Origin: Zafaria cholistanensis
GTDB lineage: Bacteria; Actinomycetota; Actinomycetes; Actinomycetales; Micrococcaceae
Direction: 5' to 3'
DNA length: 64,000 nt
NCBI RefSeq assembly: GCF_008580665.1
Contig: NZ_BKDJ01000008.1
Coordinates: 62,001-126,000 of the forward strand
The notes beneath the pieces are model-generated. The model was not told the DNA's origin. It was given only the letters and a program-made list of their open reading frames with translations, and made no database searches. Of this stretch, positions 1 through 64,000 are shown in pieces (the stretch's first letter is position 1; each line of letters begins with the position of its first letter). The translations under genes and the position numbers were made by a program.

Positions 1-206
1 TCGTTGACGTATGCCAAATACGAGATCTAAGATACGAGATATGACGGAGGCGTGACCTAAGACACATGCTCGCTGCGCCAGCCTTCTTCATCGACTTCTG
101 ACCCGCCCCGACCGCATGCCTCAGCGTTTGATCGCGGCCTTGTCCTGCAGTCCAAGAATCGGAAACCTTCCGCGGCTTGGAACCCATCCCACACCCGGAG
201 TCAATG
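1..206. other. leader region upstream of the ABC lipoprotein gene
   Basis: I see no gene here. The first 60 bases are AT-richer than the rest of the window and carry the short direct repeat ATACGAGAT twice (near 18-26 and 33-41), which could be an operator for the transporter operon. GGAG at 197-200 lies just before the ATGATG start of the lipoprotein gene. The stretch is cut by the window edge, so an upstream regulator may lie outside. Confidence 0.4.
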
Positions 207-1799
207 ATGACCTATCACAAATCACAGCAGCACTTGGGCCTGAACGGCCTGGCCAAACGTCGTGGTTCAGCGGTCGTGCTTGGAGCAGCCGCTGCAGTAG
301 CCGTACTCAGCGGCTGCTCCGTGGCCAACTCCGGCGCTGCAGCCGGCCCCGCCAACGCCGCCCCGGACACGGTGCGGATCGTCCTTCCCGAAGAACCGCC
401 CACCCTCGACCCCTGCATGAATTCGCAGTCCTCCACCGGACGCGTCACCCGTGCAAACATCACCGAAGGCCTGACGTTTCGGGACCCTTCCACCAGCGAA
501 GTCGAACCCATGCTTGCCACCGATTGGGAGCAGACAGGCAAGACCACGTGGACCTTCAACCTGCGCGAGGGCGTTCAGTTCCAGGACGGCTCCCCGTTCG
601 ACGCCAAGGCCGTTGCCTCATCCATCGAGCGGGTCCTCAAGCCTGCTCTCAGCTGCGATGTCGCCGCGCAGTTCTTCGGGGAAATCAGCCTCACTCCCAC
701 GGTGGTGGACGACCACACGATCGAGATCGAGACGAGTTCCCCCGATCCCATCCTGCCGCTCCGGATTTCGTACATCGGCATCGTGCCGGCCTCCACAGAT
801 CCCGAAGAGCGGGTGAGGGAAGTTGTGGGCACGGGCCCATACAAGGTGGGAACCTGGGATGCGGGAACCCGACTGACCCTGGAGCGTTTCGATGGCTATT
901 GGGGGGACAAGCCTGACTTCGCCTCCGTGGAGTATTCCTGGCGAACAGAAGCAGACATCCGATCAGCGATGGTCGAGACCGGAGAAGCAGACGTTGCGAC
1001 GACCCTGACACCGCAGGAAAAGGACAAAAAGAACGCGGTCGTCTTCGAAACGAACGAGACCGCCTATCTGCGACTGGACCCCACAAAAGCACCGATGGAC
1101 GACATGCGTGTTCGCCAAGCGATCGACTACGCGCTGGACCGCGATGGCCTGCTTGCATCGGTGTTCGGCGGCGTCGGCACAACGGCATCCCAAATCGTCC
1201 CGGACAGCGTCATCGGCCACAATTCCAACATCGCTCCCACGTCCTACGACATGGCCAAAGCGCAGGAGCTGGTGCGCGCAGCCAAGGCCGACGGTGTCCC
1301 GGTGGAGAACGAGATCACCCTCATCGGTCGCAACAACATCTATCCCAACGCAACGCAGGCCATGGAAGTTGTCCAGGCGGCGCTGACCGAGGCGGGGCTG
1401 AACGTGAAGATCGAGATGCTGGACGTGAACGCCTGGCTCGAATACGCACTGAGGCCGTTCCCAGAGGGAGCCGGCCCGACCATTCTGCAGGGACAGCACG
1501 GAAACCAGGCGGGCGATGCATCGTTCACGATGGTCAACAACTACGGATCAAAGGGTGGCCAGAGCACCTACGGCACTGCGGAACTGGATTCGCTGATCAA
1601 GGAGGCCGAGAGTGCATCCGGCGAGGAACGCCAGGCAGCCTTCGAAAAGGCTTTGGCGTATCAGCACGACCAGATCGTTCGCGATGCCGTACTGGTCCGG
1701 GTCGGCGGGGTGATCGCGGTATCCGACCGGGTCGCCTACGAGCCCGATTCCGCGACCTATGACGAGATGCGTGTGGCCGACATGAAACCCAAGGGATAA
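207..1799 (+). CDS. ABC transporter substrate-binding lipoprotein, peptide/nickel family 5
   Basis: Solute receptor of a Dpp/Opp-type importer, held outside the membrane by a lipid anchor. The N-terminus has a basic stretch (KRRG), a hydrophobic run and a lipobox LSGC at about residues 34-37. The mature part has the family 5 pattern: VRIVLPEEPPTLDPC near the start, then GTGPYKVGTWDAG, and VRQAIDYALDRDG in the middle. About 530 residues is normal for the family. In-frame starts exist at TTG 177, ATG 204 and ATG 207; GGAG at 197-200 fits 207 best. The gene lies 113 bp before the first permease and heads the operon. The ligand cannot be read from sequence: peptides are the default, but family 5 receptors also bind sugars, opines and other small molecules. 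Confidence 0.9.
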   Translation: MTYHKSQQHLGLNGLAKRRGSAVVLGAAAAVAVLSGCSVANSGAAAGPANAAPDTVRIVLPEEPPTLDPCMNSQSSTGRVTRANITEGLTFRDPSTSEVEPMLATDWEQTGKTTWTFNLREGVQFQDGSPFDAKAVASSIERVLKPALSCDVAAQFFGEISLTPTVVDDHTIEIETSSPDPILPLRISYIGIVPASTDPEERVREVVGTGPYKVGTWDAGTRLTLERFDGYWGDKPDFASVEYSWRTEADIRSAMVETGEADVATTLTPQEKDKKNAVVFETNETAYLRLDPTKAPMDDMRVRQAIDYALDRDGLLASVFGGVGTTASQIVPDSVIGHNSNIAPTSYDMAKAQELVRAAKADGVPVENEITLIGRNNIYPNATQAMEVVQAALTEAGLNVKIEMLDVNAWLEYALRPFPEGAGPTILQGQHGNQAGDASFTMVNNYGSKGGQSTYGTAELDSLIKEAESASGEERQAAFEKALAYQHDQIVRDAVLVRVGGVIAVSDRVAYEPDSATYDEMRVADMKPKG

Positions 1800-1912
1800 C
1801 GCCTTGGGGACTCTAGGCTCGGAGCGCCTGGCGTGGCAGGCCTTGAGTCCGCCACCGCCAAAGCGCATTTGCAGGGCCGGCAGCCAGCCATCAGAGAGTA
1901 GGTAAGAGAACA

Positions 1913-2893
1913 ATGCTGACCTATCTACGCAAGCGAATCGTTTCCAGCGCCTTGCCGCTGGTGGTGGTGATTGTGGGCGTGTTCGCGCTGGCCAGGCTCA
2001 CCGGAAACCCGGCCAGCCTGTACCTGCCGCTGAACGCCACGGACCAGATGCGCGCGGATTTCGCCGCCCGCAACGGCCTGGACCAGCCGCTGCTGGCCCA
2101 GATGGCCGATTACTTCGGGGGCGTGCTCCAGCTGGACTTCGGCACTTCCCTCCGGACGGGAGAGTCCGCAGCAGCCATGGCGCTGCGGGCTTTCCCGGCC
2201 ACTCTCCAGCTCGCCGCCACCACCATGGTGCTGGCCATCGTGCTGGCGGTGATCGTCGGCAGCTGGGCGGCCCTGAAGCCGAACGGCGTCGCGGACCGGA
2301 TCTCCAGCTTCATCTCGATGGCCGCCGCCTCCATCCCGGACTTCTGGCTTGCGATCGTGGGCATCTGGGTCTTCGCCATCACCCTCGGCTGGGTCCCCAC
2401 GTCCGGCGTCGCCGGTGCGGCCGCCTGGGTGCTGCCCATCGGAACGCTGGTGATGAGGCCTTTCGGCGCCCTGGTCCAGGTGGTGCGCGGGGCCATGGTG
2501 TCCGCCCTGGCCGAGCCGTACATCAAGCTCGCGCGCAGCAAGGGGGCCTCCCAGTCCCGGGTGGTCACCCGCCACGCGCTGCGCAATGCCGCGGCGCCGG
2601 CGCTCACCGTCGCCGGTGACCTGACCGTGGGTTTGGTCAACGGGGCCGTGGTGGTGGAAACCATCTTTGGCTGGCCCGGCATCGGCAAGCTGATGATCGA
2701 CTCGATCCTCCAGCGCGATTTCGCCGTCCTGCAGGCCTGCGTGCTGCTGACAGCCTTAGCCATTTTTGTCCTGAACATCGTCATCGACCTGTTGTACGCG
2801 CTGCTCGATCCGCGCGTCCGCCCGGCATCGGCCGCATCCCGGCGCGCCAAGGCCCGCCAGGCCGCCGTGCCTGTCCAAAGCGCCCCTGCGTGA
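1913..2893 (+). CDS. ABC transporter permease, DppB/OppB type
   Basis: First membrane subunit of the Dpp-type importer, 326 residues. It has an N-terminal membrane segment (YLRKRIVSSALPLVVVIVG), a periplasmic region, then a five-helix binding-protein-dependent transport domain. The cytoplasmic EAA loop is seen as EPYIKLARSKGASQSRVV followed by RHALRNA, where the ATPase docks. The spacing GLDQPLLAQMADYFGGVLQLDFGTS is typical of DppB. A GGTAAGAG ribosome site precedes the ATG. Between this stop and dppC lies a second, degenerate copy of the gene's last 45 or so bases. Confidence 0.92.
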   Translation: MLTYLRKRIVSSALPLVVVIVGVFALARLTGNPASLYLPLNATDQMRADFAARNGLDQPLLAQMADYFGGVLQLDFGTSLRTGESAAAMALRAFPATLQLAATTMVLAIVLAVIVGSWAALKPNGVADRISSFISMAAASIPDFWLAIVGIWVFAITLGWVPTSGVAGAAAWVLPIGTLVMRPFGALVQVVRGAMVSALAEPYIKLARSKGASQSRVVTRHALRNAAAPALTVAGDLTVGLVNGAVVVETIFGWPGIGKLMIDSILQRDFAVLQACVLLTALAIFVLNIVIDLLYALLDPRVRPASAASRRAKARQAAVPVQSAPA

Positions 2894-2900
2894 GCGGGGC

Positions 2901-3017
2901 CGCCAAGGTCCGCTGGCCCACCAAGGACCGCCGTGCCCGCCGTGCCCGCCCAGAGCATCCCTGAATAAGTAGGGTCGCAAGCTCCCGCCGTGGCGACGAA
3001 GCCGACACGGCGGGAGC
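2901..3017 (+). repeat. degenerate duplicate of the permease gene tail plus intergenic hairpin
   Basis: Bases 2901-2967 resemble the end of the preceding gene (2848-2893): GCCAAGG, then CCGCCGTGCC, then a CAGAGC/CAAAGC block and a stop-like end. This suggests a tandem duplication that left the second copy noncoding. It is followed by a perfect 12-bp hairpin, 2981-2992 pairing with 3006-3017 across a 13-base loop, with no T tract. The hairpin sits 13 bases ahead of the AGGAGG site of the next gene and could protect the mRNA end or reduce read-through. Confidence 0.5.
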
Positions 3018-3040
3018 GCCCCGATCCCTAGGAGGAACCC

Positions 3041-4048
3041 ATGAGCCAGACCACCCAAGACCTCCCCGGTACCGGCCCGGCCCCAGCCGGCCCCGCCCTG
3101 CCCGACGCGAACCGCAAGGCCCTGCGGGAAACCAAGTCGACCACCCCCAGCCTGTTCCGGCTGCTGCTGCGGGACAAGTTCGCCTGCTCCGGTGCCGTGG
3201 TACTGCTGGCCGTCCTGCTCACCGCCATCTTCGGACCGGCACTGATGGGCGACCTGGCCACCAAGCAGAACCTGCTCTTCGCAAACAAAGCTCCTTTCAA
3301 TCCGGCCAACGGCTGGGAATACTTCCTCGGCTCGGACTCGCTGGGCCGCTCCGTATTGGCCCGCCTGGTGGTGGCCACCCGGACCACCCTCATGGTGGCC
3401 GTCCCCGCGGTCGCGGTGGCGATGATCATCGGCTCGCTCTGGGGTGTCTGGGCCGGCTATCACCGGGGCTGGCGGGAGAACGTCTCGATGCGCCTCGCGG
3501 ACATCATCATGAGCTTCCCCTCGCTCCTGCTCGCCGTCGTCGTCCTGTACGTGTTCAGCCCGTCCGTGGCGAACATCGTGGCGATCCTGGCCCTGACCCG
3601 CATCCCCATCTACCTGCGCACCGCCCGTGCCGAGTCGGCCGAACTGCAGAGCCGCACCTTCGTCGACGCCGCCCGGACCTTCGGCGCGCGCCCCAACGCC
3701 ATCATTGGCCGCCACGTCATCCCGGTGGTCATTCCCACCATCCTGACGCTGGCCACCCTGGAGTTCTGCTACGTCATGCTGGCCGAGTCCTCGCTGAGCT
3801 TCCTCGGCATCGGCATCCAGCCGCCGGACGTCAGCTGGGGCCTCCTGGTTTCCCAGGGGCGCCAGTACCTGCAGACCGCCTGGTGGCTGTCCATCTTCCC
3901 GGGCCTGGCCATCGTCATCACGGCCATCTCGGCGAACCTGCTGGCCGCCTGGCTGCGCATCGCCACCGACCCGTCCCAGCGCTGGCGCCTGGCGGTGCCC
4001 GGCCGCAAAAAGCTCATCACCCGCATCCCGGCCAAGGAGTCCAAGTGA
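3041..4048 (+). CDS. ABC transporter permease, DppC/OppC type
   Basis: Second membrane subunit, 335 residues. It has an N-terminal OppC_N segment with one helix (LLLRDKFACSGAVVLLAVLL), then a periplasmic stretch with the family signature FLGSDSLGRSVLARLV, then the five-helix transport domain. The EAA loop reads VDAARTFGARPNAIIGRHVIP. AGGAGG at 3030-3035 sits five bases before the ATG and fixes the start. The stop codon overlaps a possible GTG start of the downstream ATPase, so the two are probably translationally coupled. Confidence 0.92.
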   Translation: MSQTTQDLPGTGPAPAGPALPDANRKALRETKSTTPSLFRLLLRDKFACSGAVVLLAVLLTAIFGPALMGDLATKQNLLFANKAPFNPANGWEYFLGSDSLGRSVLARLVVATRTTLMVAVPAVAVAMIIGSLWGVWAGYHRGWRENVSMRLADIIMSFPSLLLAVVVLYVFSPSVANIVAILALTRIPIYLRTARAESAELQSRTFVDAARTFGARPNAIIGRHVIPVVIPTILTLATLEFCYVMLAESSLSFLGIGIQPPDVSWGLLVSQGRQYLQTAWWLSIFPGLAIVITAISANLLAAWLRIATDPSQRWRLAVPGRKKLITRIPAKESK

Positions 4049-4050
4049 CC

Positions 4051-5094
4051 ATGACGGCAACCAACGAAGGGACCCGGCGCCCCGGCGAGCCGAACCGCGT
4101 CGTCCTGCGCGTAGCGGGCCTGGACGTCGACATCCGCACCCCCTCGGGGGAAATTCGAGCAGTCAGCGGCACGGGCTTCGTCGCCCGCGCCGGCCAGACC
4201 CTGGCCCTGCTCGGGGAGTCCGGCTGCGGCAAGTCCATGACGGCCAAGGCCATTGCCGGCCTGCTGGACCCGGTGGCCCATGTCTCCGGGGGCACGGTGG
4301 AGCTGGACGGCAAGGACCTGAACCGGATGTCCGCCAAGGAACGCCGCAAGGTGGCCGGCGCCGAACTGGGCATCGTCTTCCAGGACGCGCTGACAGTCCT
4401 GAACCCCGTCTACCCGGTGGGCGTCCAGCTCGGCGAGGCCTTCCGCATCCACCGCGGGCTCTCCGCCAAGGCCGCCCGCAAGGAGGCCATCGCGCTGATG
4501 AAGCGCGTGGGCATCCCCGAGCCCGAATCCCGCGTGGACGCGTTCCCGCACCAGTTCTCCGGCGGCATGCGCCAGCGCATCCTGATCGCCATGGCGGTGG
4601 CGCTCAGCCCCAAGCTGCTGATCGCTGACGAACCCACCACCGCCCTGGACGTCACGGTTCAGGCACAGATCATGGACCTGCTCCGCCGCCTCCGCCAAGA
4701 GGAGAACATGGCGGTGGTCCTCATTACCCACGACCTCGCCGTGGTCGCCGAGGAGGCCGACGACGTATCCGTGATGTATGCCGGCACCGTCGCCGAGCAG
4801 GGGCCGGTGGAGCAGGTCTTCGCCACTCCCCGGCACCCCTACACCAAGGGCCTGCTCGAATCGGTGCCGGTGGACGCAGAACGCGGAAGCAACCTTTCCT
4901 CGATCCCGGGAAGCCCGCCGGAGCTGAAGAACATTCCCGCCGGCTGCGTCTACCAGGACCGTTGCCCGCTGGCGCGGGAACTGTGCCGCCAGGAGCGCCC
5001 GGTGCTGCGCGAAGTGGCGCCCGGCCAGCAGGCCGCCTGCCACTTCTCCGAACTCCTGGCCACCGACGAAACCCTTGAGGAGATCAAGTCATGA
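4051..5094 (+). CDS. ABC transporter ATPase, DppD/OppD type
   Basis: First ATP-hydrolysing subunit of the importer. Motifs in order: Walker [10 protein letters not shown], signature FSGGMRQRI, Walker [13 protein letters not shown], and the switch His in LITHDLAVV. The C-terminal oligopeptide domain has the Cys-bearing [14 protein letters not shown], which in DppD/OppD homologues can bind an Fe-S cluster. Starts are GTG 4045 (overlapping the dppC stop) or ATG 4051; AAGGAG at 4034-4039 could serve either. The reading frame stays open far upstream inside dppC, but that is a shadow. It overlaps the next ATPase gene by 4 bp (ATGA). Confidence 0.92.
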
Positions 5095-6188
5095 CCGCTC
5101 TGCTGGATCGTTCCCACTCCGGCGCCGACGTCGCCCTCGAGGTCCACGACGTCACCAAGACCTTCCAGGTGGCGCGCAGCGCCTCCGGCAACAACCGGCT
5201 GCGGGCCCTGGACGGAATCAACCTCACGGTCGGCCGCGGCGAGACCCTGGGGCTCGTCGGCGAGTCCGGCTGCGGCAAGTCCACCCTGGCGCGCACGCTG
5301 ATGCTGCTGGAGAAGCCGGATTCCGGAACCGTGGCCTTTGAGGGGCAGGACCCGTTCGGCCTCAAGGGCAAGGAGCTGCTCGCCTGGCGGCGGCGCGTCC
5401 AAATGGTCTTCCAGGATCCCTTCGCCTCGCTGAACGCCCGCATGACGGCCGGGGAGATCATCTCCGAGCCGTGGGCCACCCACCGCAGCCTCTACAAGAC
5501 CGGACGCGAGCGCGAGGCCCGGCTGCACGAGCTCCTGCAGCTGGTGGGCCTGCGTCCCTCTGACGCGAAGAAGTCCCCGCAGGAGTTCTCCGGCGGCCAG
5601 CGCCAGCGCATCGGCATCGCCCGCGCACTTGCCCTGAACCCGGAACTGATCATCCTCGACGAACCCGTATCCGCGCTGGACCTGTCCGTGCAGGCCCAGG
5701 TACTGAACCTGCTCAACGACCTGCAGCAGAAGCTGGGCGTAAGCTACATCTTCATCTCCCACGACCTGTCGGTGGTCCGCCACGTGACGGACCGCGTCGC
5801 GGTGATGTACCTGGGCCGGATCATTGAGACGGGCACCACCGAGGACGTCTTCGAACGTCCCCTGCACCCGTACACGGCGGCGCTGATGTCCGCCTCCCCC
5901 AAGCTGGATGCCGCGTCCCGCCCCGCCGAGCGGATCGTCCTGCAGGGTGAGCTGCCTTCGCCGCTGGATCCGCCCTCCGGCTGCCGGTTCCGCACCCGCT
6001 GCTGGAAGGCCCAGGACGTCTGCGCTACCCAGGCTCCCCCACGGCGCACCGCCTCCGAAGCGGGCCGGGTCGCCCTGCCCGTGCCGACCCTGCGCGGAGC
6101 CGCACCGGCGGCGCACGCCGCCGAGTGCCACTTCCCGCTCGAGGATCCGCAGGACGCCGGCCTGCGGGCCACCGCGGCCGGGACGTGA
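5091..6188 (+). CDS. ABC transporter ATPase, DppF/OppF type
   Basis: Second ATPase of the importer, 365 residues, forming a heterodimer with the DppD-like subunit. It has Walker [10 protein letters not shown], signature SGGQRQRIGIARAL, Walker B LIILDEPVSALD and the switch His in ISHDLSVV. The C-terminal oligopeptide domain keeps the cysteine pattern (CRFRTRCWKAQDVC). The C-terminal tail is Ala/Arg rich and about 30 residues longer than usual. The start overlaps the stop of dppD as ATGA, and the end overlaps the next gene as GTGA, so the five transporter genes and the exporter form one operon. Confidence 0.92.
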   Translation: MTALLDRSHSGADVALEVHDVTKTFQVARSASGNNRLRALDGINLTVGRGETLGLVGESGCGKSTLARTLMLLEKPDSGTVAFEGQDPFGLKGKELLAWRRRVQMVFQDPFASLNARMTAGEIISEPWATHRSLYKTGREREARLHELLQLVGLRPSDAKKSPQEFSGGQRQRIGIARALALNPELIILDEPVSALDLSVQAQVLNLLNDLQQKLGVSYIFISHDLSVVRHVTDRVAVMYLGRIIETGTTEDVFERPLHPYTAALMSASPKLDAASRPAERIVLQGELPSPLDPPSGCRFRTRCWKAQDVCATQAPPRRTASEAGRVALPVPTLRGAAPAAHAAECHFPLEDPQDAGLRATAAGT

Positions 6189-6907
6189 GCCCGGCCGACT
6201 ACGCCGTCCTGGGCGCCACGATGTTCGTGGCGTCCGGGCTGCAGGGCTCCATCGGCTTCGGTGCCGGCCTCGTGGCCGCGCCGGTCATAGCGCTGGTGGA
6301 GCCCTCTCTGCTGCCCGCCCTGGTGGTCATGCTGGCGTGCGTCCTGACGCTGCTGGTCGCGATCCGCGACAGAGCGGCGCTGGACGTCAGGGGCGCCAGC
6401 TGGGCCCTGGCCGGGCGGGCTCCCGGCAGCATGCTGGGCGCCTGGCTGGTAGTGGCGGTGTCGGCGACCACTCTCTCCTGGATCGTGGCCATTGCGGTGC
6501 TCACTGGAATCGGATCGGCCTTCCTCGGATGGCGCCCGGCCCGGACTCCCGCCACCCTGGCCATCGCCGGCGTCCTCTCCGGCATCATGGGTACCGCCAC
6601 GTCCGTGGGCGGAGCCCCGATGGCCATCATCTGGCAGGGCCTTCCCCCGGCGCGCATCCGGGCCACGATGAGCGCGTTCTTCCTGGTCGGATCGCTCATG
6701 TCCGTGGGTCTGTTGGCCTTCGCCGGCCTCGTGACGCCCGCGGTGGTGCAGGCCTTCCTGCTGCTGGTCCCGGTGGTGCTGGCTGGCTTTTTCGCATCCC
6801 GCTGGCTCAACCGCTTCCTCGACGCGGATCGGCTGCGCCTGGCGGGCCTGTTCGCCGCGGCGGCCGGCGCCGTCGTGCTGGCCGTGCGGCTGATCCTCGG
6901 CGGCTGA
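6185..6907 (+). CDS. TSUP (TauE/SafE) family membrane exporter
   Basis: About 240-residue polytopic membrane protein of the TSUP family, whose members move sulfite, sulfoacetate or other small organic anions. It has about seven to eight hydrophobic segments and two related halves, each with a glycine-rich motif (GSIGFGAGLVAAP in the first, GIMGTATSVGGAPMAI in the second), as the family shows. I place the start at GTG 6185, which overlaps the dppF stop as GTGA. Co-transcription with the importer suggests that it exports a by-product of the imported compound, but the substrate is unknown. Confidence 0.82.
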   Translation: MSPADYAVLGATMFVASGLQGSIGFGAGLVAAPVIALVEPSLLPALVVMLACVLTLLVAIRDRAALDVRGASWALAGRAPGSMLGAWLVVAVSATTLSWIVAIAVLTGIGSAFLGWRPARTPATLAIAGVLSGIMGTATSVGGAPMAIIWQGLPPARIRATMSAFFLVGSLMSVGLLAFAGLVTPAVVQAFLLLVPVVLAGFFASRWLNRFLDADRLRLAGLFAAAAGAVVLAVRLILGG

Positions 6908-7538
6908 GCACGGCCGTGCCCAAGGCCTGTCGGGACTGTGAGATTAATGAGGGGTTTGGCCTGCCGCACGGTTAGCTACTTCTTCCTCCGAACACCATCG
7001 GAAGGCATTCAGGGCCGGCCTCCACCTCATGGCCCATCGTGCTCGACTGCGACCCGCTTACCGCTTGGTACATCGCCGCGGAGCTGCCGGGGCCATAGGG
7101 CCAATGTCCGAAACCCGCGTCCCACCTGCCCCGGCGCGCTCCTAAAGGCGGCTATTCCAGGGCCGGGAGTATGTTCCCTGCCAGCGGCGTTCATAGAGGT
7201 GGCCCGTCAGTGAACGCATAGACGGAAGCGGGTCTTTTTGATGGAATTTTGCGCCTTCCAATGGTGTGCGGCCAACGTGGCCGCGCCTAGTGGCAATGGT
7301 TGTGGATCGCACTGTAGCGCCGGGACGACCGGCGACCCAAACCGTGGAAACATGCATTAGCTGCAGGAACACCACGGCGGTTTGCGCAGATATGCGGTCG
7401 TTGGAGGTATCGATGACGACTCTTCGCCCGACAACCGTCCTCCGAACAGCTCAAATACGCATTCGGCCTCGCCCGGGAGTATCCACACCTAATACAACTC
7501 CGGTGGGTTTAACGCCGATAACGGCGCATATGACAGGT
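6908..7538. other. intergenic region without a clear gene
   Basis: About 630 bases between the exporter and the terminator of the hydroxyquinol operon. Short open frames exist on both strands (minus 7142-7375 and plus 7266-7577), but none has a convincing ribosome site or a family I recognise. The stretch looks less GC-rich than its neighbours at 7200-7530, which would fit a decayed insertion. GCACGGCCGTGC just after the exporter stop (6907-6918) is a small palindrome that may help termination. Confidence 0.4.
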
Positions 7539-7567
7539 GCTCCCCGGTGGACATGCCGCCGGGGAGC
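7539..7567 (-). terminator. terminator hairpin of the hydroxyquinol operon
   Basis: A perfect 9-bp stem: GCTCCCCGG at 7539-7547 pairs with CCGGGGAGC at 7559-7567 across an 11-base loop. It lies 23 bases past the stop codon of the dioxygenase gene on the minus strand. There is no strong T tract. Confidence 0.6.
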
Positions 7568-7590
7568 GTTGGGGTGAAGTGCTACCCCAG

Positions 7591-8520
7591 TCAGGCCCCC
7601 GTTGGTGCGAGGACGATGTCGAAGCGGGTGCGGGCCCATCCGGTGCCCTCCAGGTCGCGCCCGTCGGGGGTGGGAGTTCCGGCCGGCTGGGGGACGAAGT
7701 CCTTGATGAGGGAGTCCTTGACGCCGAACACGGAGTCACCGATCTCCAGCTGCGGGTCGCCGGTAACAAAGATGTGGGTGACCAGGGTGCGCAGGCCCGG
7801 CGCGGTGACCATGAAGTGCAGGTGGGAGGCCCGGACCGGGGACCGGCCGACCTTCTCGAGCATCATGCCGACGGGTCCGTCGTGCGGGATCGGGTACGGG
7901 GTGGGGGTCAGCCCCCAGAAGCTGTAGTTCCCGTCCTTGTCGGAGTAGAGGTGGGCCCGTCCGGCGATGCGCCCGTCGGTGTATTGGGCGTCGTAGAACC
8001 CGTCGTCGTCGGCTTCCCAGACCTCGATCCGCGCGTTCGGGACCGGGTTGCCGTCGGTGTCGGTGACGGTGCCCTCAACCCAGCAGGGCTGGCCGGAGGC
8101 GCTGCCGGCGATGTCCCCGCCGAGGGGGATCTCCGGGGCGTCCTCGGCGAAGAACGGCCCGAACACAGTGGCCTCGGTCGCGTTCCCGACCGCTTCGTTG
8201 TTCACGGCCACGGTCATCATGGAGGCTCCGAGCACGTCCGAGAGCAGGATGAACTCCTGGCGCTTGTCATCGGTGATATGCCCGGCCGCGGTGAGGAACG
8301 CAATCGCTGCGTCCCACTCGGCCTCGGTCAGGCGGACCTCGCGGATAAAGGTGTGCAGGTGCCGGGTCAGGGCCTGCATGAGGTCCTTCAGACGGGGGTC
8401 CTCGCACTTTTCGAAGGACGCCAGCACGGTGTCGGTGAGGGTTTCCTCGATCGTGCGCTGCTGCGGGCTGACGCCGTTGATGGTGGTTCCGGGAGCGTGG
8501 GAGGTGGCGTCGGCGCTCAT
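7591..8520 (-). CDS. hydroxyquinol 1,2-dioxygenase (intradiol ring cleavage)
   Basis: Cleaves hydroxyquinol (1,2,4-trihydroxybenzene) between the two ortho hydroxyls to maleylacetate; a non-haem Fe(III) enzyme of 309 residues. The N-terminal dimerisation domain (about residues 20-120) is followed by the catalytic beta-sandwich with [19 protein letters not shown]. Likely iron ligands are Tyr in GFYDAQY or TPYPIP and His in RASHLHFMV. Catechol and chlorocatechol dioxygenases share this fold. I choose hydroxyquinol because the next gene upstream is a maleylacetate reductase, which uses the product. The ATG at 8520 overlaps the reductase stop as ATGA; a long open frame upstream is a shadow. Confidence 0.87.
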
Positions 8521-9611
8521 CGGGTGGCTCCTTCCAGGGCCTGCTCGGACAGGGTCACGGGGTCCGCACCGGTGAGCGCGGCCTGAAGCAGGGCGGTCAG
8601 GTTCGCCTCGGTGACGGGGCGGGGGTTGCTGGCCGGAATTGCGGGCAGGGCCACCTGAACGGCCTCGGCGATCCCGTCGGCGGTGAACCCGTAGTCGGCC
8701 AGGGCCTTCGGCGCGTCCAGCCTCGCGCGCAGTCCCTGCAGCCCCTCCAGCGCGGTGGGCGCGCCGAACGCCGCGGCCATCCTCGCCTCGGGCTCCGGGA
8801 CGAAGGGTGCGTTGAACGCGAGCACGTAGGGCAGCACGGTGGCGTGGGTTTGGGCGTGGGGCAGGTTGAACGTCCCGCCGAGCACGTGGCAGATCTTGTG
8901 GTGCATCCCGGACCCGGCGGAGGCGAAGGCGACCGCGGCCAGGTACGCCCCGTAGAGGGCCTGTTCCCGGCCCTCCAACCCGGACGGGTCCGCGACGATG
9001 GCCGGCAGCCCCGCAGCCAGGGCACGGATTCCCTCGGCGGCCAGCGCGCTGTTGATCGGATCCGCCCGCGGACCCCAAAGGGAGTCCACGCAGTGCGCCA
9101 TCCCGTTCAGGCCCGAGGCCACCGACATGTCCACCGGCAGGGACAGGGTCAGCGACGCGTCGTAAATCACCGTCACCGGCAGGACCCTGTCGTCGACCCC
9201 GGTGGTCTTGCGGGCGGCCTCGGTCAGGCCCCACACGTTGGTCGCCTCCGACCCCGCGTAGGTGGTCGGCACCGCGATAATCGGGATCCCCGTGGTCATC
9301 GCCACCGCCTTCGCCAAACCCGTGGTCGAGCCCCCGCCCACGCACACGATCAAGTCGATCCCCGCCTCGATCGCGGCGGTACGGGCGCGATCGGCGACCT
9401 CGACCGGCACGTGCATGATGACCTCGTGGTGCCACAAAGCCACCTCAATGTCCGCCGCCACCTTTCGGGCCATCGGAAGTTCGAACTCCGAGGCAATCAC
9501 CATCACCCGCGAAGCACCCAACCGGGCCACCTCCGCGGCCAGATACTCCGCGGCCTTCCCGGAACCGAACAGGACCCGCTGGCCCAACGTCACATGTTCA
9601 AACGTCAGCAT
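8517..9611 (-). CDS. maleylacetate reductase
   Basis: NAD(P)H-dependent reductase turning maleylacetate into 3-oxoadipate, 364 residues, iron-containing alcohol dehydrogenase fold. Visible are the nucleotide-binding [14 protein letters not shown], the pattern [17 protein letters not shown], and the His-rich segment [25 protein letters not shown] that marks maleylacetate reductases. It lies between the monooxygenase (1-bp overlap) and the dioxygenase (4-bp overlap) in a three-gene operon. Together the operon takes a phenolic acid via hydroxyquinol to the 3-oxoadipate pathway. Confidence 0.9.
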
Positions 9612-10822
9612 CAGAGCACCGCCCCGTCCAGTTCCCGCGCCGGATCGTAGGAATAGATCCAGGAGGCTTTCGTCAGCGCATCGCCGTCCGCCAGTTGCGC
9701 ATCGCGAGCCTGCTGCTCGGGCCCATCCGGCAGGTGGTTGATGTCCTTGCGGGCGTGGCTCATTTCCTGGAGCCGAGTGGTGCGTTCGATGCGCAGGGAC
9801 TCGTACGTCTTCAGGGCCAGTTCCGGCTCGTCAGCGTGCTTGGTAAGGCATCCTGCGAAGACCGCGGCGTCCTCGATGGCTTGTGCCGCACCCTGCGCGA
9901 AGAAGGGGAACATCGGATGCGCGGCGTCGCCGAGGAGGGTAATGCGTCCATGAGTCCACCGGTCGAGCGGCTTGCGGTCCAGAAGTGCCCAACGTCCGGG
10001 ACGGTCGGCAGCCTTGATGAGCTCTTCGAGACGGGGGTCCCAGCCCTTGAACTCGACGAGGAGTTCCTCGAGTTCAGCCGTGGCGCTCCAGGATTCGCGG
10101 GTGAACTCCCCCGCCGGGGCGAAGGCGACGACATTGACATACTCGCCTCCCGAGATGGGGTAGTGCACGAGGTGGTGGTCCGGTCCGATCCAAAGGGTCT
10201 GCGCGGGACGACGTGCGAAGTCGGGTGCCTTGTCCGCGGGGACGAGAGCGCGGAACGCGCACATGCCGGAGTACTCCGCCGGCGTCGGGGCGGCCACGAT
10301 GCCGCGGACCAGGGAGTGCACGCCGTCGGCTCCGAGCAGGACGTCGGCGTGGTGGGTCGTTCCGTCGCCGAGAGTCAGGCGTACCCCATCCGCGTCCTGT
10401 TCGACGGAGTCGACGTGGCTGCCCAAACGCAGCGCCTCGTCGGGCACGGCGGATCGGATCGCGGAGAGAAGATCGGCTCGGTGCAGCACGTAGGTGTCTT
10501 CGCCGTAAAGTTCGGCGCAACGGCTGGCCAGGTCCTCGACGGACAGCACGGTGCCGTCGGACCAGCGACGGAATTCCCAACCGGCTTCAAGCCGGACGGC
10601 CCGGGTCTGGAGTTGGTCCATGACGCCGAGGCGGCGGAGCAGCCTGACGGCGTTGGGAGCCACGACCAAACCGGCACCGACCTCTCCGAGGGCGGGAGCC
10701 TGCTCGAAGACGGTGACGCGGTGGCCGGACCGGCCGAGGAAGGCCGCGGCCGCCAAGCCGCCGATGCCGCCGCCCACCACTGCAACGTGCAGTGGTGGGG
10801 AGGGAATGGTTGAGGTGTCCAT
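9611..10822 (-). CDS. FAD-dependent aromatic monooxygenase, salicylate hydroxylase type
   Basis: Group A flavoprotein hydroxylase, 403 residues, first gene of the hydroxyquinol operon. The Rossmann motif VVGGGIGGLAAAAFLG is at residues 15-30. The second FAD motif GADGVHSLVRG is central, and the GD motif appears as LLGDAAHPMFPFFAQGA. Relatives hydroxylate salicylate, 3- or 4-hydroxybenzoate, 6-hydroxynicotinate or resorcylates, often with loss of CO2. Since the downstream genes use hydroxyquinol, a decarboxylating hydroxylation of a dihydroxybenzoate (2,4- or 2,6-) would fit, but this is inference from context. Confidence 0.83.
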   Translation of the reverse strand: MDTSTIPSPPLHVAVVGGGIGGLAAAAFLGRSGHRVTVFEQAPALGEVGAGLVVAPNAVRLLRRLGVMDQLQTRAVRLEAGWEFRRWSDGTVLSVEDLASRCAELYGEDTYVLHRADLLSAIRSAVPDEALRLGSHVDSVEQDADGVRLTLGDGTTHHADVLLGADGVHSLVRGIVAAPTPAEYSGMCAFRALVPADKAPDFARRPAQTLWIGPDHHLVHYPISGGEYVNVVAFAPAGEFTRESWSATAELEELLVEFKGWDPRLEELIKAADRPGRWALLDRKPLDRWTHGRITLLGDAAHPMFPFFAQGAAQAIEDAAVFAGCLTKHADEPELALKTYESLRIERTTRLQEMSHARKDINHLPDGPEQQARDAQLADGDALTKASWIYSYDPARELDGAVL

Positions 10823-10906
10823 GGCTTACCTTTCGGACGGAGGATGGAAGGGATCTCCCGGCGTTTGCATCATTCTTGACTGGCCGATGCGAGGGCCGGG
10901 AGCTAG

Positions 10907-10923
10907 TGTTTACTCAATGAACA
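10907..10923. promoter_or_regulatory. IclR-type operator, copy 1
   Basis: TGTTTACTCAATGAACA, with arms TGTT(T) and GAACA around a 7-base centre. It lies between the divergent monooxygenase gene and the iclR gene. The same sequence, read in the other orientation, occurs at 13478-13494 upstream of the transporter, with 15 of 17 bases identical. Confidence 0.65.
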
Positions 10924-10948
10924 TTGGATTCTGCTGGAGGGGAGAACC

Positions 10949-11707
10949 CTGAGGCGCCGCCCGGAAGATCCGCGGAGCGTCATTGCCAAGGCATCGGACG
11001 TTCTTGGCTGCTTCGCACCCGGACGGGCGGAGCTGGCTCTCGCCGAGGTAACGCGCCGGTCCGGACTTGCACACGCGACGGCGCGCAGGATCGCGGGGGA
11101 ACTGGTCGATGCCGGGCTCCTGGAACGCACGGAACGTGGAACGTTTGTCGTAGGGATCCGGCTCTGGGAAGTCGGGTCCCTGGCTCCACGGACACTGCCA
11201 CTGCGCGAGGTGGCCATGCCGTTCATGAGCGTGTTGAACGAGTCCCTGCGCCAGCATGTACAGCTGGCGGTACTCGAGGGCGATGAGGCGGTGGTGGTCG
11301 AGCGGCTCTCGGCCAAGCATGCGGTTGGGGTTGTTTCACGGGTTGGCGGGCGTCTGCCCCTGCACGCTTCGGGGGTCGGGAAGGTCCTCTTGGCGCACGC
11401 GGGCCAGCAGGAGATCGACCGGGTTCTCGCCAAGCCGCTGGCGAAGCTGACGCCGGCGTCGATCACGGATCCGTACGCCTTGGCCCGGGAACTCGCCGAC
11501 GTGCGCACGCAGGGCTTCGCAATGGTCCGCGAGGAGACGAGCGCGGGAGCGGACTCGGTGGCTGCCGCGGTGACTGCCCCGACGGGCGAGGTGATCGCCG
11601 CGCTGTCCGTGGTCGTGCCCAGCAGGACGGTGTCCCTGTCCAGCCTGGCGCCCGCCGTGGTGGCGGCGGCTAAAGGCGTCTCCGGCGCGATGCGCAAGAT
11701 GGGCTAG
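10949..11707 (+). CDS. IclR family transcriptional regulator with a non-standard start codon
   Basis: Regulator of aromatic catabolism. The HTH domain (ASDVLGCFAPGRAELALAEV, then SGLAHATARRIAGELVDAG) covers about residues 15-65, followed by the IclR effector domain ending EVIAALSVVVPS. The frame has no ATG, GTG or TTG between the stop at 10904 and codon 11204, yet the HTH is complete. The best start is CTG 10949 behind the strong site GGAGGGGAG (10936-10944, 4-5 bases away); CTG 10931/10934 or ATT 10928 are alternatives. The first standard starts lie after the HTH and would give a protein unable to bind DNA. It is divergent from the hydroxyquinol operon. The shared operator suggests that it controls that operon, itself and the AAHS transporter. 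Confidence 0.82.
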   Translation: MRRRPEDPRSVIAKASDVLGCFAPGRAELALAEVTRRSGLAHATARRIAGELVDAGLLERTERGTFVVGIRLWEVGSLAPRTLPLREVAMPFMSVLNESLRQHVQLAVLEGDEAVVVERLSAKHAVGVVSRVGGRLPLHASGVGKVLLAHAGQQEIDRVLAKPLAKLTPASITDPYALARELADVRTQGFAMVREETSAGADSVAAAVTAPTGEVIAALSVVVPSRTVSLSSLAPAVVAAAKGVSGAMRKMG

Positions 11708-11714
11708 GCAACCC

Positions 11715-11755
11715 TGCCCCAGCCCCTGCCGGTTTCCTTGGCAGGGGCTGGGGCA
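11715..11755 (+). terminator. terminator after the iclR gene
   Basis: A 16-bp perfect stem, TGCCCCAGCCCCTGCC at 11715-11730 pairing with 11740-11755 over a 9-base loop, starts 7 bases past the iclR stop. No T run follows, as is common in high-GC actinobacteria. Confidence 0.8.
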
Positions 11756-12053
11756 AGGAGACCCGAATGGCCGCACCCGGATGCCGGGCATCCATGCGGA
11801 TGCCGCCGAACCGGCCAAGACGCACCCCGCAGGAGTCCCAGCGCCGGCCCGGCCGGCTCAGGCGCATCCTGCGGCGCCCGAGCCGGCGTTCGGATCGTCA
11901 CTGCAGCCCGACATGGTCTCGCCGCATCGGCTCCTATCCGGTGGGCTCTCACGCGTCCCAGCGTCCACCACCTGATGGGTTGCCGCCCACCGCTGCGGAC
12001 GAACACCGGGACGTGGCCGCTATTGCTGCCACGTCCCGGACACAGCCGAAACC
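11756..12053. other. intergenic stretch between iclR terminator and transporter stop
   Basis: About 300 bases between convergent genes. Several overlapping open frames exist on both strands, but they have arginine/proline-rich compositions typical of shadows in GC-rich DNA. I see no ribosome site, hairpin or known family. Confidence 0.4.
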
Positions 12054-13400
12054 TCATGCACTCGCTGACTTCTCGGCGTCAACCTTTTCATCTCCGCCAA
12101 GTGGCGGAACCGCTGGCGTTGCCAGCAGCGGGCGTTTCTTCACGAGGCTGAGCAAGACTGCGGCAATGATTGATGGGATGACGAACGCGTAAAAGTTCCA
12201 GGTGTTCCCGACGGCGCCGGCGGCAACCAGAGACATGACGATCCCGCCGTAGGTCGGGCCGACGATGGCGCCAAGACGGCCGACACCAAGGGCCCAACCC
12301 AGACCCGTGGGACGCAGGTGGGCGGGGTAGAAGCCGGCGACAAATGCATTGACCAAAGTCTGGGTATTGGACCCGAAACCGGCAACGGCGATGAGGAAGT
12401 ACAGGAAGAAGCCGTCCGGCTTTGTGGCCAGGAGCAGGACAGCGGCCGCAGCCATGAGGAACGAAACGACGATGACTCGCTGCTCGCCCAGCTTATCCGC
12501 CAGTCCGCCTGCCACGATCACCCCGACAACCGCGCCGATGTTGAAGACGAGGAGGAAAGTGAGCGCGGAACCGAGGGAGTATCCGCTGGAACGCATGATC
12601 TGCGGCAGCCAGGTGTTCAGCCCGTAAACCATCAACAAACCGCAGAAGGACACCAGCCAGAACAGAAGGGTCGGCGTGGCCAGACGGTTCTTGAACAGTG
12701 CGGCGGGGTTGGCCTTCTCTTGGGATGCCGGCGATTCGGCGAAGGGAATGCCATAGCGGGCAGCGGTTTCCCGAGCTTGTTGTTCCCGGCCCGAATGCTT
12801 GAGGAAGGCGATGGATTCCGGGAGGAAACGCAGCATGAAGGGCAGGACGAGTACCAAGGGGGCGGCACCGAGGGCGAAGAGGACACGGAAGTCGGCGACA
12901 GGAAGGACCACAAGACCGACGACGGCGGCCAGAATGCCGCCGACGGAGAAGCCGGAAAACATCAGTGCGTTGTTCAGCTGGCGCCTGGCCGGATTGGAGA
13001 ACTCGACGGTGAGTGCGATCGCGACAGGCATGAGAGCCCCCAGGCCGAGTCCGGCAACCAAGCGGCAGAGGCCGAAAACGAACAGCGTCGGCGCGATTGC
13101 CGCCAAGGGCATGGCCAAGGAAAAGACGATGAGGCTGGTAATGAGGAGCTTGCGAGGCCCATAGCGCCCGCTGAGCGTGCCGGAGGCCAATGCGCCGAAG
13201 AACATGCCAACCAGACCCAGCGAGCCGACTTGGCCGACGAGGACTGGATTGAGGTTCCACGCCTTGTACTCCAGCAACTCGGGGACGGCGACCCCAAAGA
13301 CGATCAGATCATAGCCATCAAAGACGACTGCGAGCCAACAAAGGACAACCACCCAAAGCGGGTGAACGCGACGTGGCGACAAAAGGTTGGAGGTGGACAA
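12054..13400 (-). CDS. MFS transporter, aromatic acid:H+ symporter (AAHS) family
   Basis: Twelve-helix permease, about 448 residues, importing aromatic acids with protons. Family marks: the N-terminal VVFDGYDLIVFGVAVP with the conserved Asp pair of helix 1, the loop 2-3 motif GTLSGRYGPRKLLI, GLGLGALMPVAIAL, and the central loop FLPESIAFL. The frame is open back to ATG 13484, but I place the start at TTG 13400 because SD-like GAAGGGG lies just ahead and LSTSNLLSPRR resembles family N-termini. The longer start would run through the 17-bp operator at 13478-13494. Its likely role is uptake of the acid feeding the hydroxyquinol operon. Confidence 0.88.
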   Translation of the reverse strand: MSTSNLLSPRRVHPLWVVVLCWLAVVFDGYDLIVFGVAVPELLEYKAWNLNPVLVGQVGSLGLVGMFFGALASGTLSGRYGPRKLLITSLIVFSLAMPLAAIAPTLFVFGLCRLVAGLGLGALMPVAIALTVEFSNPARRQLNNALMFSGFSVGGILAAVVGLVVLPVADFRVLFALGAAPLVLVLPFMLRFLPESIAFLKHSGREQQARETAARYGIPFAESPASQEKANPAALFKNRLATPTLLFWLVSFCGLLMVYGLNTWLPQIMRSSGYSLGSALTFLLVFNIGAVVGVIVAGGLADKLGEQRVIVVSFLMAAAAVLLLATKPDGFFLYFLIAVAGFGSNTQTLVNAFVAGFYPAHLRPTGLGWALGVGRLGAIVGPTYGGIVMSLVAAGAVGNTWNFYAFVIPSIIAAVLLSLVKKRPLLATPAVPPLGGDEKVDAEKSASA

Positions 13401-13477
13401 GGAGCAACCCCTTCGATCATGTGGACAGTTTGGACTCGTCTTCATGATCAAGTGATGCGCAACACATGAGGGCAGTT

Positions 13478-13494
13478 TGTTCATTGAGCGAACA
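13478..13494. promoter_or_regulatory. IclR-type operator, copy 2
   Basis: TGTTCATTGAGCGAACA on the plus strand is a perfect inverted repeat TGTTC-N7-GAACA. Its reverse complement matches copy 1 at 10907-10923 in 15 of 17 positions. It lies 78 bases upstream of the TTG start of the AAHS transporter. Confidence 0.7.
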
Positions 13495-13646
13495 CATTTG
13501 AATCCGGAATAGTTGCCGAAGAAGCTTGGATCCGTCGAATCCGCCCCTGGTCTGGGGTCTCACCCGTTGAGGCCCGGAACGGCCCGGCCGCCCCCGCCCG
13601 TCGCGCCTGGAGTCGCGGCCGGTACGGGCGGCAGACGGGAGCGTGC

Positions 13647-14600
13647 CTAGTGGTCGCCGATGCGGCCCAGCATGGCCAGGGTCTCTTCGATGGCCGCGTC
13701 GGATGCCTTCAGGGCTTGGGCGGCCTGGGTGTCGAGCGCCTCCAGGATTCCGGCCAGCTCGTCCAGGGAGGCGCGCTGGTAGTCCTCTGCGACCTCCCGG
13801 TCGGGGTCGCGCCCCGCAGTGAATTCAGGGAGGGGTGCGCGGGAGGCGTCCTGGCGGTGGGCGAGGATGGCCGAGACGGTGCGGGCCGAGACGGGTTCCC
13901 AGTCGGTGAGCCAGCCGTGCTTGTCGATGCCCGGCAGCAGCACCGTTCCCGGGGGAAGACCCCGGTGCCCGGAGGCTTCCCGGCAGGCGTGGGTGCCTGT
14001 CGTTCGGTGTCCGGCCAGCAGGGAGCGCACCGAGGCCCTGCCCCGCTCCTCCCAGAGCACCAGGACTGTCAGCCATCGGGTAAGGGCGCAGGCCGGGCAC
14101 CCGGCCGGCTCCGGCGTGCGTTCGACGGGGATGCCGCAGATGGCCCAGGCCCCGTCCGGGCCCTGGGTGATGTCGGCGACTCCCACCTGGCGGGCCGTTT
14201 CGCGGGTGAGGCGGCAGGTCCCGGCCAGGACGGCCAGGTACGCGTCGCGGCGCCCGGCCAGCCCGGCCGGCCATCCGGCGGTGGGGCAGCGGGCCAAGGT
14301 TTGGGTGAGGTCCAGCCAGCCTTCCCCCTCCCGCCAGGGCAAGGCGGGGGTGGGGTCGGGCAGGGCGAGGGGGTGTCCGGTGTGGCGGTGGACGCGGCGG
14401 ATGATTTGCAGGCGTTTGGCCCGGGTGGCCGGGGCGGCCGGCACCTCGGCGACAAACGCGGCGATCGTATCCGCGGTGGCGGGCAGGGCGGAGAGGCCTG
14501 CGGCCTCGCACCAGTCCCGGAACAGCACCCACGCCGGGTTCGCGGTCGCGCCCCTGCCCTTCGGCTCCCTGTTCACGGGTTCCCTGTTCACGGCGTCCAC
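13647..14600 (-). CDS. recombinase-like accessory protein (tyrosine recombinase fold, active site not intact)
   Basis: Protein of up to 317 residues encoded directly after the recombinase. An N-terminal part (VLFRDWCEAAGLSALPATADTIAAFVAEV) resembles the SAM-like core-binding domain of tyrosine recombinases. RRDAYLAVLAGTCRLTRETA mirrors the Arg-I region. The HxxR box and nucleophile Tyr of the partner cannot be found, so I infer a non-catalytic helper. The C-terminus (from about residue 245) is an acidic helical tail. The start is uncertain: GTG 14600, 14591 or 14576 lie within a 15-bp tandem duplication encoding VNREP twice. The frame stays open far upstream inside the recombinase gene, but that part is a shadow. 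A shrunken second copy of this gene lies at 19455-19561. Confidence 0.68.
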   Translation of the reverse strand: MDAVNREPVNREPKGRGATANPAWVLFRDWCEAAGLSALPATADTIAAFVAEVPAAPATRAKRLQIIRRVHRHTGHPLALPDPTPALPWREGEGWLDLTQTLARCPTAGWPAGLAGRRDAYLAVLAGTCRLTRETARQVGVADITQGPDGAWAICGIPVERTPEPAGCPACALTRWLTVLVLWEERGRASVRSLLAGHRTTGTHACREASGHRGLPPGTVLLPGIDKHGWLTDWEPVSARTVSAILAHRQDASRAPLPEFTAGRDPDREVAEDYQRASLDELAGILEALDTQAAQALKASDAAIEETLAMLGRIGDH

Positions 14601-14602
14601 GG

Positions 14603-15718
14603 TTAGAGGCCGATGGCCGTGACGGCGTTGCCGACCAGGGGCGCGTATTCGCGGTCGTAGACGGCCAGGACCGTATCGCTCCTGTGTCCGGTCTGGCGGC
14701 GGATCGCGCGGGAGTCGGCCCCGGCGCGGAAGGCCTGGGTGACGAACCCGGCCCGCAGGGAGTGTCCCCCGTAGCGGGTGGGGTCCAGGCCGGCGGCGGC
14801 CGCGCGGCGCTTGAGCATTTCGTTGACCGCATGCCCGCTCATCCGCGCGTCCTTGACGGCTCCTCCTCCGGCCAGGGAGCGGAACAAAGGCGCCTCGGAG
14901 TCGGTGCGGGCCCTCTCCCGCCGGCACACGTGCGTCTCCTGCGCGTTCATGTCGCGGACGGCGCGCATGAGCGCGACCCGGCCCCCGGCCCCGTCGACGG
15001 CGGTGAGCAGGTCCATCCACCGGTAGAGGGCGCACGGGGCGCAGGTGAGCGGATCGTGCCCGAACGGCAGGGCCTTGACCAGGCCCGCTCCTTCCTGGTC
15101 GGTCTTGGACCGGCGCACCCGCAGGTGCACGCCGTCGTGCCGGGACGGGATCACGTCCGAGAGGTTCAGGGCAGCCAGTTCGGAGCGGCGGAACGCGCCG
15201 GCGAACCCGGCCAGCAGCACGGCCGCGTCCCGGGTGGCGGCCACCGCGCCCGGCCACGTCGTATCGGCTAGGGCGCGCAGGAGGATTTTCAGGTCATCGG
15301 TGAGCAGCGGATCCACCCGCCGCGGCCCCTGCGTGCGCTCCCGCCGGATCGCGAGCAGGGCCCTCGCCACCTGGCCGCCCGCCCCCGGGGCCGGGACCCC
15401 GGCGCTCACGTGGGCGGCATTGATCGCCGCGGCCCTCCGCGTCAGGGTGGACACCGCGTACGCCCACCCCCCGTCGGGCCGGACCGTCGCGGCGGCCTCA
15501 CTGAGGTACGCGATCACTGTCTCGGCCGACGCCGGCAGGGGCGGGTAGCCTTTCGCGGCGCACCAGGCGGCGAAGGAGCGCCAGTCCGACGCGTACGCGC
15601 GCTTCGTGGCCGGTGAGATGGAACTCTCCAGGGTGCGCCGTACCCGCTCCGCGTCCGCGTGCGCGAGCACGGTCCCCGCGACGTCAATGGGTGCGGCGGG
15701 GGCAAGGATCTCGGTCAC
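14603..15718 (-). CDS. tyrosine recombinase/integrase
   Basis: Site-specific recombinase, 371 residues. The N-terminal core-binding domain (about 20-125; TLESSISPATKRAYASDWRS) is followed by a catalytic domain (about 140-371). Active-site residues are readable: Arg177 in FRRSEL, Lys205 in RRSKTDQ, His319 and Arg322 in GGHSLRAGF, His345 in QTGHRSD and Tyr354 nine residues later. A 15-residue insertion with CAPC and a Cys-His pattern lies between Lys205 and His319. It sits in one unit with the downstream partner gene. A perfect 12-bp inverted repeat lies 69 bases upstream and may be its target. Confidence 0.88.
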   Translation of the reverse strand: MTEILAPAAPIDVAGTVLAHADAERVRRTLESSISPATKRAYASDWRSFAAWCAAKGYPPLPASAETVIAYLSEAAATVRPDGGWAYAVSTLTRRAAAINAAHVSAGVPAPGAGGQVARALLAIRRERTQGPRRVDPLLTDDLKILLRALADTTWPGAVAATRDAAVLLAGFAGAFRRSELAALNLSDVIPSRHDGVHLRVRRSKTDQEGAGLVKALPFGHDPLTCAPCALYRWMDLLTAVDGAGGRVALMRAVRDMNAQETHVCRRERARTDSEAPLFRSLAGGGAVKDARMSGHAVNEMLKRRAAAAGLDPTRYGGHSLRAGFVTQAFRAGADSRAIRRQTGHRSDTVLAVYDREYAPLVGNAVTAIGL

Positions 15719-15786
15719 GCAGGCTCCGTTGTCTCTTCAGGGGGCGGTTTTGGTCATTCCAGCCTTAAATGGGGTCACCCCCACCC

Positions 15787-15816
15787 TACCGCCGGTAATC
15801 CCCCTTACCGGCGGTA
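15787..15816. promoter_or_regulatory. 12-6-12 inverted repeat: candidate recombination core site
   Basis: TACCGCCGGTAA (15787-15798) and TTACCGGCGGTA (15805-15816) are perfect inverted arms around a 6-base centre, TCCCCC. This is the geometry of tyrosine recombinase core sites (two arms of about 11-13 bp with a 6-8 bp crossover region). It lies 69 bp upstream of the recombinase ATG. An operator or attenuator is the alternative. Confidence 0.5.
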
Positions 15817-16367
15817 CAGGTCCGAGACCTTATAAGGGAGAACGACCGGCGAGACCACGCGCGTCACTGGTTGGTGCGGCAGCTGGGCCGGCCCGGACAG
15901 GCAGGCTTCTTGTCCTTCGCACCTGTTTGATGGCTACCGGCGTGTCCCACACGGCAGCGGCCTTACCCGCAGACAAACCCCGGAGGCCTCCAGCCCATGG
16001 CACGCCTCTATGAGCCATCCCTTAAGGCCGGTCACGGCGCTTACGTTGCTGGCCGAAGGCACAGGTTCGAATCCTTTAGTTTCCCGGAGCCCGATTCCGG
16101 TCTGGTTCCGACACCTCTTGGACGCAGCAAACGGATCGGCTGTGGGCCCTCCCGCGGAAAGCTGGCAATTCTTGTATTACGAGCAAGACCCTCGGGCATG
16201 CGGAGGCGCCGACGTCGGCCGGCGCGAGCGATGAGTCGCCCGCAGGCATTTTCGGGACCGCTCATGGGCAGTTTTTCATGACCGCTAACAGGCTCCGTAT
16301 CTGAATTCCCTGTACGGGCCGGAGTCCGGGATGGGGCGTTCCTGGATGTTCGGCGGTGCCATCCAGC
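15817..16367. other. intergenic region between recombinase and LysR gene
   Basis: About 550 bases with no convincing gene. Open frames at 15606-16013 and 15997-16281 (plus) are short, arginine/proline-rich and lack ribosome sites. At 16061-16077 there is a tRNA T-arm-like piece (ACAGGTTCGAATCCTTT), but no cloverleaf can be built around it. The segment may be the left-over flank of the integrated element. Confidence 0.4.
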
Positions 16368-17375
16368 TCAGCGCCCCGGACCGGTCGCGCGCGGTGTCAC
16401 GGTGACCAGTTTGGCGAGGTCGGTGCCCGGCGCGGCGAGCCGGTCCACGGTTTCGAAGACGAACCGTTGCATGGCCGCCGCGGCGGCCGAGGGTCCGACG
16501 TCGGTGCGGCGGGCCAGGTTGACGGTTCGGGTCAGCTGGGGGCGCACCAGGCGGGTGCTGCGCAGCGCGGGGCGGTCAATGACCACCATCGCCGGAACCA
16601 CGGCCACTCCCAGCCCCCGCTCCACGAACCGGAGCACGGCGTCCATCTCGGCGCCCTCGACGGCGATCGTCGGGGTAAGTCCGCTCGCGGAGAAGGCTGC
16701 GTCGGTGGCTCCGCGCAGGTCGTAGCTGCGGTTGAAGGCGACTTGGGGGATCTGCGCCAGCTCCGCCAAGGTGAGCTCGGCCGGGGTGAGCTCGGCCGGG
16801 GTCGGGCTTTCGCCCCGCTGCTGGTGCGCCGGTCCCGGCAGCGGGGCACCTGCCGCAGAGACTACCACCAGTTCCTCGGACAGCAGGGGGATCAGTTCGG
16901 TGCCGGGCACGGATGGGTTTGCCCCGCGGGTGACCACCAGGGCCAAATCCAGTGCGTTCTCGTTCAGCGCGTCCACCAGGGAACGTGAACCGCCCTCGGT
17001 GATGTGCAGGTCCACGCCGGGGTGCGCGGCCCGAAAAGCGGCCAGCACGTCTGCGACCAGTGAGACGCACAGGGTCGGCGGAGCGCCGAGGCGGACGTGC
17101 CCGCGGCGCAGCCCGGCCAGTTCGTCCATCTGCTCGCGTGCTGACCGCGCGTCACCAAGCATCCGGCGGGCGATGGGCAAAAGCACCTCGCCCGCGTCGG
17201 TCAGCGCCACTCCGGCCGGCCCGCGGCGAAACAGCTTGGCGCCCAGGTCGGCCTCCAGGGCGGCGATCTGCCGGCTCAGGGACGGCTGGGCGAGGAAGAG
17301 CTCCTCGGCGGCGCGGGTGAAGTGGCCTATCCGGGCCACAGCCTCGAAGGAGGACAATTGCTCCAGTTTCATCAT
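16368..17375 (-). CDS. LysR family transcriptional regulator
   Basis: 335-residue DNA-binding regulator. The N-terminal winged HTH (EQLSSFEAVARIGHFTRAA, then SLSRQIAALEADLGAKLF) occupies residues 3-62, followed by a linker helix and the LysR substrate-binding domain starting at GHVRLGAPPTLC. A short in-frame repeat (PAELTPAELTLAELA) from a 15-bp tandem duplication lies in the effector domain and is an insertion relative to the family. It is divergent from the flavoprotein gene 71 bp away, so that gene is its likely target, with the usual small acid or flavoprotein substrate as inducer. Confidence 0.9.
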   Translation of the reverse strand: MMKLEQLSSFEAVARIGHFTRAAEELFLAQPSLSRQIAALEADLGAKLFRRGPAGVALTDAGEVLLPIARRMLGDARSAREQMDELAGLRRGHVRLGAPPTLCVSLVADVLAAFRAAHPGVDLHITEGGSRSLVDALNENALDLALVVTRGANPSVPGTELIPLLSEELVVVSAAGAPLPGPAHQQRGESPTPAELTPAELTLAELAQIPQVAFNRSYDLRGATDAAFSASGLTPTIAVEGAEMDAVLRFVERGLGVAVVPAMVVIDRPALRSTRLVRPQLTRTVNLARRTDVGPSAAAAAMQRFVFETVDRLAAPGTDLAKLVTVTPRATGPGR

Positions 17376-17409
17376 AGCCTCCGCGCATCGAGATCAGTCA
17401 CATAATGCA

Positions 17410-17447
17410 TTGGACTCATCATACGGGCCTTCCTAGCATTGAATACA
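17410..17447 (+). promoter_or_regulatory. promoter of the flavoprotein gene, probably leaderless
   Basis: TTGGAC at 17410-17415 and TAGCAT at 17434-17439 are 18 bases apart. The expected transcription start, 7-8 bases downstream, falls on the ATG at 17447, and there is no ribosome site before that ATG. This fits a leaderless mRNA, common in actinobacteria. Confidence 0.45.
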
Positions 17448-19195
17448 TGACCACACAGCACGCACCTGAACGCCTGATGTCCACCTCCGTCCTCGTTATC
17501 GGTACCGGCGGCGCGGGCCTGCGCGCCTCGATCGAACTGGCCCAGCGCGGGGTCCAGGTGCTGGCGGTGGGCAAGCGGCGCAAGCACGATGCCCACACCA
17601 CCCTGGCGGCCGGAGGCATCAACGCTGCCCTGGCCACCATGGATCCCGAGGACAGCTGGCAGCAGCACGCCGCCGACACCCTGCGCGAGTCCTACTTCCT
17701 GGCCGACCCGGCCATCGTCGAAACCGTGGCGCGCAACGCGGCCGAAGGGATCGAGGACCTGGAAAAGTGGGGGATGCCCTTCGCCCGGGAGGCGGACGGG
17801 CGGATTTCCCAGCGCTTTTTCGGAGCCCACAAGTACCGCCGCACCGCCTACGCCGGCGACTACACGGGCCTGGAAATCCAGCGCACACTGATGCGCCGCG
17901 CGGCCGAGCTGAACGTGCAGATCATCGACAGCATCTACATCACCCGCCTGCTGGTGGCCGGGGGCACGGTTTTCGGAGCCTACGGGTTCGACATCGTGGA
18001 CGGCACGCCCGTCCAAATCCATGCCGACGCGGTCATCCTGGCCGCCGGCGGGCACACCCGCATCTGGCGCCACACCTCCTCCCGGCGGGACGAGAACACC
18101 GGCGACTCCTTCCGCCTGGCCGCCCTGGCCGGCGCCCGGATCCGGGACGCCGAGCTGGTCCAGTTCCACCCCTCGGGACTGCTGGAGCCCGACGACGCCG
18201 CCGGCACCCTGGTCTCGGAGGCCGCGCGCGGGGAGGGCGGAATCCTCACCAACGCCCTGGGTGAGCGGTACATGGAGCGCTACGACCCCGAGCGCATGGA
18301 ACTCTCCACCCGCGACCGGGTGGCCCTGGCCGGATTCACCGAGATCGCCGCGGGTCGCGGAACCGAGAAGGGCGGGGTGTACCTGGATGTCTCCCACCTG
18401 CCCCGGGAGGTCATCCTCCAGAAACTGCCGCGCGTCTACCGCACCCTGATCGACCTGCAGATGCTGGACATCACCACCACGAAAATGGAGATCGCCCCGA
18501 CCGCGCACTACTCCATGGGCGGAGTGTGGGTGGCGCCGGAGGACCACGGCACGGGCGTGGAGGGACTGTACGCGATCGGCGAGGCCTCCTCGGGCCTGCA
18601 CGGGGCCAACCGCCTGGGCGGGAACTCGCTGATCGAGCTGCTCGTCTACGGGCGCATCACCGGCACGCACGCCGCAGAATACGTGGCCTCCCGCACCAAG
18701 GTCCTCCGGGACCCCTCCGCCGTCGGGCTGGCCCGCGCCGAAATGCAGTCCCTGCTGCAGGAGCGCGGAACCGAATCGGCCCGGCGACTGCAGCGCGAAG
18801 TGCGCAACCTGATGACCGAACACGCCGGCGTCGTGCGCACCGAACAGGGACTCCAGGAGGGCCTGCGCAAGCTGGATGCCCTCGAAGAGCGCGCCCAGCA
18901 CGTCACTGCCCATCCCGACATCGCCGGGTTCGACGACCTGGCCCACGCCTACGACCTGCTGGGCTCACTCCTCGCGGCCCGCGCCACGCTCGAGTGCGCC
19001 CTGGAGCGGCGCGAGACGCGGGGCTGCCACAACCGTTCGGACTTCCCCGACATGGACCCCTCACTGCAGGGCAACTTCACCTGGTCCCCGGCCGGGGGAG
19101 TCAGCTTCGAGGCCCTGCCCCCGGCGCCGGACTCGTTCCGGTCCCTGGCCGAGGCCAACGCCGACGACTCGGTAGCCGGCAAGCTGGTCGAGTAG
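17447..19195 (+). CDS. FAD-dependent oxidoreductase, fumarate reductase/succinate dehydrogenase flavoprotein type
   Basis: 582-residue flavoprotein. The Rossmann motif VIGTGGAGLRASIELA is near residue 15, followed by HTTLAAGGINAAL, as in succinate dehydrogenase A, fumarate reductase and L-aspartate oxidase. The capping domain contains LVQFHPSG and TRDRVALA; the C-terminal helical domain ends NRSDFPDMDPSLQGNFTW. The active-site region AHYSMGGVWV and GLYAIGEASSGLHGANRLGGNSLIE is well conserved. No iron-sulfur or membrane subunit lies nearby and no nadA/nadC, so it may act as a soluble dehydrogenase or reductase on a dicarboxylate. The regulation is probably by the divergent LysR protein. Confidence 0.85.
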   Translation: MTTQHAPERLMSTSVLVIGTGGAGLRASIELAQRGVQVLAVGKRRKHDAHTTLAAGGINAALATMDPEDSWQQHAADTLRESYFLADPAIVETVARNAAEGIEDLEKWGMPFAREADGRISQRFFGAHKYRRTAYAGDYTGLEIQRTLMRRAAELNVQIIDSIYITRLLVAGGTVFGAYGFDIVDGTPVQIHADAVILAAGGHTRIWRHTSSRRDENTGDSFRLAALAGARIRDAELVQFHPSGLLEPDDAAGTLVSEAARGEGGILTNALGERYMERYDPERMELSTRDRVALAGFTEIAAGRGTEKGGVYLDVSHLPREVILQKLPRVYRTLIDLQMLDITTTKMEIAPTAHYSMGGVWVAPEDHGTGVEGLYAIGEASSGLHGANRLGGNSLIELLVYGRITGTHAAEYVASRTKVLRDPSAVGLARAEMQSLLQERGTESARRLQREVRNLMTEHAGVVRTEQGLQEGLRKLDALEERAQHVTAHPDIAGFDDLAHAYDLLGSLLAARATLECALERRETRGCHNRSDFPDMDPSLQGNFTWSPAGGVSFEALPPAPDSFRSLAEANADDSVAGKLVE

Positions 19196-19337
19196 AGCCC
19201 GCGGGCCGGTCCCGGGGCCAAACCGGACCAGCAACCACGGCCGTCTGGGGGTTTTCCCACCCCGGACACAGGAACCTCGCAGGCTGGCTCGGTAACTTTG
19301 GAAATACCTCAGAACGGTGCGAGTGATGAGTGATTGC

Positions 19338-19370
19338 AGGCCCCAGCCTTCCCCCCCAAGGCTGGGGCCT
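19338..19370 (+). terminator. terminator hairpin downstream of the flavoprotein
   Basis: A perfect 13-bp stem: AGGCCCCAGCCTT at 19338-19350 pairs with 19358-19370 over seven C residues. Short outer arms GAGTGA/TCACTC extend it. It lies 142 bases past the flavoprotein stop. Confidence 0.75.
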
Positions 19371-19395
19371 CACTCGTTCAAGAACACCAGACAAG

Positions 19396-19567
19396 CCGGC
19401 CGCCCCGCCGGGGCGCAGCCGGAGTCGTGGCCCGTGCGGCCGGTGATGGTGCGGCTACCGGTTGCCGATCCTGCCCAGCATGGCCAGGGTTTCCTCGAAG
19501 GCCGGCAGCAGCACCGTTTTCGTGGGAAGACCCGCGTGCCCGGAGGCTTCCCGACAGGCGTTGGGGC
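19396..19567 (-). pseudogene. shrunken relic of the recombinase accessory gene
   Basis: On the minus strand, 19561 down to the TAG stop at 19457-19455 reads ACREASGHAGLPTKTVLLPA, then FEETLAMLGRIGNR and the stop. The intact gene at 13647-14600 has ACREASGHRGLPPGTVLLPG and, far downstream, EETLAMLGRIGDH before its stop. The relic thus keeps two parts joined in frame, with about 240 bp between them deleted. Similarity continues past the stop (19396-19454 against about 13577-13646). There is no start or recombinase gene, so this is a remnant of a second element copy. Confidence 0.8.
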
Positions 19568-19608
19568 CACCAGATCATATTGGGTTTACGGTCCCTGGGA
19601 TTGCTCTA

Positions 19609-21033
19609 TCAGACCTGTGCTGGAGTTCCGAGGCCTTTCCGGCTCATGACGCCCCAGTCCTTGCTGCCCCGGGCATAACGCCAGAGTCCGCGCAGCCGCC
19701 AGATGACTGTGAGCTGACGGTAGCCAACACCCTCCACGACACTCCAAAACAGCAGCAGAAGCAGGTCTGGCCAACGCTGGTACCGTCGGTACGTCAATTC
19801 CTCCAGCGCGATGACCGCCACGTTCAACAGCACGCCCCAGCCGTAGGCCACCGCCAGGAACAACGCGCCGAACGTCACATCGACCGCTCCGAGCATCAAT
19901 CCGAGCGGCACCGCAATCAGCCCCAGCGCCTCGACAACGGGACCCAGCAGTTCCACCCCCAGATAGTAGGGATAGACCACCAGGCCCAAGGCCCGGTACC
20001 GCGGATTGAAGAGTACGCCCCGGTGCCGGCACAGCACGTCGGTCAGGCCCCGGTGCCATCGGTCCCGCTGCCGTCCGAGCACACGCCAGGACTCCGGGAC
20101 CTCGGTCCACGCCACCGGGTCGGGAACGAAGTCCACCCGGCTGGGGGTTCCGCGGTCTTGGCCCTGGCGCCGCAGGTCGGCAATGAGCTCCATGTCCTCA
20201 CCGACCGTGTCGTGGACGTAGCCACCCACCTCGAGCACGGATTCCCGGCGAAACAGACCGAAGGCCCCCGAAATGATCAGGTTCCCGCCGAGGTTATTCC
20301 AGCCCAGCCTTCCGAACAGGAACGAGCGGAGGTATTCCACGGTTTGGCAGCCTGCCAGCAGCCCCGGGGAAACCCGTGCGTCCAGGACGCGCCCGTGGGC
20401 CACCTTCGAACCATTGGCAACGCGAATGGTGCCGCCGGCGGCCACTACGTTCTCGTCGGTCAAGAACGGCCGGACAATCCGCAGCAACGCGTCCGGTTCG
20501 ATGAGCGTGTCGGCGTCGATGGCGCAGACAAGCTCGCCGGTTGCGCAGTTGAGGCCCGCGTTGAGGGCATCGGCTTTCCCGCCGTTCTCTTTGTCCACCA
20601 CCAGCAGCTGGGGATGAATCCGTGAGCGGTAGAGGCCGCGGATGGGTTGGGACGGCACTTGGTTGCGGAAGATCGGGTGGATTGGGTACAGGTTGAAGGT
20701 GCGGATCAGTACGTCAAGGGTCGAGTCACCGGAGCCGTCGTTGATGAGCACTACTTCCAGCGCCGGGTACTGGAGCATCAGCAGCGCGTGGACGCTTTCG
20801 GCTACGTTGGCTTCTTCGTTGTACGCGGGCGCGAGGGCACTGATCGTCGGGGTCACGGCGGATCCGAGCAGACCGACCCGGTCCTCTTCCCATACCCGCT
20901 GCCGGTGACGGCGCATGGCTGCCGTGGCGCTGCACAGAAGGGCGGTTTGGCAGCCGTTGACCACAATGAAATAGGCGAATACTGCCCAGGCGAAACCCGT
21001 TAGGACCAGGGGGACGACCTCGAAGATCATCAT
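19609..21033 (-). CDS. membrane GT2 glycosyltransferase, PgaC/hyaluronan-synthase-like
   Basis: 474-residue processive polysaccharide synthase. Layout: one or two N-terminal membrane helices (residues about 5-35), a GT-A catalytic domain, then three to four C-terminal helices (about 350-440). Catalytic marks: ALAPAYNEEANV, VLINDGSGDST, the DxD motif CAIDADTLIEPD, the acceptor-site VGEDMELIADL, and the product-binding QRDRWHRG. There is no PilZ domain. The start ATGATG overlaps the stop of the HEAT protein gene (ATGATGA). It is the last gene of the five-gene signalling operon, so it is the likely output: making an exopolysaccharide on command. The polymer is unknown; poly-N-acetylglucosamine, hyaluronan-like or chitin-like polymers are all possible. 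Confidence 0.85.
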   Translation of the reverse strand: MMIFEVVPLVLTGFAWAVFAYFIVVNGCQTALLCSATAAMRRHRQRVWEEDRVGLLGSAVTPTISALAPAYNEEANVAESVHALLMLQYPALEVVLINDGSGDSTLDVLIRTFNLYPIHPIFRNQVPSQPIRGLYRSRIHPQLLVVDKENGGKADALNAGLNCATGELVCAIDADTLIEPDALLRIVRPFLTDENVVAAGGTIRVANGSKVAHGRVLDARVSPGLLAGCQTVEYLRSFLFGRLGWNNLGGNLIISGAFGLFRRESVLEVGGYVHDTVGEDMELIADLRRQGQDRGTPSRVDFVPDPVAWTEVPESWRVLGRQRDRWHRGLTDVLCRHRGVLFNPRYRALGLVVYPYYLGVELLGPVVEALGLIAVPLGLMLGAVDVTFGALFLAVAYGWGVLLNVAVIALEELTYRRYQRWPDLLLLLFWSVVEGVGYRQLTVIWRLRGLWRYARGSKDWGVMSRKGLGTPAQV

Positions 21034-22100
21034 TCTTCCTGTCTTTTCATGGCAAACGCTGCCGGTGTGGGCCTGCCGCGCCCTGGCCCGGCCCGGTCCA
21101 GCACCTGCTGGGCCATGTCCCGTGCGAACCGGTCCGGGCTGTGGAGTGCCCGCTGAAGGTACAGCTGACCCGGGCCGCCGAGCCGGTCGAGTGCCAGGCC
21201 GGCTGCGCGGCGGACTTCCCAGGCAGGATCGCCCAGCCTGTCGGCGAGCAGGGGGGAGCTGGGCCAGTGCCCCAGAGCGCCCAGCCCGGCCGCGGCTGCG
21301 GTCCGCACCGCGGCCGCGGGGTCGGCCAGGAACCCTTCAAGCCCCTCGACGCCGTCCGTCCCCCCGCCGGAGGCAAGCACCTGCGCGACGGCGGCCCGAA
21401 CCGCAGGATCACTGTGGTTCCGGTGCTCCAGCGCCGGTCCGGCCAGCGCGGAGTCGCGCACGCGGGACGCGACGAGGAGCGCTGTGGCCAGCGCGGCCGG
21501 GACCGCTTCGGACAAGTGTCCGATGATGGCGGGAACGGCGTGGCGGCCCATCCTGATCAGGGCATCCTGGGCGGTCAGCCGGCAGGCGAGAGCCTCGTCA
21601 CCGAGCATCTGGACCAGTCGGGTGGTGACCTGCGGGCTCGGATGGTTGACCGCCCAGACGGCCGCGGCGCTGCGCACTTCCGGGCGCGGGTCCTCGAGCA
21701 AAAGGGGTACGGTGGTGTGGCCGGCGCCCAGGATGACCAGCAGCCGGACGCCCTTGAGCCGGCGGGGCCACCGCGGGCTGGTGCACCAGCGGACGGAGCG
21801 CTCCGTAAGTGCCACGTACGCGGGCAGCTGTGCAAGTCGTGCCCGCCCCGCATCGTCGACACTGCGCGTTGCGGCGGCCACCGCTTCGATCGCCTTGTCC
21901 AGCGGAAGCCTTGGAAGGGGCGGAGGGTCCGGGGAGCCGGCCAGGACCCGTGCCAAGATATCCATGCTGACCCGCATGTCGGGCCGCAGTCGCGCGGCAC
22001 GCACCTGCCGGAGGGCTGCATGGCCGAAAATGAAGCCCAGCCCGGCGCCGAGGATGCCGATTTCGGCGAGCAAAACACTGATAAGCACGTCGTACAGCAC
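21030..22100 (-). CDS. membrane-anchored HEAT-repeat protein
   Basis: 356 residues. One N-terminal membrane helix (VLISVLLAEIGILGAGLGFIFG, about 5-27) is followed by a linker and then by four to six HEAT-type helical repeats from about 110 to the end. The repeats are seen as RPEVRSAAAVWAV, ACRLTAQDALIRMG, DPAVRAAVAQVLAS, DPAAAVRTAAAAGLGALG and DPAWEVRRAAGLALDRLG. HEAT scaffolds bind other proteins. Placed between the phosphorelay and the glycosyltransferase, with a GTG start 4 bases after the upstream stop and an overlap with the synthase gene, it probably links signal to synthase at the membrane. Confidence 0.82.
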   Translation of the reverse strand: MLYDVLISVLLAEIGILGAGLGFIFGHAALRQVRAARLRPDMRVSMDILARVLAGSPDPPPLPRLPLDKAIEAVAAATRSVDDAGRARLAQLPAYVALTERSVRWCTSPRWPRRLKGVRLLVILGAGHTTVPLLLEDPRPEVRSAAAVWAVNHPSPQVTTRLVQMLGDEALACRLTAQDALIRMGRHAVPAIIGHLSEAVPAALATALLVASRVRDSALAGPALEHRNHSDPAVRAAVAQVLASGGGTDGVEGLEGFLADPAAAVRTAAAAGLGALGHWPSSPLLADRLGDPAWEVRRAAGLALDRLGGPGQLYLQRALHSPDRFARDMAQQVLDRAGPGRGRPTPAAFAMKRQEE

Positions 22101-22104
22101 CAGG

Positions 22105-23751
22105 TCAGTCTCCCAGGGCCCGGCGCACGCGCTGCATTAGCACGGGCATGCTGAAGGGTTTGGCCACGTGGTCGAACGCGCCCAGTTCCAAGGCATTGAG
22201 GATTTCCGTCTCGCTGGAGTGGGCGGTCAGCATGATCACCCGGGTGGACGCGAGGTTGTCCGTGAGCGCCATCTGCCGCAGCACGCCGAACCCGTTAAGG
22301 GCGGGCAGACCGACGTCGAGCAGGACCACGCGCGGCCGCAGCGCGGGCGGGCTGCCCGCCAGCTCGTCCGCTGCGGCCTGCCCGTCGGTGAAGTGCCGGA
22401 ACCGGTAACCGCGCGTGGTCAAGGCATGCCGGAGGAGCTCTGCGAGCAGCGGATCATCCTCGACGACTACGACTTGAACATCGTCTTCAGCGGCGACAGT
22501 TCCGGCTGTCCGCGTGGCAGGGTGGTCAACGGCAAGCGGATCCCCGTCCCGGGCAACGGGCGCGTGGCCGCGGAGCGCCCGCGTGCGTTTCAGCCGGTTC
22601 CGTACCCGCGCGGCCAGGTCGGCGCCGTCGAAGGGACTGGCCACGACGTCGTCCGCGCCGGCGTCGAAGAGAGCGGCCGTGGCGGCCGCATTGTCGTATG
22701 CAGTCAAGAGGAGCACAGGCAGGCTGGCCCATCGGGCGTCGCTGCGCAGCACTTGGCATAGTTCCGCTCCCCCAACCCCGGGCAAACTGGATTCAAGGAT
22801 CAGCAGGTCCGGTTGCGTCTCCTCCATCGCCTCCCACAGCCGCGCCGGTTCCGTCAGCCCCACCACGGCCAAGCCGGCGTTCTGCAGCGCGGCGTGCACC
22901 GAGGACAGGCTCGCCGGCAGGTGGTCGAGGACCAGCACTGTGCTTTCGGGCGCCTTGGGGGGTGCAAGCAGGTTTTGCACCGCGGTGAAGAGCTCACCGG
23001 GGGACGCCTCGGCGCTGAGGAATCCGCGGGCGCCCGCGCGCGCCGCCGAAACCCGGTCGCAGGGTGCGTTCGACGGCGTCAGGGCCAGCGAGGGAACGGG
23101 AGGATCCAGCGCGGCGAGGGCCGCTAGGAGGACAAGGCTGCCGTCACCCTCACCAAGGTCGACGAGCGCGGCGGCGGGCGGTGGTCCCTCCTGCGGAAGC
23201 CAGCCGTTCTCACTGATGACCAGAGTTTGGAAACCGCGGTCGATCGCGGCCGCGGCCAATTGTTTTCGGCGCCCTTGGCCGGCCACCGCGATGGCCACGA
23301 GCGGCCCGGAGGGTGCCTCCTGCCGTGGGGGGCCACCCGCAAGCGGGCTGCCCTGGGTGGCCGGGACCGGCGTCAAGGGGCGGTCCGGTGCAGGTTCCGC
23401 AGGGGGTGAGGGGTCCCGGCTGAGGTCGCCCCGGAGGGCCACCACTTCGTCGGCCGCGACGAGGGTCCGGTCAAGCGGAATGGGGTCCGTTCCGGCCAGG
23501 ATCCCTTCAAGCTTGCGCGCCGCCTCGGAGGCCCGCCCGAAGCCGAAGGTGCCGGCGGCGCCGGCCAGCTTGTGGGCCTCACGTTCGGCGGCGACGCGAT
23601 TCTCCGGGGAAAGCCGCCCCTCAATCGCGGCCGCTACCGCGTCCTCGAGCACGGCTACGCGACCCATGACTTCATCGCGGTTGCTGTTCCAGATGGCCCG
23701 GATCGCCGCCGTCGGATCAAGCCCGGGGGCCGTCTGGACGGCGCCGTTCAC
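22105..23751 (-). CDS. HPt plus multi-receiver phosphorelay protein
   Basis: 548 residues. An N-terminal HPt domain has its phospho-His at 60 (AHKLAGAAGTFGF). A diverged receiver-like domain follows at about 145-260. A second at about 270-390 has Glu320 where Asp normally accepts phosphate (LILESSLPG). A canonical receiver lies at about 425-548 with Asp479 (LLDVGLPALNG), Thr/Lys switch residues in IMLTAH and VAKPF, and acidic residues VVEDD. There is no DNA-binding or enzyme output domain. The GTG start overlaps the single-receiver gene as GTGA. It likely passes phosphate from the kinase within a relay and signals to the HEAT protein or synthase. Confidence 0.85.
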   Translation of the reverse strand: MNGAVQTAPGLDPTAAIRAIWNSNRDEVMGRVAVLEDAVAAAIEGRLSPENRVAAEREAHKLAGAAGTFGFGRASEAARKLEGILAGTDPIPLDRTLVAADEVVALRGDLSRDPSPPAEPAPDRPLTPVPATQGSPLAGGPPRQEAPSGPLVAIAVAGQGRRKQLAAAAIDRGFQTLVISENGWLPQEGPPPAAALVDLGEGDGSLVLLAALAALDPPVPSLALTPSNAPCDRVSAARAGARGFLSAEASPGELFTAVQNLLAPPKAPESTVLVLDHLPASLSSVHAALQNAGLAVVGLTEPARLWEAMEETQPDLLILESSLPGVGGAELCQVLRSDARWASLPVLLLTAYDNAAATAALFDAGADDVVASPFDGADLAARVRNRLKRTRALRGHAPVARDGDPLAVDHPATRTAGTVAAEDDVQVVVVEDDPLLAELLRHALTTRGYRFRHFTDGQAAADELAGSPPALRPRVVLLDVGLPALNGFGVLRQMALTDNLASTRVIMLTAHSSETEILNALELGAFDHVAKPFSMPVLMQRVRRALGD

Positions 23752-24131
23752 GGCTGCCAGTCCAGCATGCCCGCAATCTGGTCACAGAGCGCCATGGGGT
23801 CAAAAGGTTTCGGGAGCATGCCGGCCACTCCCATCGATGCGAACCGGCTACGGTCGGCTGCCTGTGTCTTGGCCGTCAGGAGGATGACCGGCACGTCGCG
23901 CGTTTCCGGCTGCTCCTGCAGCCGGGCGAAGGTTGCCGGCCCGTCGAGCCCGGGCATCATGACGTCCAGCACGATCGCATCCGGCGGGCTGGTGCGCGCC
24001 TTCTCGAGGCCCTCCAGCCCGGAGGCGGCCGTTTCGACGTCGTATCCGCCCACCATTTCCAGGACGGTGCGGGCCACTTCCCGAATGCCTGAGTCGTCAT
24101 CAACCAGCAAGATGCGCCGGGGGTTATCCAT
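23748..24131 (-). CDS. single-domain response regulator
   Basis: 127 residues, only a receiver domain of the CheY/Spo0F type. Phosphoacceptor Asp56 lies in AIVLDVMMPGLDG, the acidic pocket is LLVDDD at residues 8-13, and the switch residues are in VILLTAK and MLPKPF. Overlap of 8 bp with the kinase stop and 4 bp with the next gene shows translational coupling. In a relay it would carry phosphate from the hybrid kinase to the HPt domain. Confidence 0.9.
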   Translation of the reverse strand: MDNPRRILLVDDDSGIREVARTVLEMVGGYDVETAASGLEGLEKARTSPPDAIVLDVMMPGLDGPATFARLQEQPETRDVPVILLTAKTQAADRSRFASMGVAGMLPKPFDPMALCDQIAGMLDWQP

Positions 24132-27100
24132 GGGTCTTTACCTTTGCGTTTTGGGTCAGATGGCCGAGCAGGTCCACCACGTGTCGTTCAAACTCCTCCG
24201 GGTTGACCCGTCCTTTGGTGAAGAACCCGGTCTTCCCCAGACGGAGCCGCTTTCGGTCGTCCTCGCTCAGGTCGCGGGCACTGTAAACGGCCAACGGCAC
24301 GCTTTCCAGCCGTGCGTCCCGGCGCAACTGCGCCACGACAGCGAAACCGTCCTGGTCCGGCAGCTGAAGGTCAAGCACCACCAGGTCCGGGACGATGTGG
24401 GCACACAACGCCAGGGCCTGCCGGGCGGTGGGTGAGTGATGCACCTCGATGCCGAGCTGCCGGAATCCCTCCGTCAGGACGGCGGCCAAGCCCGCGTCAT
24501 CCTCGACGAGCAGCAACTGAGGGCCCGTGTCCCGCTTGCCGATGGCCTCGCCGATGGCGGCCAACAGCCCCCCTGTTTCCAGGGGCTCGCCCACACAAGT
24601 AAGGACGTCAGATTCGGCCCGGATGCTGTCACCCTCGAAGCTCAGGAAGACCACCGGAAGGTTCCGGGTCTCGGAGTGGTCGCGCAAGCCGGCGATCGCC
24701 TCCCAGTTGGCCACCGTCGGGGTCCTTTGTTCGAGCAGGATCAGTGAAGGACGGTGCTGGAGTGACGCGTCGAGGAGGACCGAGCTGGTGGTGACCTCGA
24801 TGGGCTCATAACCATGCGGCAACAGCATCTCCACGATGCGGGCACGTACTGAGGCGTCCTCGCTGCAAACGACGATCTTTGGCCCGCCAGGCGCCTCGAT
24901 GCTCGCCTCCAGGCCCTCGGCGCAGGCGGCCGGAAGCGTCATGGTCAGGCACGCCCCGCCGCCAGGGCTGCTTTCGGCCCATATCCGGCCGCCGTGCTGT
25001 TCCGCGATGGTGCGGCAAATGGCCAGGCCCAGGCCCGTTCCGCCCTTCTCTCGGGCATCAGAGCCATCCACCTGCTGGAAACGGTCGAAGATCCGTTCCA
25101 GGTCTGAAACCGGGATGCCGCGGCCCTGGTCGCGGACTTGAATGGTCAGCCCGCCTGCATCCGAACGGACCACCAAGCGGACCTCCGCACCAGCGGGGGA
25201 AAACTTGACCGCGTTGCTGAGCAGGTTGGTCATGGTTTGTTCGATTCGATCCGGGTCGACCCAGTGCACGGCTGGCCGGGCGTCGAGCGTCAGGCGTACC
25301 CCGGCAGCGTCAGCCATGGACCGCATGACCTCCAGGGACCGCCCCGCCAGGGCGGCGACATCGCATGCCTGCAACTCCAGGGCCACCTTGCCCGAATTGA
25401 GCCGCTCAATATCCAGGATGTCATTGATCAGCCGGACCAAACGGTCCGTGTTATGGGCGGCAATGTCCACCATCTGCTTTCCGCGGGGATTCAATTCGCC
25501 CAAGAGGCCGGCCCGCAGCAGGCCCAATGCCCCGTGGATGGAGGTCAGGGGAGTCCGCAGTTCGTGGCCCACCACCGAGACGAACTCGTCCTTGACCCGC
25601 TCGGCGGCGTGCCGTTCGCTGATATCGCGGATGGTGCAACTGAAGACGCGCTTCGCGCCGTCGTCCGTGGTCCAGGCGGTTACTTCAGCGGGAAATTCAT
25701 GGCCTGAACGGTGCAGCATCGGCTGTTCAAAATGCTCTGCGGGATTCCCTGCTTCGTCGGATCCATGGGGCAGCCCGAGCAGCCGCTCAAGGGATTCCCG
25801 CTCCGCTGGCCTCATGACCAGCGAGGCCAGCGGCTGGCCCATCGCCTCAGCCCGGGTCCATCCAAACGTCCTTTCGGCCTGGACATTCCATTCGGTGACC
25901 AGTCCTTCCGCACTGAACTGCACATAGGCCTCGCCCGCGGACTCCAGGATCCGCCGGGCCCGTTCCTGACTCCGCTGCACCGCTGCAAGGGCGGCATGAT
26001 GCTCCGTGATGTCCAGCAGGGAACCTATGACGACGCGCGGGGTGCCGGGTTCATCGACGACCTCGCCCCGGCTATGGACGACCATTGGAGTACCGTCGGC
26101 GCGGCTGGAACGGCACACAAGATCAAGGGCGCCCTCTCCCTCGGCTACCCGTGCGCATATCTCCGTGACGCGTTCCTGATCATCCGGATGCAAAGTCATC
26201 AGCCAGGTGTCCAGGGACTCCTCCCCGCTGCCGGGCTCCATACCGTACAGCCGGTAGAGCCCGCGCGACCATTTGACGGAACCTGTCTCGGGATTCCATT
26301 CCCAACTGCCCAGCCGGGCCACAGTCTCGGCGGTGGAAAGGCGGTTCTCGCTCAGCCGCAGGCTGCGCTCCTGCTCAAGCTGTGGCCGCAGGTCCCGCAT
26401 TATTTCCGTGACGTAGTAGCCCTGGGGGAAGTCCTCGTCGTGGTGCAGCTGAGACGCGACCTCCACGGGAATCGATTCTCCGGCGCGGGACAGCAAGGTG
26501 CGCTCACCCCGCCACCGCCCGTCCCTAACAAGAGCCGGCATGTCCTCCTCCTGGATCCGCGCCAGCTCTTCGGGCGAGAACATGTCCTCGATGCTGTAGG
26601 CCCCGACGTTCTCGTCGGCGGCGATGCCAAGCAGGTTGCGCCCGCTGGCGTTCATCCACTGCACCTGCCCATCGGACCTGCCCACCACAACCAAATTGAC
26701 ACTGGCCTCCACGACGGAGAGCAGCCGGTTGCGTTCCGTCTGTGCACGGCGGTGCTCAGCGTCCCGGGCGCGGCGTTCCCGCAGGTCGTGAACGGTGATG
26801 ACGGTGCCCCGGTATATCCCCGTCGCTGTGACCGGACGGGAGATGAACTCGATGGGCAGCGGCTCCTGGTCGACGCTCCCAAGGGACATGTAACCATCGG
26901 CGGGTGCGGCGCGGCCGACGGAGGCACACAACGCGCACTCGTCCAGGTCACCCCGTTCCAGGTTCCCCGCAGCCACCTCCCCTATCGGCGGGCGGTGGCC
27001 CAGCGCGTGGTGGTGGTCCCGGCCCACCAGGGCCTCCGCCCGGTCTGCGCCGAGCAGTTCGCACAGTGTGCGGTTGACGAAGGTGATCCGGCCCGTCTCA

Positions 27101-27270
27101 TCGACGCCGTACATGCCATCCCCCGCCGCGTCGAGCACGCGCTGGAAGTTTTCGCCTGCTGTTTCGGCAGGTCGCCAGAAGACCAGACTGGCCCTGGTCG
27201 CCAAGCGATTAAATCCGATCCGGTCCAACGCCCTGTGGAAACGCGAAAACGAGTTGAGTGTGCGCATCAT
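24124..27270 (-). CDS. hybrid sensor histidine kinase with four PAS domains and two receivers
   Basis: 1048 residues, no clear membrane segment, so probably cytoplasmic. Four PAS/PAC units lie at about 40-165, 175-295, 310-430 and 440-560. HisKA follows with phospho-His569 (VVGHELRTPLTS). The HATPase domain (about 675-790) has N box NLLSNAVKFSPAG, G1 DQGRGIPVSD and G2 KGGTGLGLAI. A degenerate receiver (about 800-920; ILLEQRTPTV, Glu where Asp is expected) precedes a full receiver with Asp967 (VVLDLQLPDQDG). The start is ATG 27270 or 27267; CATAAT lies close upstream, so the mRNA may be leaderless. It heads the operon ending in the glycosyltransferase. The PAS ligand is unknown. Confidence 0.88.
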   Translation of the reverse strand: MMRTLNSFSRFHRALDRIGFNRLATRASLVFWRPAETAGENFQRVLDAAGDGMYGVDETGRITFVNRTLCELLGADRAEALVGRDHHHALGHRPPIGEVAAGNLERGDLDECALCASVGRAAPADGYMSLGSVDQEPLPIEFISRPVTATGIYRGTVITVHDLRERRARDAEHRRAQTERNRLLSVVEASVNLVVVGRSDGQVQWMNASGRNLLGIAADENVGAYSIEDMFSPEELARIQEEDMPALVRDGRWRGERTLLSRAGESIPVEVASQLHHDEDFPQGYYVTEIMRDLRPQLEQERSLRLSENRLSTAETVARLGSWEWNPETGSVKWSRGLYRLYGMEPGSGEESLDTWLMTLHPDDQERVTEICARVAEGEGALDLVCRSSRADGTPMVVHSRGEVVDEPGTPRVVIGSLLDITEHHAALAAVQRSQERARRILESAGEAYVQFSAEGLVTEWNVQAERTFGWTRAEAMGQPLASLVMRPAERESLERLLGLPHGSDEAGNPAEHFEQPMLHRSGHEFPAEVTAWTTDDGAKRVFSCTIRDISERHAAERVKDEFVSVVGHELRTPLTSIHGALGLLRAGLLGELNPRGKQMVDIAAHNTDRLVRLINDILDIERLNSGKVALELQACDVAALAGRSLEVMRSMADAAGVRLTLDARPAVHWVDPDRIEQTMTNLLSNAVKFSPAGAEVRLVVRSDAGGLTIQVRDQGRGIPVSDLERIFDRFQQVDGSDAREKGGTGLGLAICRTIAEQHGGRIWAESSPGGGACLTMTLPAACAEGLEASIEAPGGPKIVVCSEDASVRARIVEMLLPHGYEPIEVTTSSVLLDASLQHRPSLILLEQRTPTVANWEAIAGLRDHSETRNLPVVFLSFEGDSIRAESDVLTCVGEPLETGGLLAAIGEAIGKRDTGPQLLLVEDDAGLAAVLTEGFRQLGIEVHHSPTARQALALCAHIVPDLVVLDLQLPDQDGFAVVAQLRRDARLESVPLAVYSARDLSEDDRKRLRLGKTGFFTKGRVNPEEFERHVVDLLGHLTQNAKVKTHG

Positions 27271-27642
27271 CAGATGATTATGTCGGACATCTCCCCAGCG
27301 AAAGCGAACACGGCTTTGAAAGTAGCGCGCCCCTTAACATGGTGCAACGGCCCCGGTCAGGGGCGCCTTGCTCCGGAACGTGAGGCAGCGATCGCACAGT
27401 TCCTGGCAAGACCGGCCAAAGTCTTCTCCCGGGGGTTTCCGTGCGATCGACAAGCACCCCATGCTGCCGGCCCTGCCCGCTTCCTGTCAGAGCAGCCCGC
27501 CCAAGCCTCCCTGGACCCGATGTGATCGATGCTGACCACGTTCATCAACGCGCTAACGGGTGCTTCAGGCCGACGCCGTTCGCGGCGCCTATGACGAACG
27601 GGACCGCGCACACTCAAACCATATGGCACTAGGTGCGCCGGC
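27271..27642. other. upstream region of the kinase operon
   Basis: 372 bases between the kinase start and the ramB stop, both genes on the minus strand. CATAAT (minus strand, about 12 bases before the kinase ATG) is the best -10 candidate. I find no clear terminator for ramB and no believable gene. Confidence 0.35.
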
Positions 27643-29160
27643 TTAACGCCCCTCATGCGCCTGCAGGAACGAATACACCTCGGTCTCGTCCACCCCCGGG
27701 AACGCACCGGACGGCATCGCCGCCAGCAGGTGCGTATTCGCTCGCGCCGCCGGCCAGGCCTGGCCGGCCCACACCTCGGACAGGGCCGCCGGCGGGCGCC
27801 GGCAGCACGACTCCTCCGGGCACCTGGACTTGGAACGTTCGGTGGTGTCCCGCCCCCGGAACCACTTCACATGCTGGAACGGCACCCCGATGGAGAGCGA
27901 ATACGTTCCGGAGGAGTGCCGTTCGGTGCGCGCGGTGCACCAGTACGTCCCGGTCACCGTGTCCGTGTACTGCTCGTAGGAGCGGAACTTATCCGGCACC
28001 TCGAACACCGCCCGGGACGTCCAGTACCGGCACACCGACTGCCCCACGATGGCCCCGGTGTGGTCGGCCGGGAAATTCACGCCGTCGTTCTCATAGGCCT
28101 TGTGGATGATCCCGGACTCGTGGACCTTCTGGAAGTGGCAGGTCAGGCCCAAGTGCTCAGTGGCCAGATTGGTGAAGCGGTGGGCGGCGGATTCGTAGGA
28201 GACCGCGAAGGCGTCCCGCAGGTCATCCACGGCGAGTTCCTTGGCGGCCTTGCGCTGGCGCAGGAACTCCACGGTGGCCTGCTCCGGCATCAGCAGCGCC
28301 CCGGCGAAGTAGTTGGTGTAGACGCGCTGGCGCAGGAAATCGGAATAGTCCACCGGCGTCTGGTGCCCCAACACGTAGTGTCCCAGCGCCTGCAGCAGCA
28401 CCGTCCGCGGGTCCGAATCACTGGAGCGGCCCTGCGAAAGGTAAATCCTGCGGTTCTTCAAATCCGTCAGCGAGCGCGTCGAATGCGGCAGGTCTCCCAC
28501 AAAGCGCACCGCGAACCCCAGGTGATCGGCCAGGTCCGCGGCCACGTTGTGGGACAGCGGTCCGGAGGAGTGCCCGACGGCGGCAAGCAGCTCCTGCGCC
28601 TGGCGTTCGATCTCCCCGTAGTAGTTGTTCCTGTCCCGCATCTCCACGCGCAGTTCGGTGTTGGCCCGGCGGGCCTCCTCCGGGGTGGCAGCCTGCTCGT
28701 CAAGGCGGCGCTCCAGCTCATGCTGCAGCCCCACCAGCGCCTCCAGCACATCCAGGGGCAACCGCGAGCTGACGCGGACTTTCGGCAATCCGAGGGACCC
28801 GTAGAGGGGCCCGCGCTGGGCGCGCTCCAAGGCAATCTCCAGGGCCGCGCGGCGGCTGGGCGGCTCGGTGCCGAGCAGCTCGTCCACGCCCACGCCCAGC
28901 GCCGAGGCGAGCGCGGTGAGCATCCCCAGCCGGGGCTCGCGCTTGCCGTTTTCGATCAAAGACAACTGCGAAGGGGCGGAGCCGACCAGCTCCCCCAGCG
29001 CGTCCAGGGTCAGCCCCTTGGCCTTGCGCAGGTGGCGCACGCGGCGGCCGAGGGCGATCACGTCCGTGCCGGCGTCGTTCGCGGCATCCGGGGCGCCGGC
29101 GGCGCCACCGACGCTCCGGGAGGCGGGCTTCGGGGAACGGTTCCACGTGGATTGGGTCAC
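27643..29160 (-). CDS. RamB-like XRE family regulator of acetate/glyoxylate metabolism
   Basis: 505-residue regulator. The N-terminal HTH (VRHLRKAKGLTLDALGELVG then SQLSLIENGKREP) lies at about residues 35-95. The middle has an IrrE/ImmA-like peptidase region with LQALGHYVLGHQTP, and the C-terminal domain (DUF2083) has the metal-site-like cysteines CPEESCC. RamB in Corynebacterium controls aceA, aceB and other acetate genes. Here it is divergent from aceA, as expected for a direct regulator. Start at GTG 29160, with ATG 29187 as an alternative; the frame stays open far upstream as a shadow of aceA-aceB. Confidence 0.87.
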   Translation of the reverse strand: MTQSTWNRSPKPASRSVGGAAGAPDAANDAGTDVIALGRRVRHLRKAKGLTLDALGELVGSAPSQLSLIENGKREPRLGMLTALASALGVGVDELLGTEPPSRRAALEIALERAQRGPLYGSLGLPKVRVSSRLPLDVLEALVGLQHELERRLDEQAATPEEARRANTELRVEMRDRNNYYGEIERQAQELLAAVGHSSGPLSHNVAADLADHLGFAVRFVGDLPHSTRSLTDLKNRRIYLSQGRSSDSDPRTVLLQALGHYVLGHQTPVDYSDFLRQRVYTNYFAGALLMPEQATVEFLRQRKAAKELAVDDLRDAFAVSYESAAHRFTNLATEHLGLTCHFQKVHESGIIHKAYENDGVNFPADHTGAIVGQSVCRYWTSRAVFEVPDKFRSYEQYTDTVTGTYWCTARTERHSSGTYSLSIGVPFQHVKWFRGRDTTERSKSRCPEESCCRRPPAALSEVWAGQAWPAARANTHLLAAMPSGAFPGVDETEVYSFLQAHEGR

Positions 29161-29307
29161 TTCTTGAGGATACGCGAAGAACTGCATTTCTTTCCAGAGA
29201 AAACCCCTAGAGGCCCTCGAAGATCCGCGGAAAAGTAGTTGGCACAGGAAAGAAAACGGGAACCGGCAACGTCGCCGGCACACCGAACCCCCTCCAAGGA
29301 GACCGCA

Positions 29308-30612
29308 ATGACTGAGAACCAGAACACCCCCGCTTCCAGCGAAGAGGCCCTGGAGCTCGAGTGGAACGCCAACCCCCGCTGGGACGGTATCACTCGGGAC
29401 TACTCGGCCGCGGACGTTGTCCGTCTCCGTGGACGTGTCCAGGAGGAGCACACCCTCGCCCGCCGCGGCGCGGAGAAGCTGTGGAACCAGCTCACCACCG
29501 AGGCCCCCAACGGCGGCTACACCAACGCCCTCGGCGCCCTGACCGGCAACCAGGCCGTGCAGCAGGTCAAGGCCGGCCTGCGCGCCATCTACCTCTCCGG
29601 CTGGCAGGTTGCCGCCGACGCCAACCTCTCCGGCCACACCTACCCGGACCAGTCCCTCTACCCGGCCAACTCGGTCCCGCAGGTGGTCCGCCGCATCAAC
29701 AACGCCCTGCTGCGCGCCGACCAGATCGAGCACTCCGAGGGCATCCAGTCCGTCGAGGACTGGCTGGTGCCGATCGTCGCCGACGCCGAGGCCGGCTTCG
29801 GCGGCCCGCTCAACGCCTACGAGCTGATGAAGTCCATGATCGCCGCCGGCGCCGCGGGCGTGCACTGGGAAGACCAGCTCGCCTCGGAGAAGAAGTGCGG
29901 CCACCTGGGCGGCAAGGTCCTGATCCCCACCCAGCAGCACATCCGCACGCTGAACGCCGCCCGCCTGGCCGCGGACGTGGCCAACGTCCCGTCCGTCATC
30001 ATCGCCCGCACCGACGCCGAGGCCGCCACCCTGATCACCTCCGACGTCGACGAGCGGGACCAGGAATTCATCACCGGCGAGCGCACCGCGGAGGGCTTCT
30101 ACAAGGTCCGCAACGGGATCGAGCCCTGCATCGCCCGCGCCAAGGCCTACGCCCCGTATTCGGACCTGATCTGGATGGAGACCGGCACCCCGGACCTGGA
30201 GCTGGCGCGCAAGTTCGCCGAGGCCGTCAAGTCCGAGTTCCCGGACCAGATGCTCTCCTACAACTGCTCGCCGTCCTTCAACTGGAAGAAGCACCTGGAC
30301 GACTCCACCATCGCCAAGTTCCAGCGCGAGCTCGGCGCCATGGGCTTCACCTTCCAGTTCATCACCCTGGCCGGCTTCCACGCCCTGAACCACTCGATGT
30401 TCGACCTCGCCTCCGGCTACGCCGAGCGCGGCATGAGCGCCTATGTGGAACTCCAGGAGCGCGAGTTCGCCGCCGAGTCCAGCGGCTACACCGCCACCAA
30501 GCACCAGCGCGAAGTCGGCACCGGCTACTTCGACGCCATCTCCACGGCGCTCAACCCGAACGCCTCCACCCTCGCCCTGGTGGGATCCACCGAAGAGGGC
30601 CAGTTCCACTAA
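29308..30612 (+). CDS. aceA: isocitrate lyase
   Basis: Splits isocitrate into glyoxylate and succinate, the first step of the glyoxylate shunt, cytoplasmic. 434 residues. The catalytic loop [11 protein letters not shown] holds the active Cys; WEDQL, DADTEAG-like [10 protein letters not shown] and the C-terminal [11 protein letters not shown] motif are also seen. AAGGAG at 29296-29301 fixes the start at 29308; the open frame extends further upstream. It lies 97 bases ahead of malate synthase. The two allow growth on acetate and two-carbon units such as those from the betaine island. Confidence 0.96.
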
Positions 30613-30709
30613 TACCCCACCCCGTTTGATGGCGGCGCGGTCTCCACGCAGCACCGGACCACCGCGCCGCCGTCGCACACCAGAACTTTTCCAGGCAGGA
30701 GCCAGAACC

Positions 30710-32350
30710 ATGAACGATCCGATCACCCTCAACGGAGTTACCCTCACCGCGGTGCCGGTTTGCCGGCAGGAGGAAGTCCTCACGCCCCAGGCCCTGGTTT
30801 TCCTGGCCACGCTGCACCGCGCCTTTGAGGACCGCCGCCAGGAGCTGCTCCGGGCGCGCAAGGTCCGCCGGAACCAGATTGCCCGCGGCGCGGACCCGCG
30901 CTTCCTGCCCGGAACCCGGCACATCCGCGAGGACGCCACCTGGTCCGTCCCCTCCCCGGCCCCGGGCCTGGAAGACCGCCGCGTGGAGATCACCGGACCG
31001 GTGGACCGGAAGATGACCATCAACGCGCTGAACTCCGGCGCGAAGGTCTGGCTCGCCGACTTCGAGGACTCCTCCACCCCCACCTGGTCCAACGTGGTCA
31101 ACGGGCAGCTGAACCTGCGTGACGTTCTGGACCGCAGGATCGACTTCACCTCCCCGGAGGGCAAGAAGTACCGGCTCTCCGGCGAGCGCCTGACCGACCT
31201 GCCCACCATCGTGGTGCGCCCGCGCGGCTGGCACCTGCCGGAGAAGAACCTGCTGGTGGGCGGGGAGCCGGTGGCCGGGGCCCTGGTGGACTTCGGGCTG
31301 TACTTCTTCCACAACGCCCAGCGCCTGATCGCCCAGGGCCGCGGCCCGTACTTCTACCTGCCCAAGACGGAGAACCACCTGGAGGCGCGCCTCTGGAATG
31401 ACGTCTTCGTCCTGGCCCAGGACCTGCTGGGCATTCCGCAGGGCACCATCCGCGCCACCGTGCTGATCGAGACGATCACCGCCGCGTTCGAATTGGAGGA
31501 GATCCTCTACGAACTGCGCGACCACGCCGCGGGCCTGAACGCCGGCCGCTGGGACTACATCTTCTCGGTGATCAAGAACTTCCGGAACCGGGGCCCGCGC
31601 TTCGTGCTCCCGGACCGCAACATGGTCACCATGACCGCCCCGTTCATGCGCTCCTACACCGAGCAGCTGGTCCGGGCCTGCCACCGGCGCGGGGCGATGG
31701 CGATTGGCGGGATGGCCGCGTTCGTGCCCAACCGCCGCGACCCGGAGGCTAACGCGGTCGCGTTCGAGAAGGTCCGCGCGGACAAGACCCGCGAGGCCAA
31801 CGACGGCTTCGACGGTTCCTGGGTGGCGCACCCGGACCTGGTTCCGGTGGCCCGGGAGGTCTTCGACTCGGTGCTGGGCGAGCGTCCCAACCAGCGGGAC
31901 CGCCAGCGCGAGGACGTGATCCCGGATGACCGCGAGCTGCTGAACATCGCCGGCACCCAGGGACTCATCACCGAGGCGGGGCTGCGCAACAACATCGAGG
32001 TGGGCCTGCGCTACATCGAGTCCTGGCTGCGCGGCAACGGCGCGGTGGCCATCCACAACCTGATGGAGGACGCCGCCACCGCGGAGATCTCCCGTTCCCA
32101 GATTTGGCAGTGGATCCACCAGCACGCCGTCACCGACGAGGGCGAGATCATCACCCGCCACTGGGTCGAGGAGCTCCTGGAGCAGGAGTTCTCGAAGCTG
32201 GAGCGCTTCGAGGACGACCGCTTCGAGGACGCCCGCGAGATCTTCGCCGAGTGCGCGCTCGCCGAAGAGTTCCCGGCGTTCCTGACCCTGCCGGCGTACT
32301 CGCGCTTCCTCTGCGAGGAATCGCCGCTGAAGGTCATGACCACCGTGTAG
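30710..32350 (+). CDS. aceB: malate synthase A
   Basis: Condenses glyoxylate with acetyl-CoA to malate, second step of the glyoxylate shunt. 546 residues, the length of the A isoform. Motifs: [14 protein letters not shown] near residue 110, [11 protein letters not shown], the catalytic Arg/Glu region [18 protein letters not shown]-like (here [13 protein letters not shown]), and [15 protein letters not shown] near residue 350. GGCAGGAG before ATG 30710 sets the start. It is co-directional with aceA, with a 97-bp gap. Confidence 0.95.
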
Positions 32351-32399
32351 GGCCGGGTTGCATTGCGGCCGCGTTCTTGCCGGCGCGGCCGCCGGAACG

Positions 32400-32439
32400 A
32401 CGGCGGGTTTCCTGGCAATGGCGCCAGGAGACCCGCCGT
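32400..32439 (+). terminator. terminator after aceB
   Basis: A 17-bp stem with one T-G wobble, ACGGCGGGTTTCCTGGC at 32400-32416 against 32423-32439, 6-base loop. It lies 50 bases past the aceB stop. Confidence 0.8.
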
Positions 32440-32547
32440 TTGGCGTGCGGGAACGGGTGGGTGCCAGCCGGCAGGGCGTGCAGACCATAATGGGAGCCGT
32501 GCGCCCGGTGGCCCGTGCCGGCGCGGGGAACGGAATCGAGGAACCAG

Positions 32548-33807
32548 GTGACCGGGGACAGCCGCCCGCCCGCACGGCTCTGGAGCCGGGACTTCATTCT
32601 GGCTTTCGGCGCCAACGCCTTCTCCATGATGGTGTTCTACCTGCTGCTGACCTCCATGGCCCTCTACGCCGCCGAGCGCTTCCAGGCCTCGGACAGCGCC
32701 GCGGGACTGGCCTCCAGCGCCTACATCATCGGCTCCATCCTGGCCCGGCTGTTTGCGGGGCGGTTGCTGGACGTCGTGGGACGCAAGCGGATGCTGATGG
32801 TTTCACTGGCCGCCTTCGTGGTGTTCTCGCTCCTGTACATCCCCGCCGAAACGCTCCCGGGGCTGATCGGACTGCGCTTCCTGCACGGCGTGGCGTTCGG
32901 GGCCGGGAACACGGCCCTGGGCGCCTCGGTCCAGGCCATCATTCCCCCCGCCCGGCGCAGCGAAGGCACCGGCTACTACGGCCTTTCCGCCACGCTGGCC
33001 ACCGCGACCGGCCCGTTCCTGGCCGTCTCCCTCTCCAGCAGCGGCAACTACACCGCCATCTTCTACGCCAGTGCCGCCTTTTCCGTGGCGTCCTTTGTGA
33101 TCGCGCTGATGCTGCGCATGCCCCGGCGGCCCCAACGGACCCGGCCCGCCGCGGGCCAGCCGGGATTGCGGCAGGGCGGGCTGCGGCAGGGCGGGCTGCG
33201 GCAGGGCAGGTTCCTGGCCTCGCTGGTGGAGCGGACCGTGCTGCCGGTGACGATGGTCATCCTGCTCACCGGAGTGGGGTATTCGGGCGTCGTCGCGTTC
33301 CTGGCCTCCTACGCGGACTCCCGCGGGGTGGCGAACGCGGCCAGCGGGTTCTTCCTGACCTATGCGGTGGCGGTGGCGTTTTCCCGGCTGTTCATGGGAC
33401 GGCTCCAGGACCGGCACGGGGACAACGCCGTGATCTATCCGGCACTGGCCGCCTTCGCGGCGGGCGTGGGAATGCTGGCGTTCCCGCCCTCCCCGGCGAC
33501 GATCGCCGCGGCTGCCCTCCTGGCCGGCTTCGGCTACAGCACCCTGATGTCCGGCCTGCAGGCGATCGCCGTCTCCAAGGTGCCGTCCACGCACATTGGC
33601 ACTGCGGTTTCCACCTTCTACCTGGTGCTCGACGTCGGCGTTGGCCTGGGGCCGGTGGCGTTGGGCCTCCTGGTTCCGGCCGCCGGCTTCCAGGGCATGT
33701 ATGCGGCCTGTTCCGCGCTCGCCGTCGCGGCTATCGGCGTCTACCATCTGGTCCACGGGCGCCATCAGGGGCCGCCGCTCCGGCAGGAGGGACGCCCCAC
33801 CCCTTGA
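32548..33807 (+). CDS. MFS transporter
   Basis: Twelve-helix MFS permease, 419 residues. Loop 2-3 carries RLFAGRLLDVVGRKRMLM, and motif C-like PxxG and GVAFGAGNTALGAS are visible. The C half repeats the loop motif as SRLFMGRLQDRHGDNAVIY. The long central loop holds three in-frame copies of LRQGG/R from a 15-bp tandem repeat (33166-33210), followed by FLASLVERTVLP. Start GTG 32548 has GAGGAA upstream. The substrate is not recognisable; relatives are drug or sugar exporters. Confidence 0.83.
   Translation: MTGDSRPPARLWSRDFILAFGANAFSMMVFYLLLTSMALYAAERFQASDSAAGLASSAYIIGSILARLFAGRLLDVVGRKRMLMVSLAAFVVFSLLYIPAETLPGLIGLRFLHGVAFGAGNTALGASVQAIIPPARRSEGTGYYGLSATLATATGPFLAVSLSSSGNYTAIFYASAAFSVASFVIALMLRMPRRPQRTRPAAGQPGLRQGGLRQGGLRQGRFLASLVERTVLPVTMVILLTGVGYSGVVAFLASYADSRGVANAASGFFLTYAVAVAFSRLFMGRLQDRHGDNAVIYPALAAFAAGVGMLAFPPSPATIAAAALLAGFGYSTLMSGLQAIAVSKVPSTHIGTAVSTFYLVLDVGVGLGPVALGLLVPAAGFQGMYAACSALAVAAIGVYHLVHGRHQGPPLRQEGRPTP
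33166..33210 (+). repeat. 15-bp tandem repeat, three copies, in the MFS central loop
   Basis: Units begin TTGCGGCAGGGCGGG, CTGCGGCAGGGCGGG and CTGCGGCAGGGCAGG at 33166, 33181 and 33196. They encode LRQGG, LRQGG and LRQGR in the cytoplasmic loop between helices 6 and 7. Confidence 0.85.
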
Positions 33808-33860
33808 GGCGGGGCGGGGGCTTCGCCTAGCGTTGGTGCCCCGACGAACGGAGACCCGCC

Positions 33861-34058
33861 ATGGGCACGAATGTGGACCCCCCGGACCCCGCCGACAGCG
33901 ACGCCCTTGCCGATGGCAGGATCGACGCGGAGGATGCCCGCCGCGTCGGCCCGCCGGACGACGATGCCTTGCTCGACAGCGAACGTCCCGTGATCCCCGA
34001 CGACGATCCGGAGGACGGGCCCGAGCCGGAGGAGGCCCCGGACCCCCCGGACATTTAG
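33861..34058 (+). CDS. small acidic hypothetical protein
   Basis: 65 residues, very rich in Asp, Glu and Pro (DPPDPADSD, PDDDPEDGPEPEEAPDPPD); I recognise no family. GGAG about 7 bases before the ATG and a strong terminator directly behind support a real gene. Similar short acidic proteins of unknown function occur in actinobacteria. It could be disordered and bind basic partners or metal ions; this is inference. Confidence 0.6.
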   Translation: MGTNVDPPDPADSDALADGRIDAEDARRVGPPDDDALLDSERPVIPDDDPEDGPEPEEAPDPPDI

Positions 34059-34063
34059 CTCTC

Positions 34064-34104
34064 CCGCTCCCGCGCCCCACGCCATGCCCGGGGCGCGGGA
34101 GCGG
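34064..34104 (+). terminator. terminator after the acidic small protein
   Basis: A 15-bp perfect stem: CCGCTCCCGCGCCCC at 34064-34078 pairs with 34090-34104 over 11 bases, starting six bases past the stop codon. Confidence 0.75.
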
Positions 34105-34185
34105 TTGCGCCGGAGGGTTCTGCGGGTGTTTGGCCAGCGCTGTTCCGCCAGCGTTATTCAGTGGGGGGCCGGTCCGTCGAAGGTG

Positions 34186-34635
34186 ATGGCAATGAGGATT
34201 TTTGCGGCGGGCACTGCCGGCAGGGTCTCGCTGGGGCTGGTGGCGGTGGGCCTGGTGGGCCTGCCCGTGGCCTTCCTGGTCCCCGGGGACCCCTACCGGC
34301 TGGTGGCCTGCAACACCGCCGTGGTGGTGCTCCTCACCGGCGCCGGCATCGGTATCCTGGCCGACCACCACAACCGGGGCGAGGCGCTGACGATCGCCCC
34401 CTCCACGCCGGCCGGGTACCTGACCCTGGGACTGTTCGTGGCGGCCGTCATCCTGCTCGGGACCCACTTTGCAGTGGCCGGGCTGGGGGTGGGGCTCCTG
34501 GCGATCGCCGCCGGCCTGTTCACGGTCACCGCCCGCCATGACCGCTCCGCCCTGGTCCTGGCCGGAACACTGCTGCCGGCCGCGCTCGTGTCCTCTTTCC
34601 TCCTCGGCGAAGTCGCCCAGGCGGTGGGCTCCTAG
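34186..34635 (+). CDS. hypothetical membrane protein
   Basis: About 149 residues with four to five hydrophobic helices (VSLGLVAVGLVGLPVAFL, TAVVVLLTGAGIGILAD, LTLGLFVAAVILLG, and two near the end). I do not recognise a family. CGAAGG lies just before GTG 34183/ATG 34186, with ATG 34192 possible; I choose 34186. The gene is 67 bases ahead of the DsbA-like gene. Confidence 0.6.
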   Translation: MAMRIFAAGTAGRVSLGLVAVGLVGLPVAFLVPGDPYRLVACNTAVVVLLTGAGIGILADHHNRGEALTIAPSTPAGYLTLGLFVAAVILLGTHFAVAGLGVGLLAIAAGLFTVTARHDRSALVLAGTLLPAALVSSFLLGEVAQAVGS

Positions 34636-34702
34636 GCATCCCGTGGGGCAAAGGTTCCCGGGCCGCGGGAATACCGCCCCCGGAGACCCGGTTGCACCCA
34701 GG

Positions 34703-35476
34703 GTGAATACTCCCCGACTGAGCGTCGACATCTGGTCCGACATCGCCTGCCCCTGGTGCTTCATCGGCAAGCGCCGCTTCGAGAAGGCGCTGGACGCCCT
34801 CCCGTTCAAGGACCAGGTGGACATCACCTGGCATGCCTACCAGCTGGACCCTTCCCTGCCCGAGCACTACGAGGGGTCCGAGGAGGAGTACCTGGCGCAG
34901 GTCAAGGGCCTGGCCCCGGAGCAGGTGCGCCAGATGCTCGCCCACGTCACCGAACAGGCCGCCGGGGAGGGGCTTTCCTACGACTTTGCCTCGCTGCGCC
35001 CGGCCAACTCCTTCACCGCCCTGCGCCTGCTGGCGCTGGCCAAGGAGCACGGCTTGGGCAACGGGGTGAAGGAGGCGCTGCTCTCCGCGCACTTCGAACG
35101 CGGCCTGGACACCGGGAACCGGGAGGTGCTGCGCACCCTCGGCGAGGAGGCCGGGCTGCCGGCCGCCGACGTCGTGCGGGTCCTGGAATCCGACGCCTAT
35201 GCGGAGGAGGTGCGCGCCGACATCGCCCAGGCCCGCGCCCTGGGGATCACCGGGGTGCCGTTCTTCGTGCTGGAGAACAAGTACGGAGTCTCCGGCGCCC
35301 AGCCCCCGGAACTGTTCGAGCAGGCGCTGACGCAGGTGTGGGATGAGATCCGCGGATCCGGCCTGACCCTGATCGGCGCCCACGGCGGCAAGGGACACAG
35401 CGGCGGGGGACACAGCGGCGAGGGACACAGCACCCATGGAGACGGGCAGGCCTGCGGCCCCGACGGCTGCGCCTAG
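34703..35476 (+). CDS. DsbA family oxidoreductase, FrnE-like
   Basis: 257-residue thioredoxin-fold protein without signal peptide. The active-site CPWC sits at about residue 17 (DIACPWCFIGKRRFE), then the helical insertion, then the cis-Pro loop GITGVPFFVLENKYGVSGAQ. FrnE proteins are cytoplasmic disulfide isomerases linked to oxidative stress. The C-terminal tail (about residues 227-257) is unusual: five to six His among Gly and Ser, then ACGPDGC, a likely metal-binding extension. Start is GTG 34703; the frame is open upstream only as a shadow. Confidence 0.87.
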   Translation: MNTPRLSVDIWSDIACPWCFIGKRRFEKALDALPFKDQVDITWHAYQLDPSLPEHYEGSEEEYLAQVKGLAPEQVRQMLAHVTEQAAGEGLSYDFASLRPANSFTALRLLALAKEHGLGNGVKEALLSAHFERGLDTGNREVLRTLGEEAGLPAADVVRVLESDAYAEEVRADIAQARALGITGVPFFVLENKYGVSGAQPPELFEQALTQVWDEIRGSGLTLIGAHGGKGHSGGGHSGEGHSTHGDGQACGPDGCA

Positions 35477-35522
35477 CGGCCGGCTGCCCTGGGCCCGGCG
35501 GCCGGCTGCCCTGCCCCTCGCG

Positions 35523-36173
35523 TCACCCCTCGTCGCGGGGGCAGCTGAGCCGGCCCTCCTCCGTGGAGACCCTTTCCGCATCCACCAGCCCCACGTACTT
35601 GCGGCCCACCACCAGGTCCACGGCCGCCGCCCCCATCCGGGCGTCGGCCACGTACTCCGTCCCCTTGATGTGGCGCTGGACGGTCAGCGCGGCCGTTCTC
35701 CCGTCGGTTCCGGAGACCACGGCCGCGACGATGCTGGTGTTGCTGAGCGTCCGGTTGCCCACCTCCCCGACCTGGAAGCCGCGCTGCCGCAGATCCTCCG
35801 CCACCTTCCTGGCCAGGCCGGGAATGCGGGTGCCGTTGTAGACATTGACGACGGCGGTGCCCGGCTCGGCGTAGGCCAGGATGTCGCGGGGACAGCCGGA
35901 CACCGCGGCGGAGGCGGCCGGGGTCGGGGTGTACTCCCAGGCCGGAATCACCATCTGCCGGGTCAGGAGCAGGTATGCGCCTGCGACGGAAACGGCCAGC
36001 AGCAGGACCAAAAACACCAGCACCGCCGCATGGAACGCGTGCCGCAGGGTGCGCCGCCGCCGGGAAGCCGGATCCAGGGCGCCGGGGAAGCTGTAGGCCA
36101 GATCCTCCTCCGTGACGATGCGGTGGCCATGCCATTCGAGCGGATCCTGCCGTCCTGCCTCTTTTGCGTCCAC
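35523..36173 (-). CDS. LytR_C domain membrane protein
   Basis: 216 residues: cytoplasmic N-terminus of about 45 residues, one membrane helix (AVLVFLVLLLAVSVAGAYLL), then an extracellular LytR C-terminal domain with the signature VVNVYNGTRIPGLARKVAEDL. The isolated domain is common in actinobacteria and is tied to the cell envelope, though its reaction is unknown. GTG start 36173 follows AAGGAG. It lies 13 bases after the next gene upstream and is likely co-transcribed. Confidence 0.86.
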   Translation of the reverse strand: MDAKEAGRQDPLEWHGHRIVTEEDLAYSFPGALDPASRRRRTLRHAFHAAVLVFLVLLLAVSVAGAYLLLTRQMVIPAWEYTPTPAASAAVSGCPRDILAYAEPGTAVVNVYNGTRIPGLARKVAEDLRQRGFQVGEVGNRTLSNTSIVAAVVSGTDGRTAALTVQRHIKGTEYVADARMGAAAVDLVVGRKYVGLVDAERVSTEEGRLSCPRDEG

Positions 36174-36186
36174 CCGTGCTCCTTGG

Positions 36187-36486
36187 CTAGTCGTCCAGCA
36201 CCAGGACCCGGGCGTGCATGACGGATCGCTGGTGCAGCGCGGTGCGGACTGCCCGGTGCAGCCCGTCCTCCAGGTACTTTGTGCCGCGCCACTGGACCAC
36301 GTGCGGGAACAGGTCCCCGAAGAACGTCGAGTCCTCGGCGAGCAGCGCCTCCAGGTCCAGCGTCCGCTTGGTGGTCACCAGTTCGTCGAGCCGGACCTGG
36401 CGCGGAGGGACCTTGGCCCAGTCGCGTGGAGACACGCAGCTGTGCTCCGGATACGGGCGCGAGTCGCCAACCGCTTTGAAGATCAC
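36187..36486 (-). CDS. conserved actinobacterial protein, about 100 residues
   Basis: 99 residues, highly conserved next to LytR_C genes in actinobacteria; public tools sometimes call it a VapB-like antitoxin, but no toxin gene is present here. The central part VRLDELVTTKRTLDLEALL and DSTFFGDLFPHVVQWRG is typical, ending in a helical region with HARVLVLDD. GTG start 36486 has a weak ribosome site. Function not established. Confidence 0.75.
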   Translation of the reverse strand: MIFKAVGDSRPYPEHSCVSPRDWAKVPPRQVRLDELVTTKRTLDLEALLAEDSTFFGDLFPHVVQWRGTKYLEDGLHRAVRTALHQRSVMHARVLVLDD

Positions 36487-36714
36487 GGCACCAGCTTAGG
36501 TACTCCCCCCAATACTTGGAATGACCAGCTTTCTTCCCACTTCCGCGGGGACCTCCTCTCCCCCCGCGCCCGCGCGGCCGCACCCAAGGCGGATGGCGGA
36601 GACTGCGCCCCCGCACGGCCCCAAAGTCAAGGGCTGAGTCACACTGCGACACAGCGCTGAACCGTCCGTAACATTCACTACCCCCGCGCGTAACAGGATT
36701 GCTACCTTGCTGGC

Positions 36715-37740
36715 ATGAACACAGTCCGCACCTCCGTTCCCGTTCTGGACATGTCCGGGGCCCGCCTGGCCGACGGCACGTTCAACCCCGCGTTCATCGA
36801 CGCGCTGCGCGACGCCACCCACAACGTCGGCTTCTTCCAGATCACCGGCTACGGTGCCGCGCCGGGGCAGCCGGAGGCCCTGCTGGACACGATCGCGCGC
36901 TTCTTCAAGCTGCCGCTGGAGGAACGCCTCAAGCTGGACAACCGCAACTCCCCCCAGTTCCGCGGCTACACGCGCCTGGGCACCGAGATCACGCAGGGCC
37001 GCGCCGACTCCCGCGAGCAGATCGACTACGGCCCCGAGCGCGAGCCGCTGGAGAACGTCCCGGCGGACCGCCCCTACCTGAACCTCCAGGGCCCCAACCA
37101 GTGGCCCGAGTCCTTCCCGGAACTGGAGCGGGCCGCGATGGACTGGGCCGCGCTGATGTCGAGGATCGGCGCGGAACTGCTCTCCGCCATCGCCGTCTCG
37201 CTGGAACTGCCGGCCGACTACTTCGATGAGCCCTTCGCCGGCACCCCGGCCTGGATGGGCAAGCTGGTGCACTACGTGGGCGGCGGGCTGGTCCCGGAGG
37301 CCGGTGACCAGGGCGTGGGCTCCCACGCGGACTACGGGTTCGTCACCCTGCTGCTGCAGGACCAGGTCGGCGGCCTCGAGGTCAAGCCCTACGGCCAGGA
37401 CGAATGGATCGACGTGCCGCCGATTCCGGGCGCACTGGTGGTCAACCTCGGCGAGATGCTGGAGGTGGCGACCAACGGCTACCTGCAGGCAACCATCCAC
37501 CGCGTCACCGCGCCCCCGGCCGGCGTGGACCGCTACTCCGTGCCGTTCTTCTGGTCCCCGCGCCTGGACGCGACGATCGACGTCGTACCGCTGCCGGAGC
37601 ACCTCGCCGCTGACGCCCGCGGCGTCTCCGATGATCCGGACAACCCGATGCTCTCCTCCTATGGCGCCAACGTCCTGAAGGGCTGGCTGCGTGCCCACCC
37701 GCAGACCGCGGCGATCCACTACCCGAAGCTGGTGAAGTAA
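36715..37740 (+). CDS. isopenicillin N synthase family Fe(II)/2-oxoglutarate oxygenase
   Basis: 341-residue non-haem iron oxygenase. The N-terminal DIOX_N part has VGFFQITGYG; the catalytic 2OG-FeII domain has the iron ligands His and Asp in GVGSHADYGFVTLL and the distal His in ATIHRV. RYSVPFFWSP gives the RxS motif that binds 2-oxoglutarate. Relatives act on amino acids or purines such as xanthine; the substrate here is unknown. TACCTT just before the ATG suggests a leaderless start. A strong hairpin follows the stop. Confidence 0.86.
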   Translation: MNTVRTSVPVLDMSGARLADGTFNPAFIDALRDATHNVGFFQITGYGAAPGQPEALLDTIARFFKLPLEERLKLDNRNSPQFRGYTRLGTEITQGRADSREQIDYGPEREPLENVPADRPYLNLQGPNQWPESFPELERAAMDWAALMSRIGAELLSAIAVSLELPADYFDEPFAGTPAWMGKLVHYVGGGLVPEAGDQGVGSHADYGFVTLLLQDQVGGLEVKPYGQDEWIDVPPIPGALVVNLGEMLEVATNGYLQATIHRVTAPPAGVDRYSVPFFWSPRLDATIDVVPLPEHLAADARGVSDDPDNPMLSSYGANVLKGWLRAHPQTAAIHYPKLVK

Positions 37741-37767
37741 CCACCCCGGCCTTGCGGCCGCGCGGAT

Positions 37768-37807
37768 GGGGAGCGGGGGTATTCGGCTCAGAACACCCCC
37801 GCTCCCC
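37768..37807 (+). terminator. terminator after the IPNS-like oxygenase
   Basis: GGGGAGCGGGGGT at 37768-37780 pairs perfectly with ACCCCCGCTCCCC at 37795-37807, extended inward by TTC/GAA. It lies 27 bases past the stop and is followed by CCATTT. Confidence 0.8.
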
Positions 37808-37989
37808 CCATTTAAGCGGCCCCTGCCGGAACTCCTGCCGGCCGAGGATGCCGCTGTGGCGGGAGTTCCGGACAGCGGTACGGTTGGGTAATGCCCGGTA
37901 GGGCGTTTCGCGAAGAGGTTTGGCGAAGATGTGTCAGGGTGGGGTTGTGACCGGATGACGGAGTTGGGCTAGCAAAAGGGAGCCGTGCT

Positions 37990-38817
37990 GTGGCAGGTGT
38001 GGACGAAGAAGCGATGCCGGAAGCCCTCGGGGAAGATTCGGCCGAAGGCGCCCAGCACGGCGGGGTCCAGTCCGTGGACCGGGCAATCACCGTGCTGGAG
38101 ATCCTCTCGCGCGAAGGCCATGCAGGAGTCAGCGAAGTTGCCTCCGAAATGGGCATCCACAAATCCACCGCCTCCCGGCTTCTGGGAGCGCTGGTGGCCC
38201 GGGAAATCGTCCAGCAGAACCGCGAACGCGGCAAGTACCAGCTCGGCTTCGGCATCCTGCGCCTGGCCGCGTCCATTCCCGGACGGCTGAGCCTGGTCCA
38301 GGAGACCGGACCGGTCCTGCAGGACTTGGCCGCGGAATACAGGGAAACCGCGAACCTGGCCGTGTTGCGGGCCAACTACGCGGTCAACGTGGACCAGGCC
38401 ATGGGACCGGCCACCCTGGCCACCCAGGACTGGGTGGGAAGCCTGACCCCGCTGCACGCCACCGCCAGCGGAAAGGTCCTCCTGGCCGCGCTGCCGGCCG
38501 AGGAACGCCAGCGGATCCTGGGGGAGACCGGGCTTCCGGCCTTCACCGCCCAGACCCTCACCTCGCGGCCGCGCCTGGAAAAGGAACTGCTCGAGGTCGC
38601 CCGGACCGGGCTGGCCTTCACCGAGGAGGAGTACGAGATCGGACTCAACGCCGCGGCCGTGCCCGTGCGGGACCACCTGGGCAAGGTCATCGCCAGCGTC
38701 AGCGTCTCCGGCCCGTCCTTCCGGTTCCGGCCCAAGGAACAGCCCGGCCTGCTCGAATCCCTCAAGCAGGCCGGGCTGGAAATCAGCCGCAGGATGGGCT
38801 ACCCCACCACCACCTGA
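37990..38817 (+). CDS. IclR family transcriptional regulator (C1 island)
   Basis: 275 residues. The winged HTH lies at about 28-85 (SVDRAITVLEIL, GIHKSTASRLLGALVARE), then the effector domain with LTPLHATASGKVLLAALP and VSVSGPSFRF. Start GTG 37990 follows AAAGGGAG. It is convergent with the formate dehydrogenase gene. Its last 129 bases, plus 26 beyond, are duplicated without gaps at 46233-46387 beside the Rieske oxygenase gene, which suggests it once lay next to the betaine genes and may regulate them. Upstream, GCGAAGA repeats twice (37910-37935), a possible operator. Confidence 0.88.
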   Translation: MAGVDEEAMPEALGEDSAEGAQHGGVQSVDRAITVLEILSREGHAGVSEVASEMGIHKSTASRLLGALVAREIVQQNRERGKYQLGFGILRLAASIPGRLSLVQETGPVLQDLAAEYRETANLAVLRANYAVNVDQAMGPATLATQDWVGSLTPLHATASGKVLLAALPAEERQRILGETGLPAFTAQTLTSRPRLEKELLEVARTGLAFTEEEYEIGLNAAAVPVRDHLGKVIASVSVSGPSFRFRPKEQPGLLESLKQAGLEISRRMGYPTTT

Positions 38818-38842
38818 GCCCGCTGCACCAACCAAGCCGTGG

Positions 38843-41161
38843 CTAGCTGCCCTGCGGGGAGTCGTGCCGGATAAAGCGGACCGTCATCGCCTTGTACCCC
38901 GGGGTGTTGGACTCGCGGGCCACCAGCTCCCGGTGCACCAGAACGTTCGCCTCCGGGAAGTACGCGGCCGCGCACCCGCGGGCGGTCGGATAGGAGACCA
39001 GGCGGAACTTGTCCGCACGGCGCTCCGCACCGTTGAAGGTGCTGATCACGTCCACCAGCTCGCGGTCGGCGAAGCCCAGCTGTTGCAGGTCCTCCGGGTT
39101 GACCAGTATGACGCGGCGGCCATTGGAGATGCCGCGGTAGCGGTCGTCCAGGCCGTAGAAGGTCGTGTTGTACTGGTCGTGGCTGCGCATGGTCTGCAGG
39201 ATCAGATGCCCCTCCGGTGCCTGCAGGTACTCGAGGGGGCTGACCGAGAACCGCGCCTTGGCGATGTCCGTGGCGAACGACCGGGTGTCCCGCGGCGGGT
39301 TCGGCAGCACGAATCCGTTCTTCTGCCGGATCCGCTCATTGAAGTTCTCGAACCCCGGCAGCACGCGGGAGATGTGGTCGCGGATGACGTCGTAGTCCTC
39401 GGCCATCGCCCGCCAGTCCACGGGGTGGTCCTCCCCAAAGGTGGCCTGGGCCATCCGGGCGATGATGACCGGTTCGGACAAAAGGTGCTCGCTGACCGGT
39501 TCCAGGCGCCCCTGGGTGGAATGGACGACCGACATCGAGTCCTCGACGGAGAGGAACTGTGCCCCCGAGGGGTGCTTGTCGTCTTTGTCCGTGCGGCCCA
39601 GGGTGGGCAGGATCAGGGATGTCCTCCCGTGCACCACGTGCGAGCGGTTGGGCTTGGTGGAGACGTGCACGGTCAGTCCGGCACGCTTCATCCCGGCTTC
39701 GAGCACCTCAGTGTCTGAGCAGGCCAGGGCAAAGTTGCCGCCCATGGAGACAAAGACGTCCACCTCGTCCTTCTCGAACGCCTCCAGGGTCTCCGTGGCG
39801 TCCACCCCGTGCGCCCGCGGACTGGTGATGCCGAATTCGGCGTCAATGGCCTCCAGCAGCCATTCCGCCGGCTTCTCCCAGATGCCCATGGTGCGGTCGC
39901 CCTGGACGTTGGAGTGGCCCCGGACCGGGCAGGCACCGGCGCCGGGCTTGCCGAAGTTCCCCTGCAGCAGGAGCAGGTTGATGATTTCCCGCAGGGTGTT
40001 CACGGAATGCGGCTGCTGGGTCACGCCCAGCGCCCAGCAGAAGATGGTGGCCTTGGACTTCGCCAGCAGCCCGGCAACCCGGGTGATGTCCAGCCGGGAA
40101 AGCCCGGTGGCCTTCTCCGTCTCCTCCCAGTCGATGCTGCTGCGGGCCTGGCGGTACTCCTCGAATCCGCTGGTCTTGTCCTTGATGAACTCCGCGTCCA
40201 CCACGGACCCGGGACGCCGCTGCTCCTCCTCCAGCAGGAGGTGCCCCAGCGCCTGCATCAGGGCAAGGTCGCCTCCCACCTTGATCTGCAGGAATTCGTC
40301 GGCGATCTGGGCCCCGCCGCGCGCCAGGTTGCGGGGATCCTGCGGATCCTTGAACTTGAGCAGGCCGGCCTCGGGCAGCGGGTTCACTGCGACCACCTTG
40401 CCGCCGTTCTCCCTGCACTCGGCGAGGGCGGAAAGCATGCGCGGGTGGTTCGTCCCCGGGTTTTGCCCCACGACGAAGATCAGCTCCGCGTGGTGCATGT
40501 CTTCCAGCGAGACGGTGCCCTTCCCGATGCCGATGGTCGGGTTGAGCGCCGAGCCCGAGGACTCGTGGCACATGTTCGAGCAGTCAGGCAGGTTGTTGGT
40601 GCCGATCGAGCGGGCGAAGAGCTGGTACATGAACGCGGCCTCGTTGGCGGTGCGTCCCGACGTGTAGAAGATGCAGCGGTCCGGGGTGGTGGCACGGATG
40701 TGTTCACCAATGAGCTCGAAGGCATCGGTCCACGAGATTGGCGAGTAGTGCGTCTCCCCTTCGCGGATCACGACGGGCTCAGTGATCCGGCCCTGGTTAC
40801 CCAGCCAGTATTCCGTCTTCCCGGCGAGCTCCTCGATCGGGTGCGCGGCCCAAAACTCGGGGGTCACGGTGCGCAGGGTGTTCTCTTCCGCGATGGCCTT
40901 GGCGCCGTTCTCGCAGAACTCTGCCGGCTTCCGGGCCCCGGTGATCGACTCCGGCCACGCGCACCCGGGACAGTCGAATCCTCCACGCTGGTTCACCCGC
41001 AGCATCGAGCGAACGGTCCGGGCGACCCCTCCCTGCGAAAAGCCCCTGTCGAGCGAAACCATGACGGCCTTCACACCCGCAGCCGCGGTTTTGGGCCCAT
41101 GCACTTCAAGGTCGTTTTCGTCGATGTCTTTGACGGGAGCGTTCCGTCTGCCAAGTTCCAT
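38843..41161 (-). CDS. FdhF/YdeP family molybdopterin oxidoreductase, formate dehydrogenase-like
   Basis: 772 residues, alpha subunit type of the molybdopterin family. It begins with a Cys-containing segment FDCPGCAWPE, lacks the usual fourfold [4Fe-4S] motif of E. coli FdhF, and has the cofactor region SNMCHESSGSALNPTIG, where Cys may bind molybdenum. The C-terminal molydopterin dinucleotide-binding domain has RSHDQYNTTFYGLDDRYRG. In actinobacteria this type is annotated as formate dehydrogenase and lies with methylotrophic or betaine genes. It would oxidise formate from PurU to CO2. No FdhD or small subunits lie in the window; MoaA for its cofactor is 4 kb away. Confidence 0.85.
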   Translation of the reverse strand: MELGRRNAPVKDIDENDLEVHGPKTAAAGVKAVMVSLDRGFSQGGVARTVRSMLRVNQRGGFDCPGCAWPESITGARKPAEFCENGAKAIAEENTLRTVTPEFWAAHPIEELAGKTEYWLGNQGRITEPVVIREGETHYSPISWTDAFELIGEHIRATTPDRCIFYTSGRTANEAAFMYQLFARSIGTNNLPDCSNMCHESSGSALNPTIGIGKGTVSLEDMHHAELIFVVGQNPGTNHPRMLSALAECRENGGKVVAVNPLPEAGLLKFKDPQDPRNLARGGAQIADEFLQIKVGGDLALMQALGHLLLEEEQRRPGSVVDAEFIKDKTSGFEEYRQARSSIDWEETEKATGLSRLDITRVAGLLAKSKATIFCWALGVTQQPHSVNTLREIINLLLLQGNFGKPGAGACPVRGHSNVQGDRTMGIWEKPAEWLLEAIDAEFGITSPRAHGVDATETLEAFEKDEVDVFVSMGGNFALACSDTEVLEAGMKRAGLTVHVSTKPNRSHVVHGRTSLILPTLGRTDKDDKHPSGAQFLSVEDSMSVVHSTQGRLEPVSEHLLSEPVIIARMAQATFGEDHPVDWRAMAEDYDVIRDHISRVLPGFENFNERIRQKNGFVLPNPPRDTRSFATDIAKARFSVSPLEYLQAPEGHLILQTMRSHDQYNTTFYGLDDRYRGISNGRRVILVNPEDLQQLGFADRELVDVISTFNGAERRADKFRLVSYPTARGCAAAYFPEANVLVHRELVARESNTPGYKAMTVRFIRHDSPQGS

Positions 41162-41228
41162 ATTGGCCCTCCTGATACATGTGGGCTGGTGAAAGGTAAG
41201 GCGCCCGGGCGCTGCCCTGGGCGGGGAG

Positions 41229-41269
41229 CCTGGCGGTCCGGCGGCACGGCCGCACCCGGGTCCGCCAGG
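41229..41269 (-). terminator. hairpin between mycothiol dehydrogenase and formate dehydrogenase genes
   Basis: CCTGGCGG at 41229-41236 pairs with CCGCCAGG at 41262-41269; the 25-base loop can form further pairs. It lies 9 bases past the mycothiol dehydrogenase stop (minus strand) and could be a partial terminator or processing signal. Confidence 0.45.
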
Positions 41270-41277
41270 GGTGGGCC

Positions 41278-42435
41278 CTAGCGAACCAGGGATTCCTTGG
41301 GGTCCGCCTGTCCGGCGAGGCTCCCGGTTCCGGACAGCGCCCCGGCCGATGCCACTTCGACGACGGAGCGGAGGACTTTGCCGTCGTGCATTTTGTGGAA
41401 GGCGTCTTCGATGTCGTTCAGGGTGATGCGTTCGGTGACGAAGGCGTCCAGGTCCAGGCGTCCGAGTTTGTACTGGTCCACGAGCATGGGGAAGTCACGG
41501 GAGGGCAGGCAGTCGCCGTACCAGGAGGATTTGAGGGATCCGCCGCGGCCGAAGATCTCCAGCAGGGGCAGTTCGAGTTTCATGTCGGGGGTGGGGACCC
41601 CGACGAGGACGACGCGTCCGGCCAGGTCGCGGGCGTGGAAGGCCTGGGTGTAGGTTTCGGGGCGTCCGACGGCGTCGATGACGACGTCGGCGCCGAATCC
41701 TCCGGTGAGGTTGCGGATGGCCTCTATGGGGTCGGTCTCGGAGGAGTTGATGCCGTGGGTGGCGCCGAGTTTTTGGGCGAGGGCGACCTTGGCGGGGTCG
41801 ATGTCCACGGCGATGATGGTGGTTGCTCCGGCGAGTTGGGCCCCGGCGATGGCGGCGATGCCGACGCCGCCGCAGCCGATGACGGCGACGGATTCGCCGC
41901 GGGTGACTTCGCCGGTGTTGATGGCCGCGCCGATGCCGGCCATGACTCCGCAGCCGAGCAGGCCTACGGCGGCGGGGTCGACGTCTTCGTCGACCTTGGT
42001 GCACTGGCCGGCGGCGACGAGGGTTTTTTCGGCGAATGCTCCGATGCCCAGGGCCGGGGAGAGGGGGGTGCCGTCTTCGAGGGTCATTTTTTGGGTGGCG
42101 TTGGCGGTGTTGAAGCAGTACTGGGGTTTGCCCTTGGCGCAGGAGCGGCAGGAGCCGCACACGGCGCGCCAGTTGAGGATGACGCGGTCTCCGATGGTGA
42201 TGCCGGTGACGTTTTCGCCGATTTCGGTCACGATGCCGGTGGCTTCGTGGCCGAGCAGGTAGGGGAAGTCGTCCCCGATGCCGCCGAGTTTGTAGTGCAG
42301 GTCGGTGTGGCAGACTCCGCAGGTGAGGATGTCGACCACGGCCTCTCCGGGTCCGGGATCGGGGATGATGATGGTTTCGATCTCGACGGGGGCGTTCTTG
42401 GCCTTGACGACGACGGCCTTCACCTTATGTGCCAT
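41278..42435 (-). CDS. S-(hydroxymethyl)mycothiol dehydrogenase
   Basis: 385-residue zinc alcohol dehydrogenase. Zn ligands: Cys in TCGVCHTD and His in LLGHEATG for the catalytic zinc; four cysteines in [16 protein letters not shown] for the structural one. NAD site: [11 protein letters not shown] and VDIDPAK. In actinobacteria it oxidises the adduct of formaldehyde with mycothiol to S-formylmycothiol (EC 1.1.1.306). Here it removes formaldehyde released when betaine is demethylated. Its long leader (240 bp) carries the promoter/CRP element shared with the ferredoxin gene. Confidence 0.9.
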
Positions 42436-42515
42436 GGATGCTGCTCCTTGTCAGGGAAATGGTGTGGGTTGCGGGAAGGGCTGGACGGGGCCGTCGAAGA
42501 TCGGTCCGGGTGGAA

Positions 42516-42657
42516 GATTCGGAGCCTCGTCCGAATCCTCGTGAAGCCGTTGGCGTGCCTTAATCAGGGGTGCCCGAACCAGTGGTGCCTGAATGGGTGG
42601 TACAGGGCTCACTTGTCCGCAGTCCATTAGTGCATTGATCCCGGTTGTGCATTGATC
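42516..42657 (-). promoter_or_regulatory. leader of the mycothiol dehydrogenase gene with small repeats
   Basis: Holds an 8-bp inverted repeat GATTCGGA/TCCGAATC (42516-42523 and 42530-42537) and the direct repeat TGCATTGATC at 42631-42640 and 42648-42657, 17 bases apart on one face of the helix to about 1.6 turns. The latter could bind a regulator just downstream of the promoter. No coding sequence is visible. Confidence 0.4.
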
Positions 42658-42673
42658 AACTTAACTCATTATG

Positions 42674-42707
42674 AGCAACAGTGATTCACTTCACAGGAGG
42701 CTGTCAA
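42674..42707 (-). promoter_or_regulatory. promoter and CRP/GlxR-type site, copy A (mycothiol dehydrogenase)
   Basis: On the minus strand: TTGACA (42707-42702), then TGTGA at 42695-42691, six bases, and TCACT at 42684-42680, the CRP/GlxR pattern TGTGA-N6-TCACA with one change. AGCAACAGTGA at its other end, AC, TCACAGG and CTGTCAA all recur in order at 55889-55922. CATAAT further downstream may be a -10 element. Confidence 0.6.
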
Positions 42708-43024
42708 CTTTGGGTTACCAATGTCACACTCCTCCCCCAATTCCCCGTCACCCGCCCCTCCCCGCCACCGGCCCGGCAGCTGCCCGGCGAGCGGTCGAGG
42801 GTTGACACCGCAAAGCGACGTGGGTCACTCTGTTGCACATACCGAGACTTGTTGCGTCCCGTGCGTCACTGCGGAATCGGTTTCGGCGGGATCCTTTGGC
42901 AGGCCCCGGCACGGCGGCGGAGTCCCGTGAGCACCCCGAGCATCCCTACGGGCGCTCCCGGCCATTTGCTGACCGCGCCGGCACCCGGGAAGGATCCGTT
43001 CTGGCTGGAAGGAACGCCTGCACC

Positions 43025-43512
43025 ATGGCACATGAGTCCACTGCCGCCACACGGAAAGACGCTGTGGAGGCAAAGGCGGGCGCGCGCGTGGAAAACCTGG
43101 CCACCTCCGGCACCTTCAGCCTTGACGGCGGCACCTTCCCTGCCGCCACTCATCCCATCCGGGTAGCAATTGTTGGCGTTGGCAGCCGTGCCACGCCGCT
43201 GGTCCAGGGCGTCGGGTACTACAAGAAGGCCGGCCTGGACCGTGGCATGGGCGGCCCCACCCTCTCGGCCTCCTCCTGCTTCATGAAATCCCCCCGGAGC
43301 AGTACAGTGACGGCCTCGACAGTGACGGTCTCGACAGTGACGGCCTCGACAGTGAGGACCGCGCTGAAAAGGCCGACGCCTTCACCCGCGGCGACGGCAA
43401 ACCGCAGGAGGCCCGTGCCGGGCCGTCCGCCGGATACACCCTGCCGGCCTGCACCCGGGGGCCGGCGCCGTACCCAGCCCTGTTCCGCCCAGCTACCTCA
43501 AAGGACCAGCCC
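43025..43512 (+). pseudogene. decayed chimera: metallo-hydrolase start joined to inositol-phosphate-synthase-like start
   Basis: From ATG 43025 (GGAAGGA ahead) the frame reads VENLATSGTFSLDGGTF, which recalls the N-terminus of the MBL-fold hydrolase that usually follows mycothiol dehydrogenase. It then reads [20 protein letters not shown] and VGYYKKA, which recalls the N-terminus of inositol-3-phosphate synthase ([21 protein letters not shown]). After about 43250 the frame turns into low-complexity TVTAS repeats; shifting one base gives the acidic SDGLD repeat. It runs to 43516, overlapping the cyclodeaminase start. I read it as joined remains of two deleted genes; matches are from memory of the families. 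Confidence 0.45.
43306..43355 (+). repeat. 15-bp tandem repeat, 3.3 copies
   Basis: Unit AGTGACGGCCTCGAC at 43306, 43321 (one change) and 43336, plus AGTGA at 43351. It encodes SDGLD in one frame and TVTAS in another. It lies in the pseudogene-like stretch before the cyclodeaminase gene. Confidence 0.9.
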
Positions 43513-44136
43513 ATGATCGGTTCGGAAACTATCAGCGACTACCTGAAACGCCTGGCCGCCCGGGAGCCGACACCCGGCGGGGGAGCCGCCGGGGCCCTGC
43601 ATGCGGCCCAAGGCGCAGCCCTGCTCGCCATGGCTTCCCGCTACACCACGGGAGAAAAGTACGCCGAACACGAGCACCGGGCCCGGCAGATCGCCTCCCG
43701 GGCGGAGGAGATCATCTCCGCCTCCCTGCAGACGGCGGACGACGACGAGTCAGCTTTTGGGGCGGTGATCGCGGCTTACGGGCGTCCCGCCGGTACGGAG
43801 GCCGAACGCACCGCACGCTCTGAAGCCATCCAGGAGGCAGTGCTTGAGGCCGGCGCGCCGCCACAGGCCCTCATCCTTCTGGCCACGGAAATCGTGGAAC
43901 TGAGCAACGACCTGGTCAATTTCAGCAATCCGAACGTCATCAGCGATGTCGCCGCGGCTGCCGAGGCTGCACGGGCAGCGATCGCGACGGCGCTGGTAAC
44001 GCTCCATATCAACATCAGCTCCCTCAAGGAGGCCGAGGCGCAGGAAGGCCTCCGGGCCGCGGCCGACCGCGCGGAGGACGCCCTCGAACTGGCCCAGGCC
44101 GTGACGCGGCGGGTACGGGAAAAGGTGGCGGCATGA
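43513..44136 (+). CDS. fchA: cyclodeaminase/methenyl-THF cyclohydrolase family protein
   Basis: 207 residues of the formimidoyl-THF cyclodeaminase family. The hallmark PTPGGGAAGA lies at about 20-29, followed by helical segments with ISDVAAAAEAARAA. Stand-alone members (FchA) catalyse the hydrolysis of 5,10-methenyl-THF to 10-formyl-THF. Four-base overlap (ATGA) with folD. Since that FolD lacks the Lys of its cyclohydrolase site, this protein probably supplies that step, making 10-formyl-THF for PurU. Confidence 0.88.
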   Translation: MIGSETISDYLKRLAAREPTPGGGAAGALHAAQGAALLAMASRYTTGEKYAEHEHRARQIASRAEEIISASLQTADDDESAFGAVIAAYGRPAGTEAERTARSEAIQEAVLEAGAPPQALILLATEIVELSNDLVNFSNPNVISDVAAAAEAARAAIATALVTLHINISSLKEAEAQEGLRAAADRAEDALELAQAVTRRVREKVAA

Positions 44137-45032
44137 AGGCGCTTGCCCTGGCCGGGCCGCCCGTGGCCCGGCAATTGCGCGAAACCACCGGCGCCAATGT
44201 GCGCGAACTCCATGGCAGGGGCATTACGCCGCGGCTCGCCGTCGTGCTGGCAACCGACAACGAAGCCACCCTCTGGTACGTCCGCTCCATTGCCCGGGCC
44301 GCCGAGAAGGCCGGGGTGGAGTGTGAGGTCCTCGACCTGGGGGCCACCGCGCAGGCCGGGGAGATCGCTGCGGTCCTGCGTGGGCTCAGCACCGATGACA
44401 ACACCCACGGGATCATCCTGCAGACGCCCCTGCCGCCGGGGGTTTCAGCCGACGGGCTCGCCGCCGAGATCAGCGTCGACAAGGACATCGACGGCGCCAA
44501 TCCGTTGAGCCTGGGCCGCCTGACCGCCGGACTGCCCGCCTTCGCGCCGGCGACCGCCCGCGCGGTGGTGGAGGTCCTCGACCACTACGGGTTCCCCCTG
44601 GCGGGCAAGTCCGTTGCCGTCGTGGGCCGGTCCACAGTGGTCGGCAAGCCCCTGCTGCAGCTGCTTCTCCACCGGGACGCCGCCGTGACCGTCTGCCATT
44701 CCCGCTCACAGCCGCTGGGCCGCTATACGCGCGACGCCGACGTCGTCGTCGCCGCGGCCGGCAGGGCGGGGCTGCTCACCGGCAGCGATATCCGCCCCGG
44801 GGCGGTGGTGGTCGATGTGGGAACCAACGTGCAGGAGGACGGACAGCTGGTGGGCGACGCCGACCCGGCGTCGGTGGGCGAGGTCGCCGCGGCATTGAGC
44901 CCCGTCCCTGGCGGCGTCGGCACCGTGACCACGGCACTCCTGGTCCTTCACACGACGGAGGCGGCCCTGGCCCGGGCCCGCCAGCCATCCCTTGCCGCCT
45001 CCTCCCCCGGCGGTGCCGGCGGCCATGCCTAG
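44133..45032 (+). CDS. folD: FolD family methylene-THF dehydrogenase, cyclohydrolase Lys replaced by Ile
   Basis: 299 residues. N-terminal catalytic domain with Tyr49 in LWYVRSI; the usual motif YVxxK has Lys four residues after Tyr, here it is Ile53. GIILQTPLPP holds the Gln and DKDIDGANP the Asp of the folate site. The NADP domain (about 150-280) has VVGRSTVVGKP and SPVPGGVGTVTTA near the end. Lys at this position is needed for cyclohydrolase activity in studied FolD/MTHFD1, whereas the dehydrogenase can remain without it. It therefore probably only oxidises 5,10-methylene-THF, with FchA doing the second step. ATGA overlap with fchA. Confidence 0.88.
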   Translation: MKALALAGPPVARQLRETTGANVRELHGRGITPRLAVVLATDNEATLWYVRSIARAAEKAGVECEVLDLGATAQAGEIAAVLRGLSTDDNTHGIILQTPLPPGVSADGLAAEISVDKDIDGANPLSLGRLTAGLPAFAPATARAVVEVLDHYGFPLAGKSVAVVGRSTVVGKPLLQLLLHRDAAVTVCHSRSQPLGRYTRDADVVVAAAGRAGLLTGSDIRPGAVVVDVGTNVQEDGQLVGDADPASVGEVAAALSPVPGGVGTVTTALLVLHTTEAALARARQPSLAASSPGGAGGHA

Positions 45033-45116
45033 CGCGGCGGGCCGGCACGGCCGCGAACCGGATCCGGCCACGCCCGCGGAAGCCGCCGCCGGGGCGGGCG
45101 GGCGCGGGGGCAACCG

Positions 45117-46217
45117 GTGAGCATCGCGCTGGGCATGCCGCGGCTCCCCGACCGGAGCGGGCCGGCCGCGCCCCCGCCCGCTCCGGCCGGGGAGGCCCGG
45201 CTGCTGGACCGCTTCGGGCGCGTCGCGAGCGATCTGCGGATCTCCCTGATCGACAAGTGCAACCTCCGCTGCACCTATTGCATGCCCGCCGACGGGCTGG
45301 CCTGGCTGCCGCGCAACCGCCTGCTCACCCTTGAGGAGGTCCTGCGCCTGGTCCGGATCGGGGTCCGCGACCTGGGCGTGCGGGAAGTGCGCCTCACCGG
45401 CGGAGAACCCCTGGTCCGGGCGGACCTGGTGGAGATTGTCGCCGGACTGCGCGCCGAACACCCGCACCTGCCGGTCTCGATGACCACCAACGGCGTCGGC
45501 CTGGAGGCCAAGGCGCGGGCCCTGGCGGAGGCGGGCCTGACCCGGCTGAACGTCTCGCTGGACACCCTGCATGCGGGCACCTTCGAAAAGCTCACCCGCC
45601 GCGCGCATCTGAACCGGGTCCTGGCCGGCATCGAGGCCGCGGACGCGGCGGGGCTGCGCCCGCTGAAGATCAATGCCGTGCTGATGCGCGGCGTCAACGA
45701 GGACCAGGCCCCGGACCTGCTCGCCTGGGCGCTGGAGCGCGGGTACGAACTGCGCTTCATCGAACAGATGCCCCTGGACGCCGACCATGGGTGGCGCCGG
45801 GAGGACATGGTGACCGCAGCCGACACGCGCTCCCTGCTGCAGCGCACCCACCTGCTCACGCCGGACCCGCGCGCACGGGAAGGGGCCCCCGCCGAGCGTT
45901 TCCTGGTCTCCCGCCCCGCCGAGCCGGACCGGATCCTGGGCACCGTCGGGATCATTGCCTCCGTCACGGAACCCTTCTGCGCGGACTGCCGCCGCACCCG
46001 CATCACCGCCGAGGGGCGCGTCATGAGCTGCCTCTTCTCCCACGAGGAAACCGACCTGTCCGCGCTGCTGCGCTCGGGAGCCGCCGACGCCGAGGTGGCC
46101 CGGCGGTGGCGGGCGGCCATGTGGGTCAAGCCGCGCGCCCACGGCATGGACCATGCGGGCCTGGGCGCGGAGGACTTCGTCCAGCCAGACCGTTCCATGA
46201 GCGCCATCGGAGGCTAG
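45117..46217 (+). CDS. moaA: GTP 3',8-cyclase MoaA (molybdenum cofactor)
   Basis: 366-residue radical SAM enzyme for the first step of molybdopterin synthesis. The N-terminal cluster CNLRCTYC, the SAM motif LTGGEPLVR, and a C-terminal cluster FCADCRRTRITAEGRVMSC are all present, and the C-terminus ends in the required Gly-Gly (SAIGG). Start GTG 45117. It lies 84 bases after folD on the same strand and probably supports the molybdenum enzyme at 38843-41161. Other moa and moe genes are not in the window. Confidence 0.94.
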   Translation: MSIALGMPRLPDRSGPAAPPPAPAGEARLLDRFGRVASDLRISLIDKCNLRCTYCMPADGLAWLPRNRLLTLEEVLRLVRIGVRDLGVREVRLTGGEPLVRADLVEIVAGLRAEHPHLPVSMTTNGVGLEAKARALAEAGLTRLNVSLDTLHAGTFEKLTRRAHLNRVLAGIEAADAAGLRPLKINAVLMRGVNEDQAPDLLAWALERGYELRFIEQMPLDADHGWRREDMVTAADTRSLLQRTHLLTPDPRAREGAPAERFLVSRPAEPDRILGTVGIIASVTEPFCADCRRTRITAEGRVMSCLFSHEETDLSALLRSGAADAEVARRWRAAMWVKPRAHGMDHAGLGAEDFVQPDRSMSAIGG

Positions 46218-46232
46218 GGGACGGCCGGGCGC

Positions 46233-46387
46233 ATCGCCAGCGCCAGCGTCTCGGGCCCGCCCTTCCGGTTCCGGCCCAAGGAACAGCCCGGCCTGCCCAA
46301 ATTCCTCAAGCAGGCCGGGCTGGAAATCGCCCGGAGGAAGGGCTACCCCACCACCACCTGGGCCCGCTGCTCCAGTGGAGCCGTGGC
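46233..46387 (+). pseudogene. duplicated 3' end of the iclR regulator gene
   Basis: 155 bases that align without gaps to 38689-38843 (the last 129 bases of iclR plus 26 downstream), with about 16 differences by my count, roughly 90 percent identity. It reads ASVSGPPFRFRPKEQPG, then KQAGLEIARRKGYPTTT, but the stop TGA has become TGG. The other strand of bases 46343-46387 is the end of the Rieske oxygenase gene, so the downstream part of the functional iclR also copies that gene's end. Confidence 0.85.
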
Positions 46388-47545
46388 CGGGGCAAGGCCC
46401 AGCAGGTCCTCTCCGGAAGGCTGCACGTCGCCGACCCTGGAGCTCACCCAGTCGTGGAAGGCGCCGATGTGGTGCTCGCTGGGCACCAGCACGCCGCCCT
46501 TGGAGTAAACCTTGGAGGCCATTCCCGGCTGGCAGCGCTCGCAGGCATCGAAGTCCTGCATGTTCACGCGGTGGAACAGTTCCACCGAGGCGGTGACGTC
46601 CTTGCCGGACTCGACCACGCTGGGCAGGTAGAGCCAGTCGCACTCGACGATGGTGTGGTCGGCGGCCAGCGGGAACATCCGGTGGATGATCACGTGGTCG
46701 GGCACCAGGTTCACGAAAACGGTCGGCTTGATGGTGATCGCGTAGTAGCGCCGGTCCTGGTCCTCGCTCACGCCGGGAATCAGGTCCAGGCCCTCCGAGC
46801 CGTCCACCGTGAAGCCCTTGATGTCCTCGCCGAACTCCGCGCCGTGGCCCACGAAGTACTGCGCGGCCAGGCCGTCGGCGAACTCGGGCAGGACCTCGGT
46901 CAGTTCCGGGTGGATGGTGGCGCAGTGGTAGCACTCCATGAAGTTCTCGATGATGAGCTTCCAGTTCGCCTTGACGTCATACTTGATGCGCCGGCCGACC
47001 AACAGGTTGGCCACGCCATAGCCGTCGATGGCCTCCAGGTCGCCGAGCCGCTCCTCGATGGCCCCCATCACGTCTTCCTCGAAGGACGGCGGGTTCTCGG
47101 CCAGGCAGACCCACACGTAGCCCAGGTACTCGCGGATGTGGACCTTCGCCAGGCCGTACTCGTGCCGGTCGATATCCGGCATCTTGGTCAGGTTGGGCGC
47201 AGCGACGAGCTTGCCCTCGAAGTCGTAGGTCCAGGCGTGGTAGGGGCACTGGAAGGAACGCTCAACCTGTCCGGACTCCTCCATGCACAGCTTCACGCCG
47301 CGGTGCCGGCAGATGTTGTAGAACGCGCGGATCTCGCCCTTGCGGGTCCGGCTGATCAGGACGCTCTCGCGGCCGATCTGGACCGTCTTCCACGCACCGG
47401 CCTTGTCCAGGTCGGCGGTCCGGATGGCGCAGAACCACATCTGCTCGAAGATGCGTTCCTGTTCGGCGCGGAAGATTGCGGCGTCGGTGTAGGTGTGCCC
47501 GGGCAGGGTCGAGATGAGGCTGGGGGAGGTTACTTCAACGGCCAT
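46343..47545 (-). CDS. Rieske oxygenase alpha subunit, glycine betaine monooxygenase-like (GbcA type)
   Basis: 400 residues. The N-terminal Rieske [2Fe-2S] site is ICRHRGVKLC (Cys and His) and CPYHAW (Cys and His) near residues 80-105. The catalytic domain's mononuclear iron ligands lie in NFMECYHCATIHPEL. Relatives demethylate glycine betaine to dimethylglycine, releasing formaldehyde. The dimethylglycine oxidase, BCCT importer and C1 genes around it strongly support this; a carnitine or other quaternary amine is the alternative. The reductase gene is 41 bases upstream. The last 15 codons overlap the duplicated iclR tail on the other strand. Confidence 0.87.
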   Translation of the reverse strand: MAVEVTSPSLISTLPGHTYTDAAIFRAEQERIFEQMWFCAIRTADLDKAGAWKTVQIGRESVLISRTRKGEIRAFYNICRHRGVKLCMEESGQVERSFQCPYHAWTYDFEGKLVAAPNLTKMPDIDRHEYGLAKVHIREYLGYVWVCLAENPPSFEEDVMGAIEERLGDLEAIDGYGVANLLVGRRIKYDVKANWKLIIENFMECYHCATIHPELTEVLPEFADGLAAQYFVGHGAEFGEDIKGFTVDGSEGLDLIPGVSEDQDRRYYAITIKPTVFVNLVPDHVIIHRMFPLAADHTIVECDWLYLPSVVESGKDVTASVELFHRVNMQDFDACERCQPGMASKVYSKGGVLVPSEHHIGAFHDWVSSRVGDVQPSGEDLLGLAPATAPLEQRAQVVVG

Positions 47546-47586
47546 CGTTTCTCCTTGAGTGTGCGGTGAGGGTCAGGCGGGGAGGG

Positions 47587-48777
47587 TCAGGCGGGGACGG
47601 AAGAAGTGGGGGCGGACGCGGCGGCCTGCGCGAGGGCGCGGCGCCACTTGACGAACAGCCGGGGCTGGTTCATACCCAGCACGGCCACGGGCTCCGAGGC
47701 CCGGTAATAGACGGCCAGGAGGTCGTGGGCCTGGGCGGAGCCGGCTTCGATCTCCACCCGGTCAGCTTCCCCGGCGTTGCCGGCGAACTGCAGTTTCACG
47801 CCATGCTGGTCGGACCAGAAGTAGTGCGGCTTGGGCTTCGCGGCGGACGGGGCAGCGCCCAGGAGCGCCTCCACCGCGATTTCCGCCTGCTCCGTGGCCG
47901 AGGTCCAGTGCTCCACGCGCCGGTGTGTTTCCGCGCGCTCGTCGAACCATGCGGCGCAGTCCCCGGCGGCGACGATGCCCGGCAGGTTTGTCCGGCCCGC
48001 CGCGTCGCACAGGACGCCGTTCTTGACGTCGAGGCCGGAGAAGGACAGCCATGCCGTGTTCGGCACGGCACCGATGCCCACCAGAACGAGGTCCGCGGCC
48101 AGCCGCTGCCCGTTGGTGAGGTTCAGGCCGGTGACCCTTCCACCGGCGCTCTCGACGCTGTCGATGGTGGTGTCCCGGAGCAGGGCCACGCCACGGCTTA
48201 CCTGCAGCCCCGCCACCACTTCGCCCATTTCCGCGCCGAGGGCGGCGCTGAACGGAACCGGTTCGGCGTTCACGAGGGTCACCTCCAACCCTAAGGACGA
48301 GGCGGTGGAGGCGACTTCGGCTCCGATGAAACCGGCCCCGATGATCACCAGCCGGCGGCCGGGAAGCAGTTCGGCCGCCAGCTGCCGGCTGTCGTCCAGG
48401 GTCCGCAGGGTGTGGACGTTGGTGAACCCCTCCAGGCTGGGAAGCCGGCGTGCGGAGGCGCCGGTGGCGATCACGATGCCGTCCGCGGCAATGATCGTCC
48501 CGTCCTCGAGCATGATGGCCTTGGCCTCGCCGTCCAGGCCGAGGGCCCGGTGCCCGAGCAGCCACTCGGCCTGGAGGTCCTCGTTTCCGGCCTCCAGTGC
48601 GAGGTCCCCGGCCGTCATCCTGCCCAGCAGGAAATCCTTGGACAGCGGAGGCCGGTCATACGGGCGCTCCGCCTCGTCCCCGACGATCACGAGCCTGCCC
48701 GCAAAGCCTTTGGCGCGCGCAGCGCGTGCTGCCGACAAGCCGGCCAAGGATGCCCCGACGATGGCTAGGGTTTCCAT
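47587..48777 (-). CDS. ferredoxin reductase, FAD/NAD(P)-dependent
   Basis: 396 residues, pyridine nucleotide-disulfide family, like rhodocoxin and putidaredoxin reductases. FAD motif VGASLAGLSAARAARAKG at the N-terminus, ERPYDRPPLSKDFLLG, NAD motif VIIGAGFIGAEVAS near 155, and VAAGDCAAWFDE near 290. It passes electrons from NAD(P)H to the Rieske ferredoxin encoded at 55464-55814, which feeds the oxygenase. Strong ribosome site GAGGAGGG before ATG 48777. It heads the reductase-oxygenase pair. Confidence 0.88.
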   Translation of the reverse strand: METLAIVGASLAGLSAARAARAKGFAGRLVIVGDEAERPYDRPPLSKDFLLGRMTAGDLALEAGNEDLQAEWLLGHRALGLDGEAKAIMLEDGTIIAADGIVIATGASARRLPSLEGFTNVHTLRTLDDSRQLAAELLPGRRLVIIGAGFIGAEVASTASSLGLEVTLVNAEPVPFSAALGAEMGEVVAGLQVSRGVALLRDTTIDSVESAGGRVTGLNLTNGQRLAADLVLVGIGAVPNTAWLSFSGLDVKNGVLCDAAGRTNLPGIVAAGDCAAWFDERAETHRRVEHWTSATEQAEIAVEALLGAAPSAAKPKPHYFWSDQHGVKLQFAGNAGEADRVEIEAGSAQAHDLLAVYYRASEPVAVLGMNQPRLFVKWRRALAQAAASAPTSSVPA

Positions 48778-48794
48778 TCACCCTCCTCATTCTT

Positions 48795-48831
48795 AGTGCG
48801 AGCACTTTTTATTACGCACGTTTTTATTGCG
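48795..48831. promoter_or_regulatory. control region between reductase and GntR genes
   Basis: The perfect inverted repeat AGTGCGAGCACT (48795-48806) is followed by the AT-rich direct repeat TTTTTATTACG/TTTTTATTGCG at 48806-48816 and 48821-48831, 15 bases apart. These stand out against the GC-rich background, 18 to 54 bases upstream of the reductase ATG, and are likely operator or promoter parts. The GntR protein encoded divergently could bind here. Confidence 0.5.
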
Positions 48832-49043
48832 TCTTGTGCAACAGGTCTCACTATCCGCAACGACTTCCCCAGTGTGATCAACGCCATAGTGAGTGTCAAG
48901 GATGGTCCGGCCAATCTGACGCCGGGATTTCTTCGATCCTCCGGTCCGCACGCACGCCAGCCTTTCCCCGACCGGGTGCCGGAGGGCCCTGAGCAGGGGC
49001 TCTGAGCAGGAAGGGGCCGCGCGACCGGTCGCGGGCGCCTATC

Positions 49044-49733
49044 ATGCTGGAGGATCGTTCACGGATCCCCGAATCGGACGGGAAGGCCAACATCTTGGGA
49101 GAAACCGGGCTTACCCGGGCGGAATTCGCGTACCGGGAGCTTCGCCAGCGCATCATCGACATGCGGCTGCCCCCGGGCGAGCCCCTGGACGAGGAGTCGC
49201 TCATGGCCAGCCTTGAGCTCGGCCGCACCCCGCTGCGGGAAGCGGTCAAGCGCCTTGAAACCGACCGCCTGCTCGTCGTGTACCCGCGCCGGGGCACCTT
49301 CGTCGCGGAGGTCAATATCCGGGACCTCGGGGAGATTTCCGACGCCCGGCGGGTCCTTGAGGCCTTCGCCGCGCGCAGGGCGGCCGAACGCGCTACCGGG
49401 GAGGATCGCGGCAAGCTGCGGTCCTGCCTGGAGGCCTTAAAGCAGGCGCCCGACGGCACCAACCAGACCTCGATCGACCTGGACGCGCAGATCCACCGCA
49501 CCATTTATGCCACCATGCGCAACAGCTATGTCGAAGCGACGCTGATCCAGTACTTTGCCCTGTCCCAGCGCATGTGGAACTTTGTGCTGGCGGGACTGGC
49601 GCCCATCTCGGGGAACGTCCAGGAGCACGTGGCCCTCCTGGAGGCAATCATCGACGGTGACCCCGACAAGGCGGCACGCCTGGCCGAGGAGCACGTCAGC
49701 CACTTCGAGCAGCTGGTCCAGCGCTCCCTGTAG
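49044..49733 (+). CDS. GntR family regulator, FCD (FadR-type) subfamily
   Basis: 229 residues. The winged HTH (AYRELRQRIIDMRLPPGEPL, LGRTPLREAVKRLE) is at about 25-90, and the FCD ligand domain at about 95-220 with DLDAQIHRTIYATMRN and a metal-site-like His in HVALLEAI. ATG 49044 and TTG 49095 (behind GGGAAGG) are both possible starts; the HTH begins shortly after either. Divergent from the betaine monooxygenase reductase and convergent with dimethylglycine oxidase, so it probably controls the island. Confidence 0.86.
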   Translation: MLEDRSRIPESDGKANILGETGLTRAEFAYRELRQRIIDMRLPPGEPLDEESLMASLELGRTPLREAVKRLETDRLLVVYPRRGTFVAEVNIRDLGEISDARRVLEAFAARRAAERATGEDRGKLRSCLEALKQAPDGTNQTSIDLDAQIHRTIYATMRNSYVEATLIQYFALSQRMWNFVLAGLAPISGNVQEHVALLEAIIDGDPDKAARLAEEHVSHFEQLVQRSL

Positions 49734-49752
49734 GGCGCCCGGGACACGGAAA

Positions 49753-49780
49753 GGGCCCGGAACCATGCGGTTCCGGGCCC
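49753..49780. terminator. bidirectional terminator between gntR and dimethylglycine oxidase gene
   Basis: GGGCCCGGAACC at 49753-49764 pairs perfectly with 49769-49780 over ATGC. It lies 20 bases after the gntR stop and 9 bases after the oxidase stop, convergent genes. Confidence 0.85.
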
Positions 49781-49789
49781 CGGCCGGTG

Positions 49790-52321
<2,532 letters not shown>

Positions 52322-52342
52322 TCAGTGGTGGTGGGGTCGGGG

Positions 52343-53248
52343 CTAGTGGAAGACGACGGTTCGGTGGCCGCTGAGCATGACGCGGTTCTCCGCGTGCCAG
52401 CGGACCGCTCGGGCGAGGGCCAGCGCCTCGGTATCCCTGCCTACGGTGGCCAGTTCCTCCGGGGTCATCCGGTGGTCCACCCGCACGACCTCCTGCTCGA
52501 TGATCGGGCCCTCGTCCAGGTCGGCGGTGACGTAGTGGGCTGTGGCCCCGACGTGCTTGACGCCGCGTGCGTGGGCCTGGTGGTACGGGCGCGCGCCCTT
52601 GAACCCGGGCAGGAAGGAGTGGTGGATGTTGATGGCGCGCCCGGAGAGCCGGTTGCAGAGGTCGTCGGAGAGCACCTGCATGTAGCGGGCGAGCACCACC
52701 AGGTCGGCCTCGAACTGCTCCACCACGTCCAGCAGCCGCTGCTCGGCCGCGGGCTTGGACGCCGCGTCGACGGGGATGTGGACGAAGGGGAGCCCGGCCG
52801 CCTCGGCCATCGGGCGCAGGTCCTCGTGGTTGGATACCACGGCGACCAGGTCGGCCGGCAGGCTTCCGGTCTGCCACCGGAAAATCAGGTCGTGGAGGCA
52901 GTGCCCGAACTTGGACACCATGATCAGCACCCGCGGCCTGGTGGCGTCGCTGAACGTGTAGGTCATGCCGAATTCCCGGGCGGTGTCCTCGAAGCGGCGC
53001 GTGAGGGTCTCGGCGTCGGCATCCTGTGCAGTGAAGGCCGTCCGCATGAACAGGGTGTTCTCCACCCGGTCATCGAACTGCTGGTGCTCGGTAATGTCCG
53101 CGCCCAGTTCCGCCAGGAAGCGGGACACCGCGTGGACGATGCCGGGCCGCTGGGGGCAGGACAGCGTCAGGACGCCGACGTGCGGGTTTGGGCTCGCGGC
53201 GCGGGCTTCGGTGGAGACCCGCGGTTCCAAAGTGGCTTGGGTGGTCAT
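52343..53248 (-). CDS. purU: formyltetrahydrofolate deformylase
   Basis: 301 residues. N-terminal ACT domain (VGVLTLSCPQRPGIVHAVSRFL) and C-terminal formyltransferase-like domain. Catalytic elements: INIHHSFLPGFKGARPYHQA with the active His, and the Asp in HYVTADLDEGP. It splits 10-formyl-THF to THF and formate, freeing folate when methyl groups are oxidised in bulk; formate then goes to the dehydrogenase at 38.8 kb. The N-terminus is about 20 residues longer than usual. It shares the operon with the dimethylglycine oxidase and has its own promoter upstream. Confidence 0.94.
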   Translation of the reverse strand: MTTQATLEPRVSTEARAASPNPHVGVLTLSCPQRPGIVHAVSRFLAELGADITEHQQFDDRVENTLFMRTAFTAQDADAETLTRRFEDTAREFGMTYTFSDATRPRVLIMVSKFGHCLHDLIFRWQTGSLPADLVAVVSNHEDLRPMAEAAGLPFVHIPVDAASKPAAEQRLLDVVEQFEADLVVLARYMQVLSDDLCNRLSGRAINIHHSFLPGFKGARPYHQAHARGVKHVGATAHYVTADLDEGPIIEQEVVRVDHRMTPEELATVGRDTEALALARAVRWHAENRVMLSGHRTVVFH

Positions 53249-53478
53249 TGGTGCTCCTTCAGGTGGTCCGCTTCAGGGAGAGGCTGGATGTGAAGCTGGG
53301 GTTTGGGCTGCGGTCGAAACCGGAGGTGAAGCGTGGGAGTGGGGGGCGGGCGCGTAGCCCCTGGCGGCGGGGCCGGCCCTTCCCGTTTCCGGGGGGCGCC
53401 TCCCGGACCGGTGTGATACGGATCTCTCTGATCATACAACTGATATATGAGGGAATGCTAGTGGTGATTTCCCCCTTC
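53249..53478. promoter_or_regulatory. promoter region of purU-dimethylglycine oxidase
   Basis: The minus strand carries the AT-rich region 53420-53460, which includes TCATA-N9-TATGA (53432-53450) as an inverted repeat and TATGAT as a -10-like hexamer. A GntR-type regulator could bind. The remaining bases are G-rich with no gene visible. Confidence 0.4.
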
Positions 53479-53513
53479 CTGCCCCCGGGCCCGGCTCCCG
53501 GGCCCGGGGCAGG
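53479..53513 (-). terminator. terminator of the ferredoxin-BCCT operon
   Basis: A GC-only hairpin with arms CTGCCCCCGGGCCCGG and CCGGGCCCGGGGCAG, one bulged C, a short loop, ending 2 bases before the BCCT stop codon (minus strand). It separates this operon from purU. Confidence 0.7.
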
Positions 53514-53515
53514 AA

Positions 53516-55471
53516 CTAGCTGGTCGAGCGGCGTTCTGCTTCGCCCTCCCCTGCCGGGGACGGGCAGGGCCGCCGCCCGCAGGACTCGCCGCACTCATGC
53601 CGGGTCACCAGGTCGAACAGTCCGCCGTTGTGCTGGTCGACCCCGGACCTGATGGCCCGCTCGACGACGGAATCCGCCAGGCGCTTGCGCAGGGCCAGCG
53701 GGTCCCGGCGCAGGTCTTTGACCAGCGCAACGCACATCAGGAGCATGACCAGGACGAAGGGCAGGGCCGAAACAATCGTGACCCGCTGCAGCCCGGCCAA
53801 AGCATCGGCCGGCTTGTCCCCGCCCGCGAGGAGCATCACGGCCGCCACGGCCCCGGTGAGTGCGCCCCAGAAGATCACGACGCCGCGGCGCGGCTCCTCG
53901 GCGCCGTTGGAGCTGAGCGAACCCATGACAAGGGACGCCGAGTCCGCTCCGGTCACGAAGAAGATGGCGACGAGGACCATGGCCAGGACGGACACGGCCG
54001 CGGCGGCCACCTGCGCCAGCGGCAGCTGGTGCAGGAGGTCGAACAGCGCGCTGTCGAAGGAGATCGTCGGCACGCCGTCGACCATCGTGGCGATTCCGTC
54101 GGACGGGTCCTCTGAAGTGGTGCTGGCGGACTGGATGTGGATGGCCGCGCCCCCAAAGATGCCGAACCAGATCAGGCTGACGATGCTGGGCACCAACAGG
54201 ACGCCGGTCACGAACTGGCGGATCGTCCGCCCCCGGCTGATGCGGGCGATGAACATGCCGACGAACGGGGTCCAGGAGACCCACCAGGCCCAGTAGAAGA
54301 TGGTCCAGCCCGACATCCAGTCGCGCAGGGCTCCGTCCCCCACAGCCTCCGTCCGGGAAGACATTTCCGGCAGGTTCGCCGCGTAATCCCCCACCGCCGA
54401 CGGAATGAGGTTGAGGATGAACAGCGACGGGCCCGCCACGAAGACGATCAGGGCAAGCAGCACGGCCAGGACCATGTTGATGTTGGCCAGCCACTGAATG
54501 CCGCGCCGGATCCCGGAGACCGCGGAGGCGATGAAGCAGAAGGTCAGGATGGCGACGATCCCCACCAGGATCGGGGTGGCAAGCTGCCCCCCGATCCACC
54601 CGTTGGAAGCCAGGCCGCTGCCGATCTGCAGCGCCCCGAGCCCCAGGGAGGCTGCCGTTCCGAAGAGCGTGGCGAAGATGGCGAGCATGTTGATGAACCG
54701 CCCGGCTGCGCCATCCACCGACTTGGCCCCAAAAAGGGAGGTGAAGGCCGCGGAGATCAGCTGCCGCCGGCCCAGGCGGAAGGTTCCGTAGGCCATGGCC
54801 AGCCCAACCACCGCGTACATGGCCCACGGGTGGAGGGTCCAGTGGAACAGCGAGGTCGCCATGGCCGCCTGGATGGCCTCGGGGGTCTGGCCCTCCACGG
54901 TGCCGGGCGGGGGTGAGATGTAGTGGTACAGCGGCTCGGCGACGCCGTAGAACATCAGGCCGATGCCCATGCCGGCCGCGAACATCATGGAGATCCATGA
55001 GATGGTCCGGAACTCGGGCTTCTCACCGTCCTTGCCCAGCGGGATATTGCCGAAGCGCCCCAGCGCCAGCCACAGGACGTAGACAACAAACAGCGAAGCC
55101 AGCGCAATGAACAGCCAGCCTGTGTCCTTCATCACCCAGTCCAGGGCCGCCTGGGACACGGCGGCGAGACTCTCCCGGCCGGCGAAGCCCCACACGACGA
55201 AGGCCAGGGCCAGCGCGCCCGCCACGCCGAAGACGGTCTTGTCCAGCCGGGGGCGCTCGCGGAGAACGCGGTGCGCCACGGCCTGTTCCGTGGCGCTCTG
55301 GCGCAGCGTCTCCAGGATTTCGAGGTCCTCGTCTACGGGATGTTCCTCCACTGCGTGCCCCGGCTCCGGCCGCTCTTCAATAACCTCGGCAAGGGGGGCA
55401 TCACTGAGGGGGGCGCCCCCGGCAGCCACCAGAACCTCTTCCGTCCCCGGGCCCTGCGTTTCCTTATACAT
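53516..55471 (-). CDS. BCCT family transporter, glycine betaine/carnitine/choline
   Basis: 651 residues, twelve membrane helices. The family signature is GMGIGLMFYGVAEPLYHY near residue 190 and WTIFYWAWWVSWTPFVGMFIARISRGRT near 400, with the Trp-rich substrate box. The N-terminal cytoplasmic part is about 85 residues long, rich in Glu/Pro, and the C-terminal tail ends CGESCGRRPC; long tails sense osmolarity in BetP. It imports betaine for catabolism. Start ATG 55471 (GTG 55477 possible); it overlaps the ferredoxin stop by 8-14 bp. Confidence 0.92.
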   Translation of the reverse strand: MYKETQGPGTEEVLVAAGGAPLSDAPLAEVIEERPEPGHAVEEHPVDEDLEILETLRQSATEQAVAHRVLRERPRLDKTVFGVAGALALAFVVWGFAGRESLAAVSQAALDWVMKDTGWLFIALASLFVVYVLWLALGRFGNIPLGKDGEKPEFRTISWISMMFAAGMGIGLMFYGVAEPLYHYISPPPGTVEGQTPEAIQAAMATSLFHWTLHPWAMYAVVGLAMAYGTFRLGRRQLISAAFTSLFGAKSVDGAAGRFINMLAIFATLFGTAASLGLGALQIGSGLASNGWIGGQLATPILVGIVAILTFCFIASAVSGIRRGIQWLANINMVLAVLLALIVFVAGPSLFILNLIPSAVGDYAANLPEMSSRTEAVGDGALRDWMSGWTIFYWAWWVSWTPFVGMFIARISRGRTIRQFVTGVLLVPSIVSLIWFGIFGGAAIHIQSASTTSEDPSDGIATMVDGVPTISFDSALFDLLHQLPLAQVAAAAVSVLAMVLVAIFFVTGADSASLVMGSLSSNGAEEPRRGVVIFWGALTGAVAAVMLLAGGDKPADALAGLQRVTIVSALPFVLVMLLMCVALVKDLRRDPLALRKRLADSVVERAIRSGVDQHNGGLFDLVTRHECGESCGRRPCPSPAGEGEAERRSTS

Positions 55472-55814
55472 GGCCACCGACCGTCAGTCCAGGCGGCAGG
55501 TTCGGGGCTTCCTGCGACTCGATGACCATGATGTCCCCGTCAATCACGGCGACCTCGTGGACACGGACCGGCAGCTTGGCCGGGGGCGAGTCCACCGCTC
55601 CGGTGCGCAGATCGAATTTAGAGGCGTGGAGCGGGCATTCGACCTCGCACCCCTCGACCCATCCATCCGCGAGGGAGGCGTCCTGGTGTGTACAGGTGTC
55701 GTCGATAGCGAAAAGTTCACCTTCTTCGGTGTGGAACACGGCGATGGGTGGGGAGGTATCGAGACGGATCGCGTCTCCCCGCGCTAGGTCGTTGAGTGGG
55801 CATGCCCTGTGCAT
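55464..55814 (-). CDS. Rieske-type [2Fe-2S] ferredoxin
   Basis: 116 residues, non-haem ferredoxin of the kind used by Rieske oxygenases. Cluster ligands: CTHQDASLADG (Cys, His) and CPLHASKFD (Cys, His). It hands electrons from the reductase at 47587-48777 to the oxygenase at 46343-47545. The two lie more than 7 kb away but share the island. The start ATG 55814 follows AAAGGGG; the frame stays open upstream as a shadow. It begins the operon with the BCCT gene, whose start overlaps its stop. Confidence 0.9.
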   Translation of the reverse strand: MHRACPLNDLARGDAIRLDTSPPIAVFHTEEGELFAIDDTCTHQDASLADGWVEGCEVECPLHASKFDLRTGAVDSPPAKLPVRVHEVAVIDGDIMVIESQEAPNLPPGLTVGGHV

Positions 55815-55888
55815 CAGAACCCCTTTCACGCCGCCGCCCTTGAAGCGGGATGACGCTTGTTTTGAATGGATCAACAGGAAGCGAGTTA

Positions 55889-55922
55889 AGCAACAGTGAC
55901 GGACCTCACAGGGACCTGTCAA
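55889..55922 (-). promoter_or_regulatory. promoter and CRP/GlxR-type site, copy B (ferredoxin-BCCT)
   Basis: Minus strand: TTGACA (55922-55917), then TGTGA (55910-55906), six bases, TCACT (55899-55895), 75 bases upstream of the ferredoxin ATG. Blocks AGCAACAGTGA, AC, TCACAGG and CTGTCAA match copy A at 42674-42707 in the same order and spacing. The rest of the leader (55815-55888) shows nothing else. Confidence 0.6.
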
Positions 55923-56034
55923 GGGGATCAGGGACCACGTCACACCCCGCCGGAGACGGCCCATGTCAGGCGGGGGAGGACGGTTTTGCCGCCACACAGC
56001 CCCGGGCCCGGGCCGGGGCTGGGAGAATGGACGA

Positions 56035-56934
56035 ATGCTTTCGACTCCGCCTTTTGCCCTGCTTCTCGACGTCGACGGGCCCATCGCGAGCCCCATTACC
56101 CGCACGGTCCGCCCGCGGGTCATTTCACTGCTGAAGGAGCTGGGCGCCTCCGGAATCCCCGTGGTCTTCAACACCGGCCGGTCCGACGACTTCATTGCCC
56201 GGCAGGTCATGGAACCCATGCTTGCCACCGGGCTGCCGGAGGGGATGACGGTGCACGCCATCTGCGAAAAGGGCGCCACCTGGTTCTCCTTCACGGCGGC
56301 GGGCCCCGGGAGGGTGCACGTGGACCACTCACTGGCCGTTCCCGGCCCCTACGCGGACGACATCCGCGCCCTGGTGGCCGCGGACTACGCCGACCACATG
56401 TTCTTCGACGAGACGAAGCGGGCAATGGTCTCCGTGGAGCAGCGCCTCGACGTGGCCAACGCCGACTACCTTGCCGAACAGGAACATTTCGACGCCGACG
56501 CGCTTGCCGCGATGGCCCGGCACGGACTCAGCGCGGTGCGGCTGGACCACCATGCCGCGACGCAGGACTACGGGGGCCAGGACGAGGCGGTCGGCTACAT
56601 TGTGGACCCCACCATCATTTCCACCGACATCGAATCTGTCCGGCTCGGCAAGGACCTCGGCGCCGACCGGGCCTGCGAACTGCTCGCCCGCGACGGGATC
56701 GTGCCGCGTTCGTGGTTCACGGTCGGGGATTCGCGCACCGACTACGCCATGGCGGACTGGCTGCACGACCGGGGCCACCAGGTCAGCCACGTGGACGTGC
56801 GCCCGGCCGACGGCGTTCCGGCCAAGCCGTACCCCATCCTGACCGGGGCCGACCTGAACCTGTCCGCGGACGCCATCCACGACGACGCCGGGGAGGCCTT
56901 CCTGGCGCACTGGATGGGTTCCCTGGGCTCCTAG
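56035..56934 (+). CDS. HAD family hydrolase
   Basis: 299 residues of the haloacid dehalogenase fold. Motif I LLLDVDGPIASP near residue 12, motif II NTGRSDD, and motif III/IV FTVGDSRTDYAMADW near 225-240. The cap is large (about 80-210). Such proteins dephosphorylate sugars or other phosphates; the substrate is unknown. GGGAGA lies 8 bases before ATG 56035; an ATG at 55963 lies in frame but has no ribosome site. Confidence 0.82.
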   Translation: MLSTPPFALLLDVDGPIASPITRTVRPRVISLLKELGASGIPVVFNTGRSDDFIARQVMEPMLATGLPEGMTVHAICEKGATWFSFTAAGPGRVHVDHSLAVPGPYADDIRALVAADYADHMFFDETKRAMVSVEQRLDVANADYLAEQEHFDADALAAMARHGLSAVRLDHHAATQDYGGQDEAVGYIVDPTIISTDIESVRLGKDLGADRACELLARDGIVPRSWFTVGDSRTDYAMADWLHDRGHQVSHVDVRPADGVPAKPYPILTGADLNLSADAIHDDAGEAFLAHWMGSLGS

Positions 56935-57068
56935 CTGGTTCCCTGGGTTCCCTGATTTCCCGGGCTCCTGGACGGCGACCCCGCGCTTCCTGTCGGGGGC
57001 GGCGGGTACAAAGGGGAACAGGAAAGGCGCGGGCGCACCAACGCCCCGGGACGGCGTGGAAGACGGCA

Positions 57069-57641
57069 GTGGGCTACTACAACGATCTGGCGTTCCACCT
57101 GCGGCGGCGGCACCTCAGCGACGCCGAGGTGGCCAGGATCCTGAATACCGTACGCCGGAAGGCCGCCCGGGCGAAGGTCCCGCCCCTCGACGCCGTTGGA
57201 CCGGCCGGCGCATACGCGCGGACGTTCCCGCGGGCATCCGGGAGGCGGACGTTCCCGCGGGTGGCTGCGTGCCTGTACGTGGCGGGCGCACTGTTCGCCC
57301 TGTTCGTGGGGTTCGGCCCCGAAGTTCCCGCCGTGCGCGGAGTAGACCCCGCGCTGCTGGTACGGGAACTGGGCCGCTTCCCCATGCTGCGCCTGGGGCT
57401 GCCGTACCTGTTCCTGGTCGCGGCGGCCCACGTGGTGTACCTGTGCCGGCTGCCGGCGGGGTTCCGGAAGAAACCCGGGTCCACTGCGCCCTCGTCACCC
57501 CGTTCGGCGTCACCCCGTTCGGCCGCACCCCGCTCGGCCGCACCCCGTTCGGCTGCACCCCGCACGGCGTCCCGCCCGTCACCCCGCTCGGCGTCCCGCC
57601 CTGTCAGGGCCGGTAGCCCTCCACGGTCCCGTCGCGGGTGA
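57069..57641 (+). CDS. small two-helix membrane protein with HAAS-like N-terminus
   Basis: Up to 190 residues. The N-terminus VGYYNDLAFHLRRRHLSDAEVARILNTVRRKAA resembles the HAAS/DUF1700-type helical signalling domain. Two hydrophobic helices follow (ACLYVAGALFALFVGFG, GLPYLFLVAAAHVVYLC). The C-terminus is a low-complexity PRSAA/PRSAS tail from a short tandem repeat (57487-57602), running into the 3' end of the convergent dehydrogenase gene (overlap 57604-57641). GTG start without a clear ribosome site. The tail may be non-functional; the coding call is moderate. Confidence 0.5.
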   Translation: MGYYNDLAFHLRRRHLSDAEVARILNTVRRKAARAKVPPLDAVGPAGAYARTFPRASGRRTFPRVAACLYVAGALFALFVGFGPEVPAVRGVDPALLVRELGRFPMLRLGLPYLFLVAAAHVVYLCRLPAGFRKKPGSTAPSSPRSASPRSAAPRSAAPRSAAPRTASRPSPRSASRPVRAGSPPRSRRG

Positions 57642-58515
57642 CGTACTTGACCACCAGGGAACAGTCCTTGCCGCCCAGCCCCTCTTCGTCCAACCGGCGG
57701 AACTGCTCGCGGGCCACGTGCGCGGCCGGGGTATGGAGCCCCGCGGCGCCGGCGGCCTCCAGTGCGATCCTGATGTCTTTCAGGGCCAGGTCCGCACGGA
57801 AAGTGGCGTCAAAGTTGCGGTTGGCCGCAGCCGAATCCACCACGCCGGGCACCGGGTACCAGGTCTTTTGGGGCCAGGACGCGCCGGAGGAAACGGATGC
57901 GATCTCGTAGAACACTTTGGGATCCAACCCCAGCTCCCGCGCCAGCTGCGACCCCTCGGCCACCCCTAAGAGACTCACGAAGAGCATCAGGTTGTTGCAG
58001 AGCTTGGCGGCGATTCCCGCCGTCGGACCTCCCGCCGGAATAATCCGCCCGGCCATGGGCCCGATGAAGCGTTCGGCGTCGGCGACGGCTTCGGGTTCGC
58101 CGCCGAGCATGAACGTGAGGGTCCCGGCTGCCGCCCCGGCAATCCCCCCGGAGACCGGCGAATCCACGAACCGGAACCCGCGCCGGGCGGATTCCTCGTG
58201 GCAGCGGCGCGAGGAGGAGATATCGGAGGTGGAGGTGTCCAGCAGCAGGGTGCCCGGGGCGGCGTTGGCCCACACCCCGTCCGGGGCCCCGTACACCTCC
58301 AGCACGTGCGCTCCGGTGGGCAGGCTCGTAAAGACGGCATCCGCACCGGCCGCCGCGGCGGCCAGCGACCCGACCACCTCCACTCCCCCGCGCGCGGCCT
58401 CGGCGCAGGCCGCGGCGCTCGGGTCGTAGCCGCGCACCGTGTGCCCAGCCTTGACCAGGTTCGCTGTCATCGGCGCTCCCATGTGCCCCAGCCCAATCCA
58501 GCCGTACGTCGCCAT
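57604..58515 (-). CDS. 3-hydroxyisobutyrate dehydrogenase family protein
   Basis: 303 residues. N-terminal NAD domain WIGLGHMGAPMTANLVKAGH (residues 6-25), then substrate signature VDSPVSGGIAGAAAGTLTFMLGG and catalytic Lys in AAKLCNNLML. 3-hydroxyisobutyrate, tartronate-semialdehyde and related beta-hydroxy acids are the substrates of the family. ATG 58515 follows GGGGAGA; a longer open frame upstream is not real. It may belong to valine breakdown, but no other valine genes lie here. Confidence 0.88.
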   Translation of the reverse strand: MATYGWIGLGHMGAPMTANLVKAGHTVRGYDPSAAACAEAARGGVEVVGSLAAAAAGADAVFTSLPTGAHVLEVYGAPDGVWANAAPGTLLLDTSTSDISSSRRCHEESARRGFRFVDSPVSGGIAGAAAGTLTFMLGGEPEAVADAERFIGPMAGRIIPAGGPTAGIAAKLCNNLMLFVSLLGVAEGSQLARELGLDPKVFYEIASVSSGASWPQKTWYPVPGVVDSAAANRNFDATFRADLALKDIRIALEAAGAAGLHTPAAHVAREQFRRLDEEGLGGKDCSLVVKYVTRDGTVEGYRP

Positions 58516-58883
58516 CAGGATCTCCCCTGTCCTCGCCTGTCCCCGCCTGCCTGTCCCCGCCTGCCTGTCCGGGATAGGACACACGCTAGGACGAACCCGC
58601 GCCGGGCAACAGGGCGCGGGGACAACCGGGCGTTGGGACCCGAACCACGACGGGCGATGGCGGTGAGGCGGTGGTATGGGCCTGCGCGCAGGACCATGGC
58701 ACCGGACGGCGGGCGCCGGACGACAGGGGGCGCGAACGGCCGCGGCGGTTTCCTCCGAAAGGGGCTCGGTGCGCAGGGCGAACCGCCCAAGGAGCGAGCC
58801 CGCCGTCCCGCCCGACCAGGAACTTCTCGAAGTTCCAAAAAATGTCCCCGCCGGCCCCGCCCGGCAGGAGTTTAAGGGCAAAA
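58516..58883. other. intergenic region with small repeats
   Basis: 368 bases before the tRNA-Ser terminator. Near the start, CCTGTC-CGCCTG motifs repeat about every 9-16 bases (58530-58570). A perfect palindrome GGAACTTCTCGAAGTTCC (58819-58836) is followed by AAAAAA; it could be an operator. No believable gene. Confidence 0.4.
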
Positions 58884-58921
58884 GAATGCGGCCCGCACCG
58901 TTGCCGGTGCGGGCCGCATTC
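58884..58921 (-). terminator. terminator of tRNA-Ser
   Basis: A 17-bp perfect stem: GAATGCGGCCCGCACCG at 58884-58900 pairs with 58905-58921 over TTGC, starting 5 bases past the tRNA end on the minus strand. Confidence 0.85.
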
Positions 58922-58925
58922 CATC

Positions 58926-59014
58926 TGGCGGAGGATGGGGGATTTGAACCCCCGAGGGCTGTTAACCCAACACGCGTTCCAGGCGTGCGCCATAGGCCGC
59001 TAGGCGAATCCTCC
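58926..59014 (-). tRNA. tRNA-Ser (anticodon GGA)
   Basis: Reads GGAGGAT (acceptor), D arm, anticodon loop CTGGAAC with GGA in the centre, a long variable arm as in serine tRNAs, T arm GGGGGTTCAAATCCCCC, then ATCCTCC, discriminator G and an encoded CCA. It decodes UCC/UCU. A 17-bp terminator follows. Confidence 0.95.
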
Positions 59015-59122
59015 AGATACGCTTCAAAGCGCGAGTAATAGCCTAGCGGAGTTTTGGGAAAGTTCCCAATCGGGGCCCGGGGCCCCCGCGGCCGGTCCCC
59101 CGGCACGCGGAGAACGCTGCTT

Positions 59123-59163
59123 GGGAAGTGCGCCCCATCGGCGGCGGATGGGGCGCACTTCCC
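59123..59163. other. 17-bp hairpin in the tRNA-Ser/SRP RNA divergent region
   Basis: GGGAAGTGCGCCCCATC (59123-59139) and its exact complement at 59147-59163 are separated by seven bases. It looks like a terminator, but it lies between two divergent RNA genes, 109 bases upstream of the tRNA 5' end and about 70 bases upstream of the SRP RNA start. Confidence 0.6.
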
Positions 59164-59219
59164 CAGCCGCGTTGCAGCGAGGGCGGCCGGGGCGTGCACG
59201 GATGCCCCGGAAGATCGGG

Positions 59220-59225
59220 TATAGT
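59220..59225 (+). promoter_or_regulatory. -10 element of the SRP RNA promoter
   Basis: TATAGT at 59220-59225, six to eight bases before the inferred 5' end of the SRP RNA. No clear -35 element 17 bases upstream. Confidence 0.5.
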
Positions 59226-59232
59226 TTTCGAC

Positions 59233-59324
59233 GGCCCCTCATGTGGTGTCATCCTGTTGAACTCCCCCAGGACCGGAAGGTAGCAAGGGTAGACGGGCTC
59301 TGGCAGGTACATGGGGGGTCTTTA
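59233..59324 (+). ncRNA. ffs: signal recognition particle RNA, small bacterial type
   Basis: The conserved tip is seen as CCAGGACCGGAAGGTAGCAAGGGTA (around 59267-59291, quoted in parts: CCAGG, ACCGGAAGG, TAGCAAGGGTA), which binds the Ffh protein. The 5' side CCCCTCATGT pairs with ACATGGGGGG on the 3' side, closing an about 90-base hairpin; T-rich TCTTTACTTTT follows as terminator. It lies just before gluQRS and dnaX, a usual actinobacterial arrangement. Exact ends are estimated from pairing. Confidence 0.9.
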
Positions 59325-59355
59325 CTTTTCCCGCCATTCCGCGAGGAGGCAGCAG

Positions 59356-60246
59356 ATGGGCGCAGGCCGGTTCGCACCGAGCCCTTCCGGGGAACTGCAC
59401 CTGGGGAACCTGCGCACCGCAATCCTTGCCTGGCTCTTCGCCCGCTCCACCGGCCGCAGCTTCCTGCTGCGTATCGAGGACCTGGACCGTGCCCGCGCCG
59501 GATCCGAGGAGGCCCAGGTCCGCGACCTCGCCGCACTGGGCCTGGACTGGGACGGGCCCATCGAGCGCCAATCCGGGCGCCTGGACGTATTCGCCGCCGC
59601 CGTGGAGGACCTGCGCACCCGCGGCCTGCTCTATGAGTGCTACTGCACCCGCCGGGACATCGCCGAGTCCCCTTCCGCCCCGCACGCCGCACCCGGTGCC
59701 TACCCCGGAACCTGCCGCGAGCTCACCGAGGCGGAGCGGGCCGCCCGCCGCGCCTTCCGGCCGGCCGCGCTGCGGCTGCGGACCGGCGTCGGGCAGTACA
59801 CCGTGACGGACACGCTGCACGGGCAGTACACGGGTATCGTGGACGACTTCGTGGTGGTGCGCAATGACGGCGTACCCGCGTACAACCTGGCGGTGGTGGT
59901 CGATGACCACCTGCAGGGCGTGGACCAGGTGGTCCGCGGCGACGACCTGCTCAGTTCCGCCCCGCGCCAGGCATACCTGGCCACGCTGCTCGGGGCCGCC
60001 GTGCCCGAGTACGCGCACGTGCCGCTGGTGCTCAACCGCGAGGGCAGGCGCCTGGCCAAGCGCGACGGCGCGGTGACCCTTGCCGCCCTGGCGGAGGCGG
60101 GCGTGGGACCGGAGAAGGTTCGGGCCGCGATCATGGCCTCGCTGGGGCTGCCCGGCGGCCCGCCGCGGGAGGCGCTGGAGGCGTTCGACCCCGCCCGGCT
60201 GCCGCGCGAACCGTGGATCCTTCCACCCCTCACAACTGACCTCTAG
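59356..60246 (+). CDS. gluQ: glutamyl-Q tRNA(Asp) synthetase
   Basis: 296 residues, a truncated glutamyl-tRNA synthetase without the anticodon-binding domain. It attaches Glu to queuosine in the anticodon of tRNA-Asp. HIGH-like motif SPSGELHLGNLRTA at residues 8-21, Zn-site YECYCTRRD and PGTCREL, and the KMSKS-like RRLAKRDGA. GAGGAGG at 59343-59349 sets the start at 59356; the in-frame ATG 59311 lies within the SRP RNA. Usually near queuosine-related or RNA genes. Confidence 0.92.
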   Translation: MGAGRFAPSPSGELHLGNLRTAILAWLFARSTGRSFLLRIEDLDRARAGSEEAQVRDLAALGLDWDGPIERQSGRLDVFAAAVEDLRTRGLLYECYCTRRDIAESPSAPHAAPGAYPGTCRELTEAERAARRAFRPAALRLRTGVGQYTVTDTLHGQYTGIVDDFVVVRNDGVPAYNLAVVVDDHLQGVDQVVRGDDLLSSAPRQAYLATLLGAAVPEYAHVPLVLNREGRRLAKRDGAVTLAALAEAGVGPEKVRAAIMASLGLPGGPPREALEAFDPARLPREPWILPPLTTDL

Positions 60247-60284
60247 AAATGCGGGGGGTGCCTCGCGAAAGGTAGGCTCATAGG

Positions 60285-63200
60285 GTGAGTACAGCCCTTT
60301 ACCGTCGCTACCGTCCGGACACTTTCGCGGACGTGATCGGGCAGGAGCATGTCACCGTGCCGCTCATGGCGGCGCTGCAGAAGAACCGCGTCAGCCACGC
60401 CTACCTGTTCTCCGGACCGCGCGGCTGCGGCAAGACCACCTCCGCCCGCATCCTGGCCCGCTGCCTGAACTGCGAGCAGGGCCCAACGCCCACCCCGTGC
60501 GGCACCTGCCCCTCCTGCGTTGAGCTGGGCCGCGGCGGCCCCGGCTCGCTGGACGTCATCGAGATCGACGCGGCCTCCCACGGCGGCGTGGACGACGCCC
60601 GCGACCTGCGCGAACGCGCCACCTTCGCCCCGGTGCGCGACCGCTACAAGATCTTCATCATCGACGAGGCCCACATGGTGACCTCGGCCGGCTTCAATGC
60701 GCTCCTGAAAATCGTCGAAGAGCCGCCGGAGCACATCAAGTTCATTTTCGCGACGACGGAGCCGGACAAGGTCATCGGCACCATCCGCTCGCGCACCCAC
60801 CACTACCCGTTCCGGCTGGTTCCGCCGGAACCGCTGATGGCGTACCTGGAGCAGTTGTGCCAGGCGGAGGGCGTTCCGGTGGCCCCCGGAGTGCTCTCGC
60901 TGGTGATCCGCGCCGGCGGCGGCTCGGTGCGCGACTCGCTGTCGGTGCTGGACCAGCTGATTGCCGGCGCAGGGCCGGAGGGACTGGACTACGAGCTCGC
61001 CGTCTCGCTGCTGGGCTACACGCACGCGTCCCTGTTGGACGACGTGGTGGACGCGATGGCCGCCCAGGACGCCGCGACCGTGTTCGGGGCGGTGGACCGC
61101 ATCATCCAAACCGGGCACGACCCGCGCCGCTTCGTCGAGGACCTGCTGGAGCGGTTCCGGGACCTGATCATCGTCAAGGCCATGCCGGACACCGCGGGGC
61201 AGGTCATCCGCGGTTTGCCCGAGGACCAGCTGAACCGGATGCGCACGCAGGCGGCGCTGTTGGGCCAGTCGGAACTGAGCCGCTCGGCGGACATCACCAA
61301 CCAGGCCCTGACAGAGATGACCGGAGCCACTTCGCCGCGCCTGCACCTTGAGCTGCTGTGCGCGCGGCTGCTGCTGCCGGCCTCCGACCCCACCGAGCGC
61401 GGCATCAATGCCCGCGTGGACCGCCTGGAGCGGCGGATGGCCTACGCCGGCGAAGTCCCGGCCGGCACCGTCCTTCCCGCGTACGACGGCGGCGGCCCGA
61501 CGGCGGCGGAACCCGCCGGCGGCTTCGGCTCCCCGCGCGAGCAGGGCGCGGCCCAGGTCCGCGAAGCGCTGCGGGCGGCCCGCCGCACGCAGGAACCCGG
61601 CGACGCGGAACCTGCGGGGGCCCCGGCCACCGGCTCCCCGCAGCATGGCGGGCCGGCCCCTGTAGTGGAAGCACCGCTTTCCGCGGGTCCTGCTTCCACG
61701 GCGCCCGGCTCCGTTGGGTCTGACTCTGCAGCGTCCGGCTCCGATGCCCCAGCGTCCGAGCCGGCCGAGGAGGTCGGGGCACCTGTTGCCCCCGCGCCGT
61801 CGGCGGCGCGGCCCTCTGCCGCGCAGGAGGCGGCGGGCGCCGCAGCCCCCCACGGCGAGGCTCCCGTGTGGGGCGATCCCGAAGGGTGGAACGAACCCGT
61901 GGAACCGGTTGCCGGAGAAACGGCCGCGCCGGCTCCCGTTGCAGAGGCACCCGCCAGGGTGTCCCCCGCCGCGGCTGCCGCCCCCACCCCGGCGGCCCCT
62001 GCCGTCTCCCCGGACTGGGGCGGGTCCTGGGGCGCCATGCCGGAGCCGGAAAAACCAAAGGTGCCGGCCGCTGCCCCGGCACCCGCACCGGCTGCGGCAC
62101 CCGCGCCGTCCAATCCCGCCCCGTCCAATCCCGCCCCTGTACAGGCGCGGGCGGACGGTGCTGCGGCGGCGCGGCAGCACCAGGCTGGCCAGTCCGCACC
62201 CCCACCGGCCCAGGCAGGCCAGCCGGGCCAGCCTGTGGCAGCGCCTGCGCAGGCGGCGGCAGGTGGCAGCGTGGAGATGTTCCGGCGCGCCTGGCCGGAG
62301 ATCATGAACGAACTCCAGTCGGTGAAGAAGTTCCTGTGGATGACGGTTCAGCCCAATGCCTCGGTCACCGGGTACGACGGCCGCAGCCTCACTGTCTCCT
62401 TTGCGCACCAGGGCGCGATGACCGCGTTCACCCGCAGCCAGGACAACGTCAACCTGCTTGCCCAGTGCATCCACAAGGTACTGGGGGTCCAGTGCCAGAT
62501 CGTCGTGACAGCCGGAGGGTCCGCTCCGGCGGGTGGTTCGGGCCCAAAAGCTGAACGCCGGCCCGGGCCGGCAGATACTCCGTCCGTAGCGCCCCGCCCG
62601 GCCGAGCCTGCCGCCGCTGCTGCGCCCGCTCCGGCCCGCACCGGGGAAGTCCCCGCCGCGCCCGGTGCAGCCCGCACGGGGGAAGTCCCCGCCGCGCCCG
62701 CACCCGCGGCCCCCGCACCCGCGGGTGCGCACGCACCTGCCACGGCTGCCCCAGCGAACCATTGGCCGAGCCACCCGCCCGCAGTGCCTGCATCCTCCGG
62801 GGAGCGCCCGGTTGCCCCCGCTCCCGGCCGAGACCGACCAGCAGCGCCCGCCCCGGCGGAGGCACGGCCGGCCGCGCCCGCACCCTCCGGGGAGCGCCCG
62901 GTTGCCCCTGCTCCCGGGCAGGCGCCCGCCGCTCCGGCCCCAATGGCTTCGGTTTCGATCGCTCCGGCCTCCCACCGTGCTGCCCCGGCGGCTCCCGTTG
63001 CTCCGGCGGCTCCGGTTGCCCCGGCGGTCCCGGCGGTCCCGGCCCGTGGCCGCTTCGCTTCCCCCGCGGCTTCGCCGGACGACGACGGCGATCCCGGCTA
63101 CGGCCCGGAACCTGACTTCGGCCCGGAACCTTTCGACGACGGCGCCTACGACTGGAGTGCGGACAGCGTTCCGGTCCCGGACTGGGAACTCCCTCCCGCC

Positions 63201-63920
63201 GCGCCCACGGGGTCCCCGGCCCGTCCGAACTCCCCCACCCGCCCGGGTCCGTCCGCGCCTCCCTCAGGGGTGGGCTCACCCGCGGCCGGTTCAGGGACGG
63301 CACCCTACGCGGGAGGACAGGGCACAAAGGAAGGGCCCGGCGCAGCGGGAAGACACGGCGCAGCGGGAGGACACGGCGCAGCGGAAGAACATGGCCCAGC
63401 GGAAGAACACAGCGCAGCGGGACGGCCGGCGCCGTTGTCCGCCAAGGTCCACGGCGGGGAGGCCGCAGCCGCTCCTGCCCCCGGCGCCTCCGCCACGGCA
63501 CCCACCTGGGGGAACGCCGCGGTGAAGGCTCCCGCGACGGCCCCCGCCACAGTCCCAACCCAGCCCCAGCCCCAGCCCCAGCCCCAAGCGGGGCGCCCGG
63601 GGCAGCGGATCAGCCGCTACCAGCAGCTGATGAACCAGGCCGGCGGACAGCCAGGCGGATCCCAGAGTGCCGCCGCGCGGCCCGGGGCTCCCGGCCACCG
63701 CGCCGCCGCCCCGGGCTGGGGAAGCATGCCCGCCGCAGGCAGCCCGGCGGGCGCGAACGCCGTAGACTCGAAGTACGTTGAGGACATCCCCAGCGACGAC
63801 GACATCGCCATCGAGGAATCCGGCCTGGTCGGACGCCCCGCGATCGAACGGCTCCTGAACGGGCGGCTCATCGAGGAGCGCGACCACGAGGGCAACGTCG
63901 TCGGCAAACCTGCCTACTAG
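60285..63920 (+). CDS. dnaX: DNA polymerase III subunit gamma/tau
   Basis: 1211 residues, clamp-loader ATPase. Residues 1-370: Walker A SGPRGCGKTTSA, four-Cys zinc module (CLNCEQGPTPTPCGTCPSC), Walker B IFIIDEAHMV, SRC-like sensor TIRSRTHHY, then the collar domain. A long Pro/Ala-rich linker (about 380-655) follows, then a small conserved domain about 660-745 (FRRAWPEIMNELQSVKK, AHQGAMTAFTRSQDNVNLLAQCI). A second disordered stretch of repeats ends with a conserved tail (YVEDIPSDDDIAIEESG). GTG start 60285; 38 bases after gluQ. No internal frameshift heptamer was noticed. Confidence 0.95.
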   Translation: MSTALYRRYRPDTFADVIGQEHVTVPLMAALQKNRVSHAYLFSGPRGCGKTTSARILARCLNCEQGPTPTPCGTCPSCVELGRGGPGSLDVIEIDAASHGGVDDARDLRERATFAPVRDRYKIFIIDEAHMVTSAGFNALLKIVEEPPEHIKFIFATTEPDKVIGTIRSRTHHYPFRLVPPEPLMAYLEQLCQAEGVPVAPGVLSLVIRAGGGSVRDSLSVLDQLIAGAGPEGLDYELAVSLLGYTHASLLDDVVDAMAAQDAATVFGAVDRIIQTGHDPRRFVEDLLERFRDLIIVKAMPDTAGQVIRGLPEDQLNRMRTQAALLGQSELSRSADITNQALTEMTGATSPRLHLELLCARLLLPASDPTERGINARVDRLERRMAYAGEVPAGTVLPAYDGGGPTAAEPAGGFGSPREQGAAQVREALRAARRTQEPGDAEPAGAPATGSPQHGGPAPVVEAPLSAGPASTAPGSVGSDSAASGSDAPASEPAEEVGAPVAPAPSAARPSAAQEAAGAAAPHGEAPVWGDPEGWNEPVEPVAGETAAPAPVAEAPARVSPAAAAAPTPAAPAVSPDWGGSWGAMPEPEKPKVPAAAPAPAPAAAPAPSNPAPSNPAPVQARADGAAAARQHQAGQSAPPPAQAGQPGQPVAAPAQAAAGGSVEMFRRAWPEIMNELQSVKKFLWMTVQPNASVTGYDGRSLTVSFAHQGAMTAFTRSQDNVNLLAQCIHKVLGVQCQIVVTAGGSAPAGGSGPKAERRPGPADTPSVAPRPAEPAAAAAPAPARTGEVPAAPGAARTGEVPAAPAPAAPAPAGAHAPATAAPANHWPSHPPAVPASSGERPVAPAPGRDRPAAPAPAEARPAAPAPSGERPVAPAPGQAPAAPAPMASVSIAPASHRAAPAAPVAPAAPVAPAVPAVPARGRFASPAASPDDDGDPGYGPEPDFGPEPFDDGAYDWSADSVPVPDWELPPAAPTGSPARPNSPTRPGPSAPPSGVGSPAAGSGTAPYAGGQGTKEGPGAAGRHGAAGGHGAAEEHGPAEEHSAAGRPAPLSAKVHGGEAAAAPAPGASATAPTWGNAAVKAPATAPATVPTQPQPQPQPQAGRPGQRISRYQQLMNQAGGQPGGSQSAAARPGAPGHRAAAPGWGSMPAAGSPAGANAVDSKYVEDIPSDDDIAIEESGLVGRPAIERLLNGRLIEERDHEGNVVGKPAY
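63341..63421 (+). repeat. 18-bp tandem repeat in the dnaX linker
   Basis: About 4.5 copies, first unit CGCAGCGGGAAGACACGG at 63341, then at 63359, 63377, 63395 and a half unit at 63413. It encodes AAGRHG/AAGGHG/AAEEHG-like hexapeptides in the disordered tail of DnaX. Confidence 0.85.
63559..63590 (+). repeat. 6-bp PQ repeat in dnaX
   Basis: CAGCCC repeated about five times, coding for Pro-Gln pairs in the C-terminal disordered part of DnaX. The repeat number is probably unstable. Confidence 0.8.
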
Positions 63921-63979
63921 CCGGCCCGCCGGCACGGTGGGCGACCGAAGATGTCCCGTTTCAAGCAGGGTGAGGTTTT

Positions 63980-64000
63980 GTGTACGAGGGTGCAGTCCAG
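63980..64000 (+). CDS. recR: recombination protein RecR, first seven codons (cut by the window end)
   Basis: GTG at 63980 begins VYEGAVQ, which matches the start of actinobacterial RecR (MYEGAVQDLID in relatives), and recR follows dnaX in most bacteria. GTGAGG lies 4-5 bases before the GTG. Only the first seven codons are in the window. RecR helps load RecA at gaps during repair; the match rests on very short sequence and gene order. Confidence 0.75.

Follow-up and report, generated by a model that had tools for sequence, protein, structure and literature searches.

The window, i.e. the whole stretch of 64,000 nucleotides analysed here, carries the genes fchA and folD2 within a neighbourhood that encodes a predicted betaine/dimethylglycine one-carbon (C1) route. 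Its features are listed below, THF standing for tetrahydrofolate.

38843–41161, minus strand: FdhF/YdeP-type molybdopterin oxidoreductase, presumed formate dehydrogenase (TIGR01701, over cut-off)
41278–42435, minus strand: S-(hydroxymethyl)mycothiol dehydrogenase, formaldehyde oxidation (TIGR03451, 656 bits, over cut-off)
43513–44136, plus strand: fchA, predicted methenyl-THF cyclohydrolase of the FTCD_C family (PF04961, E 7.7e-47)
44133–44136, plus strand: ATGA, in which the stop of fchA and the start of folD2 overlap, an overlap common to 28 of 30 orthologous pairs
44133–45032, plus strand: folD2, predicted methylene-THF dehydrogenase of the FolD family, predicted to lack cyclohydrolase activity (PF00763 and PF02882; AlphaFold model)
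44277–44291, plus strand: codons of Y49-V-R-S-I53, with Ile53 (ATT, 44289–44291) at the place of the cyclohydrolase Lys (K54 in Escherichia coli, K56 in human)
44421–44426, plus strand: codons of Gln97, which is kept, and of Thr98, which is clade-specific, most ordinary FolDs having Leu (alignments)
44490–44492, plus strand: codon of the folate-site Asp120, which is kept (alignments)
45117–46217, plus strand: moaA, molybdenum cofactor synthesis, the next gene downstream of folD2 (TIGR02666, 356.8 bits, over cut-off)
46343–47545, minus strand: GbcA-like Rieske oxygenase, presumed glycine betaine monooxygenase (PF00848/PF00355; nearest NCBIfam model GbcA, 224 bits against a cut-off of 670)
47587–48777, minus strand: ferredoxin-reductase-type flavoprotein, presumed partner of the oxygenase (PF07992/PF14759)
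49044–49733, plus strand: GntR/FCD regulator
49790–52282, minus strand: dimethylglycine oxidase, passing methyl carbon to THF (E 0 to the N,N-dimethylglycine oxidase 1pj5 over nearly the full length)
52343–53248, minus strand: purU, formyl-THF deformylase (TIGR00655, 320.5 bits, over cut-off)
53516–55477, minus strand: BCCT betaine/choline/carnitine transporter (PF02028, E 3.6e-174)

A 2OG-Fe(II) oxygenase (36715–37740, plus strand) and an IclR regulator (37990–38817, plus strand) flank this C1 cluster. The initial annotation had placed fchA directly upstream of folD2 with a 4-bp overlap, which is the arrangement found.

The folD2 product has 299 amino acids and matches both FolD Pfam domains, PF00763 with 87.6 bits (E 9e-25, curated cut-off 32.8) and PF02882 with 178.4 bits (E 8e-53, curated cut-off 27). 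The Lys of the YVxxK motif had been read as replaced by Ile, with structural alignment named as the check. A Lys stands opposite Ile53, with no gap nearby, in all five listed PDB alignments (3p2o, 6v6y, 6ape, 4b4u and 3l07), which confirms the column. Judged by the Lys of YxxxK, FolD2 does not qualify as a bifunctional FolD, having Ile53 instead. The folate-site residues Gln97 and Asp120, described earlier as retained, are indeed present in FolD2 and invariant in our alignment A1. Conservation was further assessed in a set chosen by identity only (threshold 48% to the window FolD2, duplicates counted once), which gave 96 rows; this set replaced a table of 113 rows that had itself been selected by residues 53 and 97. 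Tyr49, Gln97, Asp120 and Arg166 are kept in all 96 rows and Ser190 in 93, while the Lys column holds either Ile (86 rows) or Leu (10 rows). Arg166 and Ser190 have what we take to be an NADP-like appearance. The codon at 44424–44426 marks a second clade-specific change in the active site, overlooked in the initial annotation: Thr98 replaces Leu beside Gln97 in 94 of the 96 rows, whereas Leu occupies position 98 in 124 of 140 Lys-bearing FolD rows. By alignment this position corresponds to human Leu101, which is among the key residues of the human enzyme given below.

The AlphaFold model of FolD2 has a mean pLDDT of 92.5 and places residue 53 inside helix 44–59. It superposes on solved FolD/MTHFD chains over about 270–285 residues, with Z between 34.5 and 39.5 across the first 38 entries (best 39.5 over 282 residues); the FolD structure 5nhs is an outlier with a Z of only 23.5. 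Judged from sequence and model, the dehydrogenase parts of FolD2 look intact. All 25 NCBIfam FolD models listed, of 30 matched, scored below their cut-offs (best 252.3 of 421 bits), which proves little as these models are narrow; all 25 carry the word "bifunctional" in their names. The genome of the window also contains the second, intact folD for which a search had been suggested (G000:C11:31867-32748), and its motif YVGGK keeps the Lys.

The accessible text of three papers bears on what the Lys does. The K54N variant of E. coli FolD had no detectable cyclohydrolase activity and retained about 19% of the dehydrogenase activity, and hydrolysis of methenyl-THF is stated to be spontaneous as well (PMC5688156). 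Tyr52, Lys56, Gln100, Leu101, Asp125, Gly273 and Gly276 are the key residues given for the human enzyme, in which Lys56 cooperates with Gln100 during the dehydrogenase reaction and possibly passes on a proton during the cyclohydrolase reaction (PMC3368264). In a computational study of MTHFD2 the Lys serves mostly for binding during the dehydrogenase step, and its part in the cyclohydrolase step is left open, the base still being sought and a proton relay hypothesised (PMC9173628). Taken together, these studies predict that a FolD without the Lys would lose the cyclohydrolase activity and have a dehydrogenase that is weakened but not necessarily absent. The statement in the initial annotation that the dehydrogenase step does not need the Lys was too strong, given the reduced activity of K54N.

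The replacement is fixed in a clade. A FolD2 orthologue (52–100% identical to the window FolD) is encoded by 30 of the 197 genomes examined from the family of the window, and in none of these 30 is it the sole FolD match. None of the 30 orthologues has the Lys (Ile in 25, Leu in five), and fchA lies directly upstream in all of them, overlapping by 4 bp in 28 and separated by gaps of 5 and 59 bp, depending on the start chosen, in the other two. A sequencing error or a private mutation at Ile53 is ruled out, as the change is common to the orthologues. FchA matches (E up to 1e-8) were found in 30/30 FolD2 genomes against 52/167 others, and dimethylglycine oxidase matches (E up to 1e-180) in 30/30 against 64/167, the Fisher tests applied here and to the Bacillota below counting related genomes as independent. 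Comparison of genomes strongly supports the split of the two steps between FolD and FchA that the initial annotation proposed.

FchA does not in turn imply FolD2, as the 52 FchA-positive genomes without FolD2 demonstrate, although many of their matches are weak (27–36% identity). No folD was found near fchA in any of the 20 fchA loci read away from folD2 (L142–L161), 15 of which are in genomes without FolD2 and five of which are second copies (in G160, G162, G037, G084 and G151). Since these loci lack folD and so many genomes carry FchA without FolD2, FchA has other uses. By eye, the neighbours of fchA in L142 resemble malic enzyme and a citrate-lyase-like protein.

Four genomes of the family served as controls (G059, G147, G081 and G132). 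In all four a second folD lies beside a dimethylglycine oxidase gene and keeps the Lys (YVAGK), and fchA is absent within the stretch read around it; an FchA match occurs elsewhere in the genome in three of them (G059, G081 and G132). The Lys is likewise kept in the purU–folD pairs of G007 and G177. A separate observation concerns three genomes of genus g16 (G015, G044 and G068, 99–100% complete), which yielded no ordinary FolD match (none, 6e-4 and 8e-5) despite the presence of a dimethylglycine oxidase match.

We consider it very probable that FolD2 acts as a dehydrogenase only and FchA as the cyclohydrolase, together forming the middle part of an oxidative C1 route, while a bifunctional FolD serves biosynthesis. 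This is the best reading because the E. coli K54N variant has no detectable cyclohydrolase. Dimethylglycine oxidase would load methylene-THF, and FolD2 would convert 5,10-methylene-THF to 5,10-methenyl-THF with NAD(P)+. It would be unable to hydrolyse methenyl-THF usefully, because the Lys for that step is Ile, and the hydrolysis to 10-formyl-THF would fall to FchA. PurU would then free formate from formyl-THF, and the molybdenum enzyme, its cofactor helped by MoaA, would oxidise the formate to CO2. Biosynthetic C1 traffic would be left to the second, Lys-bearing FolD encoded elsewhere in the genome. The activities, the direction and the cofactor of this route are what we infer from the genes and residues described above.

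Named genomes were also scanned with alignment A1, in which 14 of the 15 rows are Lys-less FolDs, and the best 80 of 590 loci by likeness were examined. They come from Kocuria, Arthrobacter and relatives, Nonomuraea, Streptomyces, Amycolatopsis, Geodermatophilus, Clostridia, Nitrospirae and others. The Lys column holds Ile in 65, Leu in four and Ala in 11 of these best 80 loci. Because likeness was the basis of selection, this absence of Lys carries no independent weight, and the set informs on FchA only. An FchA match is present within the locus in 76 of the 80, and in the remaining four (L089, L133, L137 and L139) FchA is found elsewhere in the genome. In G245 and G430, members of a different family within the class, as well as in Amycolatopsis orientalis (L120/G600), the only FolD found is Lys-less, and all three genomes have FchA.

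The initial annotation had suggested a high C1 flux from betaine as the reason for the pair. This fits the locus of the window, and 26 of the 30 family genomes have a dimethylglycine oxidase match no more than 10 kb from folD2, but the explanation is not general. None of the C1 genes of the window was found in 9/9 Nonomuraea, 3/3 Amycolatopsis and 3/4 Streptomyces loci carrying the pair. A Pfam scan of ten neighbours in Nonomuraea, Actinopolymorpha, Amycolatopsis, Streptomyces and Actinacidiphila, with ORFs called by codon bias and some of them maybe wrong, revealed no shared C1 theme.

The same loci bear on a rival possibility: like its counterparts in acetogens, the pair could run chiefly in the reductive or biosynthetic direction, from formyl-THF to methylene-THF, and its location in a betaine locus would then be incidental. 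Related pairs of Lys-less FolD and FchA are found in Clostridia, in which both proteins take part in acetogenesis according to the accessible parts of two papers (PMC3584212, PMC10103890), and a dimethylglycine oxidase match is present in only 29 of the best 80 of 590 loci. We nevertheless regard this as unlikely, because every one of the family genomes with the pair has such a match, usually close by, and because purU lies near the pair in the window; PurU is irreversible and its prevalence is taken to support a dissimilatory pathway in the accessible text of PMC5023230.

FolD2 might also still be bifunctional, with Thr98, Gln97 or a bound water replacing the Lys and FchA merely adding capacity. 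The retained Gln97 with the clade-specific Thr beside it would be in keeping with this, as would the continuing search for the base in MTHFD2. We think it improbable in view of the K54N result, and because FchA is present in every examined genome that yielded only Lys-less FolD, where a working cyclohydrolase would not require it.

FchA itself matches the FTCD_C domain with 159.8 bits (cut-off 24.5). Its sole NCBIfam match is the FchA equivalog, at 133.8 of 275 bits and below the curated cut-off, which indicates relatedness without certification. The best PDB relative is 7vg4 (E 6.6e-29), named methenyl-THF cyclohydrolase and presumably from Methylorubrum/Methylobacterium, whereas FTCD and the formimino-THF cyclodeaminase 1o5h are weaker matches (E 2.6e-14 and 1e-12). 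That the neighbour of FolD2 is a formimino-THF cyclodeaminase, and the pair hence no split FolD, is suggested by the name of the Pfam family and by the score under the NCBIfam cut-off, but is most improbable and not favoured, because the formiminotransferase domain FTCD_N was found in none of the 16 genomes searched, that of the window included, and the cyclohydrolase structure is the closer one.

The origin of the Lys-less FolDs was examined in a tree of 137 of 310 rows (rows at least 72% alike or short were dropped), made by a quick method under LG+G4 with the trait columns blanked. In it, the 32 rows of actinobacterial FolDs with Ile or Leu group together as a clade (SH-aLRT 99). A larger group takes in 68 of the 74 altered FolD rows but none that is intact; its support is SH-aLRT 88, not starred. 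The tree requires seven changes between Lys and non-Lys and four between intact and not intact. This suggests, without proving, an old FchA-partnered FolD lineage rather than many fresh losses.

The association with FchA was also examined in 119 genomes of the Bacillota, the phylum of the clostridial locus L122. FolD was found in 115 of them and FchA in 70, the FchA count being by Pfam family with cyclodeaminases included. A total of 132 FolD ORFs was read at 126 loci in 114 genomes; G595 (its FolD having been read as L122), a broken 38-residue match in G606 and the four FolD-less genomes were left out of this reading, and five short FchA pieces were left out of the locus table, their genomes being already counted. 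FchA is present in 24/24 genomes without a Lys-bearing FolD against 44/90 with one. When both Lys and Gln were demanded, a criterion fixed after the data had been seen, FchA is present in 47/47 genomes without such a FolD against 21/67 with one.

Lys-bearing FolDs in which the Gln is Glu occur at 23 Bacillota loci, all in genomes with FchA, and 16 of these genes adjoin fchA, so an adjacent fchA does not always mean that the Lys is lost. Such FolDs possibly represent another way of losing the cyclohydrolase. The 16 loci, with folD first, are L260, L266, L267, L271, L272, L275, L277, L278, L280, L281, L282, L286, L287, L290, L293 and L306. Bacillota FolDs with Ala for the Lys number 16, and the Gln is also lost (to Phe, Met or Leu) in all 15 that are readable. 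Lys-less loci in genomes free of FchA are one of 26 with Ala, Ile, Leu or Met in the Lys column (G619) and three of ten with Gln there (G662, G665 and G704); a Lys-bearing FolD is present as well in all four genomes. At L292, L299, L300, L313 and L316, a short stretch holds two folD copies that differ in the Lys column, the first type having Lys and the other Gln (YTNAQ-like motifs).

A Bacillota tree was made from 95 of the 114 genomes, leaving out those with more than one FolD and fragments of fewer than 200 residues, again with the two columns blanked. The state of the site changes about three times on it, and the independent-pair test found two to three pairs, with significance out of reach. 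The Bacillota association is clean, yet rests on few events because of this small number of changes.

We weigh evenly for and against the broader proposal that a single old FchA-partnered FolD lineage extends through Actinomycetota, Bacillota and Nitrospirota, its dehydrogenase kept and its cyclohydrolase site dismantled in various ways. The routes would be Lys to Ile or Leu, Lys to Ala together with Gln to Phe, Met or Leu, and Gln to Glu with the Lys kept. Its support comes from the tree group that unites most altered FolDs and from the 47/47 Bacillota genomes with FchA. Should the proposal be true, the dependence of a cell on FchA could be predicted from two residues, and the annotation "bifunctional FolD" would be wrong in many cases. 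The finding at the locus is real and its interpretation appears well supported, and a broader pattern stands behind it.

FolD holds a central place among folate enzymes and has attracted study as a target for drugs. A check of two residues, distinguishing dehydrogenase-only from bifunctional FolDs and going with FchA, would correct models of actinobacterial and clostridial pathways. Furthermore, the dimethylglycine loci offer a natural experiment on the splitting of a two-step enzyme, some having a Lys-bearing FolD and no fchA nearby, others a Lys-less FolD with fchA. A Lys-less FolD may also predict natural insensitivity to carolacton, because carolacton is no longer bound by E. coli K54N according to the accessible text of PMC5688156.

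With the bifunctional FolDs of E. coli and of human MTHFD1 DC, FolD2 has in common the fold, Tyr49, Gln97, Asp120 and the PGGVG loop, and its model superposes on 1b0a (E. coli) with Z 35.9 and on 1a4i (human) with Z 38.1. It differs from them in the replacement of Lys by Ile and of Leu98 by Thr, and in the overlap of its gene with fchA. The NAD-dependent methylene-THF dehydrogenase of Saccharomyces (1edz) has the same fold and is distant (Z 30.4, 22% identity); it is described as monofunctional and without the Lys, the Gln being lost as well. In Methylorubrum/Methylobacterium, MtdA and Fch carry out the dehydrogenase and cyclohydrolase steps as two proteins, as FolD2 and FchA are predicted to do, and 7vg4 is the best PDB match of FchA; MtdA is, however, not regarded as a FolD.

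Clostridium perfringens has a separate FolD and FchA (Aluri et al. 2016, as cited in the accessible text of PMC7219735), and so resembles the genome of the window in having both in one organism. The clostridial and Nitrospirae relatives read in this analysis are Lys-less as well, with the Ala described above, and differ from the window clade in that most combine Ala with loss of the Gln (Phe, Met or Leu), whereas the window clade has Ile or Leu and keeps the Gln. Unlike those relatives, the window FolD2 shares its genome with a Lys-bearing FolD. Separate FchA and FolD proteins are also described in acetogens (PMC3584212, PMC10103890), where the accessible text of PMC10103890 still terms FolD bifunctional.

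A further precedent is a FolD2-Mch-PurU cluster described in 2015 in Arthrobacter sp. 31Y, comprising a second FolD, a non-homologous cyclohydrolase, PurU, a formaldehyde dehydrogenase, an aminomethyltransferase and a molybdenum oxidoreductase (PMC5023230). It is probably the same type of locus as that of the window, and the accessible part of that account mentions neither the active-site Lys nor a dehydrogenase-only function. No description of Lys loss in FolD, or of a tie between it and FchA, was found in the literature searched, subscription papers being mostly outside its coverage. Relative to the literature searched, the division of labour between FolD and FchA is already known, and the loss of the Lys with its link to FchA is the new part.
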